Assembly (NCBI GenBank): GCA_021299375.1
Contig: JAJTGR010000017.1
Location: 1-64,000 of the forward strand
Reading direction: 5' to 3'
DNA: 64,000 nt
Source of the DNA: Gemmatimonadota bacterium
GTDB lineage: Bacteria > Gemmatimonadota > Gemmatimonadetes > Gemmatimonadales > Gemmatimonadaceae
Part shown: positions 1 to 64,000 of the stretch, piece after piece
How positions within the stretch are numbered: position 1 is the stretch's first letter
How the letters are laid out: each line of letters begins with the position of its first letter
Translations under genes and position numbers: made by a program
The notes under the pieces: generated by a model
What the model saw: the letters and a program-made list of their open reading frames with translations, nothing else
Told to the model about the DNA's origin: nothing
The model's database searches: none

Positions 1-2
1 AG

Positions 3-434
3 GCGGATTTCGACGACCTGCTCAGGCACTTCAAGGAGGGGGTCGCGCGTTCACTGGGTGAGGACGACTTCGAGAGCCATTACGACCTCGGGGTGGCATT
101 CAAGGAGATGGGGCTCCTCGATGATGCCGTTGCCGAGTTCCAGAAGGCGCTCCGGAGCCGGGCGCACCGACTACCGGCCTACGAGGCGTTGGGCCAGTGT
201 TTCGTGGAGCTGGGACGACATCAGGTGGCCGCCACCGTGTTGTCCCGCGCGCTCCATGAACCCGGGCTCGACGACGAGCAGCGGGTCGGCGTGCTGTATT
301 TCCTCGCGCGTTCGAGCGAGGCGCTGCAACGTCTGGACGAAGCCCGTAGTTATTATCAGCGCGTGTACGCGATCGACATCCAATTCCGTGACGTGGCCGC
401 CAGGCTGGCGGCACTCGAGCCAGTATCCCGATGA
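3..434 (+). CDS. TPR-repeat protein, C-terminal fragment
   Basis: The reading frame is open at the left edge of the window, so this is the C-terminal end (about 143 residues) of a longer protein. It carries helical TPR-type pairs, for example the stretch containing YDLGVAFKEMGLLDDAV followed by the repeat with YEALGQCFVELGRH. These are typical A/B helices with small residues at the packing positions. TPRs form protein-protein scaffolds; the partner cannot be told from this fragment. A GTG at 93 could start a short product, but the frame upstream has the same character, so a true start outside the window is favoured. The stop overlaps the next start codon (ATGA at 431-434), so the genes are probably translationally coupled. 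Confidence 0.8.
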   Translation, partial: ADFDDLLRHFKEGVARSLGEDDFESHYDLGVAFKEMGLLDDAVAEFQKALRSRAHRLPAYEALGQCFVELGRHQVAATVLSRALHEPGLDDEQRVGVLYFLARSSEALQRLDEARSYYQRVYAIDIQFRDVAARLAALEPVSR

Positions 435-1435
435 CCCTTACGACGCGGACGCCGTCCGCGCTCGCCTCGGCGTTGCGCGACATTCAGGCGCCTGTGCGCA
501 CCGACCTTTCGGCGGTGTCCCAGGAGCTGTGGCGCATTGTGTCGGCCGACGTGCCATTGGTCCAGGAGGTGCAGCAACACCTCATGGGCATGAAGGGCAA
601 GCTGTTCCGCCCCACGCTGCTGCTGCTGTCGGCCAGCATCGACAGTGCGCCTCCGCGAAAGGCCATCACCTTGGCCGCCATCATCGAGCTGATCCACCTG
701 GCGACGCTCGTGCACGACGATGCCGTGGATCATTCGGTGCTGCGCCGCGGCATGCCGACCGTGAACGCCTTGTTCAGCCATCAGGTGTCGGTCATCATGG
801 GCGACTACCTGTATCTCCGCGCCCTGCGGGAGTTGGTCACGCTCGGGGATCTGGAGGCGATGCGCGCCATCACCTTTGCGTCGAACGAGATGACGCTGGG
901 GGAGATTCGGCAGCTGGCCGCCTTCGACGCCTTGGCGTTCTCCGAGCGCGACTACGAGACACTTATTCGCGCCAAGACCGCGTCGCTGTTCATGGCGGCG
1001 TGCGACGTCGGGGCGCTGTGCGGCACGCCACGGCATCGCACCGCCCTGACGCGCTTCGGCGAGCGACTGGGCATGGCCTTTCAGGTCGCCGATGACCTGC
1101 TCGACTATACCGAACCGCAGGAGATGACGGGCAAACCCAGCGGGCTCGACCTCAAGGAGCACAAGGTCACGCTGCCCCTCATCGCCGCGCTGCGCGAGAT
1201 GGATGCTGGGGCCCGTGTCCGGGTGGAGGCGCTGTTCGCCTCTGCCGAGCCCGACGATGAGGCCATCGCCGAGGTCGTCGGAATTGTCCGCCAGCATGGA
1301 GGTCTCGAGTACGCCCGCCGACGAGCCGACCAGTTCTCGCGGGAAGCTGAGGACGCGCTGGGGGAGCTCCCGGACTGCCCCTCGCGGGCTGCGCTTCTGG
1401 ACGCGATTTCGTACGTGGTGGAGCGGCGCTGGTAA
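431..1435 (+). CDS. Polyprenyl diphosphate synthase (trans-isoprenyl chain elongation)
   Basis: A 334-residue all-helical prenyltransferase. The two aspartate-rich, Mg-binding motifs are present: DDAVD at residues 96-100, followed by RRG, and DDLLD at about 221-225. KxxLFRP at about residue 57 matches the pyrophosphate-binding region. The family condenses isopentenyl diphosphate onto an allylic diphosphate to make the long side chain of quinones; octa- and heptaprenyl synthases look alike, so the chain length is not assigned. It overlaps the upstream TPR gene by 4 bases and abuts the next small membrane protein gene, suggesting one operon. Family membership is secure; the exact product is not. 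Confidence 0.92.
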   Translation: MTLTTRTPSALASALRDIQAPVRTDLSAVSQELWRIVSADVPLVQEVQQHLMGMKGKLFRPTLLLLSASIDSAPPRKAITLAAIIELIHLATLVHDDAVDHSVLRRGMPTVNALFSHQVSVIMGDYLYLRALRELVTLGDLEAMRAITFASNEMTLGEIRQLAAFDALAFSERDYETLIRAKTASLFMAACDVGALCGTPRHRTALTRFGERLGMAFQVADDLLDYTEPQEMTGKPSGLDLKEHKVTLPLIAALREMDAGARVRVEALFASAEPDDEAIAEVVGIVRQHGGLEYARRRADQFSREAEDALGELPDCPSRAALLDAISYVVERRW

Positions 1436-1713
1436 TGGCACGCGGACCGTCCAAACACCGCCCACTCTTCCATGTGCTGGTCCTGGCGTCCGGGTTCGTG
1501 AGCGGCGGGCTGTTGACCCAGGTGGCTCGCCGGTTCCTCCCGACCGGCGCGGTCAAGGAGTTCCTGACCACGGGGGTGACGCCGGCCGTCGGCCCCCTGC
1601 CGATCGACTTGGTTATATTGAAGTTCGCGGTTGGACCCGTCGCCCTGGATGTCTCCCTCTTGAGCCTCCTCGGGGTATTGATCGCTTACCTCATCGCGCG
1701 GTCCCTCTTCTAG
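1435..1713 (+). CDS. Small membrane protein, DUF4321-like
   Basis: A 92-residue protein with two hydrophobic segments, roughly residues 10-28 and 70-90. The intervening stretch ends in a pattern close to the VGP-xxLDLxVL motif of DUF4321 proteins (here VGPLPIDLVIL then VALDVSLLSLLGVLIAYL). That family has no established function. The start overlaps the final base of the prenyl synthase stop codon, and tatA follows after 11 bases, so it is probably part of an envelope-related operon. The family name comes from recognising the motif pattern, not from a search. Confidence 0.75.
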   Translation: MARGPSKHRPLFHVLVLASGFVSGGLLTQVARRFLPTGAVKEFLTTGVTPAVGPLPIDLVILKFAVGPVALDVSLLSLLGVLIAYLIARSLF

Positions 1714-1724
1714 GAGCGTTTCCC

Positions 1725-1982
1725 ATGGGTTTACAGAATTTTGGGTTCATGGAGATCATGATCATCTTGGTGATCGTGCTGCTCCTCTTTGGTGCGAAGC
1801 GCATCCCCGAGATCGCGGGGTCGCTCGGCAAGGGCATCAATGAGTTCAAGCGCAACATCAACGACGCGCAGCGGCAGATCACCGAGCCGGCGCCGCGCAC
1901 CGAGCAGCGTATCGCGCAACCGGCGCCCGCCGCGGCCGAGGCCGCAGAGGAGCGTCCAGAACCGAAGCGGCTGTTACAGTAG
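1725..1982 (+). CDS. tatA: Sec-independent protein translocase subunit TatA/TatE
   Basis: An 85-residue protein with the full TatA layout: a short N-terminal transmembrane helix (residues about 7-22), the FG hinge (LLLFGAKRIPEIAGSLGKG), an amphipathic helix, and a charged, proline- and alanine-rich tail. TatA oligomers form the pore for folded, twin-arginine-tagged proteins at the inner membrane. A good Shine-Dalgarno sequence (TAGGAG) sits 9 bases before the ATG, which fixes the start. tatC and tatB are not in this window. Transcription probably ends at the perfect hairpin at 2097-2133. Confidence 0.95.
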   Translation: MGLQNFGFMEIMIILVIVLLLFGAKRIPEIAGSLGKGINEFKRNINDAQRQITEPAPRTEQRIAQPAPAAAEAAEERPEPKRLLQ

Positions 1983-2096
1983 CGCCTTCGCTCAGCAACC
2001 GAGGAGGGGGCCAACCGACCGGCGCGCGCCGTTCCCCCCGTCGGGAATGGTCTAGTGTCTGGGGCTGGGTTGCCTGCGGCCGATCTACCGGGAAAA

Positions 2097-2133
2097 CGAA
2101 ACGCCCGTGAGCAACTAGCTCACGGGCGTTTCG
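2097..2133. terminator. Perfect 16-bp hairpin between convergent tatA and ppiD
   Basis: A perfect inverted repeat: arms 2097-2112 and 2118-2133, 16 bp each, around a 5-base loop. It is flanked by an A-rich stretch on the left and TTTC inside the right arm. It lies between the stop codons of tatA (+) and the foldase gene (-), where a bidirectional intrinsic terminator is expected. The T-tract is short, so termination strength is inferred from position and the very stable stem. Confidence 0.75.
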
Positions 2134-2150
2134 TCATGACCAGCGGATCG

Positions 2151-3983
2151 TCACACGCCCGACTGGCGGCGCAGCTGTCCGAGGACTTCCGTCCGGCGAT
2201 CGTCAACCTTGACGCTTTCGCGCAGGTTGGTGAGGAACTCCTCCACCTTCTGCTGGCGCAGCGACTGTGTGTACTGAGCGCGCTGAATCGTCTTCTCCGC
2301 CTCGAAGCTCTGACGATTCGCCTCGATGCGGGCGTCGACGCGGAGCACGATCATGGCATCCTGTCCCTTGAACGGTCCGCCCACCTGACCGGTCGGGACA
2401 ACGAATGCCGCACCGATGGCCGGCGAGAACTGGCCAAGCCCGGGGACGGCCTCCACCCGCGTGAACGGGGCCGACTTCTCCACCGTCAGATTGCGCTGAG
2501 CAGCGGCGGCCTCGAGCCCGCCAGTCCTAGCGGCGGCTGCCAGCTGCTCACCGACCGGGCGAAGCTTCTCGATGCGCTTGTCACGCGCCAGGCGGCGGCG
2601 AATGTCGGCTTTCACCTCGGCCAACGTCTGCGGACCGCCCGCAATGATCGAATCGACGCGGGCGAGGTAGTACGCCTCCGGCGAGTCGAACAGGTCGCTG
2701 GTCTCACCGGGGCGGACCCCGGAAAACGCCCACGCGCTCACACTCGGAACGTATCGGCCGGCAAACGACAGTGGCTCCTTCTCGATGACCACGACCGAGG
2801 CCGGCGTGAGACCGAGCTGCTTGGCGGCTTCGTCGAAGAGCTTGGGATCTTCCTGACTACCGGCCTTGGCCGCCAAGGAGTCGGCCCGGCGATCGGTTCG
2901 CGTGGCACTGGAGTCACTCTGGCCGATGCTCACAAGAATGTGGCGCAGGTCGAGCGTGTCACCTTTGCGGTCGTCGACCCGGATGACATGCCAGCCGAAG
3001 GGCGTCAGCACCGGCTGCGACAGCTCGCCGACCTTGAGCGCATAGGCGGCCTCCTCGAACTTCGGCGTGAACCGCCCCTTGCCCCCCTTCCCCAGCGCGC
3101 CACCCTGCGCGCCCGAGACGGAGTCACTCGACTCGCGCTTGGCCACGTCTTCGAATTTGGCGCCGCCGACGATCTCGGTACGCAGCCGATCGATGCGGCC
3201 ACGGGCGGCCGCGGAATCAGCGGCCGTGACGCTGCGTGGCACGGTGAGCAGGGAGACCACCGCGCGCCCCGGCTTCTCGAAGCGCTTGCGGTTCCGCTCG
3301 AAGAACTGCGCGATCTCGCTGTCGGTAACCGTGACGGCCGTATCGGTGAGGGTCTCCGGCCGCAGCAGCACGAAGCTCACCGTGGCACTGTCGTGCCGGT
3401 CGCGATACAGCTGCCAGAGTCGTTCGTCCGAGATGTAGGCACCGCTGGCGACCTGATCGAAGAGCTTCTGCTTCGGAATCTCACTGCGGTAGTACGCCTC
3501 GAGGCCGGCAAGCATGCCCGACTGCCGCGCCATCGGGCTGGAGAGCAGGCGGAGGTACTTCTGCCTGTCGAACTGGCCGTCGGTTTGCAGGTCGGGGGCC
3601 TGCATGGCCTGCGGCGGAGGGGCAAGTCGTGCCGCCTGAAGGATTTCGTCGTCAGTAACGGTGATGCCCCGACGCTTGTATTCCTGCGTGAGCAGGATCT
3701 CCGTGACGAGTTCGTCGAACGCCCGATCCTCGAGGGTCTGGCGCTGGTCGAGCGTGAGCGCGCTGCCGAGCTGCTGCTGTTGCTGCTGCTCGAGGGCGTT
3801 GACCGCGTTCTGCCACGTGGTGAGGAGAATCTCCTCGCCATTCACGCTCGCGATGGAGGTGGTCGTGGTGACGGGGGCTCGGCCAGCCAGGCCCGAGGTC
3901 TCGTACAGCAGGAAGCTGCCGACGAACGCCACGATGAGGATGATCCAGATGTACTTCGCGGCGCTCCGCATCGATTGCAGCAC
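2151..3983 (-). CDS. ppiD: PpiD/SurA-type periplasmic foldase, peptidyl-prolyl isomerase
   Basis: A 610-residue protein with one N-terminal transmembrane anchor (residues about 11-27), a SurA_N-like chaperone region (about 45-230), a parvulin domain at about 240-340 (GGALGKGGKGRFTPKFEEAAY then PFGWHVIRVDD) and a further helical region. This is the PpiD arrangement: a membrane-tethered periplasmic chaperone that helps outer-membrane and secreted proteins fold near the Sec translocon. An uninterrupted run of glutamines occurs at about residues 66-71. The start is GTG at 3983, 9 bases after an AAGGAG Shine-Dalgarno; an ATG four codons in is a weaker choice. It is convergent with tatA. Confidence 0.93.
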   Translation of the reverse strand: MLQSMRSAAKYIWIILIVAFVGSFLLYETSGLAGRAPVTTTTSIASVNGEEILLTTWQNAVNALEQQQQQQLGSALTLDQRQTLEDRAFDELVTEILLTQEYKRRGITVTDDEILQAARLAPPPQAMQAPDLQTDGQFDRQKYLRLLSSPMARQSGMLAGLEAYYRSEIPKQKLFDQVASGAYISDERLWQLYRDRHDSATVSFVLLRPETLTDTAVTVTDSEIAQFFERNRKRFEKPGRAVVSLLTVPRSVTAADSAAARGRIDRLRTEIVGGAKFEDVAKRESSDSVSGAQGGALGKGGKGRFTPKFEEAAYALKVGELSQPVLTPFGWHVIRVDDRKGDTLDLRHILVSIGQSDSSATRTDRRADSLAAKAGSQEDPKLFDEAAKQLGLTPASVVVIEKEPLSFAGRYVPSVSAWAFSGVRPGETSDLFDSPEAYYLARVDSIIAGGPQTLAEVKADIRRRLARDKRIEKLRPVGEQLAAAARTGGLEAAAAQRNLTVEKSAPFTRVEAVPGLGQFSPAIGAAFVVPTGQVGGPFKGQDAMIVLRVDARIEANRQSFEAEKTIQRAQYTQSLRQQKVEEFLTNLRESVKVDDRRTEVLGQLRRQSGV

Positions 3984-4025
3984 GGGGCGTGACTCCTTCA
4001 GTCAAAAAGAACGGCGAAACGGAAA

Positions 4026-4059
4026 GGCACACGCACCTCCCCGAAGAAGGGCGTGTGCC
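4026..4059 (-). other. Hairpin in the probable 5' leader of ppiD
   Basis: Perfect 9-bp arms at 4026-4034 and 4051-4059 with a 16-base loop, located 40-75 bases upstream of the ppiD start on its template side. It may be a leader structure or a boundary to the divergent TPR gene. No T-tract follows. The 276-base gap 3984-4259 shows nothing else clear apart from a TTGACT hexamer at 4135-4140 without a convincing -10 partner. Confidence 0.35.
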
Positions 4060-4259
4060 GCAGAGTCCGGAAACCTAGCGGCCGCGTTCTGCTAAAGGCA
4101 AGACAGGCCACGACTTCCCCACGTTTTCTCACGATTGACTTCCCGTACGATGGCGGCGATCAATTCAACCGACCAGTCAACGCGGCCCTCCGCGGGTGCC
4201 CCCCGTGTGACAGGACGCCGAGGCGTCGTACCGGGACACCACCTGAGGGCACCGCACGG

Positions 4260-6536
4260 ATGACCACTGCCGCCCGGATCGACGAGCTCCGGAAGAAGTT
4301 CGACGAGAACCCGCGCCGGTTTTTTGCACCGCTGGCGAACGAACTCCGGAAGGCCGGCGAGCTGTCGCAGGCCATCGCGCTGTGCCGCGAGCACCTGCCC
4401 AGGCAGCCTGGCCACATGAGCGGGTACATCGTCTTTGGTCAGGCGTTGTACGAAAGTGGCGATCTCGCCGAAGCCCGCGGTGTCTTCGAGCAGGCGCTGG
4501 CGCTCGACCCCGAGAATCTCATCGCCCTGCGGCATCTCGGTGACATCGCGCGGCGCGGGGGAGACGCGACCCTCGCCCGCCGGTGGTATGGGCGGGTGCT
4601 CGAGGCCGATCCGCGAAACGACGACATCGCGGCTCAGTTGGCGACTCTGGCCACCCCGAAGGCTCCCATGCCTGCCGTGCCGGAACCCACCGCCGTCTAT
4701 CCAGCGGTTCCTACACCGCTCCCGGCTCACGAGGGGCCGAGCATGGAGTCGGGCACCATGCCCGCCCCCGACGCCTCCATGCACACCGTCGACATCGGGG
4801 CCATCCCGCTCCAGTCGCCGTCCCCGCCGCCGCTCCTCGACCTCGACACCATCGAGGCCGTCTGGGGGACGACGGCTCTGGAGACCCTGACGCCAAACGA
4901 CGCGCCGCTCGAGGCGGCGTCGCATCCGGAGCGCCTGATACCGAGCGCGGGTTCGTCACTCGACGTGCTCTTCGATGCCTATGCGGCCTCGCACGTTGCG
5001 ATGGACGTCGAGGCGGAGGCCGAGGTCGCGGCCGACGTCCGCGCAGAGGCTCCCGACGTCGACGATCCGGATCACGCCGCGCCTTCCGACCACGACCCGT
5101 TCGCCTTTGCCGCGATCGAAACGGTCGTCGTGGCAGACGTCCCCGGCGAGGTTCCCGCCGACGCGGAAGCCGTTTTCGAGGAGGGGCTGGCGGCGCCGGA
5201 ATGGCCCGACACCTCCGCTCTGGCGGCGCGCATCGGGACCCCCCGTGCGGTCACGCCGGTCTCGGTTCCCATTCCCGAGGACGCGATCGCGGCGTTCGGG
5301 CGGGAGCCGCAGGACCCGTCGTCGCTGTCCGCGGGGGCGCCGATGGCGATGGTTGAGGCCGCTGATGGGGCCGAACCGGCGGTAGGAGACGTGGGCGAGG
5401 CGACAATGCCCGCGTTGCAGGAGATGTTCGAGGTGTCCACCGGGGGGGCACTGGTGGTGCGCTCCGAAGATCCGTCGCCGGAGTCAGCGATCGAGGAGCT
5501 CCCCGTTGGCGAGGGGCGTTCGGCAGCGACTCCTCAGGAAGCGGCCGCCGTCTCGGCGGCGGCTGAACTCGAGGAGATGGTGACCACCGCCACCGATGAC
5601 GATCGCCTCCCGTGGCTGGCGGTGGCGGCAGACGAGAGTACGCCCGAGGACGAGGTGTCGGCCATCGCCGAGGCGTTGGAGGAGGACGCGCGGACGCACG
5701 GCGAGGTCGACGATGTCGCCGTGAGCGATCGCAGTGGGGAGGCGTCGGTTCCCATGGAGGCGAGCTTCGCCGATGTCTTTCCGAGCGGGCGCATGGAGGC
5801 TGACGATGAGGAGCCCGGCGCTGTCCCTTCGGGTGAACCCGACGGGTCCACCGCGTTCGTGACCGAGACGATGGCCGAGTTGCTGGTGACGCAGGGCCTG
5901 ACCGCGCAGGCCGTGTCGGTGTATGAGGAGTTGGTGCGGCGGCGGCCCTACGATCCAGTGCTGTCCTCCCGCTTGGCGGAACTCCGTGAGCAACAGGTGC
6001 TGGCCCCGGCAGCCCAGTCGGGGACTCCGGTGTTCACCGCCCGTGAGCGGTTCAGTCGTCTGGCAGCGCGTCGGGCTCCGCGCCCGACTCCAGCTGTCGG
6101 GGCAGCAGCGCCAACGCCGCCCGTTGCCGGGGCCGTGAGCGACGAGTCGCTGGCCTCCCTGTTCGGGAGTGAGCCGATGCCGCAGGACGACGCGGCTGCG
6201 CGGACGCTCGCCGCCGCATTCGGTCCGGCCCCGGAAGCGCTGCCTACGCCGTCCTTGTTCTCGCCGACCCCCGCCGCGGGGAGTGTGCGCCAGCCCACCC
6301 CGCTTCGTCCGGGGACCCCGGTTCGTTCGGCGACGCCCATGGCTGGTGCGGCGATCCCGGCGGGCGGTGGTACCGCCTTCGATCGCTTCTTCCCCGATCC
6401 GGCCGTGTCGGCCGGGGCGCAGGGAGCCGATGGCGGGCCGGCCGGCCCCGATTCCCCGCCTTCCCACACCGCGCCGAGCGTTGGGGATGATCTCGCCCAG
6501 TTCTCGGCCTGGCTCAAGGTGCTGGGCAACTCGTGA
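4260..6536 (+). CDS. Large TPR protein with long acidic, alanine-rich disordered middle
   Basis: A 758-residue protein. TPR helices occupy about residues 20-130 (FGQALYESGDLAEARGVFEQ, then LRHLGDIARRGGDATLARRW). A long low-complexity stretch rich in Ala, Asp, Glu and Pro follows (about 140-530). A lone TPR unit returns at about 534-580 (MAELLVTQGLTAQAVSVYEE), then a Pro/Ala/Thr-rich linker and a short hydrophobic C-terminal motif, DDLAQFSAWLKVL. Start: ATG at 4260 is preferred because the sequence upstream is not TPR-like and a GAGGG lies 12 bases before it. No signal peptide is visible, so it is probably a cytoplasmic scaffold. No function can be assigned. The gene overlaps aroQ by 4 bases. 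Confidence 0.85.
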   Translation: MTTAARIDELRKKFDENPRRFFAPLANELRKAGELSQAIALCREHLPRQPGHMSGYIVFGQALYESGDLAEARGVFEQALALDPENLIALRHLGDIARRGGDATLARRWYGRVLEADPRNDDIAAQLATLATPKAPMPAVPEPTAVYPAVPTPLPAHEGPSMESGTMPAPDASMHTVDIGAIPLQSPSPPPLLDLDTIEAVWGTTALETLTPNDAPLEAASHPERLIPSAGSSLDVLFDAYAASHVAMDVEAEAEVAADVRAEAPDVDDPDHAAPSDHDPFAFAAIETVVVADVPGEVPADAEAVFEEGLAAPEWPDTSALAARIGTPRAVTPVSVPIPEDAIAAFGREPQDPSSLSAGAPMAMVEAADGAEPAVGDVGEATMPALQEMFEVSTGGALVVRSEDPSPESAIEELPVGEGRSAATPQEAAAVSAAAELEEMVTTATDDDRLPWLAVAADESTPEDEVSAIAEALEEDARTHGEVDDVAVSDRSGEASVPMEASFADVFPSGRMEADDEEPGAVPSGEPDGSTAFVTETMAELLVTQGLTAQAVSVYEELVRRRPYDPVLSSRLAELREQQVLAPAAQSGTPVFTARERFSRLAARRAPRPTPAVGAAAPTPPVAGAVSDESLASLFGSEPMPQDDAAARTLAAAFGPAPEALPTPSLFSPTPAAGSVRQPTPLRPGTPVRSATPMAGAAIPAGGGTAFDRFFPDPAVSAGAQGADGGPAGPDSPPSHTAPSVGDDLAQFSAWLKVLGNS

Positions 6537-6973
6537 TCATCGGTGTGCTGAACGGCCCCAACCTGAACCTGTTGGGGACCCGTGAGCCGTCCATCTACGG
6601 CACGGCCACCTTGGCGGACATCCTCGCCCACCTCCGCGAGGTGGGGACGACGCTGGGGGCCGAGATCCGCGCCGCGCAGGCCAATGGGGAAGGTCAGCTG
6701 ATCGACCTCGTGCATGGATGGCGCGGTCTGGTCGACGGCATTGTCGTGAATGCCGGTGCGTACACCCACACGAGCCTGGCGCTGCGGGACGCCTTCACCG
6801 CCACGGCGATCCCGTTCGTGGAGGTGCACCTGTCGAACATCTATGCACGCGAGCCGGAACGACGCCATTCGATGCTCGCCAGTGCCTCGGTCGGCATGGT
6901 GTGCGGGCTGGGGGCAGATGGCTACGAGTACGCCCTGCGCGGGCTGGTCCGCATTCTGCGGGCGCGTGGCTGA
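6533..6973 (+). CDS. aroQ: 3-dehydroquinate dehydratase, type II
   Basis: A 146-residue protein matching the type II dodecameric dehydroquinase. The N-terminal GPNLNLLGTREPSIYG loop contains the catalytic Arg and Tyr; NAGAYTHTS binds substrate and EVHLSNIYARE carries the catalytic His. The enzyme converts 3-dehydroquinate to 3-dehydroshikimate in aromatic amino-acid synthesis. It starts at GTG 6533, overlapping the preceding stop, and its stop overlaps the start of the M24 peptidase. aroQ-pepP-accB-accC order is known from other phyla, so this is an inherited neighbourhood. Confidence 0.97.
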   Translation: MIIGVLNGPNLNLLGTREPSIYGTATLADILAHLREVGTTLGAEIRAAQANGEGQLIDLVHGWRGLVDGIVVNAGAYTHTSLALRDAFTATAIPFVEVHLSNIYAREPERRHSMLASASVGMVCGLGADGYEYALRGLVRILRARG

Positions 6974-8093
6974 GCTGGACGCTGGGGCCCAACCGGCGGG
7001 CGTGCCGGTCGACGCCCGGCCTGGGCGGCTCGCGGCCATTCGTGACGACCTCGCGCGGCACGACCTGGACGCATTGCTGGTTACGGCCCTGCCCAACATC
7101 CGCTATCTCACCGGGTTTTCGGGCACCAGTGCGCTGTTGGTCGTCACGGCCAAGGAGTGCGTCTTGCTCACCGACTTCCGGTACGCCACACAGGTGGACG
7201 AGGAAGTCGGCTCGGCGGCGTCGGTGCGCATCGAGGCGACCAGCCTGTGGGGCGGGTTGTGGCCGGCCCTCGGTGCCATGGCCGGTGTGGAGCGGATCGG
7301 GTTCGAATCGGCGCACGTGGTGCATCGCGACTTCGCGCGGTTGCTGGAGCAGGGCAGTCGCTGGCATTGGCGGCCGATCGTGGACCTGGTCGAGCGCCGA
7401 CGAGAGGTCAAGGACGCGGGAGAGATCACCTGCATCGAGCGAGCCGTGGCGATGGCCGAGACGGCTCTCGCCTCGGCGCTGGCGCAGTTCAGGCCGGGAC
7501 TGACCGAGACAGCGGCAGCGGGGGTGCTCGAGCGTGCGCTGCGTGACGCAGGCAGTGAGGCCTTCCCATTTCCCACCATCGTGGCGTCGGGACCGCGCTC
7601 GGCCTTGCCGCACGCGCGGGCAGCGGGGCGAGGGCTCGAGCGGGGGGACTTCGTGCTCGTGGACTTCGGGGCGGTGTCCGACGGCTATTGCTCGGACATC
7701 ACGCGGACGGTGGTGCTCGGGCGCGCGTCGGCCGAGCAGCGTGACGTCTATGACATTGTGCGCGAAGCCAATGCGCGCGCTTCGGGCGCGGTTCGGGTGG
7801 GAATGCAGGGGATGGCTGCAGATGCGGTCGCGAGAGAGTACATTGCCGCCCGCGGGTTTGGTGAGGCGTTCGGGCATTCGCTGGGGCACGGTATCGGCCT
7901 CGAAGTGCACGAGGGACCTCGTCTCGCCCGTACCATCGAGACTCCCCTCGCCGCTGGCATGGTGGTGACCATCGAACCGGGCATCTATCGCCCGGGGTGG
8001 GGCGGGGTGAGAATCGAAGACGATGTGCTCATCACGGAATCCGGGAGACGGGTGTTGACCCGGTTTTCTCGGGATCTGCTCGAACTCGCCTGA
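6966..8093 (+). CDS. pepP: Xaa-Pro aminopeptidase / M24 family metallopeptidase
   Basis: A 375-residue protein with an N-terminal creatinase-type domain (ALPNIRYLTGFSGTSALLVV) and a C-terminal pita-bread domain. The five metal ligands are visible in order: Asp in VLVDFGAVSDG, Asp in YCSDITRTVV, His in HSLGHGIGLEVHEGP, Glu in VVTIEPGIY and Glu in RIEDDVLIT. Such enzymes remove N-terminal residues preceding proline using two divalent metals. The start at GTG 6966 gives an 8-base overlap with aroQ and leaves the usual N-terminal length. pepP versus pepQ specificity is not decided by sequence alone. Confidence 0.92.
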   Translation: MAELDAGAQPAGVPVDARPGRLAAIRDDLARHDLDALLVTALPNIRYLTGFSGTSALLVVTAKECVLLTDFRYATQVDEEVGSAASVRIEATSLWGGLWPALGAMAGVERIGFESAHVVHRDFARLLEQGSRWHWRPIVDLVERRREVKDAGEITCIERAVAMAETALASALAQFRPGLTETAAAGVLERALRDAGSEAFPFPTIVASGPRSALPHARAAGRGLERGDFVLVDFGAVSDGYCSDITRTVVLGRASAEQRDVYDIVREANARASGAVRVGMQGMAADAVAREYIAARGFGEAFGHSLGHGIGLEVHEGPRLARTIETPLAAGMVVTIEPGIYRPGWGGVRIEDDVLITESGRRVLTRFSRDLLELA

Positions 8094-8146
8094 CGGCTGC
8101 ACGGGCGCCCTCACCGGCCGCCGCGCTTTCTTTAGCCCCCATCGCC

Positions 8147-8641
8147 ATGATCGACCTGCGCTACGTGAAGAAGCTGATCGAGATGCTCGACAGCTCCACG
8201 GTGGATTCCATCGAGATCTCCTCCGACAAGGGCATGAAGCTGCGGATCTCGAAGAGCTCGCATCAGCGGGCCGTCGCGGTGGCGCCCACGTTGCCGGCTC
8301 CCGTGGCGGCGCCCGCGGTGTTGCCCGCCGCCGCGCCTGCGCGTCCTGCCGAGGAGGGGGGGACGCCGGCGCCGAAGGCCGAGACGCCCAAGTCCGCGGC
8401 CCTCGAGATCAAGTCGCCCATGGTGGGGACGTTCTACTCTGCGCCGGAGCCCGGTGCGAAGCCGTATGTGTCTGTCGGTGATCGCATCAGCAAGGGCCAG
8501 ATCGTCTGCATCATCGAAGCGATGAAGATCATGAACGAGCTCGAGTCCGAGTACGACGGCGTGGTGCGTGAGATCGGGGTGACCGATGCGCATCCCGTCG
8601 AGTACGGGCAGGTGCTCTTCCGCATCGATCCGACCGGCTGA
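8147..8641 (+). CDS. accB: Acetyl-CoA carboxylase biotin carboxyl carrier protein
   Basis: A 164-residue carrier protein. The N-terminal part (MIDLRYVKKLIEMLDSS) is the standard AccB head, followed by an Ala/Pro-rich flexible linker (about 45-85) and a C-terminal biotinyl domain with the lysine in EAMKIMNE. It carries carboxybiotin between AccC and the carboxyltransferase in the first step of fatty-acid synthesis. ATG 8147 is chosen because it aligns with the usual AccB start. Its normal partner accC lies one gene downstream, separated by pilT. Confidence 0.97.
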   Translation: MIDLRYVKKLIEMLDSSTVDSIEISSDKGMKLRISKSSHQRAVAVAPTLPAPVAAPAVLPAAAPARPAEEGGTPAPKAETPKSAALEIKSPMVGTFYSAPEPGAKPYVSVGDRISKGQIVCIIEAMKIMNELESEYDGVVREIGVTDAHPVEYGQVLFRIDPTG

Positions 8642-8652
8642 GACATGACGAC

Positions 8653-9843
8653 ATGACACTGGTCTCCGGCGCCACCAGCGGCGCCACCAGCGGTGCCGCC
8701 AGCGGCGCACCCCCGGTCACGGGGCTCGACCTGAAAGGGGCGCTGCTGCGCATGGTGCGCGAGGGCGCGTCCGACCTGCATCTCAAGGTCGGCCGGCCGC
8801 CCACCCTGCGATTGCACGGAGACCTTATCCCTCTCGACATGCCGCCCATGCGCCCCGAGCAGCTGCGGACCTTGGCGGAGCAGCTCCTGCCGCCGGCGCA
8901 GTTGCGGGAGTTCGTGGAGGCGCGCGAGTCTGACTTCGCGATCAGCGTGCCGGGGGTCGGGCGCTTCCGCGTGAACGTGTACCAGCAACGGGGCACGGTC
9001 GCCTTCGCCATGCGTGCCATTGCTCATGCGGCCTCGAGCATCCGGGACCTGAACCTCCCGCCGGTGCTCGAGCAGATTGCCATGCGGCCGCGCGGTTTGG
9101 TACTCGTCACCGGCGTGACCGGATCCGGGAAGAGCACGGCGCTGGCGGCGATGATCCAGCTCATCAACCAGCGTCGCAGCGCCAACATCATCACGATCGA
9201 GGACCCGATCGAGTTCGTGCACCGTGATGTGCGCTGTCACATCAATCAGCGCGAGGTCGGAACCGACACGGAGTCGTTCTCGCAGTCGCTGCGTCGGGTG
9301 CTGCGCCAGGATCCCGACGTGATCATGATCGGCGAGATTCGCGACCTCGAGACGCTCGAAGTGGCGCTCAAGGCGGCGGGCACGGGCCATCTGGTCTTCT
9401 CGACGCTGCACACGACCGACGCGACGCTCACCATCAATCGCGTCCTGTCGTTCTACCCGCCGCACCAGCAGAACGAGGTGCGTTTCGCGCTCGCCAGCGC
9501 CCTGTCGGCCGTGGTGTCGCTTCGCCTCCTGCCGCGGGCCGACCAGCCGGGGCGGGTGCCGGCGTGCGAGATCCTGGTGAATACCGAGGCCGTGCGCGAT
9601 CAGATCCGCGACCTGTCAGCCACCCTCAACATCCCCGACCTGATCAAGGAGGGGAGTGTGGCGTACGGCATGCAGAGCTTCGACCAGTCTCTCATGAGCT
9701 GGTACACGCGCGGTGTCATTTCGTACGAAAGTGCCCTGTTCAACGCCAGCAACCCGGCGGAGTTCGCGCTGCGTGTGCAGGGGGTGGACGGCGCCAGCGA
9801 CACGGCCTTCAGCGGGTTCCGTCCGGGCAGCAACGCGGCCTGA
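8653..9843 (+). CDS. pilT: Type IV pilus twitching-motility ATPase PilT
   Basis: A 396-residue secretion-type ATPase. After a Gly/Ala/Ser/Thr-rich N-terminal tag come the N-terminal PAS-like domain (ASDLHLKVGRPPTLRLHG), Walker A GVTGSGKST at about 155-163, the Asp box (IITIEDPIEFVH), Walker B (DVIMIGEIRD) and the His box (FSTLHTTDA). PilT powers pilus retraction, used in twitching and DNA uptake. The AIRNLIRE-like motif important for retraction appears degenerate here (VRDQIRDLS, then PDLIKEG). A three-codon reading frame (ATG ACG ACA TGA) overlaps the start. Its position between accB and accC is unusual; no other pilus gene is in the window. Confidence 0.94.
   Translation: MTLVSGATSGATSGAASGAPPVTGLDLKGALLRMVREGASDLHLKVGRPPTLRLHGDLIPLDMPPMRPEQLRTLAEQLLPPAQLREFVEARESDFAISVPGVGRFRVNVYQQRGTVAFAMRAIAHAASSIRDLNLPPVLEQIAMRPRGLVLVTGVTGSGKSTALAAMIQLINQRRSANIITIEDPIEFVHRDVRCHINQREVGTDTESFSQSLRRVLRQDPDVIMIGEIRDLETLEVALKAAGTGHLVFSTLHTTDATLTINRVLSFYPPHQQNEVRFALASALSAVVSLRLLPRADQPGRVPACEILVNTEAVRDQIRDLSATLNIPDLIKEGSVAYGMQSFDQSLMSWYTRGVISYESALFNASNPAEFALRVQGVDGASDTAFSGFRPGSNAA
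8668..8703 (+). repeat. Three 12-bp in-frame tandem repeats at the pilT 5' end
   Basis: Three consecutive 12-base units; the first two are identical and the third differs at two bases. They encode a Gly-Ala-Thr-Ser type repeat at PilT residues 6-17. The repeats add a flexible tag ahead of the conserved PilT domain and could vary in copy number between strains. Confidence 0.8.
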
Positions 9844-9918
9844 TGCCTCGGCCGGTTTCCCCGTGAGGGGGAACTCGACAGGACTGGCGGTGAGGCTGGG
9901 ACCTCGCCACCATACGGG

Positions 9919-11277
9919 ATGTTCAAAAAGGTCCTGATCGCCAACCGCGGGGAGATTGCCCTCCGCGTCATTCGCGCCTGTCGTGAGCTCGACATCCAGA
10001 CGGTTGCCGTGTATTCGGACGCTGACCGGGAGTCGCTGCACGTGCGCTTCGCCGACGACGACGTATGCATCGGCCCGCCGTCGGGGCGCGACTCGTACCT
10101 CAAGATCCCCCGGTTGATCGCCGCCGCCGAGATCACCGGCGCCGACGCGATTCACCCGGGCTATGGCTTCCTCGCCGAGAACGCCGAGTTTGCCGAAACG
10201 TGCCGGGCATCGGGGATCACGTTCATCGGGCCGACGCCTCAGCAGATCCGCGTCATGGGTGACAAGGCTTCGGCGCGGCGGGCCATGCAGGAGGTGGGCG
10301 TCCCCATCGTCCCCGGTACGCCTGGCCCGGTCGAAGATCCCGAGGAGGCGCTCGAGTTCGCGCGGACCATCGGGTTCCCGGTCATCATCAAGGCGGCGGC
10401 GGGTGGCGGGGGCAAGGGCATGCGCGTCGCGCGTGATCCCGACGATTTCCTCCGCTCCTTCCAGTTGGCGCGTTCCGAGGCGTTGTCTGCCTTTGGCAAC
10501 GGTGACGTGTACGTGGAGAAGTTTCTGGAACGCCCGCGCCATGTCGAGTTCCAGGTGCTCGGGGATACGCACGGCAACGTCATGCACCTCGGTGAGCGCG
10601 ACTGTTCGGTGCAGCGGCGTCACCAGAAGCTCATCGAGGAGGCGCCGTGCCCGGTCATGACGCCGGACCTGCGTGAGCGCATGGGCGAGGCTGCGGTCCG
10701 CGGCGCGAAGGCCATCGACTACGTGGGCGCCGGCACCATCGAGATGCTGCTCGATGAAGATGGCTCGTTTTTCTTCATGGAGATGAACACCCGCATTCAG
10801 GTGGAGCATCCGGTGACCGAGATGCTCACCGGTGTGGACCTCGTGAAAGAACAGATCCGCGTGGCGGCTGGCCTGCCGTTGAGTACCACCACGTTGCCGC
10901 CGTTCCGCGGCCATGTCATCGAGTGCCGCGTGAACGCCGAGGATCCGTCGCGCAACTTCCAGCCGTCGCCTGGCAAGCTCGAGGTATTCCACCAGCCTGG
11001 TGGGCCGGGGGTGCGGATCGACACCCACGCCTATGCCGGCTATACGGTGCCGCCGTACTACGACTCCATGATCGCCAAGCTCATCGTGCAGGGGGCCACC
11101 CGTGAGGAAGCACTCAAGCGCATGCAGATTGCACTCGAGAGCTTCGTGATCGAGGGCGTCAAGACCACCATGCCGTTCCTCGCCCGCGTGATGCAGCACC
11201 CGGGCTTTCAGGCGGGTAAGGTGCACACGAAGTGGCTGGAGTTCGAAGGCGCCGACTTGCTCAAGGAGCCCTCGTAG
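9919..11277 (+). CDS. accC: Acetyl-CoA carboxylase, biotin carboxylase subunit
   Basis: A 452-residue ATP-grasp enzyme. The N-terminal domain begins [20 protein letters not shown]. The glycine-rich ATP loop is [12 protein letters not shown] at about residue 158, with catalytic and metal-site motifs [16 protein letters not shown] and ECRVNAEDP further on. It carboxylates the biotin on AccB using bicarbonate and ATP. Length and all motifs fit AccC rather than the longer propionyl- or pyruvate-type carboxylases. It lies 75 bases downstream of pilT. Confidence 0.98.
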
Positions 11278-11336
11278 TGCCACGGCACGGCGCTGCGTCC
11301 GGTCACTGAGCGTCGCGGGCGGGCGCGGGGGGAATC

Positions 11337-13682
11337 GTGGACATGCACGTGGTGCGACGTGAAGTGGGCGCCATCGGCCTGAGCCTGCTGGCCGTCTTCC
11401 TTGGCGGGGCGATGGTCTTGCAGCGCTCGGCAACCGGCGATTGCTGGGACGCCGCCGGTCCGTTCGGGCCGGTGGGTACGCTCGCGCGGTGTGGGTTGGT
11501 GTCGGCCGTCGGCATCCCCGGCATGCTCCTCATCGCGGTCGGATGCCTCGTGGTGGCACTCGCCCTCTTCGGGCGCATCAAGCGCGCCGACGACGCGAGC
11601 GATTGGTCGCTGCTGTTCGCGGGCACCGTCGCTCTCGTTCCGGTGGCGGTCGGCCTCGTCCTTGGGGGTGAACCCGCGGCGTCCGATGGGGCTGGCCTCT
11701 GGGGGAGTTTTGTCGCCCACTACCTGCGCAAGGGACTGGGCGTGGCGGGGGCTTGGATCGCGTTCCTGTTGGCCACGAGCGTGCTCACGGTCGCAACCCT
11801 GCGTTGGAATCCCATTCGTCTGCTGATCGGACCGACGCGCCACGCGGAGCGGCGTGTCCCCATGCGCGCGGGCGGGTTGACCTTGGCGGAGCGTCTGGCA
11901 CCGGAGCCCGAGGAGTTGCCGGCCATTGATCCTGCCTTGGCGCGTGACGTGCTCGCGCCGACGGCGCAGGATGGGGGCCGCGCCGCGGGGCGGGCCGCAC
12001 CGCGGGGGGGCGTCGCGGTGGACGACGAGGTCCCTCGCGAACGCAAGGGAAAGAAGGGCAGGACCGAGGCAACGCGCGACCACGGTGTCGAGGCGGCGCT
12101 CGAGGCCGCGGCCGATTCGCCCTTGTTCAGCGACGAGCTGCCGCCGACGGCGCTGCTGACCGCCCCAGTTGCCCGGAATGCCGATGCCGGCCGCCGAGAA
12201 CTCGATCTGGCGGGCGAGAAGCTGATGGCGACCCTGCGCACTTTCAAGGTCGAGGGGGAGCTGGTGGGGCGAACGACTGGTCCGACCGTCACCCAGTTCG
12301 AGATCGAACCGGCGGCCGGCGTGAAGGTGCGTCAGATCGCCGCGCTCGCGGACGACCTCGCACTCGCGATGCGGGCGCCCAGCATTCGGATCGTGGCGCC
12401 CATTCCGGGGCGCGGGGCGGTCGGCGTGGAAGTGCCCAACCCCACGCCGGAAATGGTGGTGCTCCGCGAGGTGCTCGAGGCCGCCGAGTTCCGTTCGGCG
12501 CGCGCGGCGCTCCCGATTGCCTTGGGCAAGGATCTCGAAGGGCGCCCGGTCATCGCCGATCTCGCCAAGATGCCGCATCTGCTCATCGCTGGCGCGACCG
12601 GCTCGGGCAAGTCGGTGTGCGTCAACACCATCATCACGAGCCTGGTGTACCGGCACACGCCGCGCACACTGCGCTTCCTGATGGTCGACCCCAAGATGGT
12701 CGAGCTCAGTGTGTACAACACGCTGCCGCACCTGCGGCACAAGGTCATCACCGACAATCGTGATGCGGCCGCGGTACTCAAGTGGGCGGTCATGGAAATG
12801 CAGGACCGCTACCGGCTGCTGGAGGCGAACGCCTGCCGCAATCTGCAGGAGTTCAACAAGCGGGTCGCGCAGCACGAAGCGGGGGAGGGACCGGCGCCGC
12901 TCAAGCCGCGGAATCCCGAGATCGCGTTCGAGGACCGGACCTACACCAGCGGGATTCTGCCGTACATCGTCGTGGTGATCGACGAAATGGCGGACCTCAT
13001 GATGACGGTGCAGGGCGAGGTCGAAACGCCGATCGCGATGCTGGCGCAGAAGGCGCGTGCGATCGGGATTCACCTGATCCTGGCCACCCAGCGCCCGAGC
13101 GTGAACGTGATCACGGGACTCATCAAGGCCAACTTTCCGTGCCGCATTGCGTTCCGTGTGGCCTCGCAGGTGGACAGCCGCACGATCATCGACGGGGCCG
13201 GCGCGGAAGCGCTGCTTGGCAACGGCGACATGCTCTTCATTCCGCCGGGCAAGTCCGAGTCCTCGCGTCTTCAGGGGGCCTATCTCTCGAGCGAGGACAC
13301 CGAAACGCTACTGACGTGGTACGCGGACGCACGGGCGCGCGCCGATGCCGCTGTACTCGCACCACCGCGTGAGGAACCGGACATCCTCGAGGCGGTGCGG
13401 GCGCTCGAAGCCAAGGCGGCCGGGAGCGAGGATGACGAGGACAGCGGTGCCTCGGATGCACGGGACGCTCGGTTTCGGGAGGCGGCCGAGGTGGTCATCC
13501 AACACCGGCAAGGGTCGACGTCGTTGCTGCAGCGCCGGCTCAAAATCGGATACGGTCGGGCGGCGCGGATCATCGATCAGCTGGAAGCGGCGGGGGTTCT
13601 GGCGCCGTCGGAAGGGGCGGCGCGCCCGCGCGATGTGCTGGTTGGCATACAGGATCTCGACCGCATTTGCGACGGCGCCTGA
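11337..13682 (+). CDS. ftsK: DNA translocase FtsK/SpoIIIE
   Basis: A 781-residue protein. The N-terminal third holds about four hydrophobic membrane segments (residues about 8-25, 55-75, 85-105, 130-150), followed by a charged linker. The motor has Walker A GATGSGKSV at about 417-425, Walker B (VVVIDEMADL) and the RASQVD-like ATQRPSV region. The C-terminal winged-helix gamma domain (QGSTSLLQRRLKIGYGRAARI) reads KOPS-type polarity sequences. It pumps DNA at the septum during division. The start is GTG 11337 after a GGGGGAA stretch; an ATG two codons later is also possible. Confidence 0.96.
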   Translation: MDMHVVRREVGAIGLSLLAVFLGGAMVLQRSATGDCWDAAGPFGPVGTLARCGLVSAVGIPGMLLIAVGCLVVALALFGRIKRADDASDWSLLFAGTVALVPVAVGLVLGGEPAASDGAGLWGSFVAHYLRKGLGVAGAWIAFLLATSVLTVATLRWNPIRLLIGPTRHAERRVPMRAGGLTLAERLAPEPEELPAIDPALARDVLAPTAQDGGRAAGRAAPRGGVAVDDEVPRERKGKKGRTEATRDHGVEAALEAAADSPLFSDELPPTALLTAPVARNADAGRRELDLAGEKLMATLRTFKVEGELVGRTTGPTVTQFEIEPAAGVKVRQIAALADDLALAMRAPSIRIVAPIPGRGAVGVEVPNPTPEMVVLREVLEAAEFRSARAALPIALGKDLEGRPVIADLAKMPHLLIAGATGSGKSVCVNTIITSLVYRHTPRTLRFLMVDPKMVELSVYNTLPHLRHKVITDNRDAAAVLKWAVMEMQDRYRLLEANACRNLQEFNKRVAQHEAGEGPAPLKPRNPEIAFEDRTYTSGILPYIVVVIDEMADLMMTVQGEVETPIAMLAQKARAIGIHLILATQRPSVNVITGLIKANFPCRIAFRVASQVDSRTIIDGAGAEALLGNGDMLFIPPGKSESSRLQGAYLSSEDTETLLTWYADARARADAAVLAPPREEPDILEAVRALEAKAAGSEDDEDSGASDARDARFREAAEVVIQHRQGSTSLLQRRLKIGYGRAARIIDQLEAAGVLAPSEGAARPRDVLVGIQDLDRICDGA

Positions 13683-13690
13683 CCGCGGGC

Positions 13691-13746
13691 GCCTGGCCGC
13701 GGGGGCCTGGCCGCGGGGGCCTGGCCGCGGGGGCCTGGCCGCGGGG
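13691..13746 (+). repeat. Four perfect 14-bp tandem repeats after ftsK
   Basis: Four identical copies of GCCTGGCCGCGGGG, back to back, starting 9 bases after the ftsK stop codon, with a partial unit before them. The 14-base period is not a multiple of three, so it cannot be coding-frame neutral. This looks like slippage-prone intergenic DNA. Confidence 0.9.
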
Positions 13747-13762
13747 GCGCTGGTGAGCGCCC
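13745..13762 (+). terminator. Possible ftsK terminator hairpin
   Basis: A 7-bp perfect stem (13745-13751 with 13756-13762) and a GGTG loop, directly after the 14-bp repeats. No T-tract follows, so this is a weak call. The rest of the 252-base gap to the receptor gene holds a TTGACG hexamer (13783-13788) without a good -10 box and a CCGCAC/GTGCGG hairpin (13871-13893). Confidence 0.35.
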
Positions 13763-13934
13763 GGCGTCGGTCCGGTTGGATATTGACGAATTCAGATAGT
13801 GTGGTGAAGATTCTGCCCTTCGGTGACGGGGCATCGCGAGGCTTCGCTGGTCCACACCGCCTCCCCCCCTCCGCACGCGGCAATGCGGTGCGGTACTTCG
13901 ACTCCGGCCCTCCCTCCCTCTCCCGGGGTGTTCG

Positions 13935-16862
13935 ATGTTCTCGATCTTTCGTAGTGTACTTGTCTCGTTCGTGCTGGCGATGGGGCTGCTCCCTGCCGCC
14001 AACGCGCCGTTGGCGGCCCAATCCGGCTTGATCACCGGCACGGTGACCGACGCCGCGAGCGGCCGTCCGATCGAGAATGCGCAAGTGCAGGCGCAACTGG
14101 GGGGTGGCGCGTCGTATGGTGCCATCAGTGGGGCGGACGGCACCTTCCGGGTGGTGAACCTGCCGGACGGCAGTTATACCGTGACGGTTCGCGCCCTCGG
14201 CTACGATCAGAAGGTCTTCCCGAATCAGCGCCCCGGCGCGGTCATCACGGCGGCGCTGAACGAGCGCCCCACGCAGCTGAATCAGACGGTGGTCACAGCG
14301 AGCCGCAGCCGGCCGGAAAAGGCGCTCGACGCACCGGCGCAGATCTCGGTCATCTCGAGTGAGCGCGTCGAGGAGCGGCCGGCGGTCACGGTGACTGACC
14401 ACCTCTATAGCACCCCTGGCGTCAACATCCAGCAGGGTGGCATTGCCCAGTCCAACGTCGTCGCCCGCGGCTTTAACAATGCCTTCAGCGGCAGCCTGCT
14501 GATGTTGCAGGACTATCGATTTGCGGGCGTTCCGTCGCTGCGCGTCAATATTCCCTTCCTGCTGACCGGCACGAACGAGGATGTCGACCGGATCGAGGTG
14601 CTCCTCGGACCGGCATCGGCTCTTTATGGCCCGAACAGCTCGAACGGCGTCCTGCACGTGATCAACAAGTCGCCGTTCCAGTCTCAGGGAACGACGATCA
14701 GCGTGGATGGCGGTGAACGTTCCATCATTCGCGGTGGCCTGCGCCACGCGGGCAAGGTGAACGAAAAGCTCGCCTACAAGCTGTCGGGTGAGTACATGCA
14801 GGGCAGAGACTGGGAGTACCGCGACCTGCAGGAGCCGGCCACGTTCCCGAGCGGCGGCGGCTTCTACATTCCCCAGTCGCGTCGCGGCCAGCCGAACCAG
14901 CGCGACTTCGATCTGCTTCGCTACAGCGGTGAAGCCCGTGTGGACGTGCGCCCGCGCGAGGGCATGGAAGCGATCACCACGCTCGGGTATTCGCGTATCG
15001 GCAACGCGCTCGATCTGACTGGATTCGGAACCTCACAGATCAGGAACTGGTCCTACACCAGCATCCAGCAGCGTTTCCGTTGGAACAAGCTGTTCCTGCA
15101 GGCGTTCCTGAATTCCTCGAACGCGGGCAATGACGACTCGACGTCCACCGATGGGACGATCTACCTGCGATCGGGTGGCTCCATCGTCGACAAGTCCCGC
15201 GTGTTTGCCCTCCAGGGACAGCACGGGTTCGATCTCGGCGCCAAGCAGTCGTTCACGTACGGCGTGGACTACATCAACACGAACCCGCAGACCGGTCGCA
15301 CCATCAACGGGGCCAACGAGGATGTAGACCAGATGCGGGAGTACGGGGCATATCTGCAGTCGAGCACCCGTCCGGTCGACAAGCTGGAACTGCTGCTCGC
15401 CTTCCGCGGCGACGGCACCAACGTCATCGACGGCACCTTCTTCTCGCCCCGGGCGGCCCTGATCCTGAAGCCCACGAAGAATCAGAACGTGCGCTTCACG
15501 TTCAATCGGGCGTTCTCGACTCCGGCGAACTTCTCCTTCTTCCTCGACCTGCTTTCGTCGCCGAATGCCGGCGGTACGGCGTTCGACGTGCGCGGGCGCG
15601 GCAACCCCCCGAAGACCGGCTTCACGTTCCGCCGTGGCTGTGGCACGAGCCAGTTCGGTGATTTCTGCATGAAGTCGCCGTTCTCGGGCGGTAGCGACTA
15701 CCTCCCGGTGAGCGCCACCTCCATGTATCCTGGCTTCGTGGCCGGTGCCGGCAACGCCATCGCTGCCCGGATCGCGCAGGGGTTGCAGGCGAGCGGCCTG
15801 CCCGCCACCTCGGCGTCGGCGATTGCCAGTGCCGCCATCGCCGCCATTCTTCCGCTGCGGCCCACCGAGGCCCAGTTCGGCACGCGCGCCGCGCTCCTGT
15901 CGGCACCGACCACGAACCTCACGCCGGATCAGGTGACGCCCATCAGGCCGCTCACGGCCTCGTACAACAACACGTATGAGGTTGGCTGGAAGGGCATCGT
16001 CAACAACCGCCTCCGCTACGACGTGTCCTTCTGGGGCCAGTCGCGCGGTGATGTGGGCGCTCCGGCAACACCGGTGACGCCGAGCGTCTTCTTTGCCAAC
16101 CCGGCCGGCGTGCAGGGCCTGCTGCAGCCGGCGATCGCGGGGGCCATCACGCCGCTGCTCGCGGGCCTGCCGGCTGCCACTCAGCAGGCGGTGCTCAGCA
16201 GCGTGATCGGTGGCGTGGTTACGGCGGTCGCATCGTCGCCTGTCGGCGTCATCACGTTTGACAATCCGAACGCGCGGCCCAACGCCGTGTATGCGACCTA
16301 CCTGTCGTCCGACAAGGAAATCTGGGTCAAGGGTCTCGATCTCGCGGTCGACGTTGTGGCAACGGATCGCCTGACGTTCGAGGCTGCGTACAGCTGGCAA
16401 GACCGGACCCTGTTCCCGGGCGTGTATCCTGCTGGTCAGGCACCGTTCGCCTCCAACTCGCCGGGATCGCGCGGCAGCCTTGGAGGGCGGTACCGCAACG
16501 AGAGCAACGGCATCGGCTTCGAGTTGCGTACGCGCTACAATGAGGCCTACCCGGTCTTCTCCGGGGCCTACGCTACGAACGTGAGTTACCCCATCGCCGC
16601 CGGCAATCCGGGTGCACCGGTGGGCTCGATCGCGACCGGGTTCAATCGCTGCAACCCGGTCCCCGCGGGAGCGTTCTGCTACGAGAATGTGCCCGAGGCC
16701 GTGCTGTTCGATGCCCAGTTTACCAAGCGCTTCGATCTCGGCAGCCAGCGCCTGATGTGGTCCCTCAGTGCGCAGAATCTGTTCGACAACCGCATCCGCA
16801 CCTTCGCAGGCGTTCCCGAAGTGGGTCGCCTCGTCATGACGCGCATCCAGTACGCGTTCTGA
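13935..16862 (+). CDS. TonB-dependent outer-membrane receptor with carboxypeptidase-like N-terminal domain
   Basis: A 975-residue protein. It has a signal peptide (residues about 1-30, cleavage near ANAPLAAQ), a CarboxypepD_reg-like domain (GTVTDAASGRPIENAQV, about 32-110), a plug domain (about 120-245, with DRIEVLLGPASALYGPNSSNG) and a long beta-barrel ending in phenylalanine (RIQYAF), the usual BAM-targeting end. Such receptors import siderophores, vitamins or glycans. The substrate is not evident. Cysteine pairs occur near residues 565-577 and again near 905-916, and two Ala-rich hydrophobic stretches sit in probable external loops. A 15-bp hairpin follows the gene. Confidence 0.93.
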   Translation: MFSIFRSVLVSFVLAMGLLPAANAPLAAQSGLITGTVTDAASGRPIENAQVQAQLGGGASYGAISGADGTFRVVNLPDGSYTVTVRALGYDQKVFPNQRPGAVITAALNERPTQLNQTVVTASRSRPEKALDAPAQISVISSERVEERPAVTVTDHLYSTPGVNIQQGGIAQSNVVARGFNNAFSGSLLMLQDYRFAGVPSLRVNIPFLLTGTNEDVDRIEVLLGPASALYGPNSSNGVLHVINKSPFQSQGTTISVDGGERSIIRGGLRHAGKVNEKLAYKLSGEYMQGRDWEYRDLQEPATFPSGGGFYIPQSRRGQPNQRDFDLLRYSGEARVDVRPREGMEAITTLGYSRIGNALDLTGFGTSQIRNWSYTSIQQRFRWNKLFLQAFLNSSNAGNDDSTSTDGTIYLRSGGSIVDKSRVFALQGQHGFDLGAKQSFTYGVDYINTNPQTGRTINGANEDVDQMREYGAYLQSSTRPVDKLELLLAFRGDGTNVIDGTFFSPRAALILKPTKNQNVRFTFNRAFSTPANFSFFLDLLSSPNAGGTAFDVRGRGNPPKTGFTFRRGCGTSQFGDFCMKSPFSGGSDYLPVSATSMYPGFVAGAGNAIAARIAQGLQASGLPATSASAIASAAIAAILPLRPTEAQFGTRAALLSAPTTNLTPDQVTPIRPLTASYNNTYEVGWKGIVNNRLRYDVSFWGQSRGDVGAPATPVTPSVFFANPAGVQGLLQPAIAGAITPLLAGLPAATQQAVLSSVIGGVVTAVASSPVGVITFDNPNARPNAVYATYLSSDKEIWVKGLDLAVDVVATDRLTFEAAYSWQDRTLFPGVYPAGQAPFASNSPGSRGSLGGRYRNESNGIGFELRTRYNEAYPVFSGAYATNVSYPIAAGNPGAPVGSIATGFNRCNPVPAGAFCYENVPEAVLFDAQFTKRFDLGSQRLMWSLSAQNLFDNRIRTFAGVPEVGRLVMTRIQYAF

Positions 16863-16891
16863 GCCAGGAATCCGCAGTTCGGCGCTGATCG

Positions 16892-16924
16892 GACGGGGCG
16901 GCACTCGGCGAGTGTCGCCCCGTC
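16892..16924 (+). terminator. Hairpin after the TonB-dependent receptor gene
   Basis: A 15-bp stem (16892-16906 with 16910-16924, one G-T wobble) and a 3-base loop, starting 30 bases after the receptor stop. It is very stable but lacks a following T-run. Its place between the receptor gene and the phosphodiesterase gene makes a transcription end likely. Confidence 0.55.
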
Positions 16925-16972
16925 GTGGCTTCCGACGGCTGTGGCCCTGTTCGCCTTGTCCGGTCGCTCCCC

Positions 16973-17755
16973 ATGATCCTGCTGGATCCCCTCGCCCATC
17001 CGGTCGTCGGTCATCGCGGGAACCGCGCGCACGCGCCGGAGAACACCATCCCGTCGCTGCTCGAGGCCGTGGCCTTGGGCGTCGATGCCGTCGAGTTCGA
17101 TCTGCACGTCAGCCAGGACGGTGTGCTGGTGCTCATGCATGATCCGACCGTCGACCGCACGACGGACGGGACCGGGCTGGTGTCGGCCCTGCCGCTCGAG
17201 GCGCTCCGCGAACTCGATGCCGGGTCCCGATTCACGCCCGACGGCACGGCACGGCCCTGGCGTGGCCGTGGTGCAGGCGTCCCGACCTTCGATGAAGTCA
17301 TTGAGGCGCTGCCACGCACGCTGCCACTCATCATCGAACTCAAGACCGCAGCGGCGGCCCCGCTGCTGCGCGACGCGGTCGCGCGCCACAATCTTGGCGC
17401 GCGCATTATCGTGGCTGGGTTCGATCCGGAGAGTACGCGGCCGTTGCGCGGGGGGGGCTATGCTCTGGGGGCGAGCACGCGCGATGTCGCCGCGCTGTTG
17501 CCCGCCTCGCTGCTGCGCCGGCCCATCCGCGCGCCGTGGTTTCAAGCGCTGTGCATTCCGCCAGTCTACCGAGGCATTCCGGTCCCCATCGGGTCGCTGG
17601 TCCGCGCCACGCAGCCGCACGGCGTGGTCACGCACGTCTGGACAGTGAACGCCCCCGCACGGGCGGCGCGCCTCTGGCGCCGCGGCGTCAACGGCATCAT
17701 CAGCGACGATCCCGCCGCGATTCTGGCCGGGCGCGCCCACGCATTGTTCCGGTAA
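16973..17755 (+). CDS. Glycerophosphodiester phosphodiesterase (GDPD family)
   Basis: A 260-residue TIM-barrel enzyme. The signature HRGNRAHAPENT gives the first catalytic His and the metal-binding Glu. VEFDLHVSQDGVLVLMHD supplies the Glu/Asp pair and second catalytic His, LIIELK the later Glu, and the C-terminal HVWTVN with GVNGIISDDPA closes the barrel. The family hydrolyses glycerophosphodiesters to glycerol-3-phosphate and an alcohol. ATG 16973 is preferred; an in-frame start at 16925 would add 16 residues of no family character and would overlap the preceding hairpin end. No secretion signal is seen, so it is probably cytoplasmic. Confidence 0.9.
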   Translation: MILLDPLAHPVVGHRGNRAHAPENTIPSLLEAVALGVDAVEFDLHVSQDGVLVLMHDPTVDRTTDGTGLVSALPLEALRELDAGSRFTPDGTARPWRGRGAGVPTFDEVIEALPRTLPLIIELKTAAAAPLLRDAVARHNLGARIIVAGFDPESTRPLRGGGYALGASTRDVAALLPASLLRRPIRAPWFQALCIPPVYRGIPVPIGSLVRATQPHGVVTHVWTVNAPARAARLWRRGVNGIISDDPAAILAGRAHALFR

Positions 17756-17794
17756 CGGTGGCGACGATTGGGTACCGGCGTTGTCAGTGCCTCG

Positions 17795-17803
17795 TGTTAT
17801 GCT
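17795..17803 (+). promoter_or_regulatory. Extended -10 element of yraN, leaderless geometry
   Basis: TG-T-TATGCT (17795-17803) is an extended -10 hexamer ending 6 bases before the yraN ATG at 17810. A start site at the usual 7 bases downstream would coincide with the A of the start codon. No Shine-Dalgarno is present. No -35 box is evident, which an extended -10 can tolerate. Confidence 0.5.
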
Positions 17804-17809
17804 CGGCCC

Positions 17810-18175
17810 ATGACGAAACGGCGACAGGCCCTCGGGCTTCTGGGCGAGCGCATCGCAGCGCGGTGGTTGATGCGACACGGCTGGGAACTGCTCGCGCACC
17901 GGTTCCGGAGCGGACACCGGGACATCGACCTGATCATGCGGAGTGGCGCGGAGGTGGCCTTCGTTGAAGTCAAGGCCCGCCGGGGCGGTGCCTTCGGCTC
18001 TCCGGTCGAGGCCGTGCACTGGCGTAAGCGGCGCGAACTGGGCCGGTCCGCCCAGGTCTGGGTCGATCGCCACGGCGTCGACGGACTCAGTTACCGGTTT
18101 GATGTGCTCGGCGTACTCGTGAACGGTCAGAATGTCCGGGTCCGGCACATCCCCAACGCCTTCCCGCTGCCCTGA
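17810..18175 (+). CDS. yraN: YraN family (UPF0102) nuclease-fold protein
   Basis: A 121-residue protein with the YraN signature: GERIAARWL at the N-terminus, then the restriction-endonuclease-like core GHRDIDLIMRSGAEVAFVEVKAR with the Asp, Glu and Lys of a PD-(D/E)xK site. The family's cellular role is not settled; it resembles Holliday-junction resolvases and nucleases. ATG 17810 is preferred over an upstream in-frame start at 17768 because it matches the family N-terminus and lies 6 bases after a -10-like element. recA is the next gene. Confidence 0.9.
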   Translation: MTKRRQALGLLGERIAARWLMRHGWELLAHRFRSGHRDIDLIMRSGAEVAFVEVKARRGGAFGSPVEAVHWRKRRELGRSAQVWVDRHGVDGLSYRFDVLGVLVNGQNVRVRHIPNAFPLP

Positions 18176-18232
18176 AATCGGGCAGACCAGGGAGTTGTCC
18201 ACATCGTCTGTTCTTCGTAGTTTATTCGGGTC

Positions 18233-18260
18233 TTGGCCCTGCCGGCGTTCACCCTAGATT
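18233..18260 (+). promoter_or_regulatory. Probable sigma-70-type promoter of recA
   Basis: TTGGCC (18233-18238), a 16-base spacer, and TAGATT (18255-18260), 49-64 bases before the possible recA starts. This is a good vegetative promoter match. No LexA operator of the enterobacterial, Bacillus or alphaproteobacterial type is recognisable between 18176 and 18323. A DnaA-box-like nonamer TTGTCCACA lies at 18195-18203; a single copy is not taken as functional. Confidence 0.55.
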
Positions 18261-18323
18261 CTCGCTGGCCAGGGCATGGCGGCTTTCCCTCTCACGACGG
18301 CGGTCCTTATGGCGGGTACAGTG

Positions 18324-19352
18324 ATGACAGACGACAAGCGCAAGGCCCTGGCGCTCGCCGTCGCGCAGATCGAGAAGAGCTGCGGCAAGGGCTCCATCAT
18401 GCGACTCGGCACCGACTCCAAGGTGCGCGTCGAGTCCATCCCGACCGGCGCGATCAACCTCGATGCCGCCATCGGTGTGGGCGGCATCCCGCGCGGCCGT
18501 ATCACCGAGATCTACGGCCCCGAGTCCAGCGGCAAGACGACCCTCTGTCTCCACGTGGTCGCCAATGCACAGCGGGCTGGCGGTGTGGCGGCGTACATCG
18601 ACGCTGAACATGCGCTCGATACCGAATACGCCAAGAAGCTGGGTGTCGACGTCGAGAACCTGCTCATCTCCCAGCCCGACACGGGAGAGCAGGCGCTCGA
18701 GATCTGTGAGATCCTCGTGCGCTCGGGCGCCGTGGACGTGATCGTCATCGATTCCGTGGCCGCCCTCGTGCCCAAGGCCGAAATCGAAGGCGACATGGGC
18801 GACTCGCACGTCGGTCTGCAGGCGCGCCTCATGAGTCAGGCGCTGCGCAAGCTCACGGGGGCGATCTCACGTTCCAAGGTCTCGGTCATCTTCATCAACC
18901 AGCTGCGCGAGAAGATCGGGGTCATGTTCGGGAACCCCGAGACCACCACGGGCGGCAAGGCGCTCAAGTTCTACGCCTCGCTCCGCCTCGACATCCGCCG
19001 CATCGGCCCAGTGAAGGAGAAAGAGGACGTGATCGGTTCGCACGTCCGCGTGAAGGTGGTGAAGAACAAAGTCGCGCCGCCGTTCAAGCAGGCCGAGTTC
19101 GACATCATGTACGCGGAAGGCATCAGCCACACGTCGCTGCTCGTCGACATCGGCGCCGAGTCGGGCATCATTGACAAGGCGGGCGCGTGGTACAGTTACG
19201 GTTCGCAGCGCATCGGGCAGGGTCGTGAGAATGCCAAGATGTTCCTCAAGGACAATCCGGCCCTCATGGCCGAGATCGAGGAGAAAGTGAAGGTGGTGCT
19301 GGGCGTGAAGGGCGCCGACGTGGCGCCCGCCACCGACGAGGCCGAGGACTAG
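18324..19352 (+). CDS. recA: Recombinase RecA
   Basis: A 342-residue RecA with Walker [10 protein letters not shown] at 65-73, the ATP-sensing EHALD region, Walker B ([14 protein letters not shown]), loop L1 ([22 protein letters not shown]) and loop L2 ([28 protein letters not shown]). It forms the ssDNA filament for homologous recombination and SOS co-protease activity. ATG 18324 gives the usual N-terminus ([10 protein letters not shown]); ATG 18309 would add five residues. The C-terminal tail is short and acidic. recX and alaS follow, a classic order. Confidence 0.98.
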
Positions 19353-19390
19353 TCGCCGCTCGCCCGTCCAACACGCCGACACACGTGAGG

Positions 19391-19466
19391 GCCGAGGGGT
19401 CGCTTGCGGTGGGAAGTGGTGCCCGGATCACCACGGCTCATTGCAGGTAGCCCCTCGGCTCTTTTC
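19391..19466 (+). other. Nested hairpins between recA and recX (terminator/attenuator)
   Basis: An outer 9-bp stem (19391-19399 with 19451-19459) encloses an inner perfect 6-bp stem (GTGGTG 19416-19421 with CACCAC 19429-19434). The outer stem is followed by TCTTTTC just before the recX start at 19472. The arrangement resembles a leaky terminator that reduces recX expression relative to recA, as known in Escherichia coli. The large loop between the outer arms is unusual for a simple terminator. Confidence 0.5.
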
Positions 19467-19471
19467 TGCCC

Positions 19472-20131
19472 ATGACCGAACCCGAATCGATCGTCCTGAC
19501 GGAGCTGCGCGAATCACCGCGCCGCCCCGGCCGGTATCTCCTCACGCTCAGCGACGGGCGACAGCTGGTGCTTGGCGTTGCTGCGCTTGCGGACGCCGGA
19601 GTGACCCGATCCGGTGTGGCGCTGAGCCCGGCCACGGTCGCTGCCCTGGACCACGAGTCCGCGATCACCGCGCTTGCTGATCGGGCGCTCGACGCGTTGG
19701 CGCGGGGGCGCCGCACCCGTCGCGAGTTGGAGATGCGCCTTCGGAAACGGGAGGCCACGCCCGCGCAGATTCGCGAAGCACTCGACCGGCTCGCGACGTC
19801 CGGGTTGCTGTCGGACGAATCGGTCGCGCAGGCCGAGGCGGCCGCGCGCCTGCGCCGCGGGGAGGCGCCGACGCACGTCCGGCGAGTGTTGCGCCGCAAA
19901 GGGGTGTCCGGAGCGACGGTGTCGGACGCCGTCGCCGACGCCATCGAGCATGACGAGTACGATGAACTGGCCGCCTGCCGGAGTGTGGCGGAAAAGCGGG
20001 CGCGGTCGCTGGCGAGCGCCGACCCCGCGACGGCCGAGCGCCGGCTGCTCGGGTACCTCCTGCGCCGAGGCTACGGCAGCGGCGTCGCACGCCAGGTCGT
20101 ACGCGTCCTGCTGCGGGGCGGCGGCGCATAG
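19472..20131 (+). CDS. recX: Regulatory protein RecX
   Basis: A 219-residue protein made of three-helix repeats: ALDALARGRRTRRELEMRLRKR, ALDRLATSGLLSDESVAQA, HVRRVLRRKGVSGATV and the C-terminal LLGYLLRRGYGSGVARQVVR. RecX binds RecA filaments and moderates their activity. The N-terminal extension (about 60 residues) includes a small beta-rich region with LLTLSDGRQLVLGV, as in longer RecX proteins. The position straight after recA strengthens the call. The ATG at 19472 lies just after the T-rich end of the intergenic hairpin. Confidence 0.93.
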   Translation: MTEPESIVLTELRESPRRPGRYLLTLSDGRQLVLGVAALADAGVTRSGVALSPATVAALDHESAITALADRALDALARGRRTRRELEMRLRKREATPAQIREALDRLATSGLLSDESVAQAEAAARLRRGEAPTHVRRVLRRKGVSGATVSDAVADAIEHDEYDELAACRSVAEKRARSLASADPATAERRLLGYLLRRGYGSGVARQVVRVLLRGGGA

Positions 20132-20172
20132 GCGGCTCTCGGCGTACACCGCTCCTGGCGGCACGACTCGCC

Positions 20173-20178
20173 TATATT
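20173..20178 (+). promoter_or_regulatory. TATATT -10 element of alaS, leaderless geometry
   Basis: TATATT ends 8 bases before the alaS ATG at 20187, so a transcript starting 7-9 bases downstream would begin at or next to the start codon. No Shine-Dalgarno sequence is visible. No -35 box stands out. Confidence 0.5.
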
Positions 20179-20186
20179 TCCGGTCT

Positions 20187-22966
<2,780 letters not shown>

Positions 22967-22970
<4 letters not shown>

Positions 22971-23314
22971 CCTCGGTGCCGCCGGTCGCCGCGACGGTTG
23001 GCGAGTGGATGGCGCGCGTGCAACCGGCACCTCCGGCTGCGCTGCACCATCGGCTGTGCGAGTTGCTGGCCGTCGATGCCGATCGCCCGGTGGCCGAGGT
23101 GCCCGAGGCGTGCCTCGATGCCGGCGAGCGCCTGCTCGATGCCTTGCTGGCGTCCGGATCGACGTCCCGGGCCACCGCGTTGGACCTGCTCGCGGTGGAC
23201 TCTCTGGTGACCTATGCGTTTCAGGCCGCAGCCGACGCGCCGGCGCGTCTCGAGGCGCGGGCGGCGCGGGCCATGGCCCGTATCGCCGCTCTGCCGGGAG
23301 CGATGCGGGGGTGA
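22967..23314 (+). CDS. Small helical protein of unknown function
   Basis: A 115-residue, alanine- and leucine-rich, probably all-helical soluble protein; no motif was recognised. Its ATG overlaps the alaS stop (ATGA at 22967-22970), so translation is probably coupled to alaS. The codon choice (G/C at third positions) fits a real gene. It ends 72 bases before the phosphatase gene. No function is proposed. Confidence 0.65.
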
Positions 23315-23346
23315 GACACTGCCGCTGCTGCCGCGTGACCGGAGGA

Positions 23347-23370
23347 ACGGCGCGCCGCCAGCGGCGCCGT
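23347..23370 (+). other. GC-rich hairpin upstream of the PHP phosphatase gene
   Basis: Perfect 7-bp arms at 23347-23353 and 23364-23370 with a 10-base loop. It lies between the small unknown gene and the phosphatase start. Without a T-tract it is only a possible terminator or processing structure. It covers the alternative upstream GTG at 23369. Confidence 0.3.
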
Positions 23371-23386
23371 GCCACGGGGAGATCCC

Positions 23387-24130
23387 GTGATTGACTTGCA
23401 CACGCATCTGCTGCCCGGCGTCGACGACGGGTCCCCCTCCTTCGACGTGTCCGTGCCGATCCTCGAGCGGTTCGCCGAGCAGGGGGTGACCACGTTGGTG
23501 TGCACTCCGCACCTCGAGGCGGGTCGCGCCGCGCAGGCGCCGTACGCCCGGCATCGCGAACTGCTCGAGGAACTGCAGCGTCGGGCGCCGGCAGGCCTCA
23601 ATCTGCTGCTTGGGTGGGAAATCATGCTTGACAGTCCAGGGGGCGACCTCACGGCGCCCGAACTGACGCTCGGCACGTCGCGCGCCCTGCTCGTGGAGTT
23701 CACCCGCGGCGGATTACCGCCCGGCGGCACGGCGGAGCTGCGACGCATCACCCGGCTCGGACGCACGGTGGTGCTGGCCCACCCTGAGCGCTATTTCGGG
23801 TGCACCCTCGATCTCGTGCGGGAGTGGCGGAGATTCGGAGTGGTGATCCAGACGGACGCGTCGGTGCTCATGGGCCGCGGCACACCCTCCGACTTCGCGC
23901 GCGACATGCTGGCCGAAGGGCTGATCGATGTGCTGGCGTCCGACAACCACGGTGACCAGCGCTCCTTGGCACGTGCTCGCGAGTGGCTGCTCGAGCGCGG
24001 AGGCGAGGAGCAGGTGGACCTGCTCACGCACGGCAACGCCGACTGTGTCCTCCATGACGAAGATCCCATCCCCGTCCCGCCGCTCAGTCCCGGATTGCTG
24101 GGGCGCGTGAAGCGCCTCTTCGGTCGCTGA
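23387..24130 (+). CDS. CpsB/YwqE-type manganese-dependent tyrosine-protein phosphatase (PHP fold)
   Basis: A 247-residue PHP-domain protein. Metal-ligand motifs of the family are in order: DLHTHLLPGVDDG at the start, TPHLEAG, the Glu in LLGWEIML, LAHPERYF, and the C-terminal DNHGDQR. In capsule- and exopolysaccharide-producing bacteria these enzymes dephosphorylate tyrosine kinases that control polymer export. The GTG at 23387 has a GGGGAG Shine-Dalgarno 5 bases away, so it is preferred to GTG 23369. No polysaccharide kinase or polymerase is adjacent; gmhA follows 32 bases later. Confidence 0.85.
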   Translation: MIDLHTHLLPGVDDGSPSFDVSVPILERFAEQGVTTLVCTPHLEAGRAAQAPYARHRELLEELQRRAPAGLNLLLGWEIMLDSPGGDLTAPELTLGTSRALLVEFTRGGLPPGGTAELRRITRLGRTVVLAHPERYFGCTLDLVREWRRFGVVIQTDASVLMGRGTPSDFARDMLAEGLIDVLASDNHGDQRSLARAREWLLERGGEEQVDLLTHGNADCVLHDEDPIPVPPLSPGLLGRVKRLFGR

Positions 24131-24162
24131 CCATCCACCCGCCGTCTACCACCTCCCACCTC

Positions 24163-24747
24163 ATGACCGCTTCCTCCTCGTCATCCGTGGCCCCGCTGCT
24201 GGGCGCATTGCGTGACCTCGCGAGCACCGCCGAGCGTACGGCATCGCAGCTCGAGCGGGAGATTGACCAGGCCCTGGCGCTTGTGCGCGCGACCGTGGCC
24301 CGCGGCGGTACGTTACTGTTCTGTGGCAACGGCGGCTCCGCGGCCGATGCCCAGCACATGGCGACGGAGTACGTCGTACGCTACATGCGCAACCGGCGCG
24401 CGTATCCGGCCATCGCCCTCACCACCGACAGTTCACTGCTCACGGCAGCGGGGAACGACTTCGGCTTCGACCAGGTGTTCGCGCGGCAGGTCGAGGCTCT
24501 CGGCAAGCCGGGAGACCTGCTCATCATCCACTCCACCAGCGGCAACTCGCCCAACGTCCTGCGCGCGGCCGATGCGGCACGCGCCAGGGGCATTCCCGTG
24601 CTCGCCCTCAGTGCGAAGGACGGTGGGGCGCTGCGTGCGAAGGCCGATCTCTGTCTCGTGGTGCCCACGACCCGGACCGACCGGGCGCAGGAGATCCACC
24701 TGTGTATCCAGCACGCCATCTGCGACGCCGTCGAGGAGACGCTCTGA
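24163..24747 (+). CDS. gmhA: Phosphoheptose isomerase (sedoheptulose-7-phosphate isomerase)
   Basis: A 194-residue SIS-domain enzyme. Diagnostic stretches are LLFCGNGGSAADAQHMATEYVV (phosphate and zinc site), SSLLTAAGNDFGF and the SIS motif STSGNSPNVLRAA, ending with QEIHLCIQHAICDAVE, where conserved Glu and His complete the active site. It converts sedoheptulose-7-phosphate to D-glycero-D-manno-heptose-7-phosphate for LPS core or S-layer glycans. The kinase of the next step lies at 30954-31949 on the other strand. The following SDR gene starts one base after the stop. Confidence 0.95.
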   Translation: MTASSSSSVAPLLGALRDLASTAERTASQLEREIDQALALVRATVARGGTLLFCGNGGSAADAQHMATEYVVRYMRNRRAYPAIALTTDSSLLTAAGNDFGFDQVFARQVEALGKPGDLLIIHSTSGNSPNVLRAADAARARGIPVLALSAKDGGALRAKADLCLVVPTTRTDRAQEIHLCIQHAICDAVEETL

Positions 24748-24748
24748 C

Positions 24749-25504
24749 ATGATCAGCCTGGCTGGCAAGAACGCCCTCGTGACCGGCGGCGCACGCGGCA
24801 TCGGAGCCGCCTGCGCCCGGATCCTCGCCCGGGCGGGTGCCAACGTCGGCATCGCGTATCGCTCGCGCGACACGGAGGCTCAGGCTGTGCTCGACGACTG
24901 CCTTGCGATGGGACGGTCGGCGTTCGCCTTCAAGGGGGACCTTGCGACTCGTGAGGGCCATGACACCTTCGTGCACGAGGCGGTCGTCCGGTTCGGTGGC
25001 GTCGATATCTTCGTCGGCAACTCGGGCATCTGGCCACCGACGCCCGTCGATGTGGGCGAACTCGACGACGCCCGGTGGCGCCACACCATGCAGACCAACC
25101 TCGATGGCATGTTCTACGGGGCGCGTGCGGCCATCCGCCAGATGCCGCATGGCGGGCGCCTCATCTTCATTTCCAGTACGGCAGGGCAGCGTGGCGAGGC
25201 GGGGCATGCCGACTATGCGGCGAGCAAGGGCGCGATGATCTCGTTCGTGAAGTCGCTCGCCGTCGAGCTCGGGCCACGCGACATCACCGTGAACAGCGTC
25301 GCCCCGGGATGGGTGGACACCGAGGCGGTCGAACGTCCCTTTGCCGACGACGGGCGGGCCCGCATCGAACGAGCGATTCCGCTCGGTCGGGTGGCCGCGC
25401 CGGAGGACATCGCCGGTCCCGTGCTGTTTCTGGCCAGTTCGCTCGCGCGGCACGTCACCGGAGAGATTCTGAACGTGAATGGCGGGAGTGTGCTCTGCGG
25501 CTGA
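24749..25504 (+). CDS. Short-chain dehydrogenase/reductase (FabG-like)
   Basis: A 251-residue classical SDR. The NAD(P)-binding TGGARGIG is at 12-19, the structural NSG(I) at about 91-94, and the catalytic Ser (about 142-143), Tyr 156 and Lys 160 are in ISSTAG...YAASKGA. The C-terminus ends in the common NVNGGSVLCG. The sequence resembles FabG-type 3-oxoacyl reductases, but the substrate cannot be named, and its place after gmhA could mean a sugar or envelope substrate. The ATG starts one base after the gmhA stop. Confidence 0.9.
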   Translation: MISLAGKNALVTGGARGIGAACARILARAGANVGIAYRSRDTEAQAVLDDCLAMGRSAFAFKGDLATREGHDTFVHEAVVRFGGVDIFVGNSGIWPPTPVDVGELDDARWRHTMQTNLDGMFYGARAAIRQMPHGGRLIFISSTAGQRGEAGHADYAASKGAMISFVKSLAVELGPRDITVNSVAPGWVDTEAVERPFADDGRARIERAIPLGRVAAPEDIAGPVLFLASSLARHVTGEILNVNGGSVLCG

Positions 25505-25551
25505 CCCCGGCGTCCGCGGCGGCGCTCTGCCCCCCGGGGCCGGTCATCGAG

Positions 25552-26799
25552 GTGGCGCGTACGCTCATCGATGCCGGCCATGAGACGTGGTGTGTCGGTG
25601 GGGCCGTGCGCGATGCACTGCTCGGCCTCGCTCATCTCGATTGGGACCTCGCCACCGCGGCTACGCCAGCGCAAGTGCGCAGGCTGTTTGCGCGGACCAT
25701 TCCGGTGGGCCTCGAGTTCGGTACCGTGGGTGTTCTCGACCGCGAGGGCCGCATGCACGAGGTCACGACCTTTCGCCGCGACGTGAAGACCGACGGGCGC
25801 CACGCCGTGGTGGAGTTCGGAGCCTCGCTCGACGAGGATCTGGCTCGACGGGATTTCACGATCAACGCGATTGCCTACGATCCCATCGGCAGGCGCCTGC
25901 ACGATCCCTTTGACGGGCAGGGGGATCTGCGTCGCGGTGTCGTGCGCGCCGTGGGCGCGGCTGAAGCTCGCATGCGCGAGGACCGGCTTCGCGCGTTGCG
26001 GGCCATCCGCTTCGCGGCCCGATTCGACTTTGCCATTGAGCAGGCCACGTGGATCGCCATTGTCGACAGCGCGCCGCATCTCACGCGCCTGTCGCCGGAG
26101 CGTGTGAAACAGGAGCTGGAGAAGACGATGGAGCAGGTGCAGGCGCCATCCGTGGCGCTCCGGCGCTGGCGCGACTCGGGCGCGTTTCACGCGCTCATCC
26201 CCGCGTTGTCCGACGTGCCCGATGCACTACTGCGCGCGGTGGATTGCGTGCCGCGTCCAGGGCCCGCCGGTCGTCCGCTGCGCAAGCCGCTCCGGTTCGC
26301 CCTCCTGTTCAGCGGACTCGATGGCCAGCAGGTCGAGCGGCAATTGCGCGCGCTACGCTTCTCGAACCTGGACATCGCCAGCGTCTCGGGACTGGTCGAT
26401 CGGTGGCATCGCCTTGGCTCGGCGCTGACGACGACCCTGCAGTCGGGTACCGTGCCGCCGGACGCCGAGCTGCGCCGGCTCGCGGCGAACGTTGGCCGAC
26501 TGCATGTCGGTGGCTTCCTGCGACTCTGTGCGGCGCGATGGGCGGGCAATGAGGCGGTGCGGCCGGCACAGTGGCGTGCGCTCCACCGGCGCCTGCTTGG
26601 CATCGCGTTCCGGGACCCCATCGCCATCGCGGATCTCGCCATCGATGGTGACGACCTGCGGCAGATCGGGGTGCAACCGGGCCCTGCGTTCGGCCGCATT
26701 CTGCAGGGCCTGCTGGAGCACGTCCTGATCGATCCCACCCGCAACGATCGGGCCATCCTGCTGTCGCAGGCCAGGACGCTTGCCGCGTCGGAGGCATGA
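25552..26799 (+). CDS. cca: CCA-adding enzyme / poly(A) polymerase family nucleotidyltransferase
   Basis: About 415 residues. The class II nucleotidyltransferase head is clear: CVGGAVRDALLG, then the carboxylates in LDWDLAT, the ARTIPVGLEFGTVGV strand, RRDFTINAIAYD and EDRLRALRAIRFAARF with the RNA-binding domain behind. Both tRNA genes in the window lack an encoded CCA, so such an enzyme is needed. The start is uncertain: GTG 25552 is the first conventional one in frame but leaves a short N-terminus; CTG at 25495 or 25501 would overlap or touch the SDR stop and add 17-19 residues. CCA-adding versus polyadenylating activity is not decided here. Confidence 0.9.
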   Translation: MARTLIDAGHETWCVGGAVRDALLGLAHLDWDLATAATPAQVRRLFARTIPVGLEFGTVGVLDREGRMHEVTTFRRDVKTDGRHAVVEFGASLDEDLARRDFTINAIAYDPIGRRLHDPFDGQGDLRRGVVRAVGAAEARMREDRLRALRAIRFAARFDFAIEQATWIAIVDSAPHLTRLSPERVKQELEKTMEQVQAPSVALRRWRDSGAFHALIPALSDVPDALLRAVDCVPRPGPAGRPLRKPLRFALLFSGLDGQQVERQLRALRFSNLDIASVSGLVDRWHRLGSALTTTLQSGTVPPDAELRRLAANVGRLHVGGFLRLCAARWAGNEAVRPAQWRALHRRLLGIAFRDPIAIADLAIDGDDLRQIGVQPGPAFGRILQGLLEHVLIDPTRNDRAILLSQARTLAASEA

Positions 26800-27326
26800 G
26801 CCGCTCCATGCCCACGCGTTCCGTCGACACGCCGCGTTTCCGTCCCACCAGCGAATGGTTCGTCATGGGCCGGCACCGGGGTGTGCACTCGGTGCAGGTG
26901 GGAGCAACGGCTGAGCGCACGGTCGACCTGCTGCAGGCGCTCGCCCTGCATCTTGACCCCTCGGTCGACATTCAGATCGTCGACGCGCGCTCTGGCCGGC
27001 GTTGGCAGGGTGCCATGTGTGCCCTTCCGGACGTCCGGGCCGAGCTGGAGCGGCTGCGGCAGGGACTCGCCGCTTACGGCGGCGTCGAGGTCTCGGTGTA
27101 TACCCCCAGTGACCAGCTGACGCTCACGGCGGCGTTGCAGCTTGTGATTTACGCCCGAACCAACCGCTGGGCGTTCCTGCTCGAGGGGGCGGGGCTCGTG
27201 GAGCGACTCGCGGTGCCGCCGCCCGTGTGGTGTCCGGGTTCGGTGCCGCGGTTTTCGGTACCGTCGCTCACGGAAACGCTGGAGACGACCGCGCGGCACC
27301 TCGGGCTCGAGGAGGCGACCGCATGA
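26796..27326 (+). CDS. Conserved-looking protein of unknown function
   Basis: A 176-residue soluble protein whose ATG overlaps the cca stop and whose stop overlaps the rarA start, so it sits translationally coupled in the middle of an operon. It has alternating strand and helix character (SVDIQIVDARSGRRWQG, DVRAELERLRQGLAAYGGVEVSVYTP, LQLVIYARTNRWAFLLEGAG). No motif or family was recognised. The tight coupling and consistent codon usage argue it is real. Confidence 0.7.
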   Translation: MSRSMPTRSVDTPRFRPTSEWFVMGRHRGVHSVQVGATAERTVDLLQALALHLDPSVDIQIVDARSGRRWQGAMCALPDVRAELERLRQGLAAYGGVEVSVYTPSDQLTLTAALQLVIYARTNRWAFLLEGAGLVERLAVPPPVWCPGSVPRFSVPSLTETLETTARHLGLEEATA

Positions 27327-28723
27327 GCCGGAACGTGACACCGCCCATGGGACCGTCCCTCTTCTCCGGTGGTAGCGCGGAGCCGCTGGCGGCGAGACTC
27401 CGCCCGGAACGGCTCGAAGACGTCGTGGGCCAGCAGCATCTGCTCGGCGCGGGTCGTCCGCTTGGTGATGCGATCCGCAATGGCACGATCGGCAGTGTGA
27501 TTCTCACCGGGCCGAGTGGCACCGGGAAAACGACCATCGCCAGCCTGATCGGTCGCTACACGCGGCAGGCGGTCGTGGTGCTCAATGCCGTCACCGACGG
27601 CATTCCGCGCCTGCGTGAGATCGTGGCCGAGGCCGAGGAGCGGCTGCGCTACGACGGACGGCGTACCCTGGTGGTGGTCGATGAGATTCATCGCTGGGCC
27701 AAATCGCAGCAGGATGCGCTGCTCCCGCACGTCGAGAGCGGCGTGATCGCGCTCTGCGGTGCGACGACCGAGGTGCCCGCGTTTGCGGTCGTCGGTGCGC
27801 TGCTCTCCCGGTGCCGGGTGTATGCCCTCCGACCGCTCTCCCTTGAGGATATCGTGCAGGTCACGCGACGCGCCCTCGTGGATTCATCGCGAGGTCTGGG
27901 GGCGCGTCACCTTCAGGCGGAGGATGCGACGCTGCACTGGCTGGCCGAACAGTCGGATGGGGATGCGCGCCGTGCCCTCGGTGCCCTTGAGGCCGTGGCG
28001 CTGACCCTCGCTGAAGGTGACCATGTCACCCCCGATCTCCTCGCTGGTGCCCTCGGCGTGCGGGTCGTGAGCTATGACCGTGTCGACATCGATCGGAACG
28101 CCGTACTGTCGGCGTTCCACAAGTCGTGCCGCGGCTCCGACCCCCATGCGGCGCTATACTGGCTGGCGCGGGCCCTACAGGCCGGCGAGGAGGCACAGGT
28201 ATTCCTTCGCCGCCTGGCTGCGATTGCCACGGAGGACGTGGGGCTTGCCGATCCGGCGGCGCTTGGCGTCGTCATGCAGGCCTGGGACGCATACCGGCGC
28301 CTGGGCCCGGCGGAGGGAGAGCGTGCGGTGGCCCAGGCCACCGTCTACTGCGCCACCGCGCCCAAGTCGAATCGCCTGCATCTTGCGTGGGCTGCGGCTC
28401 GGGAGGCTGCTGCCGGAACGCCGTCCGTGCCGGTGCCGGCGCACCTGCTGAACGCCCCGATGCATCGGCGAGCCGATGAGGCGCGGCGGGTGCCGTATGC
28501 CTATCCGCATGACTTTCCCAGTGCCTTCGTCGCCCAGCCCTACCAGCCCGATGAGTTGCAGGGTCGCACCTACTACCACCCCGGGCCATTCGGTGAAGAG
28601 AAGCAGATCGCCAGGCGCCTGACGTGGTGGGCGGAACGAGGCGGACCACCGGTGGATCCGTCGGGTATCACGACGGACAGCCCGCCCAGGCAGGCGATAT
28701 CGACCTCAGGAGACGTACCGTGA
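27323..28723 (+). CDS. rarA: Replication-associated recombination protein RarA (MgsA/WRNIP1 family)
   Basis: A 466-residue AAA+ clamp-loader-like ATPase. It shows the LAARLRPERLEDVVGQQHLLG box, Walker A GPSGTGKTT (about 62-70), Walker B with DEIHRW, sensor 1 (ALCGATTEVP), the arginine finger region (LLSRCRVYALRPL) and the C-terminal tetramerisation part with PYAYPHDFPSAF and EEKQIARRL. RarA acts at stalled replication forks. The start at ATG 27323 (ATGA overlap) is preferred because the extension upstream has no family character. Confidence 0.95.
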   Translation: MSRNVTPPMGPSLFSGGSAEPLAARLRPERLEDVVGQQHLLGAGRPLGDAIRNGTIGSVILTGPSGTGKTTIASLIGRYTRQAVVVLNAVTDGIPRLREIVAEAEERLRYDGRRTLVVVDEIHRWAKSQQDALLPHVESGVIALCGATTEVPAFAVVGALLSRCRVYALRPLSLEDIVQVTRRALVDSSRGLGARHLQAEDATLHWLAEQSDGDARRALGALEAVALTLAEGDHVTPDLLAGALGVRVVSYDRVDIDRNAVLSAFHKSCRGSDPHAALYWLARALQAGEEAQVFLRRLAAIATEDVGLADPAALGVVMQAWDAYRRLGPAEGERAVAQATVYCATAPKSNRLHLAWAAAREAAAGTPSVPVPAHLLNAPMHRRADEARRVPYAYPHDFPSAFVAQPYQPDELQGRTYYHPGPFGEEKQIARRLTWWAERGGPPVDPSGITTDSPPRQAISTSGDVP

Positions 28724-29208
28724 CCGTACCCGTTCGTCGCTGCGTGCTCGCGGCGTGTGTGACTGTTGCCGCGACATTCGCCGTTGGAGGGTGCGCCGCT
28801 CTTGGGCGGGCGACCTTCACCGAACCCGACGTACGCCTCCGCGAGTTCGTTGTCACCGGCCTAGGGCTGACAGGCGGGAGTGTCGACCTCGTGTTGTCGG
28901 TGTACAATCCGAATGGCTACCACCTCGATGCGGTGAAGATGACCTATCGGGTCGATGTGGACTCCATCAAGCTGGGGGAGGGCGAACTGGCTGATCGTTT
29001 TGTCGTCCAGGAGAAGGATTCGTCCCTCGTGCGGCTGCCCGTTCGTTTCACGTATGCGGGCCTGGGGGCGGCAGGGCGGGCGCTCATCACCTCGGGCACG
29101 GTGAACTATCGCGTCCGCGGCGACTTTACGGTGGCTACGCCACTCGGCAGCTTCACTCGGCCCTACGATCGGACCGGGCGCTACTCCTCCGTCACCGGCA
29201 ACCGCTGA
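28720..29208 (+). CDS. LEA14-like (LEA type 2) lipoprotein
   Basis: A 162-residue protein with a short lipoprotein signal (lipobox AVGGC near residues 21-25) followed by a single Ig-like LEA type 2 domain: LTGGSVDLVLSVYNPNGYHLDAVKMTYRVDVD is diagnostic, with the usual ...NYRVRGDFTV strand near the end. Such proteins are predicted to sit on the outer or inner membrane facing the periplasm; their role is mostly linked to stress and is not firmly known. GTG 28720 has a CAGGAGA Shine-Dalgarno and overlaps the rarA stop. hflX follows directly. Confidence 0.85.
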   Translation: MTVPVRRCVLAACVTVAATFAVGGCAALGRATFTEPDVRLREFVVTGLGLTGGSVDLVLSVYNPNGYHLDAVKMTYRVDVDSIKLGEGELADRFVVQEKDSSLVRLPVRFTYAGLGAAGRALITSGTVNYRVRGDFTVATPLGSFTRPYDRTGRYSSVTGNR

Positions 29209-29229
29209 CCATCTCGAAGGACTCAACAC

Positions 29230-30582
29230 ATCAGTCGCGAACCGATCTCCCTCACGCCGCCCGTCGAACGGGCCATCCTCGTCAGTGCCCCGTTCAAGCG
29301 GGGCACGGCCAAGCATTTCGTCGATGAGCATCTGGAGGAACTCGCGCGCCTCGCGGATACCGCGGGCGCCGAGGTCGTCGGAACCTTCACGCAGCAGCTC
29401 GATCGGCCGAACCCGGCCACGTATCTCGGTAGCGGTAAGGTGGAGGAGCTCAAGTTCCGCATCAAGGAACTTGGCGCATCGCTCGTCATCTTCGACGACG
29501 AACTGACGCCCGCGCAGGGCAAGAACATCGAGCAGATCGTCGGTACGCGGGTGATGGACCGGGCGGAGCTGATTCTCGACATCTTCGCCACGCGAGCGCG
29601 ATCGAGCGAGGCGCGCATGCAGGTGGAGTTGGCGCAACTCGAGTACCTCTTGCCGCGCCTCACGCGCATGTGGACGCACCTCGAGAAGATGCGCGGCGGC
29701 ATCGGCATGCGCGGTCCGGGCGAAACGCAGCTCGAGACCGACCGTCGCCTCATCCAGCACCGCATCCGCATCCTCAAGGAGCGCCTGACCGATGTGGAGC
29801 GCGCGCGTGAGATCCAACGGCAACAGCGGCAGTCGCATTTCCGGGTGGCCCTGGTGGGCTACACGAACGCCGGCAAGTCGTCGATCTTGCGCACGATGGC
29901 CGCCGACGGCCTGGTCTTCGTGGAAGATCGCCTGTTCGCCACACTCGATCCGCTCACCCGTGAAGTCGACATCGGTGATGGCTATACGGTGTTGCTCACC
30001 GACACCGTCGGGTTCATCCGCAAGCTGCCGCACCATCTTGTGGCGTCGTTCCGCGCGACCCTGGCCGAGGCCCGGGAAGCCGACCTGCTGCTGCACGTGA
30101 TCGACGCCAGCCACCCCGCATGGGAAGAACATCGCGATGTCGTGGATGGCGTGCTCAACGAGCTCGGGCTCGGCGAGCGTCCGCTCACGTATGTGATGAA
30201 CAAGATGGATGCGCTCCCGGCCACCGAGGCCGAGGCCGTTCGGCAGCGGGTGAAGAACCTGATGCCCACGTCGCTGTTCGTGTCGGCCATCGCACCGGGT
30301 GGGCTCGAGGCGCTGAAGGCGTCGCTGCGGGCGAGTCTGCGTCGGCAGCGGCCGGTGCTGGAGGTGCGGATCCCGGCCGGGAACGGTCGCCTGATCGCCG
30401 AGGTACACCGCGACGGCGAAGTGCTGGACCAGCAGGTCGATGACGATGTGGTCGTGCTGCGGGCCCGGCTCGACGAACGGGCGATCGGCCGTCTGCGTCA
30501 GGCGGGTGTTCGGGTGGTGGTGACGCAGGGCGTCACACGCCCGGAGCGTGCGGCCGCCGCCGTCGCCGTGCCGCTGCCCTGA
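29230..30582 (+). CDS. hflX: GTPase HflX, apparent ATC start codon
   Basis: A 450-residue HflX. The N-terminal domain runs through ERAILVSAPFKRGTAK and YLGSGKVEEL, then GMRGPGETQLETDRR, the coiled segment, Walker A GYTNAGKSS (about 210-218), the TLDPLTR switch, DTVGFI and NKMD. HflX is a ribosome-splitting GTPase active after stress. The conserved N-terminus begins before any ATG, GTG or TTG: after the preceding stop the frame has none until GTG 29440. An ATC at 29230 lies 8 bases after a GAAGGA Shine-Dalgarno (29216-29221) and is taken as the start. A start at 29440 would delete about 70 conserved residues. Confidence 0.93.
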   Translation: MSREPISLTPPVERAILVSAPFKRGTAKHFVDEHLEELARLADTAGAEVVGTFTQQLDRPNPATYLGSGKVEELKFRIKELGASLVIFDDELTPAQGKNIEQIVGTRVMDRAELILDIFATRARSSEARMQVELAQLEYLLPRLTRMWTHLEKMRGGIGMRGPGETQLETDRRLIQHRIRILKERLTDVERAREIQRQQRQSHFRVALVGYTNAGKSSILRTMAADGLVFVEDRLFATLDPLTREVDIGDGYTVLLTDTVGFIRKLPHHLVASFRATLAEAREADLLLHVIDASHPAWEEHRDVVDGVLNELGLGERPLTYVMNKMDALPATEAEAVRQRVKNLMPTSLFVSAIAPGGLEALKASLRASLRRQRPVLEVRIPAGNGRLIAEVHRDGEVLDQQVDDDVVVLRARLDERAIGRLRQAGVRVVVTQGVTRPERAAAAVAVPLP

Positions 30583-30598
30583 CGGACCAGACGTTCCG

Positions 30599-30645
30599 AA
30601 CGTGACAACGCCGGCGATCGCGATGACCGCCGGCGTTGTCACGTT
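30599..30645. terminator. Perfect 18-bp hairpin between hflX and the tRNA genes
   Basis: Perfect arms 30599-30616 and 30628-30645 with an 11-base loop. It separates the + strand hflX operon from the - strand tRNA-Val 3' end and should stop transcription in both directions. T-tracts are short. Confidence 0.75.
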
Positions 30646-30649
30646 GAAG

Positions 30650-30723
30650 TGGGCGCGCAGGGACTCGAACCCCGGACCTCTGCTGTGTGAAAGCAGCGCT
30701 CTAACCAGCTGAGCTACGCGCCC
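30650..30723 (-). tRNA. tRNA-Val (CAC anticodon)
   Basis: Read on the - strand it folds as a full cloverleaf: acceptor GGGCGCG/CGCGCCC, D-stem GCTC/GAGC, anticodon stem CTGCT/AGCAG around the loop TTCACAC (anticodon CAC, reading GUG), and T-arm CGGGG-TTCGAGT-CCCTG. The discriminator base is A and no CCA is encoded. It lies downstream of the CAT tRNA on the same strand, and the 18-bp hairpin follows 4 bases later. Confidence 0.95.
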
Positions 30724-30804
30724 GTTTGACACCGCCTCCGACTGGACAGCGGATCGAAAACGTAACGGAGGGAACGTGACAGTGGAAGGGCCCCCACCAA
30801 AGCC

Positions 30805-30834
30805 GCGCGCCCCGGTGTGGTGACCGGGGCGCGC
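30805..30834 (-). terminator. 12-bp hairpin directly after the CAT tRNA
   Basis: Perfect arms 30805-30816 and 30823-30834 with a 6-base loop, one base from the 3' end of the CAT tRNA on the - strand. It may be a terminator or a 3'-processing hairpin; no T-run follows. Whether tRNA-Val is on the same transcript is unclear. Confidence 0.5.
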
Positions 30835-30835
30835 A

Positions 30836-30909
30836 TGGTCCGGGTGGGACTTGAACCCACGATCCTTCGATTATGAGTCGAGCGCTTTGACCGACTAAGC
30901 TACCGGACC
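30836..30909 (-). tRNA. tRNA with CAT anticodon (Ile2 or elongator Met)
   Basis: A cloverleaf on the - strand: acceptor GGTCCGG/CCGGACC, D-stem GCTT/AAGC, loop CTCATAA (anticodon CAT), T-arm GTGGG-TTCAAGT-CCCAC, discriminator A, no encoded CCA. The 27-43 pair is a C-A mismatch. The first acceptor pair is G-C, so it is not the initiator. C4-G69 and C5-G68 plus the GACTCATAATC arm resemble tRNA-Ile2, whose C34 is changed to lysidine by TilS to read AUA. Elongator Met cannot be excluded. Confidence 0.9.
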
Positions 30910-30927
30910 GAAATGACCTGCCGCTGC

Positions 30928-30957
30928 AAGATGCATGCAGGGCGCGGGGCCTGTCAC
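30928..30957 (-). promoter_or_regulatory. Possible promoter of the tRNA genes
   Basis: On the - strand GTGACA (30957-30952), an 18-base spacer and CATCTT (30933-30928) lie about 19 bases before the 5' end of the CAT tRNA. The -35 box overlaps the stop codon of the heptose kinase gene. The -10 match is modest. Confidence 0.35.
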
Positions 30958-31949
30958 CCCTCCGCGTGGTGCGCGTCGTAGGCGTCCAGTACCTCGGCCG
31001 GCGCCACGGTTGCCGCACCCAGCTTTCCCACCTCTACGCCCGCTGCGTAATTGGCCACGATGGCCGCTTCCAGCACACTGGCGCCAGCGGCCAGCATCGT
31101 CGCGAGGTAGGCGGTCACGGTGTCGCCCGCGCCGACGACATCGTACACCTCCCGGGCGGTGGTGGGCACGCGGTGAACCACGCCGTCGGCCGACACCAGC
31201 GCCATGCCGCGCTCTCCGAGGGTAAGCAGCAGGTGCTCCACGCCGAGCCGGGCAAAGGTTTCCGGGAGCGCGGCCGGGTGGTCGAGGTCGACGGCTGCGC
31301 CCAGCGCGCTCTCCAGTTCGCGCCGGTTGGGCTTGAACACCGTGGCGCCGCGATAGGCGAAGAAGTTGCGGAACTTCGGGTCGACCACGATGGGGAGACC
31401 ACGCCTCGCCGCGAGGGCGATGGCTCCCTCGATGACCGCCGGCACGAGGACGCCCTTGTTGTAGTCCTCGAAGACGAGCGCCGTGGCCTCCGGCAGTGCG
31501 CGCTCGATGGCTTCCAGCACCCGGGTCACGTCGACTGCGGCGAGATCGGCGTCGTCTTCCTCGTCGAACCGGACGAGTTGCTGGGACCGCGCCATGACGC
31601 GGGTCTTCGTCGTGGTGGGGCGGGAGGCCGTGACGAGGGAGCGGGATTGCATGCGCCCGGCGTCCAGGTGCTCACGCAAGGCCACCCCAGCGAGGTCGTC
31701 GCCCACAACCGCGACCAGATCGCATCCCGCGCCAAGGGCGGCCACGTTCTGGGCGACGTTGGCGGCACCACCGAGGGCCAGCTTCCGGTCACGCACCCGG
31801 ACCACTGGCACCGGGGCCTCGGGGGAGATACGGTCGACGTCGCCGCGCAGGTACACGTCGAGCATCGCATCGCCGATGACGAGAACGTGCTGGTGACGCG
31901 CTGCTTCGAGCAACGTCTCGAGGCGGGGCCGGGAGATGGACGGGGTCAT
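30954..31949 (-). CDS. hldA: D-glycero-beta-D-manno-heptose-7-phosphate kinase (PfkB family)
   Basis: A 331-residue ribokinase-type enzyme: VLVIGDAMLDVYLRGDVDRISPEAPVPVV near the N-terminus and GGAANVAQNVAALGA at about 60-74 match the HldE/RfaE kinase domain specifically. VFEDYNKGVL and the C-terminal catalytic DVVGAGDTVTAYL complete the fold. Only the kinase domain is present; the adenylyltransferase half of bifunctional HldE is missing, so a separate hldC would be needed. It works after GmhA (24163-24747) in ADP-heptose synthesis. The ATG is 6 bases from a TAGCTT -10-like element, back to back with the EamA gene. Confidence 0.92.
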   Translation of the reverse strand: MTPSISRPRLETLLEAARHQHVLVIGDAMLDVYLRGDVDRISPEAPVPVVRVRDRKLALGGAANVAQNVAALGAGCDLVAVVGDDLAGVALREHLDAGRMQSRSLVTASRPTTTKTRVMARSQQLVRFDEEDDADLAAVDVTRVLEAIERALPEATALVFEDYNKGVLVPAVIEGAIALAARRGLPIVVDPKFRNFFAYRGATVFKPNRRELESALGAAVDLDHPAALPETFARLGVEHLLLTLGERGMALVSADGVVHRVPTTAREVYDVVGAGDTVTAYLATMLAAGASVLEAAIVANYAAGVEVGKLGAATVAPAEVLDAYDAHHAEG

Positions 31950-31955
31950 GCGCGG

Positions 31956-31961
31956 AAGCTA
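31956..31961 (-). promoter_or_regulatory. TAGCTT -10 element of hldA, leaderless geometry
   Basis: On the - strand TAGCTT ends 6 bases before the hldA ATG (31949). The whole space between the divergent hldA and EamA start codons is 35 bp, leaving almost no room for 5' leaders. No -35 box is recognised; it would overlap the opposite gene's start. Confidence 0.5.
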
Positions 31962-31970
31962 ACCGGGGCG

Positions 31971-31976
31971 TAAGCT
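31971..31976 (+). promoter_or_regulatory. TAAGCT -10 element of the EamA gene, leaderless geometry
   Basis: TAAGCT ends 8 bases before the ATG at 31985. It is divergent from, and 9 bases away from, the hldA element, so both promoters share the 35-bp gap. Confidence 0.45.
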
Positions 31977-31984
31977 TCGCGGCG

Positions 31985-32941
31985 ATGTCCTCGCCCGCCG
32001 CGTCGCCCGTCAATCCGGTGTCCGAGAGCCGCCGCTCGCCCTATGCGGTGCTCGCGGTGTCGCTCGTCGGCATCTCATTCGCCGCGCCGCTCATTCGGCT
32101 GTCGGCGGCCGATCCGCTGGTGATCGCCACATGGCGGTTGGGCCTGTCGCTGCTGATCGTCGCGACCGCGCTGCTGGCCACAGGGAGTTGGCGTGAGTGG
32201 CGGACGCTGGCGACCGCGGACTATGGGCTCGCCGCCGGTGGCGGTGTCCTGCTCGCCCTGCACTTCTGGTCGTGGAATGCGTCGCTCCGATACACGAGTG
32301 TGGCCGCTTCCGTGGCCCTCGTGAACCTGCAGCCGGTGATCATTGCCACGGCGTCGGCATGGTGGCTCCGGGAGTCCCCCTCGCGCCGGCAGTGGACGGG
32401 GATTGGCCTGGCGGTGCTCGGGGCGCTCGCGGTCGGCGTGGCCGACGTCCCGGGCGGGCCCGCGGGACTCGGTCCGGCACTTTTCGGTGGTACCGATGGG
32501 GCGGGTGGCTCGCGGGCGCTGTTCGGCGATGCTCTGGCACTGCTCGGAGCAGCCACGGCGGCCGGATACTACCTCATCGGTCGTCGAATCCGTCAACGGC
32601 TCGCACTCTGGCCGTATGTCGCGCTTGTCTATGGTGCCGCGTTCGTGACGTGCGTCGTGCTGGCGGGGATCACGGCGCGCCCGCTGATGCCGCAGCCTCC
32701 ACGGGAGCTGGCGATTTTTGCTGGTCTGGCGGCAGGGCCCATGCTGCTCGGGCATACCGGGATGAACTGGGCGCTGGGGCACCTCCCGGCGTTTGTGGTC
32801 AACCTGACCACGCTTGGTGAGCCCATCGGCGCCACGGTGCTGGCGGCGGTTCTGCCGGGCATTGCGGAGGTGCCCGGAACGGGAACGTTCGTGGGTGGGG
32901 GGGTGCTGTTGGTCGGCGTGCTCCTGGCAGCACGACGCTGA
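31985..32941 (+). CDS. EamA/DMT family membrane transporter
   Basis: A 318-residue, ten-helix membrane protein with two EamA repeats. The first repeat contains SFAAPLIRLSAADPLVIATWRLGLS, and the repeat ends with VALVNLQPVIIATASAWWLRESP. The second covers about 175-315 and ends with LTTLGEPIGATVLA and a last hydrophobic helix. Drug/metabolite transporters of this type export amino acids, metabolites or purines, but the substrate is unknown. A Gly-rich loop at about 150-180 separates the halves. It starts divergently from hldA. Confidence 0.9.
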   Translation: MSSPAASPVNPVSESRRSPYAVLAVSLVGISFAAPLIRLSAADPLVIATWRLGLSLLIVATALLATGSWREWRTLATADYGLAAGGGVLLALHFWSWNASLRYTSVAASVALVNLQPVIIATASAWWLRESPSRRQWTGIGLAVLGALAVGVADVPGGPAGLGPALFGGTDGAGGSRALFGDALALLGAATAAGYYLIGRRIRQRLALWPYVALVYGAAFVTCVVLAGITARPLMPQPPRELAIFAGLAAGPMLLGHTGMNWALGHLPAFVVNLTTLGEPIGATVLAAVLPGIAEVPGTGTFVGGGVLLVGVLLAARR

Positions 32942-33002
32942 ATGCCCGAACAGCGGGCGGGCGACCGAGGGGGCGGGCAGCGGTCGGACGCTCCGGTCGG
33001 GT

Positions 33003-33008
33003 TATCTT
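33003..33008 (+). promoter_or_regulatory. TATCTT -10 element of the asparaginase gene, leaderless geometry
   Basis: TATCTT ends 6 bases before the GTG at 33015. No Shine-Dalgarno is present in the six bases between (TCACAG). No convincing -35 box. Confidence 0.5.
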
Positions 33009-33014
33009 TCACAG

Positions 33015-34136
33015 GTGTGGATTCCTGACGCCCTCGCTGCGCCCGTGCCCCCGGGCCGATCGGATGGCCATCCGCCGCAGGCGCCGGTCGGTGACGGGTT
33101 CGTGCCGCCGGCCGCTGTGCGGTGTCTCGATGTGGTGGTGACTCGCGGCCAACTCGTGGAGTCGCGACATCGGGTGCATGCTGCGGTCGTGGATGCCAGC
33201 GGCGCGCTTCTCGAGGCCGCCCGCGATCCGGAGTTGCGTGTCTGGTGGCGCTCGTGCGCCAAGCCGTTTCAGATCATGCCGCTGCTGCGGAGCGGGGGGT
33301 TCGATGCACTCGGGTGGGGCGTCGAGGAGTTGGCCCTCGCCTGTGCATCACACGGCGGAGAGCCCGAGCACGTCGCCATCGCCACCCGTATGCTGGCGGA
33401 CCTGGGGCTGGAGGAGGGCGACCTCGCGTGTGGGCCGCACGAGCCGCTTGCCAGTCGCGGGGCGCGCGTCGTACGGGACAGTGGGCAGCGCCTGACGCGC
33501 CTCCACAACAACTGCTCGGGCAAGCATGCGGCGATGCTCGCGCGGGCCCGCCAGCTGGGGGAACCAACCGTCGGCTACGAGCGACCGTTGCACGTCGTGC
33601 AACAGGATTGCCGGGTGGCCGTCGCACAGTGGAGCGCGATGGCCACCGACCAGATCGCGGTCGGCGTCGATGGCTGCGGGGTCTCGGTCTTCGGCTTGCC
33701 ACTGGCCAACATGGCCTTCGCGTATGCGCGGCTCGTTGCCGCCGCCGTGGCCGGTGATGCCCCCAGCCGTCGGGTCGTGAGTGCCATGACCGGCGAGCCG
33801 TTTCTCGTTGGAGGGAGCGATCGGTTCGACACGGTGCTCATGGAAGCCTGTGGCGGCAATGTGGTGTGCAAGATCGGAGCCGAGGGGGTACACACCTTCG
33901 CCATCATCGACCGGGGGGTGGGCTTCGCAATCAAGGTGGAGGATGGCACCCCGCGGGCGCAGTTTCCCGCCGTCCTGGCGCTGCTGGCGGCCTATGGCGC
34001 CCTGCCTGATCCCTTGCCCGAGGCGCTGCGCGAGCACGTGCAACGCGTGGTTCGCAATACCCGCGGTGAGGTCGTCGGGGCGATCAGCGTCGGCGGCCAG
34101 GACGTTGGGGACCGATGGGACCTGACTCATGGGTGA
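33015..34136 (+). CDS. Asparaginase, Asparaginase_II family
   Basis: A 373-residue protein matching the Asparaginase_II family (not the AnsA/AnsB type). It shows the N-terminal VVTRGQLVESRHRVHAAVVD, the RSCAKPFQIMPLL motif with the conserved Ser/Lys, ASHGGEPEH, NNCSGKHAAML, DGCGVSVFGLPL and the C-terminal MEACGGNVVCKIGAEGV. The family converts asparagine to aspartate and ammonia, though few members are characterised. GTG 33015 is placed where the N-terminus becomes family-like and sits 6 bases after a -10 element. The stop overlaps the next start. Confidence 0.87.
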   Translation: MWIPDALAAPVPPGRSDGHPPQAPVGDGFVPPAAVRCLDVVVTRGQLVESRHRVHAAVVDASGALLEAARDPELRVWWRSCAKPFQIMPLLRSGGFDALGWGVEELALACASHGGEPEHVAIATRMLADLGLEEGDLACGPHEPLASRGARVVRDSGQRLTRLHNNCSGKHAAMLARARQLGEPTVGYERPLHVVQQDCRVAVAQWSAMATDQIAVGVDGCGVSVFGLPLANMAFAYARLVAAAVAGDAPSRRVVSAMTGEPFLVGGSDRFDTVLMEACGGNVVCKIGAEGVHTFAIIDRGVGFAIKVEDGTPRAQFPAVLALLAAYGALPDPLPEALREHVQRVVRNTRGEVVGAISVGGQDVGDRWDLTHG

Positions 34137-34833
34137 CGCCGCGAGCGAGACCGATCTGCCGCGTCGTGAGGATGATGCCGGCGATGCTTCGATGACAGTG
34201 GCTGACGCCGATCAGACTACCCTTGAGGCGCTCGATGCGGAGACGACTGCGCTCGTGTGGTTGGCGGCGGTGCTTTCCAGCGGGAGCGAGGCGGACATCC
34301 GGACAGCACTGACCGCAGCCGTCGGGGTCGTCCGGGTGGCATGGGTGGAGGAGGTGATCCTGCAGACCTATCTGTTCGCGGGCTTCCCGCGTGCGCTCAA
34401 CGCGGCGCGGGAGTGGCGGCGGATCAGCGGGGAGCCGGCGCCTGCCGTCGACGGCTCTGCCATCGATACCCCGTCGGAACGACAGGCGCGCGGCGAGGTC
34501 ACGTGTTCGACCGTGTATGGCCCGTTCTACCACCGGCTGCGGGTGAACATCGCGGCCCTGCATCCGGCGCTCGACCGTTGGATGGTCGAGGAGGGGTATG
34601 GCAAGGTGCTGTCACGGGCCCCGCTCGACCTCGCCCGGCGGGAGTTGTGCATCGTCGCGACGTGTGCCGTCGCGAAGCAGGATCGCCAGCTGCATTCGCA
34701 CTTGCACGGGGCGCTGCATGCCGGGGCGTCGGAAGGCGCCGTGTCGGCAGCGCTCGACGTCGTGGCGTCGATGCTGACACCGGACGACGTCCGGCGCTAT
34801 CGCGGGCTGTGGGCCCGTGTGCGTGGGAAGTGA
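34129..34833 (+). CDS. Carboxymuconolactone decarboxylase (CMD)-fold protein
   Basis: A 234-residue protein with two helical CMD-like units. The first (about 70-110) has VAWVEEVILQTYLFAGFPRALNA; the second (about 165-230) has DLARRELCIVATCAVAKQDRQLHSHLHGALHAGAS. The CxxC pair of AhpD-type peroxidases is absent (the cysteines are five residues apart), so a redox role is not implied. The fold is shared by decarboxylases and many proteins of unknown substrate. It overlaps the asparaginase stop by 8 bases and precedes obg by 21 bases. Confidence 0.75.
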   Translation: MGDAASETDLPRREDDAGDASMTVADADQTTLEALDAETTALVWLAAVLSSGSEADIRTALTAAVGVVRVAWVEEVILQTYLFAGFPRALNAAREWRRISGEPAPAVDGSAIDTPSERQARGEVTCSTVYGPFYHRLRVNIAALHPALDRWMVEEGYGKVLSRAPLDLARRELCIVATCAVAKQDRQLHSHLHGALHAGASEGAVSAALDVVASMLTPDDVRRYRGLWARVRGK

Positions 34834-36732
<1,899 letters not shown>

Positions 36733-36736
<4 letters not shown>

Positions 36737-37905
36737 GCGCAGCGGACGCCACGGTCGGCGGTGCGACGGTTCCGGCCACGTACGCCCATGTGTACCTGCA
36801 CGTGCCCTTCTGTGCACGGCGCTGCAGCTACTGCGACTTTGCCATCGCCGTCCGGCGCGAGGTGCCGTGGCGCGCCTTTGCCGGCGCCGTGGCGCGGGAG
36901 TGTGATGCCCGCGGCGTCTCGGGGCAGCGCGAGCCGCTGGCCACGCTGTACCTCGGGGGCGGTACGCCCTCGCGCCTCGGGCCGGCCGGCGCCCGCGCCG
37001 TGCTGGACGCACTGCACGAGCGATTTGCCGTGGCGCCGGGGGCCGAGGTGACGCTCGAGGCCAACCCGGAGGACATCACGGCGGAGGCGGTTGCGGCGTG
37101 GCACGGGAGCGGCGTGACCCGGCTCAGTCTTGGCGTACAGAGTTTCGACGATCAGGTGCTGACGTGGATGCATCGCGTTCACGATGCCGCCGGAGCGGAA
37201 CGGGCCGTGCGGACGGCCCGTGATGGGGGGCTGACTGCCTATTCGCTCGATCTGATCTTCGCGACCCCTGAGCGGTTTGCGCGGGATTGGGAGCGCGACC
37301 TCGATCGGCTGTTGGAACTCGCGCCGGATCACGTCTCGCTGTACGGTCTCACCGTGGAGCCGCACACACCGCTCGGACGGTGGCATGCCCGCGGTGAGGA
37401 GCGGGAAGCCTCCGAAGAGGTGTACGCGCGGGAGTTTCTCCTGGCCCACGAGCGGCTCACGGCGGCGGGATACGAGCACTACGAGGTTTCGAGCTTCGCG
37501 CGGCCCGGGAAGCGGGCGCGGCACAACAGCGCCTACTGGCGAGGTGTGCCCTATCTGGGACTCGGGCCCTCGGCTCACGGCTTTGATGGCGTGTCTCGGC
37601 GCTGGAACCTCGACGCCTATGTGGCGTGGGAGAGTGCAGTGGCGGCGGGGCACGATCCGGTGGGTGGCGAGGAGGCGCTCTCCGGCGACAGCCGGGCGGC
37701 GGAAGCGGTCTACCTCGGGCTGCGCACGAGCGACGGCCTCTCGGTGTCGCCAGCGGAGGCCGACTATGCGTCGGCGTGGGTCGAGGCTGGCTGGGTGACG
37801 CTGCAGCCAACCGGGGCGGACCTGCGCCTCATCTGCACGGCACACGGATGGCTGCGGCTCGATGCGCTCGCGGCCGCCTTGACAGCATTTCGCAGCGGTC
37901 CGTAG
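36733..37905 (+). CDS. hemW: HemW family radical SAM protein
   Basis: A 390-residue radical SAM protein. The 4Fe-4S site is C27-x3-C31-x2-C34 followed by DF; the aromatic after the third Cys fits HemW/HemN. Other blocks: YLGGGTPSRL, VTLEANPED, SLGVQSFDD, DLIFATP, LYGLTVEPHTPLG, and PYLGLGPSAHGFD near the end. HemW is a heme chaperone rather than the oxygen-independent coproporphyrinogen oxidase with which it is often confused. It starts at GTG 36733, overlapping dprA. Upstream of hrcA, as in Firmicutes, and its last codons contain the hrcA promoter. Confidence 0.93.
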
Positions 37906-37908
37906 CGT
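37879..37908 (+). promoter_or_regulatory. hrcA promoter inside hemW, leaderless geometry
   Basis: A perfect TTGACA (37879-37884), an 18-base spacer and TAGCGT (37903-37908), ending 7 bases before the hrcA ATG at 37916. The -10 overlaps the hemW stop codon. With both boxes present this is the best evidence in the window for a leaderless start. No CIRCE operator (TTAGCACTC-N9-GAGTGCTAA) is nearby. Confidence 0.65.
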
Positions 37909-37915
37909 TCAACGC

Positions 37916-38959
37916 ATGGCGCACAGTGGGGAACTCTCGGAGCGGGAACGGCAGGTACTCGAGGCCGTCATCCACAGCTATGTGGCCACGGCGGAGCCCG
38001 CCGGATCGCGCACCCTGTCGCGGCATTTCGGGCTCGGGATCTCTCCGGCCACGATCCGCAACACCATGAGTGATCTGGAGGAGAAAGGCTTTCTCTTCCA
38101 TCCCCATACGTCGGCCGGTCGCATTCCCACGGACAAGGCCTACCGGATGTACGTCGACTCGCTCATGCGGGTCGATCCACTGAGCGGGGAAGAGCAGCGC
38201 CGCCTCCAGCAGGAGATCGTCGGGGGCGGATCGGCCATCGAAACCATCCTCCGGCGTGCTGCCCAGTCACTTGGCATCCTCACGCAGGAGCTTGGCATTG
38301 CGCTCGGGCCTCGCCTGGAGCGCGCGACGCTGCGTCAGGTCGACCTGGTCCGTGTCTCGTCCGACCGTCTGCTGATGGTGCTCAGCCTGACCGGCGGGGC
38401 GGTGCGCACCATCTTTGTAGAGGTGCCCGGCATCATCGCCGATGAGGCGCTCATCGGAGTGACGATCGTGCTGAACGAGCGCCTCGCCGGTCTCACGCTC
38501 GATCAGGTGCGGACCTCCCTCGCGTCGCGCCTGCGGGACGTGACCACCACGCCCGAGGCGGCCGAACTGCTCAACATCTTCGTGCAGGAAGGCGACCAGG
38601 TATTCGGGCGCGCGGCAGAGCCGCTCGACACCGTGGTGCTCGGCCAGCCGTCACTGCTTGCCGACAAGCCGGAGTTTGCCAGCGGCGAGCGCCTGCGCCA
38701 GCTCATCGAGCTCACCGAAACGCGCCAACAACTGGCCACGCTGCTCAGCGCCCGCGTCGACGGCGGCGGGTTGTCCATCACCATCGGCAACGAGCATGGT
38801 GATCCGCGCTTCGAGCCGTTCACGGTCGTGACGGCTGAGTACCACGCCGGCTCGCTCAGCGGGGTGATCGGGGTCATCGGGCCGACCCGCATGCCGTACG
38901 ACAAGGTCATTGCCCTGGTCGAGCACACGTCGCGCCTGGTCTCTGATCTGCTGTGCTGA
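37916..38959 (+). CDS. hrcA: Heat-inducible transcription repressor HrcA
   Basis: A 347-residue repressor with an N-terminal winged helix ([60 protein letters not shown]), a GAF-like middle and the C-terminal domain with [21 protein letters not shown]. HrcA binds CIRCE operators and represses groE/dnaK class chaperone genes, with GroEL needed to keep it folded. The neighbouring dnaJ is the only chaperone gene here. No CIRCE site was seen anywhere near, so its targets lie outside the window. Confidence 0.95.
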
Positions 38960-39128
38960 ACCGGTTGGCCCCCCGGCCGCATTAAGTTTCCGGGTTGCTG
39001 GCCTCCACCCGTGCGGTCAGGCCTTCGATATTACTGGTTGGCCCAGTCCTCGACCTGAGGAGGCGCCTCGCCTACGAGGCCCCGCCCGCTCGGGTCGTGC
39101 TCATCCCGGATACTGCAGATTCTTTCCC

Positions 39129-40259
39129 ATGGCTGATTTCTACGCGGTGCTTGGTGTTCCGCGCGACGCGTCCGAGGAGGATGTCAAGAAGGCGTATCGT
39201 CGGCTGGCGATGCAGTGGCACCCTGATCGCAACGGCGGCTCCAAGGACGCGGAAGAGAAGTTCAAGGAGATCACCGAGGCCTACGACGTGCTGCGCGATC
39301 CCCAGAAGCGCGCCGCCTTCGATCGCTATGGCGAAGCGGGGCTGCGCGGCGCGTCGCAGGCGCAATACGAACATGTCGACCTGTCGGAGGCGCTGAACAT
39401 CTTCATGCGCGACTTCGGCGGGTTTGGCGACCTGTTCGGCGCGTCGGCCGGCGGCCGACGTGCCGGTCCGCGCAGCGGTGCCGACATCAAGCTGCCGCTT
39501 CCACTCACGTTGACGGAGGTGGCGACCGGGGTCGAGAAGACGGTTGTGGTCAAGGTGCTCGACGCCTGCGACAAGTGCGACGGCTCTGGCGCCGAGCCCG
39601 GCACCAAGCCCCAGACGTGCGGCACCTGCGGCGGGGCCGGCGAGGTGCGCCGCGCCCAGCGGTCGTTCTTCGGCCAGTTCGTGTCCGTGGCCCCGTGCCC
39701 CACCTGCGCCGGTGAGCGGGTGGTGGTGGCGTCGCCGTGCAAGCAATGCCGCGGCGAAGGGCGGGTTCGGGCGGAACGCACACTCAAGATTCAGGTGCCG
39801 GCCGGCGTGGCCACCGGCCAGTACATGACGATGCGCGGTGCCGGCAACATCGGGCCTCGGGGGGGCGCCCGCGGCGACGTCCTCGTGATCTTCGAGGTCG
39901 ACGACGACGAGCGGTTCGACCGCGACGGCGAGGACCTCTTCTGCGAGGCGCTGGTCACCTACCCGCAGCTGGTGTTCGGCGCCGACATCACCGTGCCAGG
40001 GCTCACCGGGCCGCTTTCCCTGCGTGTGCCCGCAGGCGCCCAGAGCGGCACGGTATTTCACCTGCGCGGGCGAGGGTTGCCGCGCGTGAACGCCTCGGGC
40101 ACCGGCGACCTGCACGTGAAGATTCAGCTCTGGACCCCGCAGTCGGTTGACGGCGAGGAAAAACAGGTCATCGAGCGGCTGGCGGCGCTGCAGGGCCATA
40201 CCCCGTCGCAGCGCGAAAAGGGCTTCTGGTCGAAGATGAAGGAAGCAATCGGTGCCTGA
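39129..40259 (+). CDS. dnaJ: Chaperone protein DnaJ
   Basis: A 376-residue type I J-protein: J domain at 1-65 with HPD at 31-33, a short Gly/Phe-rich region (about 95-115), four zinc-binding CxxCxGxG-type repeats ([32 protein letters not shown]) and the two beta-barrel C-terminal domains. The third repeat is atypical (AGER). DnaJ delivers clients to DnaK, whose gene is not in this window. The preceding 169-base gap contains ATTAAGTT (about 38980) and GC-rich inverted repeats, but no clear promoter. The stop overlaps prmA. Confidence 0.96.
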
Positions 40260-41124
40260 GTCGGTGCCCGTGTCCGTGACGCCGGCCTCGGGCCGGTGGA
40301 TCAGTGTGCGGGTGCAGCCGGGCCGCACGACCGCCGGCGCGCGGGAAGCGTGCCTCTCGGCGCTCTTTGCCATGGGTGCGCAGGGGGTGCACGAAGACGG
40401 CTCCGCCCTCGTGACGCACTTTCCGCCGGGCACCGACCTCGTCATGGTGCATCAGGCGCTCACCGAGTCGGACGCGCAGGTGCAGGTGGAGACGGCCCCG
40501 GTACCCGACATCGACTGGACCGAGGCGTGGAAGGCGCGCATCACCGCGCATGCGTTGGGATCATTGACCGTGGCACCGCCCTGGCTGGCGGGTGGTCACG
40601 ATCCGGCATCGACGATCGTGATCGAGCCGGGGATGGCGTTCGGAACGGGTGAACACGCGACCACCCGTGGTGTGGTACGCCTGCTGCCCGAGCGGTTGCG
40701 CGTGGGGGATGTGGTGGCGGATCTGGGCGCGGGGAGTGCGGTGCTGTCCATCGCGGCGGCCAAGCTCGGCGCTGCCCGCGTTTACGCCATCGAGCTGGAC
40801 CCGGAGGCAATTCCCGACGCCGAGCGCAATGTCGCCAACAACGCCGTGGCCGATCGCGTGCACGTCTTTGCCGCCGATGCCGCGGCGCTTTTGCCGCTGG
40901 TGGCGCCGGTGGGGCTCGTGCTCGCCAACATCATCTCGTCGGTCCTCATCGAGCTGCTCCCGCTCATTCGGGTGGCACTCACCGACGACGGGAGCGCGAT
41001 TCTGAGCGGGATCCTGCAGGAGGAGCGGGCGACCATGCTCGAGGTGTTCGCGGCCCACGGCTGGGCCGTGCTGGCCGAAGATGCGGAGGACATCTGGTGG
41101 TCGGTCGCGATCGCGAAGGCATAG
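40252..41124 (+). CDS. prmA: Ribosomal protein L11 methyltransferase
   Basis: A 290-residue methyltransferase. A divergent N-terminal substrate domain precedes the SAM-binding core: [33 protein letters not shown] (about 157-174), [14 protein letters not shown] and the catalytic-loop [12 protein letters not shown] (NxxxxxL). PrmA trimethylates ribosomal protein L11. The order dnaJ-prmA-rsmE is widely conserved. The start is GTG 40252, overlapping the dnaJ stop by 8 bases. Confidence 0.93.
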
Positions 41125-41867
41125 CGGCGGGCTGTCCGCAGTTCGTCACTGCCGAGCCGTTCACGCTGGGTTCCACGGCGGTGCTCGACGAGGCGGCGGC
41201 CCGCCACATGCGTGTGTTGCGGCTCGACGCGGGCGCGGTGGTCGGCTTGCGGGACGGGCAGGGCCGTGTCGGTGCGGGGCAGCTCGTACGCCTTGCGAAG
41301 GCGCAGGCACACGTCGAGGTCACCGAGGCGGTATCGGTGCCGCCACTGCCGCCGGTACATCTGCTGGTCCCCGTGGCGGATCGTGATCGCATGCTCTGGC
41401 TGGCCGAGAAGGCGGCCGAACTCGGCGCAACCAGTTGGCGCCCGGTGCTCTGGCGTCGCTCGCGCAGCGTGACCCCGCGCGGTGAGGGGGTAAGCTTTCA
41501 GGCGAAGGTGCGCGCTCGGATGGAGGGGGCGCTCGCCCAGTCCGAGGGGGCGTGGCTGCCCCAGCATTTCCCTGAGGCGACCATCGAGCGAGCGATTCTT
41601 GCGGCCCCGCCGGGGGACCGCGTCGTCCTCGATCCAGCTGGTCCGCCACTCGTCGGGCGTGAGGCTCCCCCGCTTGCCGCGCCGTTCGTGGTGGCGGTGG
41701 GCCCTGAGGGCGGGCTGGAGCCGGACGAGACCGCCCACCTCATCGCGGCTGGCTTTCGCCGGGCGAGCCTTGGGCCCTCGATTCTCCGGTTTGAGACGGC
41801 TGCCATTGCCGCTGTGGCGGTGGCCCGTACCTACTTTGGCGCCGGGACGACCGGCCTCGAGGCGTGA
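41097..41867 (+). CDS. rsmE: 16S rRNA m3U1498 methyltransferase RsmE
   Basis: A 256-residue SPOUT methyltransferase. An N-terminal PUA-like barrel (HMRVLRLDAGAVVGLRDGQG) precedes the knotted domain with KAAELGATSWRPVLWRRS, the VVAVGPEGGLEPDE loop and SLGPSILRFETAAIAAVA, all RsmE marks. It methylates U1498 in the decoding centre. The start at GTG 41097 overlaps prmA by 28 bases; a shorter N-terminus beginning later is possible, because the first 15 residues are not conserved in character. Confidence 0.93.
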   Translation: MVGRDREGIAAGCPQFVTAEPFTLGSTAVLDEAAARHMRVLRLDAGAVVGLRDGQGRVGAGQLVRLAKAQAHVEVTEAVSVPPLPPVHLLVPVADRDRMLWLAEKAAELGATSWRPVLWRRSRSVTPRGEGVSFQAKVRARMEGALAQSEGAWLPQHFPEATIERAILAAPPGDRVVLDPAGPPLVGREAPPLAAPFVVAVGPEGGLEPDETAHLIAAGFRRASLGPSILRFETAAIAAVAVARTYFGAGTTGLEA

Positions 41868-41883
41868 GCCGTGCATCGCCCCC

Positions 41884-42225
41884 ATGAGTGACACCTGCAT
41901 CTTCTGCCGGATCGTCGCCGGCACCATTCCCGCCACCATAGTGGCCTCGTCGGACACCGCGATGGCGTTTCGGGACCTGAGCCCGCAGGCGCCCGTTCAT
42001 GTCCTGGTCATTCCGCGTCGCCATACGGCGTCGCTGGCTGACGCGGTGGACGCTGCCGAACTTGGTGCGGTGCTGGCGCTGGCGGCTGAGGTAGCGCGGA
42101 TCGAAGGGGTAGCTGAGAGTGGCTACCGGGTGGTGACGAACGCAGGCCCTGAAGGCGGCCAGACCGTGTCGCACCTCCACCTACATGTGCTCGGTGGCCG
42201 GCAAATGCATTGGCCGCCGGGGTGA
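41884..42225 (+). CDS. HIT family hydrolase (HINT/PKCI type)
   Basis: A 113-residue protein with CIFCRIVAGTIPATIV at the start and the histidine triad SHLHLHVLGGR at about 98-108, both typical of HINT-type nucleoside phosphoramidases. Such enzymes hydrolyse AMP-NH-R compounds, and their biological role is poorly defined. It lies 16 bases after rsmE. No Shine-Dalgarno is visible before the ATG. Confidence 0.92.
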   Translation: MSDTCIFCRIVAGTIPATIVASSDTAMAFRDLSPQAPVHVLVIPRRHTASLADAVDAAELGAVLALAAEVARIEGVAESGYRVVTNAGPEGGQTVSHLHLHVLGGRQMHWPPG

Positions 42226-42291
42226 CTGGCCGGGGCCGGAATCGTGCCGGGCTCATGGGCCCTAAATCATGGTCAGCGTGGTGTTTGCTCC

Positions 42292-42320
42292 TTGACCTCG
42301 TTTCCCCGTCTGCCTAGCAT
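42292..42320 (+). promoter_or_regulatory. rpsU promoter
   Basis: TTGACC (42292-42297), a 17-base spacer and TAGCAT (42315-42320). The start codon is 110 bases downstream, giving a leader of about 100 bases with two hairpins. This is a well-formed vegetative promoter and differs from the leaderless ones in the window. Confidence 0.65.
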
Positions 42321-42342
42321 TAATGGCTGCCCACAGTCTCGT

Positions 42343-42411
42343 GCGGAGCCGGAGCCCTTCCGGCTCCGCCCGTCGCCGGTTCCCGTGCACCCTTTCGCGA
42401 TCGTATCGCGA
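42343..42411 (+). other. Two hairpins in the rpsU leader
   Basis: Hairpin 1: perfect 11-bp arms 42343-42353 and 42359-42369, 5-base loop. Hairpin 2: perfect 7-bp arms 42395-42401 and 42405-42411, 3-base loop, ending 8 bases before the AGGT ribosome-binding element. They could regulate S21 translation. Neither has a T-tract. Confidence 0.45.
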
Positions 42412-42429
42412 TCACACCCGAGGTTCAGT

Positions 42430-42618
42430 TTGTCGGAAGTCATCATCCACGAGGACGAGAATTTCGAGCGGGCGCTCAAGCGCTTCAAGAAGAAGTGCGA
42501 AAAGGCCGGCATCCTGTCCGACCTGCGCAAGCATCGTCATTACGAGAAGCCGTCCGAGCGCCGCAAGCGCAAGATGAATGCGGCGGTCCGGAAGAATCGG
42601 CGCACCCGCACCGGGTGA
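42430..42618 (+). CDS. rpsU: Ribosomal protein S21
   Basis: A 62-residue, very basic protein with the S21 signature: [21 protein letters not shown] at the N-terminus and a lysine/arginine-rich tail (KPSERRKRK). It sits in the platform of the 30S subunit near the anti-Shine-Dalgarno. The start is TTG 42430, supported by homology and a GAGGT 5 bases upstream; no ATG or GTG is available at this place. Its stop overlaps the yqeY start (GTGA). Confidence 0.95.
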
Positions 42619-43079
42619 GCAATCCCGTGGACGCCAGTGGCGCCTCGCTACTGGCGCGGTTGCAGAGTGACCAGGCCGCCGCGCGACGGGACCAGCTGAA
42701 GGATCGCGTGATGCTGCTCGGCATGATCATCGCCGAAGTGCGCAATCGAGAAATCGAGGTTCGTCGCGAGGTCACCGACGATGACGTCGTTGACGTGATC
42801 CGCAAGGGCATCAAGAAGCGCCGCGAGTCTGTCGCGCTGTACGCCAAGGCCGGCCGCACCGACCTGCAGGAACGGGAGGAGGCGGAAGTCGCCGCCCTCG
42901 AAGGGTACCTGCCGGCGCAGGTCGATCCCGCCGAGATCCGTACGGCGGTGCAGGCGGCAGTCGCCGGTGGCGCGGCCAACGTCGGCGCCGTGATGGCCCG
43001 CGTCATGCCGGCGTACAAGGGCCGCGTCGACGGAAGCGTCATCAACGCCATCGCGCGCGAAGAACTCACTCGCGGGTAG
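42615..43079 (+). CDS. yqeY: GatB/YqeY domain protein
   Basis: A 154-residue helical protein with the YqeY pattern: [91 protein letters not shown]. The domain is shared with the tRNA-binding tail of GatB, and the free protein may act in tRNA-dependent amidation or translation. rpsU-yqeY is a conserved pair. The GTG at 42615 overlaps the rpsU stop. Confidence 0.92.
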
Positions 43080-43154
43080 CGCACCCGCGGGGCGGGCGGG
43101 CCGCGCGGTCCACCGCTCGCATGCCGGCCGCTGCCGGCAGGACGTGTTGGCCTC

Positions 43155-45620
43155 ATGAATGCGCACGCGCTCGGCATCCTCGAGTTTTCCCGCCTGCTGG
43201 CGCATGTCGCCGGCCGCGCTTCGTCCGCTCCCGGGGCGGCCGCCGTTCGGGCCCTCGCGCCGCGCACCGACCGCGTGTGGATCGAGGCCGAACATGCGCG
43301 CGTGGGTGCCGTGCGCGCTCTGGTGGCGTCCGAGATGGGGTGGCCGTCCGAGCCGATTCCGGACTTGGCGGAGCCGCTCAGGCGCCTGCGCATCGAAGGG
43401 CTGACCTGGAGCGCACTCGAGCTCCTCCAGGGGGCCACCCTCCTGCGCTCGTCGCGACGCATGCGCGAGGCGCTACGCGACCCGCGGCGACCCGCCATCA
43501 CGCTGGCCTATCTCGCAGCGTACGCCGAGGCGCTCGTCGATCTGCGCGGGCGAGAGGACGCCATCGGGCGCGCGATCAGTGATGATGGCACGGTGCGCGA
43601 TGAGGCGTCGCCCACGCTGCGCCGCGTACGCAGGGAGCTGCGGCAGACCGAAGGGGAACTGGTGCGCCTCCTCGAGCGCGAGATGGCGAAGCTCGAGCCG
43701 CATCACCAGGTGAGTGACCTCTCGGTGACCATGCGCAACGGACGGTGGGTCATGCCGATGCGCCGCGAAGCGCGCGGCTCCGTTGGCGGCATCGTACACG
43801 ACAGCTCGGGCACCGGGGCCACGATCTTCGTGGAACCGCCGGCCGCCGTGGAGTTCGGTAATCGGGTGCGCGAACTTGAGCTCGAGGAGCAGCGCGAAGT
43901 GGAGCGGGTGTTGCGTGCCCTCACCGACGAGCTGCACCCGCATCACGTGGAACTCGTGGCGGCGTACGACGCCTTGGTGGCGCTCGATGCACTCTACGCG
44001 CGTGCGCGGTACGCCCTCGAGGCGCGCTGCGCGCCGTTGGAGTTCGGGGCGCCGGGGGACGGGGTCGTGATCGTCGACGGACGGCATCCGTTGCTCATGG
44101 CGCGCGGGATCGACGTGGTCCCCTTCGATCTCACACTCGCCCCCAGCGAGCGGACGTTGCTCGTGTCCGGCCCGAACACGGGTGGCAAGACGGTCCTGCT
44201 CAAGGCGATCGGCTTGTTGTGCATGATGGCGCAGGCCGGTGTGCCAGCGCCGGTTGGGGCGATGAGTCGACTCCCCGTCTTCGATGACGTGTTTGCCGAT
44301 GTGGGCGATGAACAGAGTATCGAAGCGAGTCTGTCCACCTTCAGCGCGCACCTCAAGAACCTCGGCGAGATCCTGCACTCGGCCACCCCTGAGTCCCTGG
44401 TGCTTGTGGACGAGTTGGGGTCGGGTACCGACCCCGCCGAAGGGGCAGCGCTCGGCGGGGCGATTCTCGAGACCCTCACCACGCGTGGAACCCTCACCCT
44501 CGCGACCACGCACCTTGGCCAGCTCAAGCTGCTCGCGACCGATGTCCCGGGTGTCGTGAACGCCTCGCTCCAGTTTGACGCGCTCCTGCTGGCACCCACC
44601 TATCGCCTGCTCAAAGGTGTCCCCGGGCGGAGTTATGGTCTCAGCATCGCGCGTCGTCTCGCGTTGCCGGACGCGGTCATTACACGGGCCGAGCAGCGGT
44701 TGCCGGAGGGGGAGCGCGATCTCGCCGTGCTGCTGGCGGATGTCGAGGCGCGCGAGGCAGCGCTGACGGATCGTGAGCGGCTCATGGCGCGTGAGCAGGA
44801 GAAGCTGCGTTCACGCCTCGCTACGGTCAGCGACCGCGAGCTCAAGGTGCGCGAGAAGGAGCGCGACGCCGAGCGGTCGGCCCGTCAGGAGGCACGCCGA
44901 TACCTGCTCGATGCGCGCAGTCGGGTCGAGCAGGCGATCGCCGAAATTCGCGCGAGGGCGACGGCCGAGGCCGACGCGCTGGAGGACGCCGCAAAGGCGG
45001 CACGCCGTGCCGTCGAGGAGGCGGCGGCCGCACACGGGGCCGCCGCCAGCGACGTGGTGGCGCGCGCCGCCCGTGAGCGGGCGCGGGTGGAGGCGAAACG
45101 GAAGCCGGACTCGTCCGCAGGCGGGATCGGTGCACCCAAGCCGGTGCCGACGTCTGGCCGGACGACGGCTGACGCGCCGCTCGCTGAGGGCGATCACGTC
45201 GTGGTGGGGACGCTGGGCGGCAAGACGGGGCGTATCGTGGCTGTGCGCGGCGCCGACGCGAGGGTGGCGGTCGGCTCGCTTACGGTGAGCGTGCCGTTGG
45301 TCAGCCTGATCCGATCGGCGGCGGCGTCGGCACCGACGGTGCGGGTCGCGCTGGCCGGCGACATCCCCGAGGTCGAGCCGGTTCGGGAGGTGGATGTGCG
45401 CGGGCTGCGCGTCGACGAGATCGACGATCAGGTGCTGCAGGCCCTCGATGCGGCGGTGCGCAACGACCTGCGCGAGTTGCGCATCATCCACGGCAAGGGC
45501 ACCGGCGCGCTGCGCGCCCGGGTGGGTGAGCTGCTCAAGAAGGACACCCGCGTGAGCGGGTTCCGCCTGGGTGCGTGGAACGAGGGCGGCGCCGGCGTGA
45601 CGGTAGCCGAGTTGGCGTAG
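43155..45620 (+). CDS. mutS2: Endonuclease MutS2 with Smr domain
   Basis: An 821-residue MutS2: N-terminal coiled lever and clamp region (FSRLLAHVAGRAS to HHQVSDLSVTMRNGRW), ATPase with Walker A GPNTGGKTV (about 337-345), Walker B region VLVDELGSGTDPAEG, TLATTHLGQLK, a long coiled coil (about 515-640) and a C-terminal Smr nuclease domain (VDVRGLRVDEID, IIHGKGTGALR). It lacks the mismatch-recognition domain of MutS. MutS2 resolves collided ribosomes or recombination intermediates in other bacteria. No mutL is nearby. Confidence 0.96.
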   Translation: MNAHALGILEFSRLLAHVAGRASSAPGAAAVRALAPRTDRVWIEAEHARVGAVRALVASEMGWPSEPIPDLAEPLRRLRIEGLTWSALELLQGATLLRSSRRMREALRDPRRPAITLAYLAAYAEALVDLRGREDAIGRAISDDGTVRDEASPTLRRVRRELRQTEGELVRLLEREMAKLEPHHQVSDLSVTMRNGRWVMPMRREARGSVGGIVHDSSGTGATIFVEPPAAVEFGNRVRELELEEQREVERVLRALTDELHPHHVELVAAYDALVALDALYARARYALEARCAPLEFGAPGDGVVIVDGRHPLLMARGIDVVPFDLTLAPSERTLLVSGPNTGGKTVLLKAIGLLCMMAQAGVPAPVGAMSRLPVFDDVFADVGDEQSIEASLSTFSAHLKNLGEILHSATPESLVLVDELGSGTDPAEGAALGGAILETLTTRGTLTLATTHLGQLKLLATDVPGVVNASLQFDALLLAPTYRLLKGVPGRSYGLSIARRLALPDAVITRAEQRLPEGERDLAVLLADVEAREAALTDRERLMAREQEKLRSRLATVSDRELKVREKERDAERSARQEARRYLLDARSRVEQAIAEIRARATAEADALEDAAKAARRAVEEAAAAHGAAASDVVARAARERARVEAKRKPDSSAGGIGAPKPVPTSGRTTADAPLAEGDHVVVGTLGGKTGRIVAVRGADARVAVGSLTVSVPLVSLIRSAAASAPTVRVALAGDIPEVEPVREVDVRGLRVDEIDDQVLQALDAAVRNDLRELRIIHGKGTGALRARVGELLKKDTRVSGFRLGAWNEGGAGVTVAELA

Positions 45621-45664
45621 CGGCGGTTGATTCCGCTTATGCGTCCACGTTGCCAGCCGCGCCG

Positions 45665-47626
45665 ATGATTCCCGACGAGATCGTGGAACGGGTGCGCTCG
45701 GCGGCCGACATCGTCGAGATCGTCAGCGAGTTCGTACCGCTCAAGCGGTCAGGCGGGACATGGCGAGGGCCGTGCCCATTTCATCAGGGCAAGAACCCGA
45801 ATTTCGCCGTGTCGCCGTCGCACGGTAGCTACCACTGCTTCGTGTGCCACGAGAGCGGGGATGTGTTCACGTTCCTGCGCAAGCGCTTGGGGATGGACTG
45901 GCCGTCGGCCGTGAAGTACGTGGGGGAGAAGGTCGGGATCGAGGTGATCGACGCGCCGCGACGCGTGCAGGCCCCCGACCCGAATCTGCCGAATCATGAG
46001 GCGCTGGCGGCTGCTGCCGAGTGGTTCCAACGGCAGTTGCTCGATGAGTCGGTGGGGCGCGCGGCCCGCGAGTACCTCCAGCAGCGCCGCCTCGATGCGC
46101 AGGCGTGGCACCGGTTCGCGCTGGGATTCGCGCCTCGCGACCCCCAACTGCTGCGCCGCTATCTGCATTCGCTCGGCTACGACGATGCGCGACAGCTCGA
46201 GGCTGGTCTGCTGGTGCTGCGGGAGGGCGAGACCGAGCCACGCGGCCGCTTTCGCGGGCGCGTCATGTTCCCCATCCATGACGAACTCGGTCGTCCGGTG
46301 GGATTCGGCGGTCGGGCGATGGGCGACGATACCCCCAAGTACCTGAACAGCCCCGAATCGGCCGTCTTCCAGAAACGCCGCACGCTGTACGGGTTGCACA
46401 CGGCGAAGCAGGCCATGCGGCGCGTTGCGCGCGCCATCGTGGTGGAAGGCTACCTCGATGCCATCCGCCTCGCCCTGGCGGGCATCGAGGAGGTGGTGGC
46501 ACCGCTCGGGACCGCCCTCACCGAGGATCAGGCGCAACTGCTCGTGCGATACGCGCCAGAGGTCTTTCTGCTGTACGACAGTGACGAGGCCGGACAGAAG
46601 GCCACGTTTCGCTCAGGGCTCGAGCTGTTGCGCGCCAAAGCGACAGTGCGGGTGGTGACGCTGCCCGAGGGCGAGGACCCGGACTCGTTCGTCCGCGATC
46701 GCGGGCGGGCGGCGATGGAGGCGCAACTCGGGAGCGCGATCGACCTGCTCGACCGGCAGGTCCAATTGCTCGAGCGCCGTGGCTGGTTTGCGGACTTGCG
46801 GCACCGGCGCACGGCTATCGACAAGCTGCTGCCCACCATCCGGGCGGCGAAAGACCCACTCACCCGGGACCTCTATCTCGCACGCCTCGCGGACGCGACG
46901 CATCTCGACAAGGCGACGATTCTGGCCGAAGCGGAGTCGCTGCCGGATCCGGAGCGGCGGCGGGCCCCGGGGGGGCGCCGCGACGGCACGCCGGGGGATG
47001 TCGAGCTCGGGGACTGGGAGCCGCCACCGTTCGAGGGACCGCTGTCGGAGTACGGCCGAGAGCCCCTCGTGCCGTCGCCCGTACCGTTGCCGCCGCCACA
47101 GCCCGGGGGCGCGCGCGTTCCGGGGAAAGGTCGACGGTGGAAAAATCAGGGGCCCGAGTGGCATGCGACGGCGGTGCCGCCGCGGCCTCGACGGGATGAA
47201 CCGGTCGAACGCGCGTTGGTCAGGGCGATGCTCGGCGATCGGGGGGTGGCGGAGCGGGTGGCCGAGCGGCATCCGCCGGAGGCGTTTCGTGATGCCGCCT
47301 ACCGGGAGTTGTTCGGCGCCTTGCTCTCGTCGCCGCTCGATGACGACCTCGAGCGTATTGCCGATCGGCTCTCATCGGAGTCACTGCGGGTGATGCGTGA
47401 GTTGACCGAGGGCAGCCCCTACGATGTCGAGGCGGCGGATATCGGACTGAGTCTCAGCAAGCTCGATGCGCGGGTGCTGGAGGCCCGGATCGACGAGATT
47501 CGGGAGGCGATGCGGACGGCGACGCGGGAGGCGCAGGATCAGTTGATGACGGAGCGACTCGAGCTCGAGGCGGAATTGCGTCGACTCTTGCCGATTCGGA
47601 GCCCGCGCACTAAACCGAGAGGATGA
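45665..47626 (+). CDS. dnaG: DNA primase DnaG
   Basis: A 653-residue primase with a CHC2 zinc finger (CPFHQGKNPNF ... CFVCHESGDVF, about 40-66), the RNA polymerase domain (RGRVMFPIHDELGRPVGFGGR, YLNSPES), the TOPRIM site (VVEGYLDAIRLALAG; LLYDSDEAGQKA) and a C-terminal helicase-binding region. A roughly 90-residue proline- and glycine-rich linker separates the core from that region. It primes replication together with DnaB. ATG 45665 is preferred as it matches the family start (MIPDEIVERVR). No rpoD follows; the next gene overlaps by 4 bases. Confidence 0.96.
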   Translation: MIPDEIVERVRSAADIVEIVSEFVPLKRSGGTWRGPCPFHQGKNPNFAVSPSHGSYHCFVCHESGDVFTFLRKRLGMDWPSAVKYVGEKVGIEVIDAPRRVQAPDPNLPNHEALAAAAEWFQRQLLDESVGRAAREYLQQRRLDAQAWHRFALGFAPRDPQLLRRYLHSLGYDDARQLEAGLLVLREGETEPRGRFRGRVMFPIHDELGRPVGFGGRAMGDDTPKYLNSPESAVFQKRRTLYGLHTAKQAMRRVARAIVVEGYLDAIRLALAGIEEVVAPLGTALTEDQAQLLVRYAPEVFLLYDSDEAGQKATFRSGLELLRAKATVRVVTLPEGEDPDSFVRDRGRAAMEAQLGSAIDLLDRQVQLLERRGWFADLRHRRTAIDKLLPTIRAAKDPLTRDLYLARLADATHLDKATILAEAESLPDPERRRAPGGRRDGTPGDVELGDWEPPPFEGPLSEYGREPLVPSPVPLPPPQPGGARVPGKGRRWKNQGPEWHATAVPPRPRRDEPVERALVRAMLGDRGVAERVAERHPPEAFRDAAYRELFGALLSSPLDDDLERIADRLSSESLRVMRELTEGSPYDVEAADIGLSLSKLDARVLEARIDEIREAMRTATREAQDQLMTERLELEAELRRLLPIRSPRTKPRG

Positions 47627-48411
47627 CCGGTGCGCACGATGCGGGACCGGTGCTGATCAACGCGGGAGGGGGCGTGAATCCGGACGTGCAGGCGCTGCTG
47701 GTCGTGCAGGACGATGATGCGGCGATTCGAGGCATCGAGGCGCGACGTGCGGCGCTCACCCCGCGCATGGCGGCTCTTGACGCGGCGCAGCGGCGGGCGC
47801 ACGAGCGCGTGACGAGCGCGGAGGCGGACCTTGAGCGCGAGCAGGTGAAGATGCGCCTCATCGAGGGGCGCATTGCGGACTGTCGGCAGCGCCACGACAA
47901 GAGCGTCGCGCTACTCGATAACGCCCACAAGGTGAAGGAGGCCACGGCGGCGGGTGCACAGGTGGAGGCGGCACGCCGCGCCCTTGCGGTGGAGGAGAGT
48001 GAGCTGCTCGCCAGCACCCGACGGGTGACGGACCTCCGGACGGCTCTGGCGGCCCATCGCGAGGTGCTCGCCCAGGTCACGGCGGAGCAGGGCGCGGCCC
48101 GCAGCACCCTGGGCGCCGAGGTGCAGGCGCTGGATGCCGAGCTGGCGGCGGCACACGCCGCGCGAGCGGCCGCGGCCCGGGCGGTCGACCCCGGGCTGCT
48201 GGCCAAGTACGATCGGGTGAACACCAAGCGGCGCACGACGGTGCTGGTGGAGTTGCGTGACTACTGCTGCAGTGCCTGCGATACGGCGATTCCGCTACAG
48301 CGGCGTCCGGCGATGTCCACTGGTATGCGCATCGAGCCCTGCGAAGCCTGCGGAGTGCTGCTGTACTTCCCCACGGCTCCCGCGGTATCGTCCGACCTGT
48401 CGGCCGAGTAG
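47623..48411 (+). CDS. Coiled-coil zinc-ribbon protein (C4-type zinc ribbon family)
   Basis: A 262-residue protein: a long helical coiled coil (about 25-190, rich in Ala, Arg and Glu) followed by a small zinc ribbon with paired cysteines, CSAC and CEAC (about 215-250). This matches the CT398/zf-RING_7 type family often found near RNase H or dnaG genes and linked in some bacteria to flagellar or secretion chaperoning; its role here is unknown. The ATG overlaps the dnaG stop, so it is probably co-translated with it. Confidence 0.8.
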   Translation: MTGAHDAGPVLINAGGGVNPDVQALLVVQDDDAAIRGIEARRAALTPRMAALDAAQRRAHERVTSAEADLEREQVKMRLIEGRIADCRQRHDKSVALLDNAHKVKEATAAGAQVEAARRALAVEESELLASTRRVTDLRTALAAHREVLAQVTAEQGAARSTLGAEVQALDAELAAAHAARAAAARAVDPGLLAKYDRVNTKRRTTVLVELRDYCCSACDTAIPLQRRPAMSTGMRIEPCEACGVLLYFPTAPAVSSDLSAE

Positions 48412-48481
48412 GGCGGGACGTCGCGGCGTTCACGTGGCCCTGCGTGCGTTGTTTCGGGTGTCTCTGCGCGTGTTGTCCCGG

Positions 48482-48487
48482 TAGATT
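48482..48487 (+). promoter_or_regulatory. TAGATT -10 element of recJ, leaderless geometry
   Basis: TAGATT ends 6 bases before the GTG at 48494, with no Shine-Dalgarno in between (GAGCGC). No good -35 box is recognised in the preceding 30 bases. Confidence 0.5.
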
Positions 48488-48493
48488 GAGCGC

Positions 48494-50260
48494 GTGTCCG
48501 CTACCCCAGTGCCTCTTCCGCGCCCCGCGCGCGTGGCCGACCTCCCGTTGCGTCCGCCGACGCGCTGGGTCCCCGTCGCACCGCCGCCAATCGAGGTCGT
48601 GCACTCGCTGATGGGCACGCTGCTGCTACCGGAAGTCGTGTGTCGGCTGCTGGCCAGCCGCGGCTATCGCGATGCCGCGTCGGCCAAGCGTTTCCTGCGC
48701 CCTCGACTCGAGCATCTCGAAGCCCCCCAGGGGCTTCACGACGCCGGACGCGCCGTGGCCCGTATTGCCGCGGCGGTGCGGCAACAGGAGACCATCGTCG
48801 TGCACGGCGATTATGACGTCGATGGCATGTCGTCAACGGCCTTGCTCACGCGCGTCCTGCGGGGACTCGGGGCGCAGCATGTGGTCCCCTTCGTGCCGAA
48901 TCGGCTTACCGACGGTTACGACCTCGGCGCAGCGGGGGTGGCGGCGGCCCGCGCGGTCGGGGCGACACTCGTCGTGACCTGCGACTGCGGCACAAGCGCT
49001 CACGAGCCGGTGCGCGAACTCATGGCGGCGGGCGTCGATGTGATCGTCACCGACCATCACCTCCCGGGCCATGGCCTGCCGCCCGCGTATGCCGTGTGCA
49101 ATCCGCGTCATCCCGCCTGTCCGTCGCTCGACAAGGATCTCGCGGCGGTTGGCGTGGCGTACAAGCTCGCGCTAGGCCTCTGTGAAGCCTTCGGCGTGTC
49201 GCCGACCCTCGCGCATCGGCAGCTCGACTTGGTGGCCCTCGCCACCATTGCCGACGTGGCCCCGCTCCGTGGCGAAAATCGGGTGCTCGTGCGCTATGGC
49301 CTCAAGCTGCTCGCCGACACCACACACCCGGGGCTGCGGGCCCTCATCCGGTCGTCCGGCCTCGAGGGAAAGCCGCTCACGGCGGGACGTGTCGGCTTTG
49401 TGCTCGCCCCGCGGCTCAACGCCGCCGGCCGCATTGCCGACGCAAAGCTGGGGTTGCGCCTGCTGCTCGCGGAGCGCGAGGATGAGGCCAATGTCATCGC
49501 GCGCGAGCTCGAGGAGCTCAATCGCGCGCGCCAGGAGCTCGATCGTGCCGTGCTCGACGACGCCATGCGGCAGGTGGAGCGTGCGGAGACGCGCGATCGC
49601 GTCGGGCATGTGCTGTGGCGGGAAGGGTGGCATGCCGGCGTCATCGGCATCGTGGCGTCACGCATCGTCGAACAGACGGCGCGCCCGGCGGTCCTGGTCG
49701 CTGTGGAGAACGGGGTGGGGAAGGGATCGGGCCGCTCGATCAGTGCCTTCGACCTGCACGGCGCCCTTGGGGCCTGCGCCGACCTGTTCCAGCGCTTTGG
49801 TGGGCACCGGGCAGCGGCCGGGCTCACGATGCAGGCCGACCACCTGCCGGCGTTCGCGGAGCGTTTCGATGAGGTGGCACGGGCGCGCCTGACGCCCGAT
49901 GACCTGGTGCCGGAACTGCGCGTCGATCTCGATGTGCCCCTCGACGAGGTCGGCGACGAGCTCGAGCACCTGGTGCGGCACTTCGAACCGTTCGGCGTTG
50001 GCAATCCGGCCCCGCTCTTTCGATCGGGGGGAGTCCGTCTCGCTGCGCCACCACGCCGTGTGGGGAGCGACGGGCTCAAACTCTCATTTGCGGTCGCGCG
50101 CGGAGCCTTGGACGGCATTGGGTGGGGACTGGCCGGGCGTGGCCCCACGCCGGATGTCGCACAGCGACTTGACGTCGCCTTCAAGCTCGATCGCGACGAG
50201 TATCGGGGGGCCTCTCGCCTGCAACTGCGGGTGGCAGACGTGCGCCCGACCGAGGGCTGA
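48494..50260 (+). CDS. recJ: Single-stranded-DNA-specific exonuclease RecJ
   Basis: A 588-residue DHH-family nuclease: motif I VHGDYDVDGMSSTALL (about 100-115), CDCGTSAHEP, motif III VIVTDHHLPG (about 182-191), NPRHPAC, DLVALATIADVAPL, and the DHHA1 region GVGKGSGRSISAFDLHGAL...FGGHRAAAG, with an OB-like C-terminus. RecJ degrades ssDNA 5' to 3' in recombination and repair. The protein fits the usual length. GTG 48494 marks the start, right after a -10 element; rsmD begins 4 bases after the stop. Confidence 0.95.
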   Translation: MSATPVPLPRPARVADLPLRPPTRWVPVAPPPIEVVHSLMGTLLLPEVVCRLLASRGYRDAASAKRFLRPRLEHLEAPQGLHDAGRAVARIAAAVRQQETIVVHGDYDVDGMSSTALLTRVLRGLGAQHVVPFVPNRLTDGYDLGAAGVAAARAVGATLVVTCDCGTSAHEPVRELMAAGVDVIVTDHHLPGHGLPPAYAVCNPRHPACPSLDKDLAAVGVAYKLALGLCEAFGVSPTLAHRQLDLVALATIADVAPLRGENRVLVRYGLKLLADTTHPGLRALIRSSGLEGKPLTAGRVGFVLAPRLNAAGRIADAKLGLRLLLAEREDEANVIARELEELNRARQELDRAVLDDAMRQVERAETRDRVGHVLWREGWHAGVIGIVASRIVEQTARPAVLVAVENGVGKGSGRSISAFDLHGALGACADLFQRFGGHRAAAGLTMQADHLPAFAERFDEVARARLTPDDLVPELRVDLDVPLDEVGDELEHLVRHFEPFGVGNPAPLFRSGGVRLAAPPRRVGSDGLKLSFAVARGALDGIGWGLAGRGPTPDVAQRLDVAFKLDRDEYRGASRLQLRVADVRPTEG

Positions 50261-50263
50261 TTC

Positions 50264-50785
50264 ATGCGCATCATTGCCGGTCGGTGGAAGGGACGGCGCA
50301 TCGCCGCGCCCCCTGGTGACCTCGTGCGTCCGACGGGCGATCGGGTTCGGGAGGCTTGGATGAGCATCGTGCATCAACTCCTGCCGGACGCTCGGGTCGT
50401 CGACCTATGCGCCGGGAGTGGCGCTCTCGGGCTCGAGTGCCTCTCACGTGGCGGCGCCGAATGTGATTTCGTCGAGCAGTCTCCGCGTGTGCTCAAGGTG
50501 TTGGAGGCCAATCTCGCGGCCCTGGGAGGACATCCGGGGGCGGTGGTACATCGCGACGAGGCCGTTCGCTTCGCCTCGCGCCTGCCCGCCGAAGCGTACG
50601 ACGTGGCCTTTGCCGATCCCCCGTACGAGTCGGACACGGCGCAGCAACTGGTGGCGCGTTGGATGGCGGTCCCTTTCGCGACCGTGTTCGGGGTGGAACA
50701 TTCCTCTGCGCTCACCCTCCCCGCGATCGGCGAGACACGCCGGTACGGGACCACCTCCCTGACCTTCTTCCGCGTGCCGTCGTGA
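50264..50785 (+). CDS. rsmD: 16S rRNA m2G966 methyltransferase RsmD
   Basis: A 173-residue protein starting MRIIAGRWKGRRIAAP with the family PTGDRVREAWMSIV box, SAM motif DLCAGSGALGLECLSRG (about 47-63) and the catalytic DPPY in VAFADPPYES (about 116). It modifies G966 in 16S rRNA. rsmD-coaD is a common pair, and here the stop and next start overlap (GTGA). The length (about 175-200 usual) is at the short end. Confidence 0.94.
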   Translation: MRIIAGRWKGRRIAAPPGDLVRPTGDRVREAWMSIVHQLLPDARVVDLCAGSGALGLECLSRGGAECDFVEQSPRVLKVLEANLAALGGHPGAVVHRDEAVRFASRLPAEAYDVAFADPPYESDTAQQLVARWMAVPFATVFGVEHSSALTLPAIGETRRYGTTSLTFFRVPS

Positions 50786-51348
50786 CGAAGCCCGCTCTTC
50801 TCGCGCCCGCGGCGCCCGCTGATGCCGTGCGGGCACCGCTTCTGGCGTTGTACGCCGGCTCGTTCGATCCGATCACCAACGGCCACTTGGATCTCATTAC
50901 CCGCACGTTGACCTTCGCCGATCGGCTCATCGTGGCGGTGGCGAACAACATGAACAAGCAGCCGCTGTTTTCGGTGGAGCAGCGGGTGGCGTTTATCCGC
51001 GACGTCACGGGTGACGATCCCCGCATCGAGGTGCGGGCCTTCAGCGGTTTGCTCGTCGATTTCGCCCGTGAGGTCGGAGCGCGCGTGAACGTGCGCGGCC
51101 TGCGGGCGGTCAGTGACTTCGAGTACGAGTTCCAGATCGCGCTCATGAATCGCCACCTGCGTCCCGAGCTCGAGACGGTGTTCATGACCCCGTCGCTGGA
51201 CACCACGTACATCAGTTCGAGCATGGTACGCGAAGTCGCCAGGTTCGGTGGCGACGTGTCCGGGCTCGTGCACCCGACGGTCGGCGCGGCGCTGATGGCC
51301 CGCTACGCGGCCCGGCCCGCCGACGCGGTGTCTGCGGAGCCGCAATGA
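50782..51348 (+). CDS. coaD: Phosphopantetheine adenylyltransferase
   Basis: A 188-residue enzyme with [15 protein letters not shown] (about 25-39), the HxGH-type nucleotidyltransferase motif (here the first His is replaced within the T/N-GH form typical of CoaD), [22 protein letters not shown] and the ISSSMVRE signature. It makes dephospho-CoA. About 20 residues precede the conserved core. GTG 50782 overlaps the rsmD stop; pta overlaps its stop, so CoA synthesis and acetyl-CoA use are co-transcribed. Confidence 0.95.
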
Positions 51349-52370
51349 CGCCCGCTGGCAGCTCGGCGGCAGACGCGTTTCTCGAGGGCGTACACGCGAG
51401 GGCGGCGGCGCAGCCGCGGTGCATCCTGTTTCCGGAGGCGACCGATACCCGGACCGTACAGGCCGCCGTGGCGCTCCACCAGCGCGGATCGGTGCGGCCC
51501 GTCCTCGTGCGGCGCAGTGATGCCCCCACGGGGGTGGTGGCCACCGGGGTCGGGCTGCTCGATCCGCTCACGGACCCGCGGACACCGCGGGTCGTGACGC
51601 ACCTGCTGGCCCGTCGTGGGGACAAGGGGCTGACACGCGACGAGGCGGAACGTCTGGCGCGCGATCCGCTGTACTTCGCCGACAGTCTGGTGGCCCTCGG
51701 CGAGGCCGATGGCTGCGTGGCCGGGGCCGTGCACACGACAGCCGACATCCTGCGGGCCGCCCTCTGGACCATCGGCACCGCACCGGGTGTGCGGACGGTG
51801 TCGTCGTCGTTCTACCTCATCGTGCCGCCGTTTCGTGACGAGGCGAGCGAGGTGCTCACCTTTACCGATTGCGCGGTGGTGCCCGATCCCACGGCCCGCC
51901 AGCTGGCCGATATCGCGCTGGCGGCGGTCACGGCACGGCGCCGGATCGTCGGGGACGAGCCACGGGTCGCCTTCCTGTCGTACAGTACCATGGGGAGCGC
52001 CGATGGCCCATCGGTGAGCAAGGTGCGCGAGGCGGTGGCCCTTGTCCGCGATGCGGCGCCGGGATTGGTGGTGTCGGGCGAATTGCAGGTCGATGCGGCG
52101 CTCATTCCCGAGCTGGCTCGGCGAAAAGCCCCCGGGGAGCCTGCCGCCGGCGTGGCGAATGTGCTGGTGTTCCCGTCCCTCGATGCGGGCAACATCGCCT
52201 ACAAGCTGACGCAGCGTCTGGCGCATGGTACCGCCATCGGTCCGATCCTCCAGGGGCTGGCGAAGCCGTGCAGCGACTTGTCCCGAGGGGCGACCGCTGA
52301 TGACATTGTTCACGTGGCGGCGATCACAGCCTTGCAGGCTGTCGGCCCCGAGCGCGCGTTCAACCCGTAG
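51345..52370 (+). CDS. pta: Phosphate acetyltransferase
   Basis: A 341-residue Pta of the short, single-domain type: [15 protein letters not shown] at the N-terminus, [93 protein letters not shown] and [12 protein letters not shown]. It interconverts acetyl-CoA and acetyl phosphate; no ackA is adjacent. Single-domain Pta lacks the regulatory DRTGG domain of the enterobacterial enzyme. Confidence 0.94.
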
Positions 52371-52382
52371 CCTGAGTACCCG

Positions 52383-52715
52383 ATGAGCTTCTCGCTGGAC
52401 CGCACCGATGACCTGCTGCTGGTGAGCATCGACGGGCAACTCGTTGTCAGCAATCGGCACGAGTTCAAGCAGGCGATTCTCGATGCGGTCGAACAGGGCG
52501 TCCGCCTCGTGGTGGTCGACTTCACGAATGCCGGCTATATCGACAGTTCGGGGCTTGGGGCACTGGTTTCCCTCAGTCGGCGTTTGCGCGAGGCCGGCGG
52601 CGAGCTGCGGCTGGTGGGTCTCAACGAGGATCTGCGCACGCTCTTCGAACTGACGCGTCTGGACGCGCTGTTTCCGCTGTTCGCCACGCGCGCCGACGCG
52701 CTTGCCGGTCGCTGA
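52383..52715 (+). CDS. STAS-domain anti-sigma factor antagonist
   Basis: A 110-residue STAS domain of the RsbV/SpoIIAA type: LLLVSIDGQLVVSNRHEFKQAI, VVVDFTNAGYIDSSGLGALVSL (the phosphorylatable Ser is in the DSSGLG motif, about residue 58) and LVGLNEDLRTLFELTRLD. When unphosphorylated it captures an anti-sigma kinase. The next two genes encode that kinase and a phosphatase, so this is the first gene of a partner-switching cassette. It begins 12 bases after pta. Confidence 0.92.
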   Translation: MSFSLDRTDDLLLVSIDGQLVVSNRHEFKQAILDAVEQGVRLVVVDFTNAGYIDSSGLGALVSLSRRLREAGGELRLVGLNEDLRTLFELTRLDALFPLFATRADALAGR

Positions 52716-52815
52716 TCGGGTGGCAATTCGCCGTCGCAGTGCCCGTCAGGGGGGCCTCCGCGTCGACAGTGCGGCGACTGCCGTCGCCGGCGCTGCGGCG
52801 ACCTCAGGGTCGGCC

Positions 52816-53238
52816 ATGGCGAGTCTGCGGAGCTGGGTGCTGCCCTCTGACGTCCACGCGATCGAACCGGTGGTGCGTGACATCGTGGCGCTCTGCCGGG
52901 CAGCGGGCTTTTCCGAGCGCCAGTGCGGCCTGAACGTCCCGGTGGCGACCACCGAGGCGTTGGCCAATGCCATGCTGCGCGGCAATGGCGGCGAGCCGGC
53001 CCGGCAGGTCGGCGTGGCGGTCGAGGTCGATACCACGTGCCTCGTGGTGGATGTGGCGGATCAGGGCGCGGGGTTCGATGTGGCTGCCGTGGAGCAGTCG
53101 ACCGCCGAGGCGGACTGGTTCGAACGCGAGGACGGTCGCGGAATCTTTCTCATGCGGGCGCTCATGGACCGGGTGGAGAGCAGCTGCGCTGATGGCGGTG
53201 CCGGCCATCGCCTCCGCCTGGTTCTGTATCGCACATGA
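52816..53238 (+). CDS. RsbW/SpoIIAB-like serine kinase, anti-sigma factor
   Basis: A 140-residue GHKL ATPase (HATPase_c_2). N box: TTEALANAMLRG; the ADP-binding Asp and glycines are in DVADQGAGFDV; the second glycine box is EDGRGIFLMRALMD. Such kinases phosphorylate a STAS antagonist and bind a sigma factor. ATG 52816 has an AGGG 6 bases upstream and fits the family length; in-frame TTG 52702 or GTG 52720 would add 32-38 low-complexity residues and overlap or abut the STAS gene. No sigma factor is adjacent. Confidence 0.87.
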   Translation: MASLRSWVLPSDVHAIEPVVRDIVALCRAAGFSERQCGLNVPVATTEALANAMLRGNGGEPARQVGVAVEVDTTCLVVDVADQGAGFDVAAVEQSTAEADWFEREDGRGIFLMRALMDRVESSCADGGAGHRLRLVLYRT

Positions 53239-54869
53239 CCGAGGTCGCGGCCTTGCTGGCCGCGTTTCTCGAGGCCACCGGGCGGGACGCGGCGATCTGG
53301 GAACGGCGGGAGGGCGCCGTGGCGCCCCTGTTGCTCGGAGCCTCGTCCGAATCCTTCGCGCGACGCACCGAGGCCGGCGCCCTCGCGTGGGATGTGGCGA
53401 CGTGGGCGCGCGGCCAGGCGTTGCACGCGCAACTGGTCACAACCGGGGACAGTGTCGGCTGGCTCTTCGTGCAGCCCGGACACGCGGTCGACGCCGACCG
53501 GTTGCTTGGCCGGCTCGTGCCCGTTATCCGACGCCTCACGCGGGAACGCGATGGCGCCACCCGCGAACTCGCCGAGCGCTACGAGGAGATCAACCTCCTG
53601 TATGCCATCGGCGAGTTGCTTGGTGGAACGACCTCGGTGGAAAGCGTCGCCGACACCCTGCTTGGCGAACTGGCGGCGACGGTTGGTGCGAAGCGCGCCG
53701 TGTTCCTGCAGACCAATCGTGCGCTCGGCACCCTGGAGCCGATCGCCACGCTTGGGCTTGGCGACGCCGAGTATCCGACGGTGTCCATGGAGCGGCTCGA
53801 TCACGTCGCCGTGCGGGCATTTCGTGCCGGGAGCGCCTGTACCGAGGACGGCGGCGCGGGCGTGGAAGCGGACCCTGTGCTCGCGGGGCGTGGGGCGCCG
53901 CTCCTGGCGGTGGCCATCACCCGACCCAGTTCCGGAGTCGGTATCACGGGCACCTTCGCTGTGCCGACGCGTCCTGGAGCCGACGGGGTGGCCGTCCCGC
54001 TTGGCGTGCTGGTGCTGGCGGGCAGGGAAGGGGGGGCGCCCTTCACCGCCGGCGACCGAAAGCTGGCGGTGGCCGTGAGCACCCAGATCGGCACGGCCAT
54101 GCACAATGCGACACTCGTGCGGGCAGCCGTCGAGCGCCGGCAACTCGTGCGTGAGATGCAACTGGCGCATGAACTGCAACTCAAGCTGCTCCCGAGCCCG
54201 ACCGTCGTCCGGCCCGAGGCCCGCGCGGCCTCGCGGGTGGTGCCAGCCGAGAGTGTCGGTGGCGACTTCTTTCTGCTGGCGCGCCTCGATCGCGATTGCA
54301 CCGGGGTGCTGATCGGCGATGTGTCGGGGCACGGCTATCAGTCGGCCCTCGTCATGGCGCTCGCCCTCAGCGCCGCAGGGATTCACATGCAGGCCGCATT
54401 CGATCCGTCGATGGCGCTGGAGGCGGTGCAGCGCTCCCTGCGCGAGGAGCTGATGTCGACCGAGATGTCCATCTCGCTCTGCTATGCAGTCATCGACAGT
54501 CGGGCCGGCGAGTTGCGGTTCGCCAATGCCGGTCACCCGCATGCGTTCCGGGTCACGGCCGCCGGCGAGTGCACGCGCCTCCCGGCGGTGGCGCCCCCCA
54601 TTGGCTTCAGTGAAGAGCCGATCGAGGAGTGCGTGATGCGCTGGCATGCCGGAGACCGGCTCGTGTTCTTCACGGACGGCGTGGTGGACGCCCGTGATGC
54701 GGGCGACCAACGGCTCACCGAGCCGGCCGTGCTGGCCACGCTCGCGGCCATGACGCACGGCGAGACGCCCACGGAGATTCTGGAGGCCGTGTTCGCGCAG
54801 CTCGATACGCACGTCGCACGCACGCCGCTTCGTGACGATTGCACGGTGGTCGTGGTGGATCGTCCATGA
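53235..54869 (+). CDS. GAF-SpoIIE (PP2C) serine phosphatase
   Basis: A 544-residue soluble protein. A non-conserved N-terminus (1-110) leads to a short coiled segment and a GAF domain (about 120-290), then a PP2C-type SpoIIE phosphatase (about 315-544). Metal-site motifs are complete: SVGGDFFL, LIGDVSGHGYQSAL, FANAGHPHAF, FFTDGVVDARD and DDCTVVVVD. It should dephosphorylate the STAS protein when the GAF domain senses its signal. The start overlaps the kinase stop (ATGA), and rsmA overlaps its own stop. Confidence 0.92.
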   Translation: MTEVAALLAAFLEATGRDAAIWERREGAVAPLLLGASSESFARRTEAGALAWDVATWARGQALHAQLVTTGDSVGWLFVQPGHAVDADRLLGRLVPVIRRLTRERDGATRELAERYEEINLLYAIGELLGGTTSVESVADTLLGELAATVGAKRAVFLQTNRALGTLEPIATLGLGDAEYPTVSMERLDHVAVRAFRAGSACTEDGGAGVEADPVLAGRGAPLLAVAITRPSSGVGITGTFAVPTRPGADGVAVPLGVLVLAGREGGAPFTAGDRKLAVAVSTQIGTAMHNATLVRAAVERRQLVREMQLAHELQLKLLPSPTVVRPEARAASRVVPAESVGGDFFLLARLDRDCTGVLIGDVSGHGYQSALVMALALSAAGIHMQAAFDPSMALEAVQRSLREELMSTEMSISLCYAVIDSRAGELRFANAGHPHAFRVTAAGECTRLPAVAPPIGFSEEPIEECVMRWHAGDRLVFFTDGVVDARDAGDQRLTEPAVLATLAAMTHGETPTEILEAVFAQLDTHVARTPLRDDCTVVVVDRP

Positions 54870-55705
54870 CGTCGCCGTCCGGCCCCCGCCGCGATCGACT
54901 GCCGCTCCCGCGCAAGCGTTTCGGCCAGCACTTTCTCAAGGATTCCCGTGTCCTCGACGACATCGCCGACGCGCTTGGTGATCTGCGTGGACGTACCGTC
55001 GTGGAAATCGGTCCCGGGCGGGGCGCGCTCACCGACCGGCTGGTCTCGCGCGCGGCGCGTGTCGCGGCCATCGAAGTGGACCGCGACCTCGTCCAGTACC
55101 TGCGGACGCGATATGCCGGGCAGCCGCACGTCGAGATCGTGGAGGGCGACGTGCTCACGCAGTCGCTGGGCCACGTGGCCGGCGGCCCGTACGTGCTCGC
55201 CGGGAATGTGCCGTACTACATCACGACGCCGATCATCTTCCATGCCCTGGAGGTTCCGCGCCCGGACGTGGCCGTGTATCTGGTGCAGAAGGAGGTCGCG
55301 GACCGCATGGCCGCGCCCCCGGGCAGCAAGGTGTACGGGGCGCTCAGTGTGAACCTGCAGGCCCTGGTACACGTCGAGGTCATTCGGAATGTGCCGCCCG
55401 GCGCCTTCAATCCGCCGCCAGCCGTGGAGTCGGCGGTGGTGCGGCTCACGCCGCGAACCGACCCGGTGGTACCGCCGTCCTTGGAGGCCCGCTTCCGCAG
55501 CTTCGTGCTCGCGGCCTTCGGCCTGCGGCGCAAGCAGCTGGTGCGCGTTGTGCGCACGGTGGCGCACCTCGACGCGGTGCAGGCCCTCGCCGTCGTTACC
55601 GCCTGCGGACTGTCGCCCGAGGCGCGGCCAGAGACGCTCACCCCGGCCGACTTCGCGATGTTGATCCGTGCCCTTTCACGACCACAGGGTCAGGCAGCGC
55701 CCTGA
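54866..55705 (+). CDS. rsmA: 16S rRNA dimethyladenosine transferase RsmA/KsgA
   Basis: A 279-residue methyltransferase: RKRFGQHFLKDSRVLDDI, SAM motif EIGPGRGALTDRL (about 47-59), AIEVDRDL, EGDVLTQSL, the catalytic NVPYYITTP and FNPPPAVESAVVRL. It dimethylates A1518 and A1519 of 16S rRNA. The ATG at 54866 overlaps the phosphatase stop. Its own stop lies inside the first copy of the 36-bp duplication (55686-55757). Convergent with rex. Confidence 0.96.
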   Translation: MTSPSGPRRDRLPLPRKRFGQHFLKDSRVLDDIADALGDLRGRTVVEIGPGRGALTDRLVSRAARVAAIEVDRDLVQYLRTRYAGQPHVEIVEGDVLTQSLGHVAGGPYVLAGNVPYYITTPIIFHALEVPRPDVAVYLVQKEVADRMAAPPGSKVYGALSVNLQALVHVEVIRNVPPGAFNPPPAVESAVVRLTPRTDPVVPPSLEARFRSFVLAAFGLRRKQLVRVVRTVAHLDAVQALAVVTACGLSPEARPETLTPADFAMLIRALSRPQGQAAP

Positions 55706-55757
55706 TCGAGGGCGGCGCTGTAGGGTCAGGCAGCGCCCTGATCGAGGGCGGCGCTGT
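55686..55757. repeat. Perfect 36-bp tandem duplication between rsmA and rex
   Basis: Two identical 36-base units, 55686-55721 and 55722-55757. The first contains the rsmA stop codon and the second the rex stop codon on the opposite strand. Each unit has a CAGCGCC...GGCGCTG inverted repeat (7-bp stem, 12-base loop), so the pair is likely a doubled bidirectional terminator. The second copy also encodes the last residues of Rex. Confidence 0.9.
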
Positions 55758-56370
55758 TGGTCAGGGCGAAGGACAGCCCCTCCAGCTCCATGGCCATGTT
55801 CACCGACTTCAGGGACACGTGCGCGGGGACGCTGATCTGGGCCGGCGCGAAGTTGAGGATCGCCCGAATGCCGGCACCAACGATCCGGTCGACGACGGCC
55901 TGCGCATTGTCGGCGGGAATGGCGAGGACGGCGATCGGGACGCCTTCGCGGTCGATGTCGGCTTCGAGCGCGTCCATGGACCGAATCACGGAGTCGCCCC
56001 ACGGCTGCCCGACCTTGCGGGCATCGTTGTCGTACACGCCGACGACCGTGAAGCCCCGCTGCCGAAAGCCTCGGTAGTTGGCGAGCGCTGCCCCGATCTT
56101 GCCCGCGCCGACGATGATGACCTTCCATTCGCGTTGCAGCCCGAGGATGGTCCGAAGGTGCGCCGTGAGTTCGTGGACGGGGTAGCCGAGGCCACGTTTT
56201 CCGAACGACCCGAAGAACGAGAGATCCTTGCGAACCTGAGCAGGCGTCGTCCCGCACAGGTGCGCGAGTTCATCGCTGGAGGCGGTCTGTTGGCCGCGGG
56301 TGTCGAGGTCCTCCAGGTAGCGGAGGTACATGGACAGGCGGCGCACGGTGGAGTCGGCGATGCGTTTCAC
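55726..56370 (-). CDS. rex: Redox-sensing transcriptional repressor Rex
   Basis: A 214-residue Rex: winged helix (STVRRLSMYLRYLEDLDTRG, SDELAHLCGTTPAQVRKDLSFFGSFGKRGLGYPV), then a Rossmann domain with IIVGAGKIGAALANY and VVGVYDNDARKVG, ending in a domain-swap helix. Rex senses the NADH/NAD+ ratio and controls fermentation and respiration genes. GTG 56370 is chosen because other Rex proteins start at this point. A longer frame to GTG 56436 exists, but its extra codons include a perfect Rex operator, suggesting that DNA is promoter. The C-terminus is shaped by the 36-bp repeat. Confidence 0.93.
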   Translation of the reverse strand: MKRIADSTVRRLSMYLRYLEDLDTRGQQTASSDELAHLCGTTPAQVRKDLSFFGSFGKRGLGYPVHELTAHLRTILGLQREWKVIIVGAGKIGAALANYRGFRQRGFTVVGVYDNDARKVGQPWGDSVIRSMDALEADIDREGVPIAVLAIPADNAQAVVDRIVGAGIRAILNFAPAQISVPAHVSLKSVNMAMELEGLSFALTNSAALDQGAA

Positions 56371-56386
56371 GGCGGCGGGCTGAGGC

Positions 56387-56404
56387 TTGTGAAAATCTTC
56401 ACAA
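56387..56404. promoter_or_regulatory. Perfect Rex operator upstream of rex
   Basis: TTGTGAAAATCTTCACAA is an 18-bp site matching the Rex consensus TTGTGAA-N4-TTCACAA. It lies 17 bases before the favoured rex GTG (56370) on its sense side. A TACCTT hexamer (- strand 56409-56404) abuts it as a possible -10 box, so Rex binding would block its own transcription. It is 39 bases from the -10 element of the divergent exonuclease gene. Confidence 0.85.
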
Positions 56405-56442
56405 AGGTAGACGCCGGGATCTCGCAATTCCAGCACCGGCGC

Positions 56443-56448
56443 TATCTT
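56443..56448 (+). promoter_or_regulatory. TATCTT -10 element of the exonuclease gene, leaderless geometry
   Basis: TATCTT ends 7 bases before the GTG at 56456. No Shine-Dalgarno sequence is present, and no -35 box is recognised. The Rex operator lies about 40 bases upstream. Confidence 0.5.
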
Positions 56449-56455
56449 CTACTCC

Positions 56456-57370
56456 GTGTTCGGGACTTCTCTTCTTCCGCCGCCGACGACGTTGTCGGCC
56501 AGGGCGGTCCGGCGGTTGGCCAATGGCCCCCTCGATGCCGTGACGCTCATGCGTGACGTCTGCCGGGTCGAGCGGCTGCAGGCCGAGGCCGCCGAGCGTA
56601 TGGCGGAGGCCCTGTTGTCCCCGCACCCCGAATTCGTCAGGCTGCCGAGTGGCCATTGGGCCCTCGTCGACGGTCGTGAGGCCCGGACCGACCGCCCGGA
56701 TACCGGGCAAGACACCGGGCTCCGCCTGACCGACATCCGGTTCGCCGTCGTCGATGTGGAAACGACGGGGACGCGGACCGCGATGGGCGATCGCGTCACC
56801 GAGATTGCCATTGCCCGGGTCGAGGGGGGCGCGATCACGGACGTCTTCGCGCAGCTGGTGAATCCGGAGCGTCCCATCCCACCGTACATCACGGCGCTGA
56901 CGCACATCACGCAGGACATGGTGCGTGACCAGCCCCTCTTCCGGGACGTGGCCGACGAGGTCCGCCGGCGGCTGCAAGGGGCGGTCTTCGTGGCCCACAA
57001 CGCGGCCTTCGACTGGCGCTTTGTCGCTGCCGAGCTGCGGCGAGTGACCGGGGACGAGCTGGCCGGGCCGTCGCTGTGCACCGTCCGGCTGGCCAAGGCG
57101 CTCCTACCCGACCTACCACGGCGATCACTGGATCACGTCACCCGGTATTTCGGTATCGAGATCGAGGCGCGGCACCGGGCCGCGGGCGATGCCGTGGCTA
57201 CGGCGCACGCCCTCTGTCGTTTGCTGCACCTTGCTGAACGTGAAGGCATCCGCACCTGGGCCGAGCTCGATGGGCTGGTCTCTACCCGCTCCGGCCGTCG
57301 ACCGCACACCGCGGCGGATCGCCGTCACCGTGCGTCGCCGCTTGCCGCGTTCGAGGATCACCTCGCGTGA
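56456..57370 (+). CDS. DnaQ-like 3'-5' exonuclease (DEDDh)
   Basis: A 304-residue protein. An N-terminal helical extension (about 90 residues) precedes an epsilon-type exonuclease: Exo I VVDVETTG (D100, E102), Exo II HNAAFDWRF and Exo III with the His and Asp of ARHRAAGDAVAT. All DEDDh acids are present. It resembles DNA polymerase III epsilon and the nuclease domain of PolC or DinG-type proteins. It could proofread or repair; whether it is the replicative epsilon cannot be told because the polymerase-binding tail is not recognised. GTG start. Confidence 0.9.
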   Translation: MFGTSLLPPPTTLSARAVRRLANGPLDAVTLMRDVCRVERLQAEAAERMAEALLSPHPEFVRLPSGHWALVDGREARTDRPDTGQDTGLRLTDIRFAVVDVETTGTRTAMGDRVTEIAIARVEGGAITDVFAQLVNPERPIPPYITALTHITQDMVRDQPLFRDVADEVRRRLQGAVFVAHNAAFDWRFVAAELRRVTGDELAGPSLCTVRLAKALLPDLPRRSLDHVTRYFGIEIEARHRAAGDAVATAHALCRLLHLAEREGIRTWAELDGLVSTRSGRRPHTAADRRHRASPLAAFEDHLA

Positions 57371-58242
57371 GTTTCCCCCATCCGTTGCTCGAGTCGCGCA
57401 CCCTCGGCCGGCTTCGCGTGCATGCCATTCAGGCGGGCGGTCAGCAACTCGACGGCGGTGCCATGTTCGGCGTGGTGCCCAAGACCCTCTGGTCGAGGCG
57501 CCTGCCGGCAGATGACAAGAACCGCATTCCCATGGGGATGCGCTGCCTGCTGATCGAGCACGACGACGGACTGGTACTGCTCGATACCGGGCTCGGCAAC
57601 AAGGAGACGGCGAAGTTTCACGAGATCTACGGCATCGAGAATGCCGGCGGCGAGGGACGGACGGCCCTGGAGGACGGCATTCGGGCTGCGGGCTTCGCGC
57701 CGGACGACATTGCCGTGGTGATCAATACGCACCTGCATTTCGATCATGCGGGCGGCAACACCTGGCGGGCGCCGACGGGAGAAGTGCTGCCGACCTTTCC
57801 GAATGCCCGGTACGTGGTCCAGGCGGGAGAGCGTGCGTACGCGGAGCACCCCAACGAACGGACCGCGGCGAGCTACTTCCCACCCAACTGGGCGCCCATC
57901 GTGGCGGCCGGCCGGTTCGAGTTCATTGCCGGCGCCCGGGAAATCGTGTCGGGGATCTCGGTGCGCCCCACCCCGGGTCACACACCGTACCACCAGAGCG
58001 TGGTCGTGCAGTCCGGCGGGGAGACCCTCTGCTTCCTCGGCGACGTGGTTCCGACGGCCCATCACCTCCCGTTGCCGTGGATCATGGGGTATGACGTTGA
58101 ACCCCTGGTCACGCTGGAGAGCAAGCGGACCCTGCTGGCCGAGGCGCTCCGCGAGGACTGGTTGCTCGTCTTCGAGCACGACGCCCAGGCCGGATTCGGG
58201 CGGGTGGTCCACGATGGGAAGGCGTATCGGCTCGCCGAGTGA
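57367..58242 (+). CDS. MBL-fold metallo-hydrolase
   Basis: A 291-residue metallo-beta-lactamase-fold protein with HLHFDHAGG (H122, H124, D126, H127), the third-ligand region TPGHTPYH and the Asp of CFLGDVVPTAHHLP. This is the lactonase/MBL layout with two metals. The substrate is unknown; quorum-quenching lactonases and other hydrolases look similar. It begins at GTG 57367, overlapping the exonuclease stop by 4 bases. Confidence 0.9.
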   Translation: MSFPHPLLESRTLGRLRVHAIQAGGQQLDGGAMFGVVPKTLWSRRLPADDKNRIPMGMRCLLIEHDDGLVLLDTGLGNKETAKFHEIYGIENAGGEGRTALEDGIRAAGFAPDDIAVVINTHLHFDHAGGNTWRAPTGEVLPTFPNARYVVQAGERAYAEHPNERTAASYFPPNWAPIVAAGRFEFIAGAREIVSGISVRPTPGHTPYHQSVVVQSGGETLCFLGDVVPTAHHLPLPWIMGYDVEPLVTLESKRTLLAEALREDWLLVFEHDAQAGFGRVVHDGKAYRLAE

Positions 58243-58286
58243 CCGATGGCCCGGTGGCGTGGGGAGAACCGTGTGCTGGCCGGGGG

Positions 58287-58314
58287 TTGACCTCGGGGCG
58301 GGGGCGTCTAGGTT
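58287..58314 (+). promoter_or_regulatory. infC operon promoter
   Basis: TTGACC (58287-58292), a 16-base spacer and TAGGTT (58309-58314). A start near 58321 gives a leader of about 214 bases before the infC ATT. The rest of the 292-base gap is this leader. Confidence 0.65.
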
Positions 58315-58480
58315 TCCCGTGTTGGTGTAGCGACAACTGAGAAGTGGCGAGGCCTCGGTGCCCCGCCCACCCTTCGGCCCTCCCGTCAGCTGTTTCCTGC
58401 GGAGGTGTGCTGCTGGAGTCCATCGAATCGGCGGTCCTGCTGCGTGCACGTTGCATGCGGAGGGGATCGTGCCGTGCGCG

Positions 58481-58517
58481 ACGCGGATTCCACGGGGGTT
58501 CGCGTTTTCTGTTTCTT
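58481..58517 (+). terminator. Terminator-like attenuator in the infC leader
   Basis: A 7-bp stem (58481-58487 with 58499-58505, one G-T wobble) with an 11-base loop, followed by a T-rich run (58505-58517), ending 5 bases before the GGAG ribosome-binding site. This is the layout of leader attenuation, known for the infC-rpmI-rplT operon in Bacillus, where L20 is the regulator. The binding site for L20 was not identified here. Confidence 0.5.
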
Positions 58518-58534
58518 CCACCGGAGTACGCACT

Positions 58535-59053
58535 ATTCAGGATTCGACGAAGCGTCCGCCACGGGTGAACCGGCAGATCCGCATCAGTCCGGTACGGGTG
58601 ATCGGTGCCGACGGGAGCCAGTTGGGCATCCTCGAGGTCGACGTGGCCTTGTCGATGGCGCAGGACCTTGGCCTCGATCTCGTGGAAGTGGCGGCGGCGG
58701 CTCGGCCCCCGGTCGTCCGAATCATGGACTACGGGAAGTTCAAGTTCGAACAGGCCAAGCAGGCCCGACTCGCGAAGAAGAAGCAGCACGTGATCCATCT
58801 CAAGGAGGTCAAGTACCGTCCGGGGATCGATGATCACGACTTCGACACGAAGACCCGCCACGCGCGGAAATTCCTCGAAGACGGCAACAAGGTGAAGGTG
58901 ACGCTCATGTTCCGCGGCCGGCAGATCGCCCATCCCGAATTGGGACGCGCGGTGGTTGATCGGGTGTCGCAGGAACTGGCCGACCTGGCCAAGGTCGAGA
59001 GCGCGCCGACGATGGAAGGCAAATCGATGACGATGATCCTCGCGCCGAAGTGA
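58535..59053 (+). CDS. infC: Translation initiation factor IF-3, ATT start codon
   Basis: A 172-residue IF3: N-domain RVNRQIRISPVRVIGADGSQLGILEV, linker with DYGKFKFEQAKQARLAKKKQ, and the C-domain (KEVKYRPGIDDHDFDTKTRHARKFLEDGNKVKVTLMFRGR). The start is ATT at 58535, 8 bases after GGAG (58523-58526); there is no ATG, GTG or TTG at a suitable site. An AUU start is the known, autoregulated infC start in other bacteria: IF3 discriminates against it. rpmI and rplT follow. Confidence 0.95.
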   Translation: MQDSTKRPPRVNRQIRISPVRVIGADGSQLGILEVDVALSMAQDLGLDLVEVAAAARPPVVRIMDYGKFKFEQAKQARLAKKKQHVIHLKEVKYRPGIDDHDFDTKTRHARKFLEDGNKVKVTLMFRGRQIAHPELGRAVVDRVSQELADLAKVESAPTMEGKSMTMILAPK

Positions 59054-59119
59054 TCGGCGCGGGATCTGCTGCAGGGCCGTCCTAACAGCAGGGCGGTCGA
59101 CCGCTGACGTGAGCAAATC

Positions 59120-59317
59120 ATGCCGAAGATGAAGACCCACAGCGGCGCCAAGAAGCGCTTCTCCGTGACGGGATCGGGGAAGGTGCGGCGCCTGAAGGCC
59201 TACAAGAGCCACATCCTGACCAAGAAGGACGCCAAGCGGAAGCGTAATCTCCGTCGCCCGGCCATCGTCGAGACCAACGGCGAAGCCAAGCGCATCAAGC
59301 GTCTCATCCTGGCCTGA
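59120..59317 (+). CDS. rpmI: Ribosomal protein L35
   Basis: A 65-residue, basic protein of the L35 family: [21 protein letters not shown], then [15 protein letters not shown], ending near KRLILA. The ATG at 59120 is followed by the standard N-terminus. A ctgctg...cagcag pair (about 59076-59100) lies in the 66-base gap after infC and could be part of an L20 site. rplT starts 12 bases after the stop. Confidence 0.96.
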
Positions 59318-59329
59318 GGATCACCCACT

Positions 59330-59704
59330 ATGCCACGCGTCAAGTCCAACGTCGTTCGTCTCAAGCGCAAGAAGCAGATTCTCAAGCACGCCAAGGGAGC
59401 CTTCGGGGGCCGCTCGAAGCTGTGGAAGGCTGCCAAGGAAACCGTGGAGCGCGGCTGGCGCTACGCGTACCGCGACCGCAAGAACAAGAAGCGCGATTTC
59501 CGACGCCTCTGGATCATCCGAATCAACGCCGCGGCGCGGATGCACGACCTGTCGTACAGCGCCTTCATCAACGGCCTGCATGCGGCCGGCATCGAGATCG
59601 ACCGAAAGGTGTTGGCTGACCTCGCGGTGCGTGAGCCGGAAGCCTTCGGCGTCATCGCCGAGCAGGCCCGGAAGGCCCTCGAGGCGAAGCAGGCCGCCGC
59701 GTAA
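59330..59704 (+). CDS. rplT: Ribosomal protein L20
   Basis: A 124-residue basic protein: [69 protein letters not shown], ending with a lysine-rich tail. L20 assembles early in the 50S subunit and represses its own operon in other bacteria by binding mRNA. A Shine-Dalgarno-like GAGGAT lies 9 bases before the ATG. A hairpin at 59755-59782 follows the gene. Confidence 0.97.
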
Positions 59705-59754
59705 GCCGCTCGCCGGACGCGTCGCGCTTGGTGTGCGCGGGGCGGTTAAGTTGC

Positions 59755-59796
59755 AGGGCCGGTATCGCGAGATGCCGGCCCTTTGTGCTCCTGTTT
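59755..59796 (+). terminator. Hairpin with T-rich tail between rplT and pheS
   Basis: An 11-bp stem (59755-59765 with 59772-59782, one G-T wobble) with a 6-base loop is followed by a T-rich stretch (TTGTGCTCCTGTTT). It could end the rplT transcript or attenuate pheST. A TTAAGTT -10-like element (59746-59752) lies just upstream, so a separate pheS transcript is possible. The ATG at 59772 lies inside the right arm. Confidence 0.5.
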
Positions 59797-59807
59797 CCGA
59801 ACCTTCC

Positions 59808-60818
59808 GTGATCCTTTCCGACTATCTCGCCCAGGCCGAGGCACTCGCCCGCGACTGCCGGGCGCTGCTCGATCGCCTCGAGTCTGCCACGCGGCTCGAC
59901 GTGGCCAAGGGCCAACTGAATGCCCTCAAGGACGACCGGCTTGCGGCCCTGCAGGCGGCATTGCGGACGCTCCCGGCGGACGATCGTCGGGCGGCCGGCG
60001 CGGCCTTCAACACCCTCAAGACGAGCATTCAGGAGGCGCTTGATTCCTTCGCGACCCGGCAGGTGGCCGGCACCGGCGCCGAACGCTTCGACGGCACCAT
60101 GCCCGGACGCGGCACGTGGCGTGGCTCCCTGCACCCCGTCACGCTGGTGATCGACGAAATCTGCGAGATCTTCCGCGAGTTGGGCTTCACCATCGCCCTC
60201 GGGCCCGAGGCGGAAACGGAATGGTACAACTTCGGTGCGCTCAACTTCCCGGCCGATCATCCGGCCATGGAGTTGCACGACACGCTGTATCTCGGCGAAG
60301 ACACACTGCTGCGCACGCACACGTCGCCCGTTCAGGTGCGCACCATGCAGCGCTTCGCGCCGCCCATTCGTGTGCTCGCGCCAGGTCAGGTGTATCGCCG
60401 CGACTTCTTCGACGCGACACACGCGCCGGCCTTCATGCAGCTTGAAGGACTCGCCATCGATGAAGGCGTGAGCTTCGTGGACCTCAAGGCGACCCTCGCC
60501 GAGTTCGCCCGTCGCTTCTACGGCGCCACGCGGCGCGTGCGCTTCGGCCCGTCCTACTTCCCGTTCGTCGAGCCGGGCGCCCAGATGGACGTGGAGGTCG
60601 ACCTCGGCGACGGCAAGGGGCTGCGCTGGGTCGAGATCCTCGGCTGTGGCATGGTCCACCCCAACGTCATCGAGGCCGCGGGGCTCGACAGCGAGCAGTA
60701 TACCGGTTGGGCGTTCGGGATGGGCCCCGCCCGCATCGCGATGTCACGCTATGGCGTCAACGACATCCGGACCTTCTACGACTCCGACGTCCGCTTCCTG
60801 GAGCAGTTCGCTCGATGA
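59808..60818 (+). CDS. pheS: Phenylalanyl-tRNA synthetase alpha subunit
   Basis: A 336-residue class II synthetase subunit: N-terminal coiled coil (about 1-85), MPGRGTWRGSLHPVTLVIDEI, motif 2-type region THTSPVQVRTM and GQVYRRDFFDATHAPAFMQLEGLAID, and motif 3 GWAFGMGPARIAMSRYGVNDIR. The start is GTG 59808, since the ATG 12 codons earlier lies in the hairpin stem and would extend beyond the usual N-terminus. The pheT ATG overlaps the stop (ATGA). Sequence after rplT is the standard operon order. Confidence 0.94.
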   Translation: MILSDYLAQAEALARDCRALLDRLESATRLDVAKGQLNALKDDRLAALQAALRTLPADDRRAAGAAFNTLKTSIQEALDSFATRQVAGTGAERFDGTMPGRGTWRGSLHPVTLVIDEICEIFRELGFTIALGPEAETEWYNFGALNFPADHPAMELHDTLYLGEDTLLRTHTSPVQVRTMQRFAPPIRVLAPGQVYRRDFFDATHAPAFMQLEGLAIDEGVSFVDLKATLAEFARRFYGATRRVRFGPSYFPFVEPGAQMDVEVDLGDGKGLRWVEILGCGMVHPNVIEAAGLDSEQYTGWAFGMGPARIAMSRYGVNDIRTFYDSDVRFLEQFAR

Positions 60819-63250
60819 TCGTCTCGCACGAGTGGCTCAAGCAGTTCGTTCCGCACCAGCATGCTGCCCAGCACATCGGCGAGGTGTTGAGCCGGCATTG
60901 CGTCACGCTCGACAACATCGAACAGGTCGGGGCCGATCTCTCGGCCTTCGTCGTCGCGCAGGTCGTCGAAGCCGGGCGGCATCCGAACTCCGATCACCTG
61001 TGGGTGACGAAAGTCGATGATGGCAGCGGGACGCTGCTGGACGTGGTGTGCGGGGCGCCGAACGTGGTCGCCGGTCACAAGTATCCGTTCGCCCGCACCG
61101 GCACGGTCATGCCCAACGGGCTCACGATCGAGCGCCGCAAGATCCGCGGGGCTACGTCCAACGGGATGCTCTGCTCGGCCCGTGAACTCGGATTGGGCGA
61201 GGAGCACGATGGCATCCTCACCCTCGATACCGACGTCGAGCCGGGGACGCCGTTGGCGAAGCTGGTGGAGGCCGCCGACGCTCGGCTCGATCTCGACGTC
61301 CTGCCGAATCGTCCGGATCTGCTCTCGCACATCGGCGTGGCGCGCGAGATCAGCGCGATCACCGGCACCCCGATGGTGGCGGTACCGGCCGAGCTCACTA
61401 CCGCCCCGAGCGCCATCGTGGCGCAGCGCGGGGGGGCCTCCGTGCAGGGCGCTCACGCCACGGTCAGTGTGGTGGACGCCGACCACTGCCCGCGGTACGT
61501 CGCGGTGATCATCAAGGGCGTCTCGGTTGGGGCCAGCCCCGCGTGGCTCAGGGGGCGGCTCGAGAGCATCGGCCAGCGCACCATCAGCAATGTGGTCGAT
61601 GCCACCAACTACGTGTTGTATGGATTCGGCCAGCCGGTGCACGCGTTCGACCTCGCGAAGCTGGTGAACCATTCGATCGTCGTGCGTTCCACGCGGGCCG
61701 GGGAATCGCTGGTCACGCTCGACGGGGTGACCCGGTCGCTACCCGAGGGCACCACGGTGATCTGCGACGGAGCGGCCCCGGTGGCGCTGGCCGGCGTGAT
61801 GGGAGGCCAGCACAGCGAGGTCACGCACGCGACGACCGACATCCTGCTCGAAGTCGCCGTGTTTGCGCCTCGCTTCGTACGGGGCGTCAAGAAGCGGGTC
61901 GGATTGAACACCGATGCGGCGTACCGTTACGAGCGGGGCATCGATGCCGGTCAGACCGAGGCGGTGGCCCGCCTGGCTGCGGCGCTCATCACCCAAGTGG
62001 CGGGTGGCGAGGTGGCGGAGGTGCTGGTCGTCGGTGCCCCGACCGAACCGCGCCCACCGGTGACGCTGCGCCCGGCCCGTCTGGCACGCCTGCTCGGCAT
62101 GGCCATCCCGGAGACGGACATCATCCGCCGCCTCGAATCGCTGGGATGCGTGGTCACGCCTGTGGGACACGCGCTGTCGGTGGTCGCGCCGTCGTGGCGT
62201 CATGACCTCGGGCTCGAAGTGGATCTCATCGAGGAGGTCGCGCGCCTCATCGGCTTCGACGCCTTGCCTGACGAACTGCGGCCATTCCGGCCCGGGACTT
62301 CGCCCGATCATCCGCTGTATCTGGCGTCGCGTCGTGTGCGCGAGGTGCTCGTGGGGCTCGGCCTTGCCGAGACCCGGCCGATGCCCTTCACCGCCACCGG
62401 CGACGAACGGACGCCGCGTGTGCGCAATCCGCTTGCCGACGATGAGCCCTACCTGCGCTCGTCAGTGCTCGACACCCTTGCCCGGCGCGCGGAGTACAAC
62501 CTGTCGCGCATGCAGGGGAATCTGCGGCTGTTCGAGATCGGCAACACGTTCACGGGGCGCGCGGGACGATTGCCGCTGGAGGAACTGCGCATCGGGGCCC
62601 TGCTCATGGGGGCGCGGCGCCCGGCGCATTTCACCGAGCCGCCGCCGCCGGCCTTCGACATGTGGGACGCGAAGGACCTCGCTGCGCGTCTCCTCGCCGC
62701 GGCGTTCCCGGGGCTGCGGGGGGAGTTCATTGCCGACGTGGGCGTACCCGGGTGGACGCTCACGGTCGATGGGGTCGGGGTGGTGGGCCGGGTCGAAGCC
62801 GTGCGGCTCGACCGGCCGGTCTGGGCGAGCGAGCCGTGGGGTGTAGAGATCACGCTTGGGGTGATCGACTCCGGAGATGTCGCGGCTGCCGGTCAGCATG
62901 CCCACGCGCCTGCCGTGCGCGAGTCGGGGGCGGTGCGGGCCGTGCGGTTCACGCCCCTGCCTACCACGCCAGCGGCGGAGCTTGACCTGGCGCTGCTGGT
63001 GCCCGACACGACCCCCGCAGCCACGGTCGAAGCGGTACTGAAGCGGGCCGGTGGGGAGCTACTGGAGCGGATTGAACTCTTTGACCAGTTCCGAGGCGCC
63101 GGCATACCGGCCGGCACCCGCAGTCTCGCCTGGCGGTTGACGTGGCGCCATCCTGAACGCACCCTGCGGGACAAGGAGATCGAGGGGCGACGGGCCCGTC
63201 TGCTTGACATCCTCGACCAGGAACTGGGTATCCGGCCACGTGCGTCCTGA
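60815..63250 (+). CDS. pheT: Phenylalanyl-tRNA synthetase beta subunit
   Basis: An 811-residue subunit with the full beta layout: N-terminal MIVSHEWLKQFVP, EMAP-II-like tRNA-binding domain with VVAQVVEAGRHPNSDHLWVTKVD, B3/B4 editing core (RISNVVDATNYVLYGFGQPVHAFD-type block around 255-285), B5 (DIIRRLESLGCVVTPVG), catalytic-like core and a C-terminal ferredoxin-like anticodon-binding domain (about 715-811). With PheS it forms the alpha2-beta2 enzyme. Confidence 0.96.
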   Translation: MIVSHEWLKQFVPHQHAAQHIGEVLSRHCVTLDNIEQVGADLSAFVVAQVVEAGRHPNSDHLWVTKVDDGSGTLLDVVCGAPNVVAGHKYPFARTGTVMPNGLTIERRKIRGATSNGMLCSARELGLGEEHDGILTLDTDVEPGTPLAKLVEAADARLDLDVLPNRPDLLSHIGVAREISAITGTPMVAVPAELTTAPSAIVAQRGGASVQGAHATVSVVDADHCPRYVAVIIKGVSVGASPAWLRGRLESIGQRTISNVVDATNYVLYGFGQPVHAFDLAKLVNHSIVVRSTRAGESLVTLDGVTRSLPEGTTVICDGAAPVALAGVMGGQHSEVTHATTDILLEVAVFAPRFVRGVKKRVGLNTDAAYRYERGIDAGQTEAVARLAAALITQVAGGEVAEVLVVGAPTEPRPPVTLRPARLARLLGMAIPETDIIRRLESLGCVVTPVGHALSVVAPSWRHDLGLEVDLIEEVARLIGFDALPDELRPFRPGTSPDHPLYLASRRVREVLVGLGLAETRPMPFTATGDERTPRVRNPLADDEPYLRSSVLDTLARRAEYNLSRMQGNLRLFEIGNTFTGRAGRLPLEELRIGALLMGARRPAHFTEPPPPAFDMWDAKDLAARLLAAAFPGLRGEFIADVGVPGWTLTVDGVGVVGRVEAVRLDRPVWASEPWGVEITLGVIDSGDVAAAGQHAHAPAVRESGAVRAVRFTPLPTTPAAELDLALLVPDTTPAATVEAVLKRAGGELLERIELFDQFRGAGIPAGTRSLAWRLTWRHPERTLRDKEIEGRRARLLDILDQELGIRPRAS

Positions 63251-63680
63251 AACGGTCGCGTTTCGCGAACTCGACACCCTCGTCCGCAACCTGAGCGATC
63301 AGTTGGCGGGCTACCGCCGACGCGCGCTGACGGCGGAGGCGCGCGCCCGCGAACTCGAACAGATCCTCGCCGGAATGACCGGAAAGCTCGACGAGGTCCG
63401 GCAGCAGCTGGAGGATACGCAAGGGTCGCGCGACGCGGCCGTGGTGCAGGCGCGGACGCTGCAACTGCAGCTCGACGGGAGCCGCACGGAGCTGCACCAG
63501 GCGAAATCGGCGCTGAGCGAGGCGCTGGCGAAGGGGACCCCGGAAGCGCGCGATCTGGAGCTCGCGCGGGAAAACGAGCGCCTCCGGGCCCGTCTCGACG
63601 AGGCGCGTGAGCGAACGACCCAGTTGGCAGAGCGGGTGCGCTTTCTCCGGCAACAGGTCACCCAGCCAGCCGACCGATGA
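63240..63680 (+). CDS. Coiled-coil protein of unknown function between pheT and zapA
   Basis: About 146 residues; nearly all of residues 10-140 is heptad-like coiled coil (FRELDTLVRNLSDQLAGYRRRALTAEARARELEQ, then RENERLRARLDEARERTTQLAERV). No membrane segment or enzyme motif. It overlaps pheT by 11 bases at the front and zapA by 4 at the back, so it is very likely in that operon. A division-related partner of ZapA is plausible but only by position. GTG 63240 versus 63204 is uncertain. Confidence 0.7.
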   Translation: MRPETVAFRELDTLVRNLSDQLAGYRRRALTAEARARELEQILAGMTGKLDEVRQQLEDTQGSRDAAVVQARTLQLQLDGSRTELHQAKSALSEALAKGTPEARDLELARENERLRARLDEARERTTQLAERVRFLRQQVTQPADR

Positions 63681-63988
63681 TGGATCAGCGCAGCGTGGTG
63701 AAGGTCCGAATCCTGGGGGAGGAGTACCTGCTCCGGACGGAGGCGTCGGTTGAGCACACCCGGGCGGTGGCCGACCACGTCGATCGGACCATTCGGGCAA
63801 TCCTCGCCGGGAGTTCGACGATGGAGACCCAGAAGGCCGCGATTCTGGCGGCCCTTCAGATCACGGACGAGCTGTTTCGCGAGCAGCGGGCGATGGATGT
63901 GATCACGGGCGACATGCGTCAGTTGGCGTCGGACATTCGCCCGCTGCTGCCGCCTGCCAAGCGCGGCGAGGATACTGGGGGCGGCTGA
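63677..63988 (+). CDS. zapA: Cell division protein ZapA
   Basis: A 103-residue protein. The N-terminal domain has SVVKVRILGEEYLLRTEASVEHTRAVADHVD, matching the ZapA fold where a short beta sheet precedes a helix; the rest is a coiled helix (RTIRAILAGSSTMETQKAAILAALQITDELF). ZapA bundles FtsZ filaments. It lies after pheT, a usual place in many bacteria. The start is ATG 63677 (or 63680). The stop is 12 bases from the window edge. Confidence 0.85.
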   Translation: MMDQRSVVKVRILGEEYLLRTEASVEHTRAVADHVDRTIRAILAGSSTMETQKAAILAALQITDELFREQRAMDVITGDMRQLASDIRPLLPPAKRGEDTGGG

Positions 63989-64000
63989 AGACCCCCCGGC

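Follow-up and report, generated by a model that had tools for sequence, protein, structure and literature searches.

Introduction

Idle or stalled 70S ribosomes are split by HflX, and IF3 keeps the subunits apart. Conserved non-canonical start codons are, to our knowledge, few outside infC, the gene for IF3. The infC gene itself starts with ATT in Escherichia coli and with ATC in Streptomyces, whereby IF3 regulates its own synthesis, and AUH starts (AUC, AUU or AUA) are found in infC of unrelated phyla as well (PMC5472188). Another conserved start of a non-canonical kind, GTC, is that of sigR in Streptomyces: overproduction of IF3 lowers SigR, whereas IF3 fidelity mutants have it in excess (PMC5472188). 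A suppressor strain of E. coli in which both IF1 and IF3 are lowered, and which had other changes besides low IF3, showed increased expression of AUC-GFP but not of the AUG, GUG, UUG or AUA versions (PMC8299109). IF3 lets strong pairs pass at the third codon position but excludes weak ones (PMC10158994).

Here, we compare with these systems the putative start of hflX in the window, by which we mean the whole 64,000-nt stretch of Gemmatimonadota DNA that was analysed. Like infC, hflX has an AUH codon that mismatches the initiator tRNA at the third base, is widely conserved, and occurs in the same genomes. Unlike infC, it encodes a ribosome-splitting GTPase, so any control would be that of another gene rather than self-control, and its AUH codon is, as far as compared, not conserved beyond the class (E. 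coli hflX has TTG). Like sigR, hflX is a gene besides infC whose non-canonical start is conserved and for which repression by IF3 is proposed. However, the GTC of sigR departs from ATG at both the first and the third base, is confined to one genus and is experimentally proven, whereas AUH at hflX extends, by sequence comparison, across most of a class. E. coli pcnB, which has an AUU start, is likewise an AUH case outside infC, differing in gene and function. Starts of this kind have already been described for infC and a small number of other genes; the gene and the breadth of conservation appear to be new. A literature search, which most subscription papers lay beyond, found no earlier report of an AUH start in hflX and no relevant papers on Gemmatimonadetes.

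Results

The identity of the gene is clear. Its product matches the TIGR03156 equivalog with an E-value of 1.2e-134 and 448.7 bits (cut-off 216.75), the match beginning at residue 14, and the HflX N-terminal, middle and G domains (PF13167, PF16360 and PF01926) score above the Pfam cut-offs, which places it in the HflX GTPase family. Among the open reading frames of the window, that of hflX extends from the TGA at 29206 up to a stop whose last base is 30582, and the codons after the TGA are CCA TCT CGA AGG ACT CAA CAC ATC AGT CGC GAA CCG ATC TCC CTC ACG CCG CCC GTC GAA CGG. These bear out what an earlier note on this DNA had claimed: there is no in-frame ATG, GTG, TTG or CTG between the TGA and 29263, and an ATC follows a GAAGGA motif at precisely the spacing given there (Table 1). 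The first canonical in-frame codon is GTG at 29440, which lies within conserved HflX sequence. The same frame has a second ATC at 29245 and, at 29257, an ACG; it is position 29230, however, that is occupied by ATG, GTG or TTG in some relatives. With no in-frame ATG, GTG or TTG available and AUH kept at the start position in the window and its relatives, the putative start of hflX is of the infC type. An Rfam scan found no known structured RNA at the start of hflX. Directly after the gene, two tRNA genes lie on the opposite strand (30650-30723 and 30836-30909, both -).

Table 1. Features of the hflX locus and of infC in the window
Feature	Position	Strand	Evidence and remarks
hflX CDS from the putative ATC start	29230..30582	+	450 aa; TIGR03156 and Pfam HflX domains; frame open after TGA 29206
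Putative ATC start codon of hflX	29230..29232	+	ATC in 24/24 congeners; AUH at the homologous position across most of the family and elsewhere in the class; some genera with ATG/GTG/TTG
GAAGGA, Shine-Dalgarno-like	29216..29221	+	sequence; 8 nt between GAAGGA and ATC
In-frame TGA closing the hflX frame, stop of the upstream gene	29206..29208	+	also ends ORF 28624-29208
infC (IF3)	58535..59050	+	ATT start at 58535; TIGR00168, E 1.9e-68; same window as hflX

A search for HflX over 179 genomes of the family returned full or near-full matches in most of them. The relatives that carry a name are Gemmatimonas and Gemmatimonadaceae. Within the genus (Gemmatimonas), ATC aligns with the start in every one of the 24 readable species, the window species included; the HflX proteins of the other 23 are 77-86% identical to that of the window. 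By comparison, the Ile codon found five codons past the start is ATC in 12 of the same species, ATT in 11 and ATA in one, a difference with a Fisher p of 8e-5 that is a guide only since the species are related. The third base of the start codon thus appears, from this alignment, to be constrained as a nucleotide and not as part of an amino acid codon. The DNA upstream of hflX is largely unrelated between many congeners except for an AGG-like core, which lies at a similar distance from the start in many relatives whose upstream DNA otherwise differs. In many congeners, there is also an in-frame stop a few codons 5' of the ATC.

Across the family, we scanned 89 loci from 31 genera over the region 25 to 9 codons before the conserved ER anchor. 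No canonical start was present near the HflX N-terminus in 70 of the 89 loci and 26 of the 31 genera; 38 loci, from 14 genera, have the frame closed by an in-frame stop within 25 codons and are free of canonical codons all the way to the anchor. The codon at the exact start position is ATC in 57 loci, ATT in 7, ATA in 4, GTG in 10, ATG in 4, TTG in 3 and ACG in 1, while the three others have an AUH displaced by a codon. Among the 68 AUH loci, 52 are devoid of ATG, GTG and TTG in all frames between 30 nt upstream and +9, and 13 lack a Shine-Dalgarno core recognisable by our scan. ATG, GTG or TTG occupies the exact start position in genera g7, g8, g18, g22 and g29 and in part of g31, which marks this position as the true start. 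Together with the invariant ATC of the genus, these canonical codons strongly support, at the level of sequence, the earlier note's proposal that hflX begins at ATC. The single ACG belongs to a locus of genus g35 (L082), where an in-frame TAG lies two codons before it; this hflX possibly starts at ACG.

Beyond the family, families f2, f3, f4, f5, f6 and f9 have AUH at the homologous place or, in some cases, a codon to either side of it, usually preceded by a Shine-Dalgarno-like sequence. In families f7 and f8, the hflX start is mostly canonical or ambiguous. The outgroup class (f10) has ATG there, in some cases with a TTG two codons upstream. In a quick HflX tree of 88 rows, AUH is the state of most of the class, and about seven state changes fall among the scored rows; both their number and their direction are approximate, because we judged 12 rows too ambiguous to score and several of the deep rows have long branches. 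A conserved AUH start of hflX across most of one bacterial class is thus well supported by comparison of these loci. In E. coli K-12 (NC_000913.3, L255 1373), hflX is annotated from TTG, likewise a weak start.

The infC gene of the same organism also has a non-canonical start (Table 1). This ATT is found throughout the genus, and ATT or ATC in nearly all infC loci that were read in the class, including genera whose hflX is canonical. The infC start appears to be CTG in family f2, which is of the same order, and two loci of genus g8 (L313 and L314) have a TTG nearby.

How special hflX is among genes was assessed in two single-contig congeners (G043 and G045), over 800 kb of each, approximately one-sixth of the genome, comprising 455 ortholog pairs that evolve as proteins. 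Five pairs were flagged because, in both genomes, conserved coding sequence extends further upstream than any canonical start. For hflX, this was supported by 39 and 40 windows of the screen. Three other pairs, with two or three windows each, were taken to be overlaps with the gene before them, and the fifth, a 70-residue frame, was judged non-genic. Hence, hflX is the only convincing case among the 455 pairs, in a screen that cannot detect a gene whose true start is soon followed by a canonical codon, which is why it missed infC. By this screen, AUH starts are not general in the lineage. Looser screens gave noise from overlapping frames.

Discussion

We consider it probable that hflX is translated from AUC and that AUH has been kept because IF3 rejects such initiation complexes. 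In this mechanism, the AUC would be read by the ordinary initiator tRNA (fMet, anticodon CAU) with a mismatch at the third base, and rejection of AUH complexes by IF3 would make the rate of HflX synthesis low. Synthesis would rise upon a shortage of IF3 relative to 30S subunits or a relaxation of its discrimination; HflX would in turn split 70S ribosomes that are idle or stalled, giving their subunits back to the pool. Since infC, with its own ATT or ATC start, would answer the same signal, the anti-association and splitting factors would be set together. Such joint control is reasonable given that HflX splits 70S ribosomes and IF3 keeps the subunits apart. AUH has been kept at hflX across most of the class even though one base change would give AUG, a pattern suggesting that the cell holds HflX output down and couples it to the strictness with which the ribosome selects start codons. 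By analogy with infC and Streptomyces sigR, we infer that control by IF3 would be the likeliest reason for this conservation. The link is made plausible by the third-base variation from AUG, by the ATT or ATC of infC in the same genomes, and by the published AUC, AUU and GTC starts that respond to IF3. More tentatively, and perhaps less likely to hold than to fail, IF3 might act through AUH starts on both HflX and its own synthesis across the class, which would amount to feedback on the pool of free subunits. Several genera of the family have ATG, GTG or TTG at hflX and yet ATT or ATC at infC, which means that control of hflX by IF3 is dispensable.

The main rival reading accepts the AUH start as real but holds that it was selected solely as a constant brake on HflX expression, an excess of splitting factor being harmful, with no physiological response to IF3. 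It would explain the conservation of a weak start equally well, and weak starts do occur at hflX elsewhere, as TTG in E. coli and as GTG or TTG in some genera of the family. However, GTG or TTG combined with a poor Shine-Dalgarno sequence would suffice for such a brake, whereas every congener has ATC and the family mostly AUH, the class of codons most rejected by IF3; we therefore regard this reading as rather unlikely. Much less probable still is that translation does not begin at the ATC at all, and results from frameshifting from an upstream start, readthrough of the upstream stop or initiation at another downstream codon. In the window, the upstream gene ends just 21 nt 5' of the ATC, which makes coupling possible there. 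Yet many species have an in-frame stop 1-4 codons ahead of the ATC, the upstream DNA varies between relatives, most AUH loci of the family are free of ATG, GTG and TTG in all frames around the start, canonical codons sit at exactly the start codon in other genera, and none occurs downstream before 29440.

The two remaining explanations concern the lineage and the data. A special initiator tRNA or an altered IF3 could make AUH an ordinary start, and the occurrence of AUH starts at both hflX and infC, two translation genes, in these genomes would fit such unusual machinery. In that case, however, AUH would be expected in many genes, whereas the screen yielded only hflX, and the AUH starts of infC in unrelated phyla (PMC5472188) also speak against a peculiarity of this lineage, so that we give this explanation hardly any weight. 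The earlier note had itself raised the alternative of a base error in the assembly, ATC for ATG, and had proposed that hflX be compared in related genomes. That comparison refutes it: ATC is kept in the independently assembled genomes of 24 species, single-contig ones among them, and AUH in many other genera, leaving a base-calling error with a practically negligible probability. The same conservation rules out chance.

If control by IF3 is true, one start codon would join two ribosome-recycling activities, and hflX would offer a direct test of initiation fidelity as a physiological signal. There is also a consequence for annotation: gene finders limited to ATG, GTG and TTG miss AUH starts, and the N-terminus of HflX may well be annotated wrongly or truncated in the class as a result.

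A separate observation in the window concerns a cca-like tRNA nucleotidyltransferase gene (25495-26799, +), which overlaps the end of the preceding gene and has no ATG, GTG or TTG at its likely start. A CTG at 25501 aligns with the GTG of relatives and is a possible start codon for this gene.
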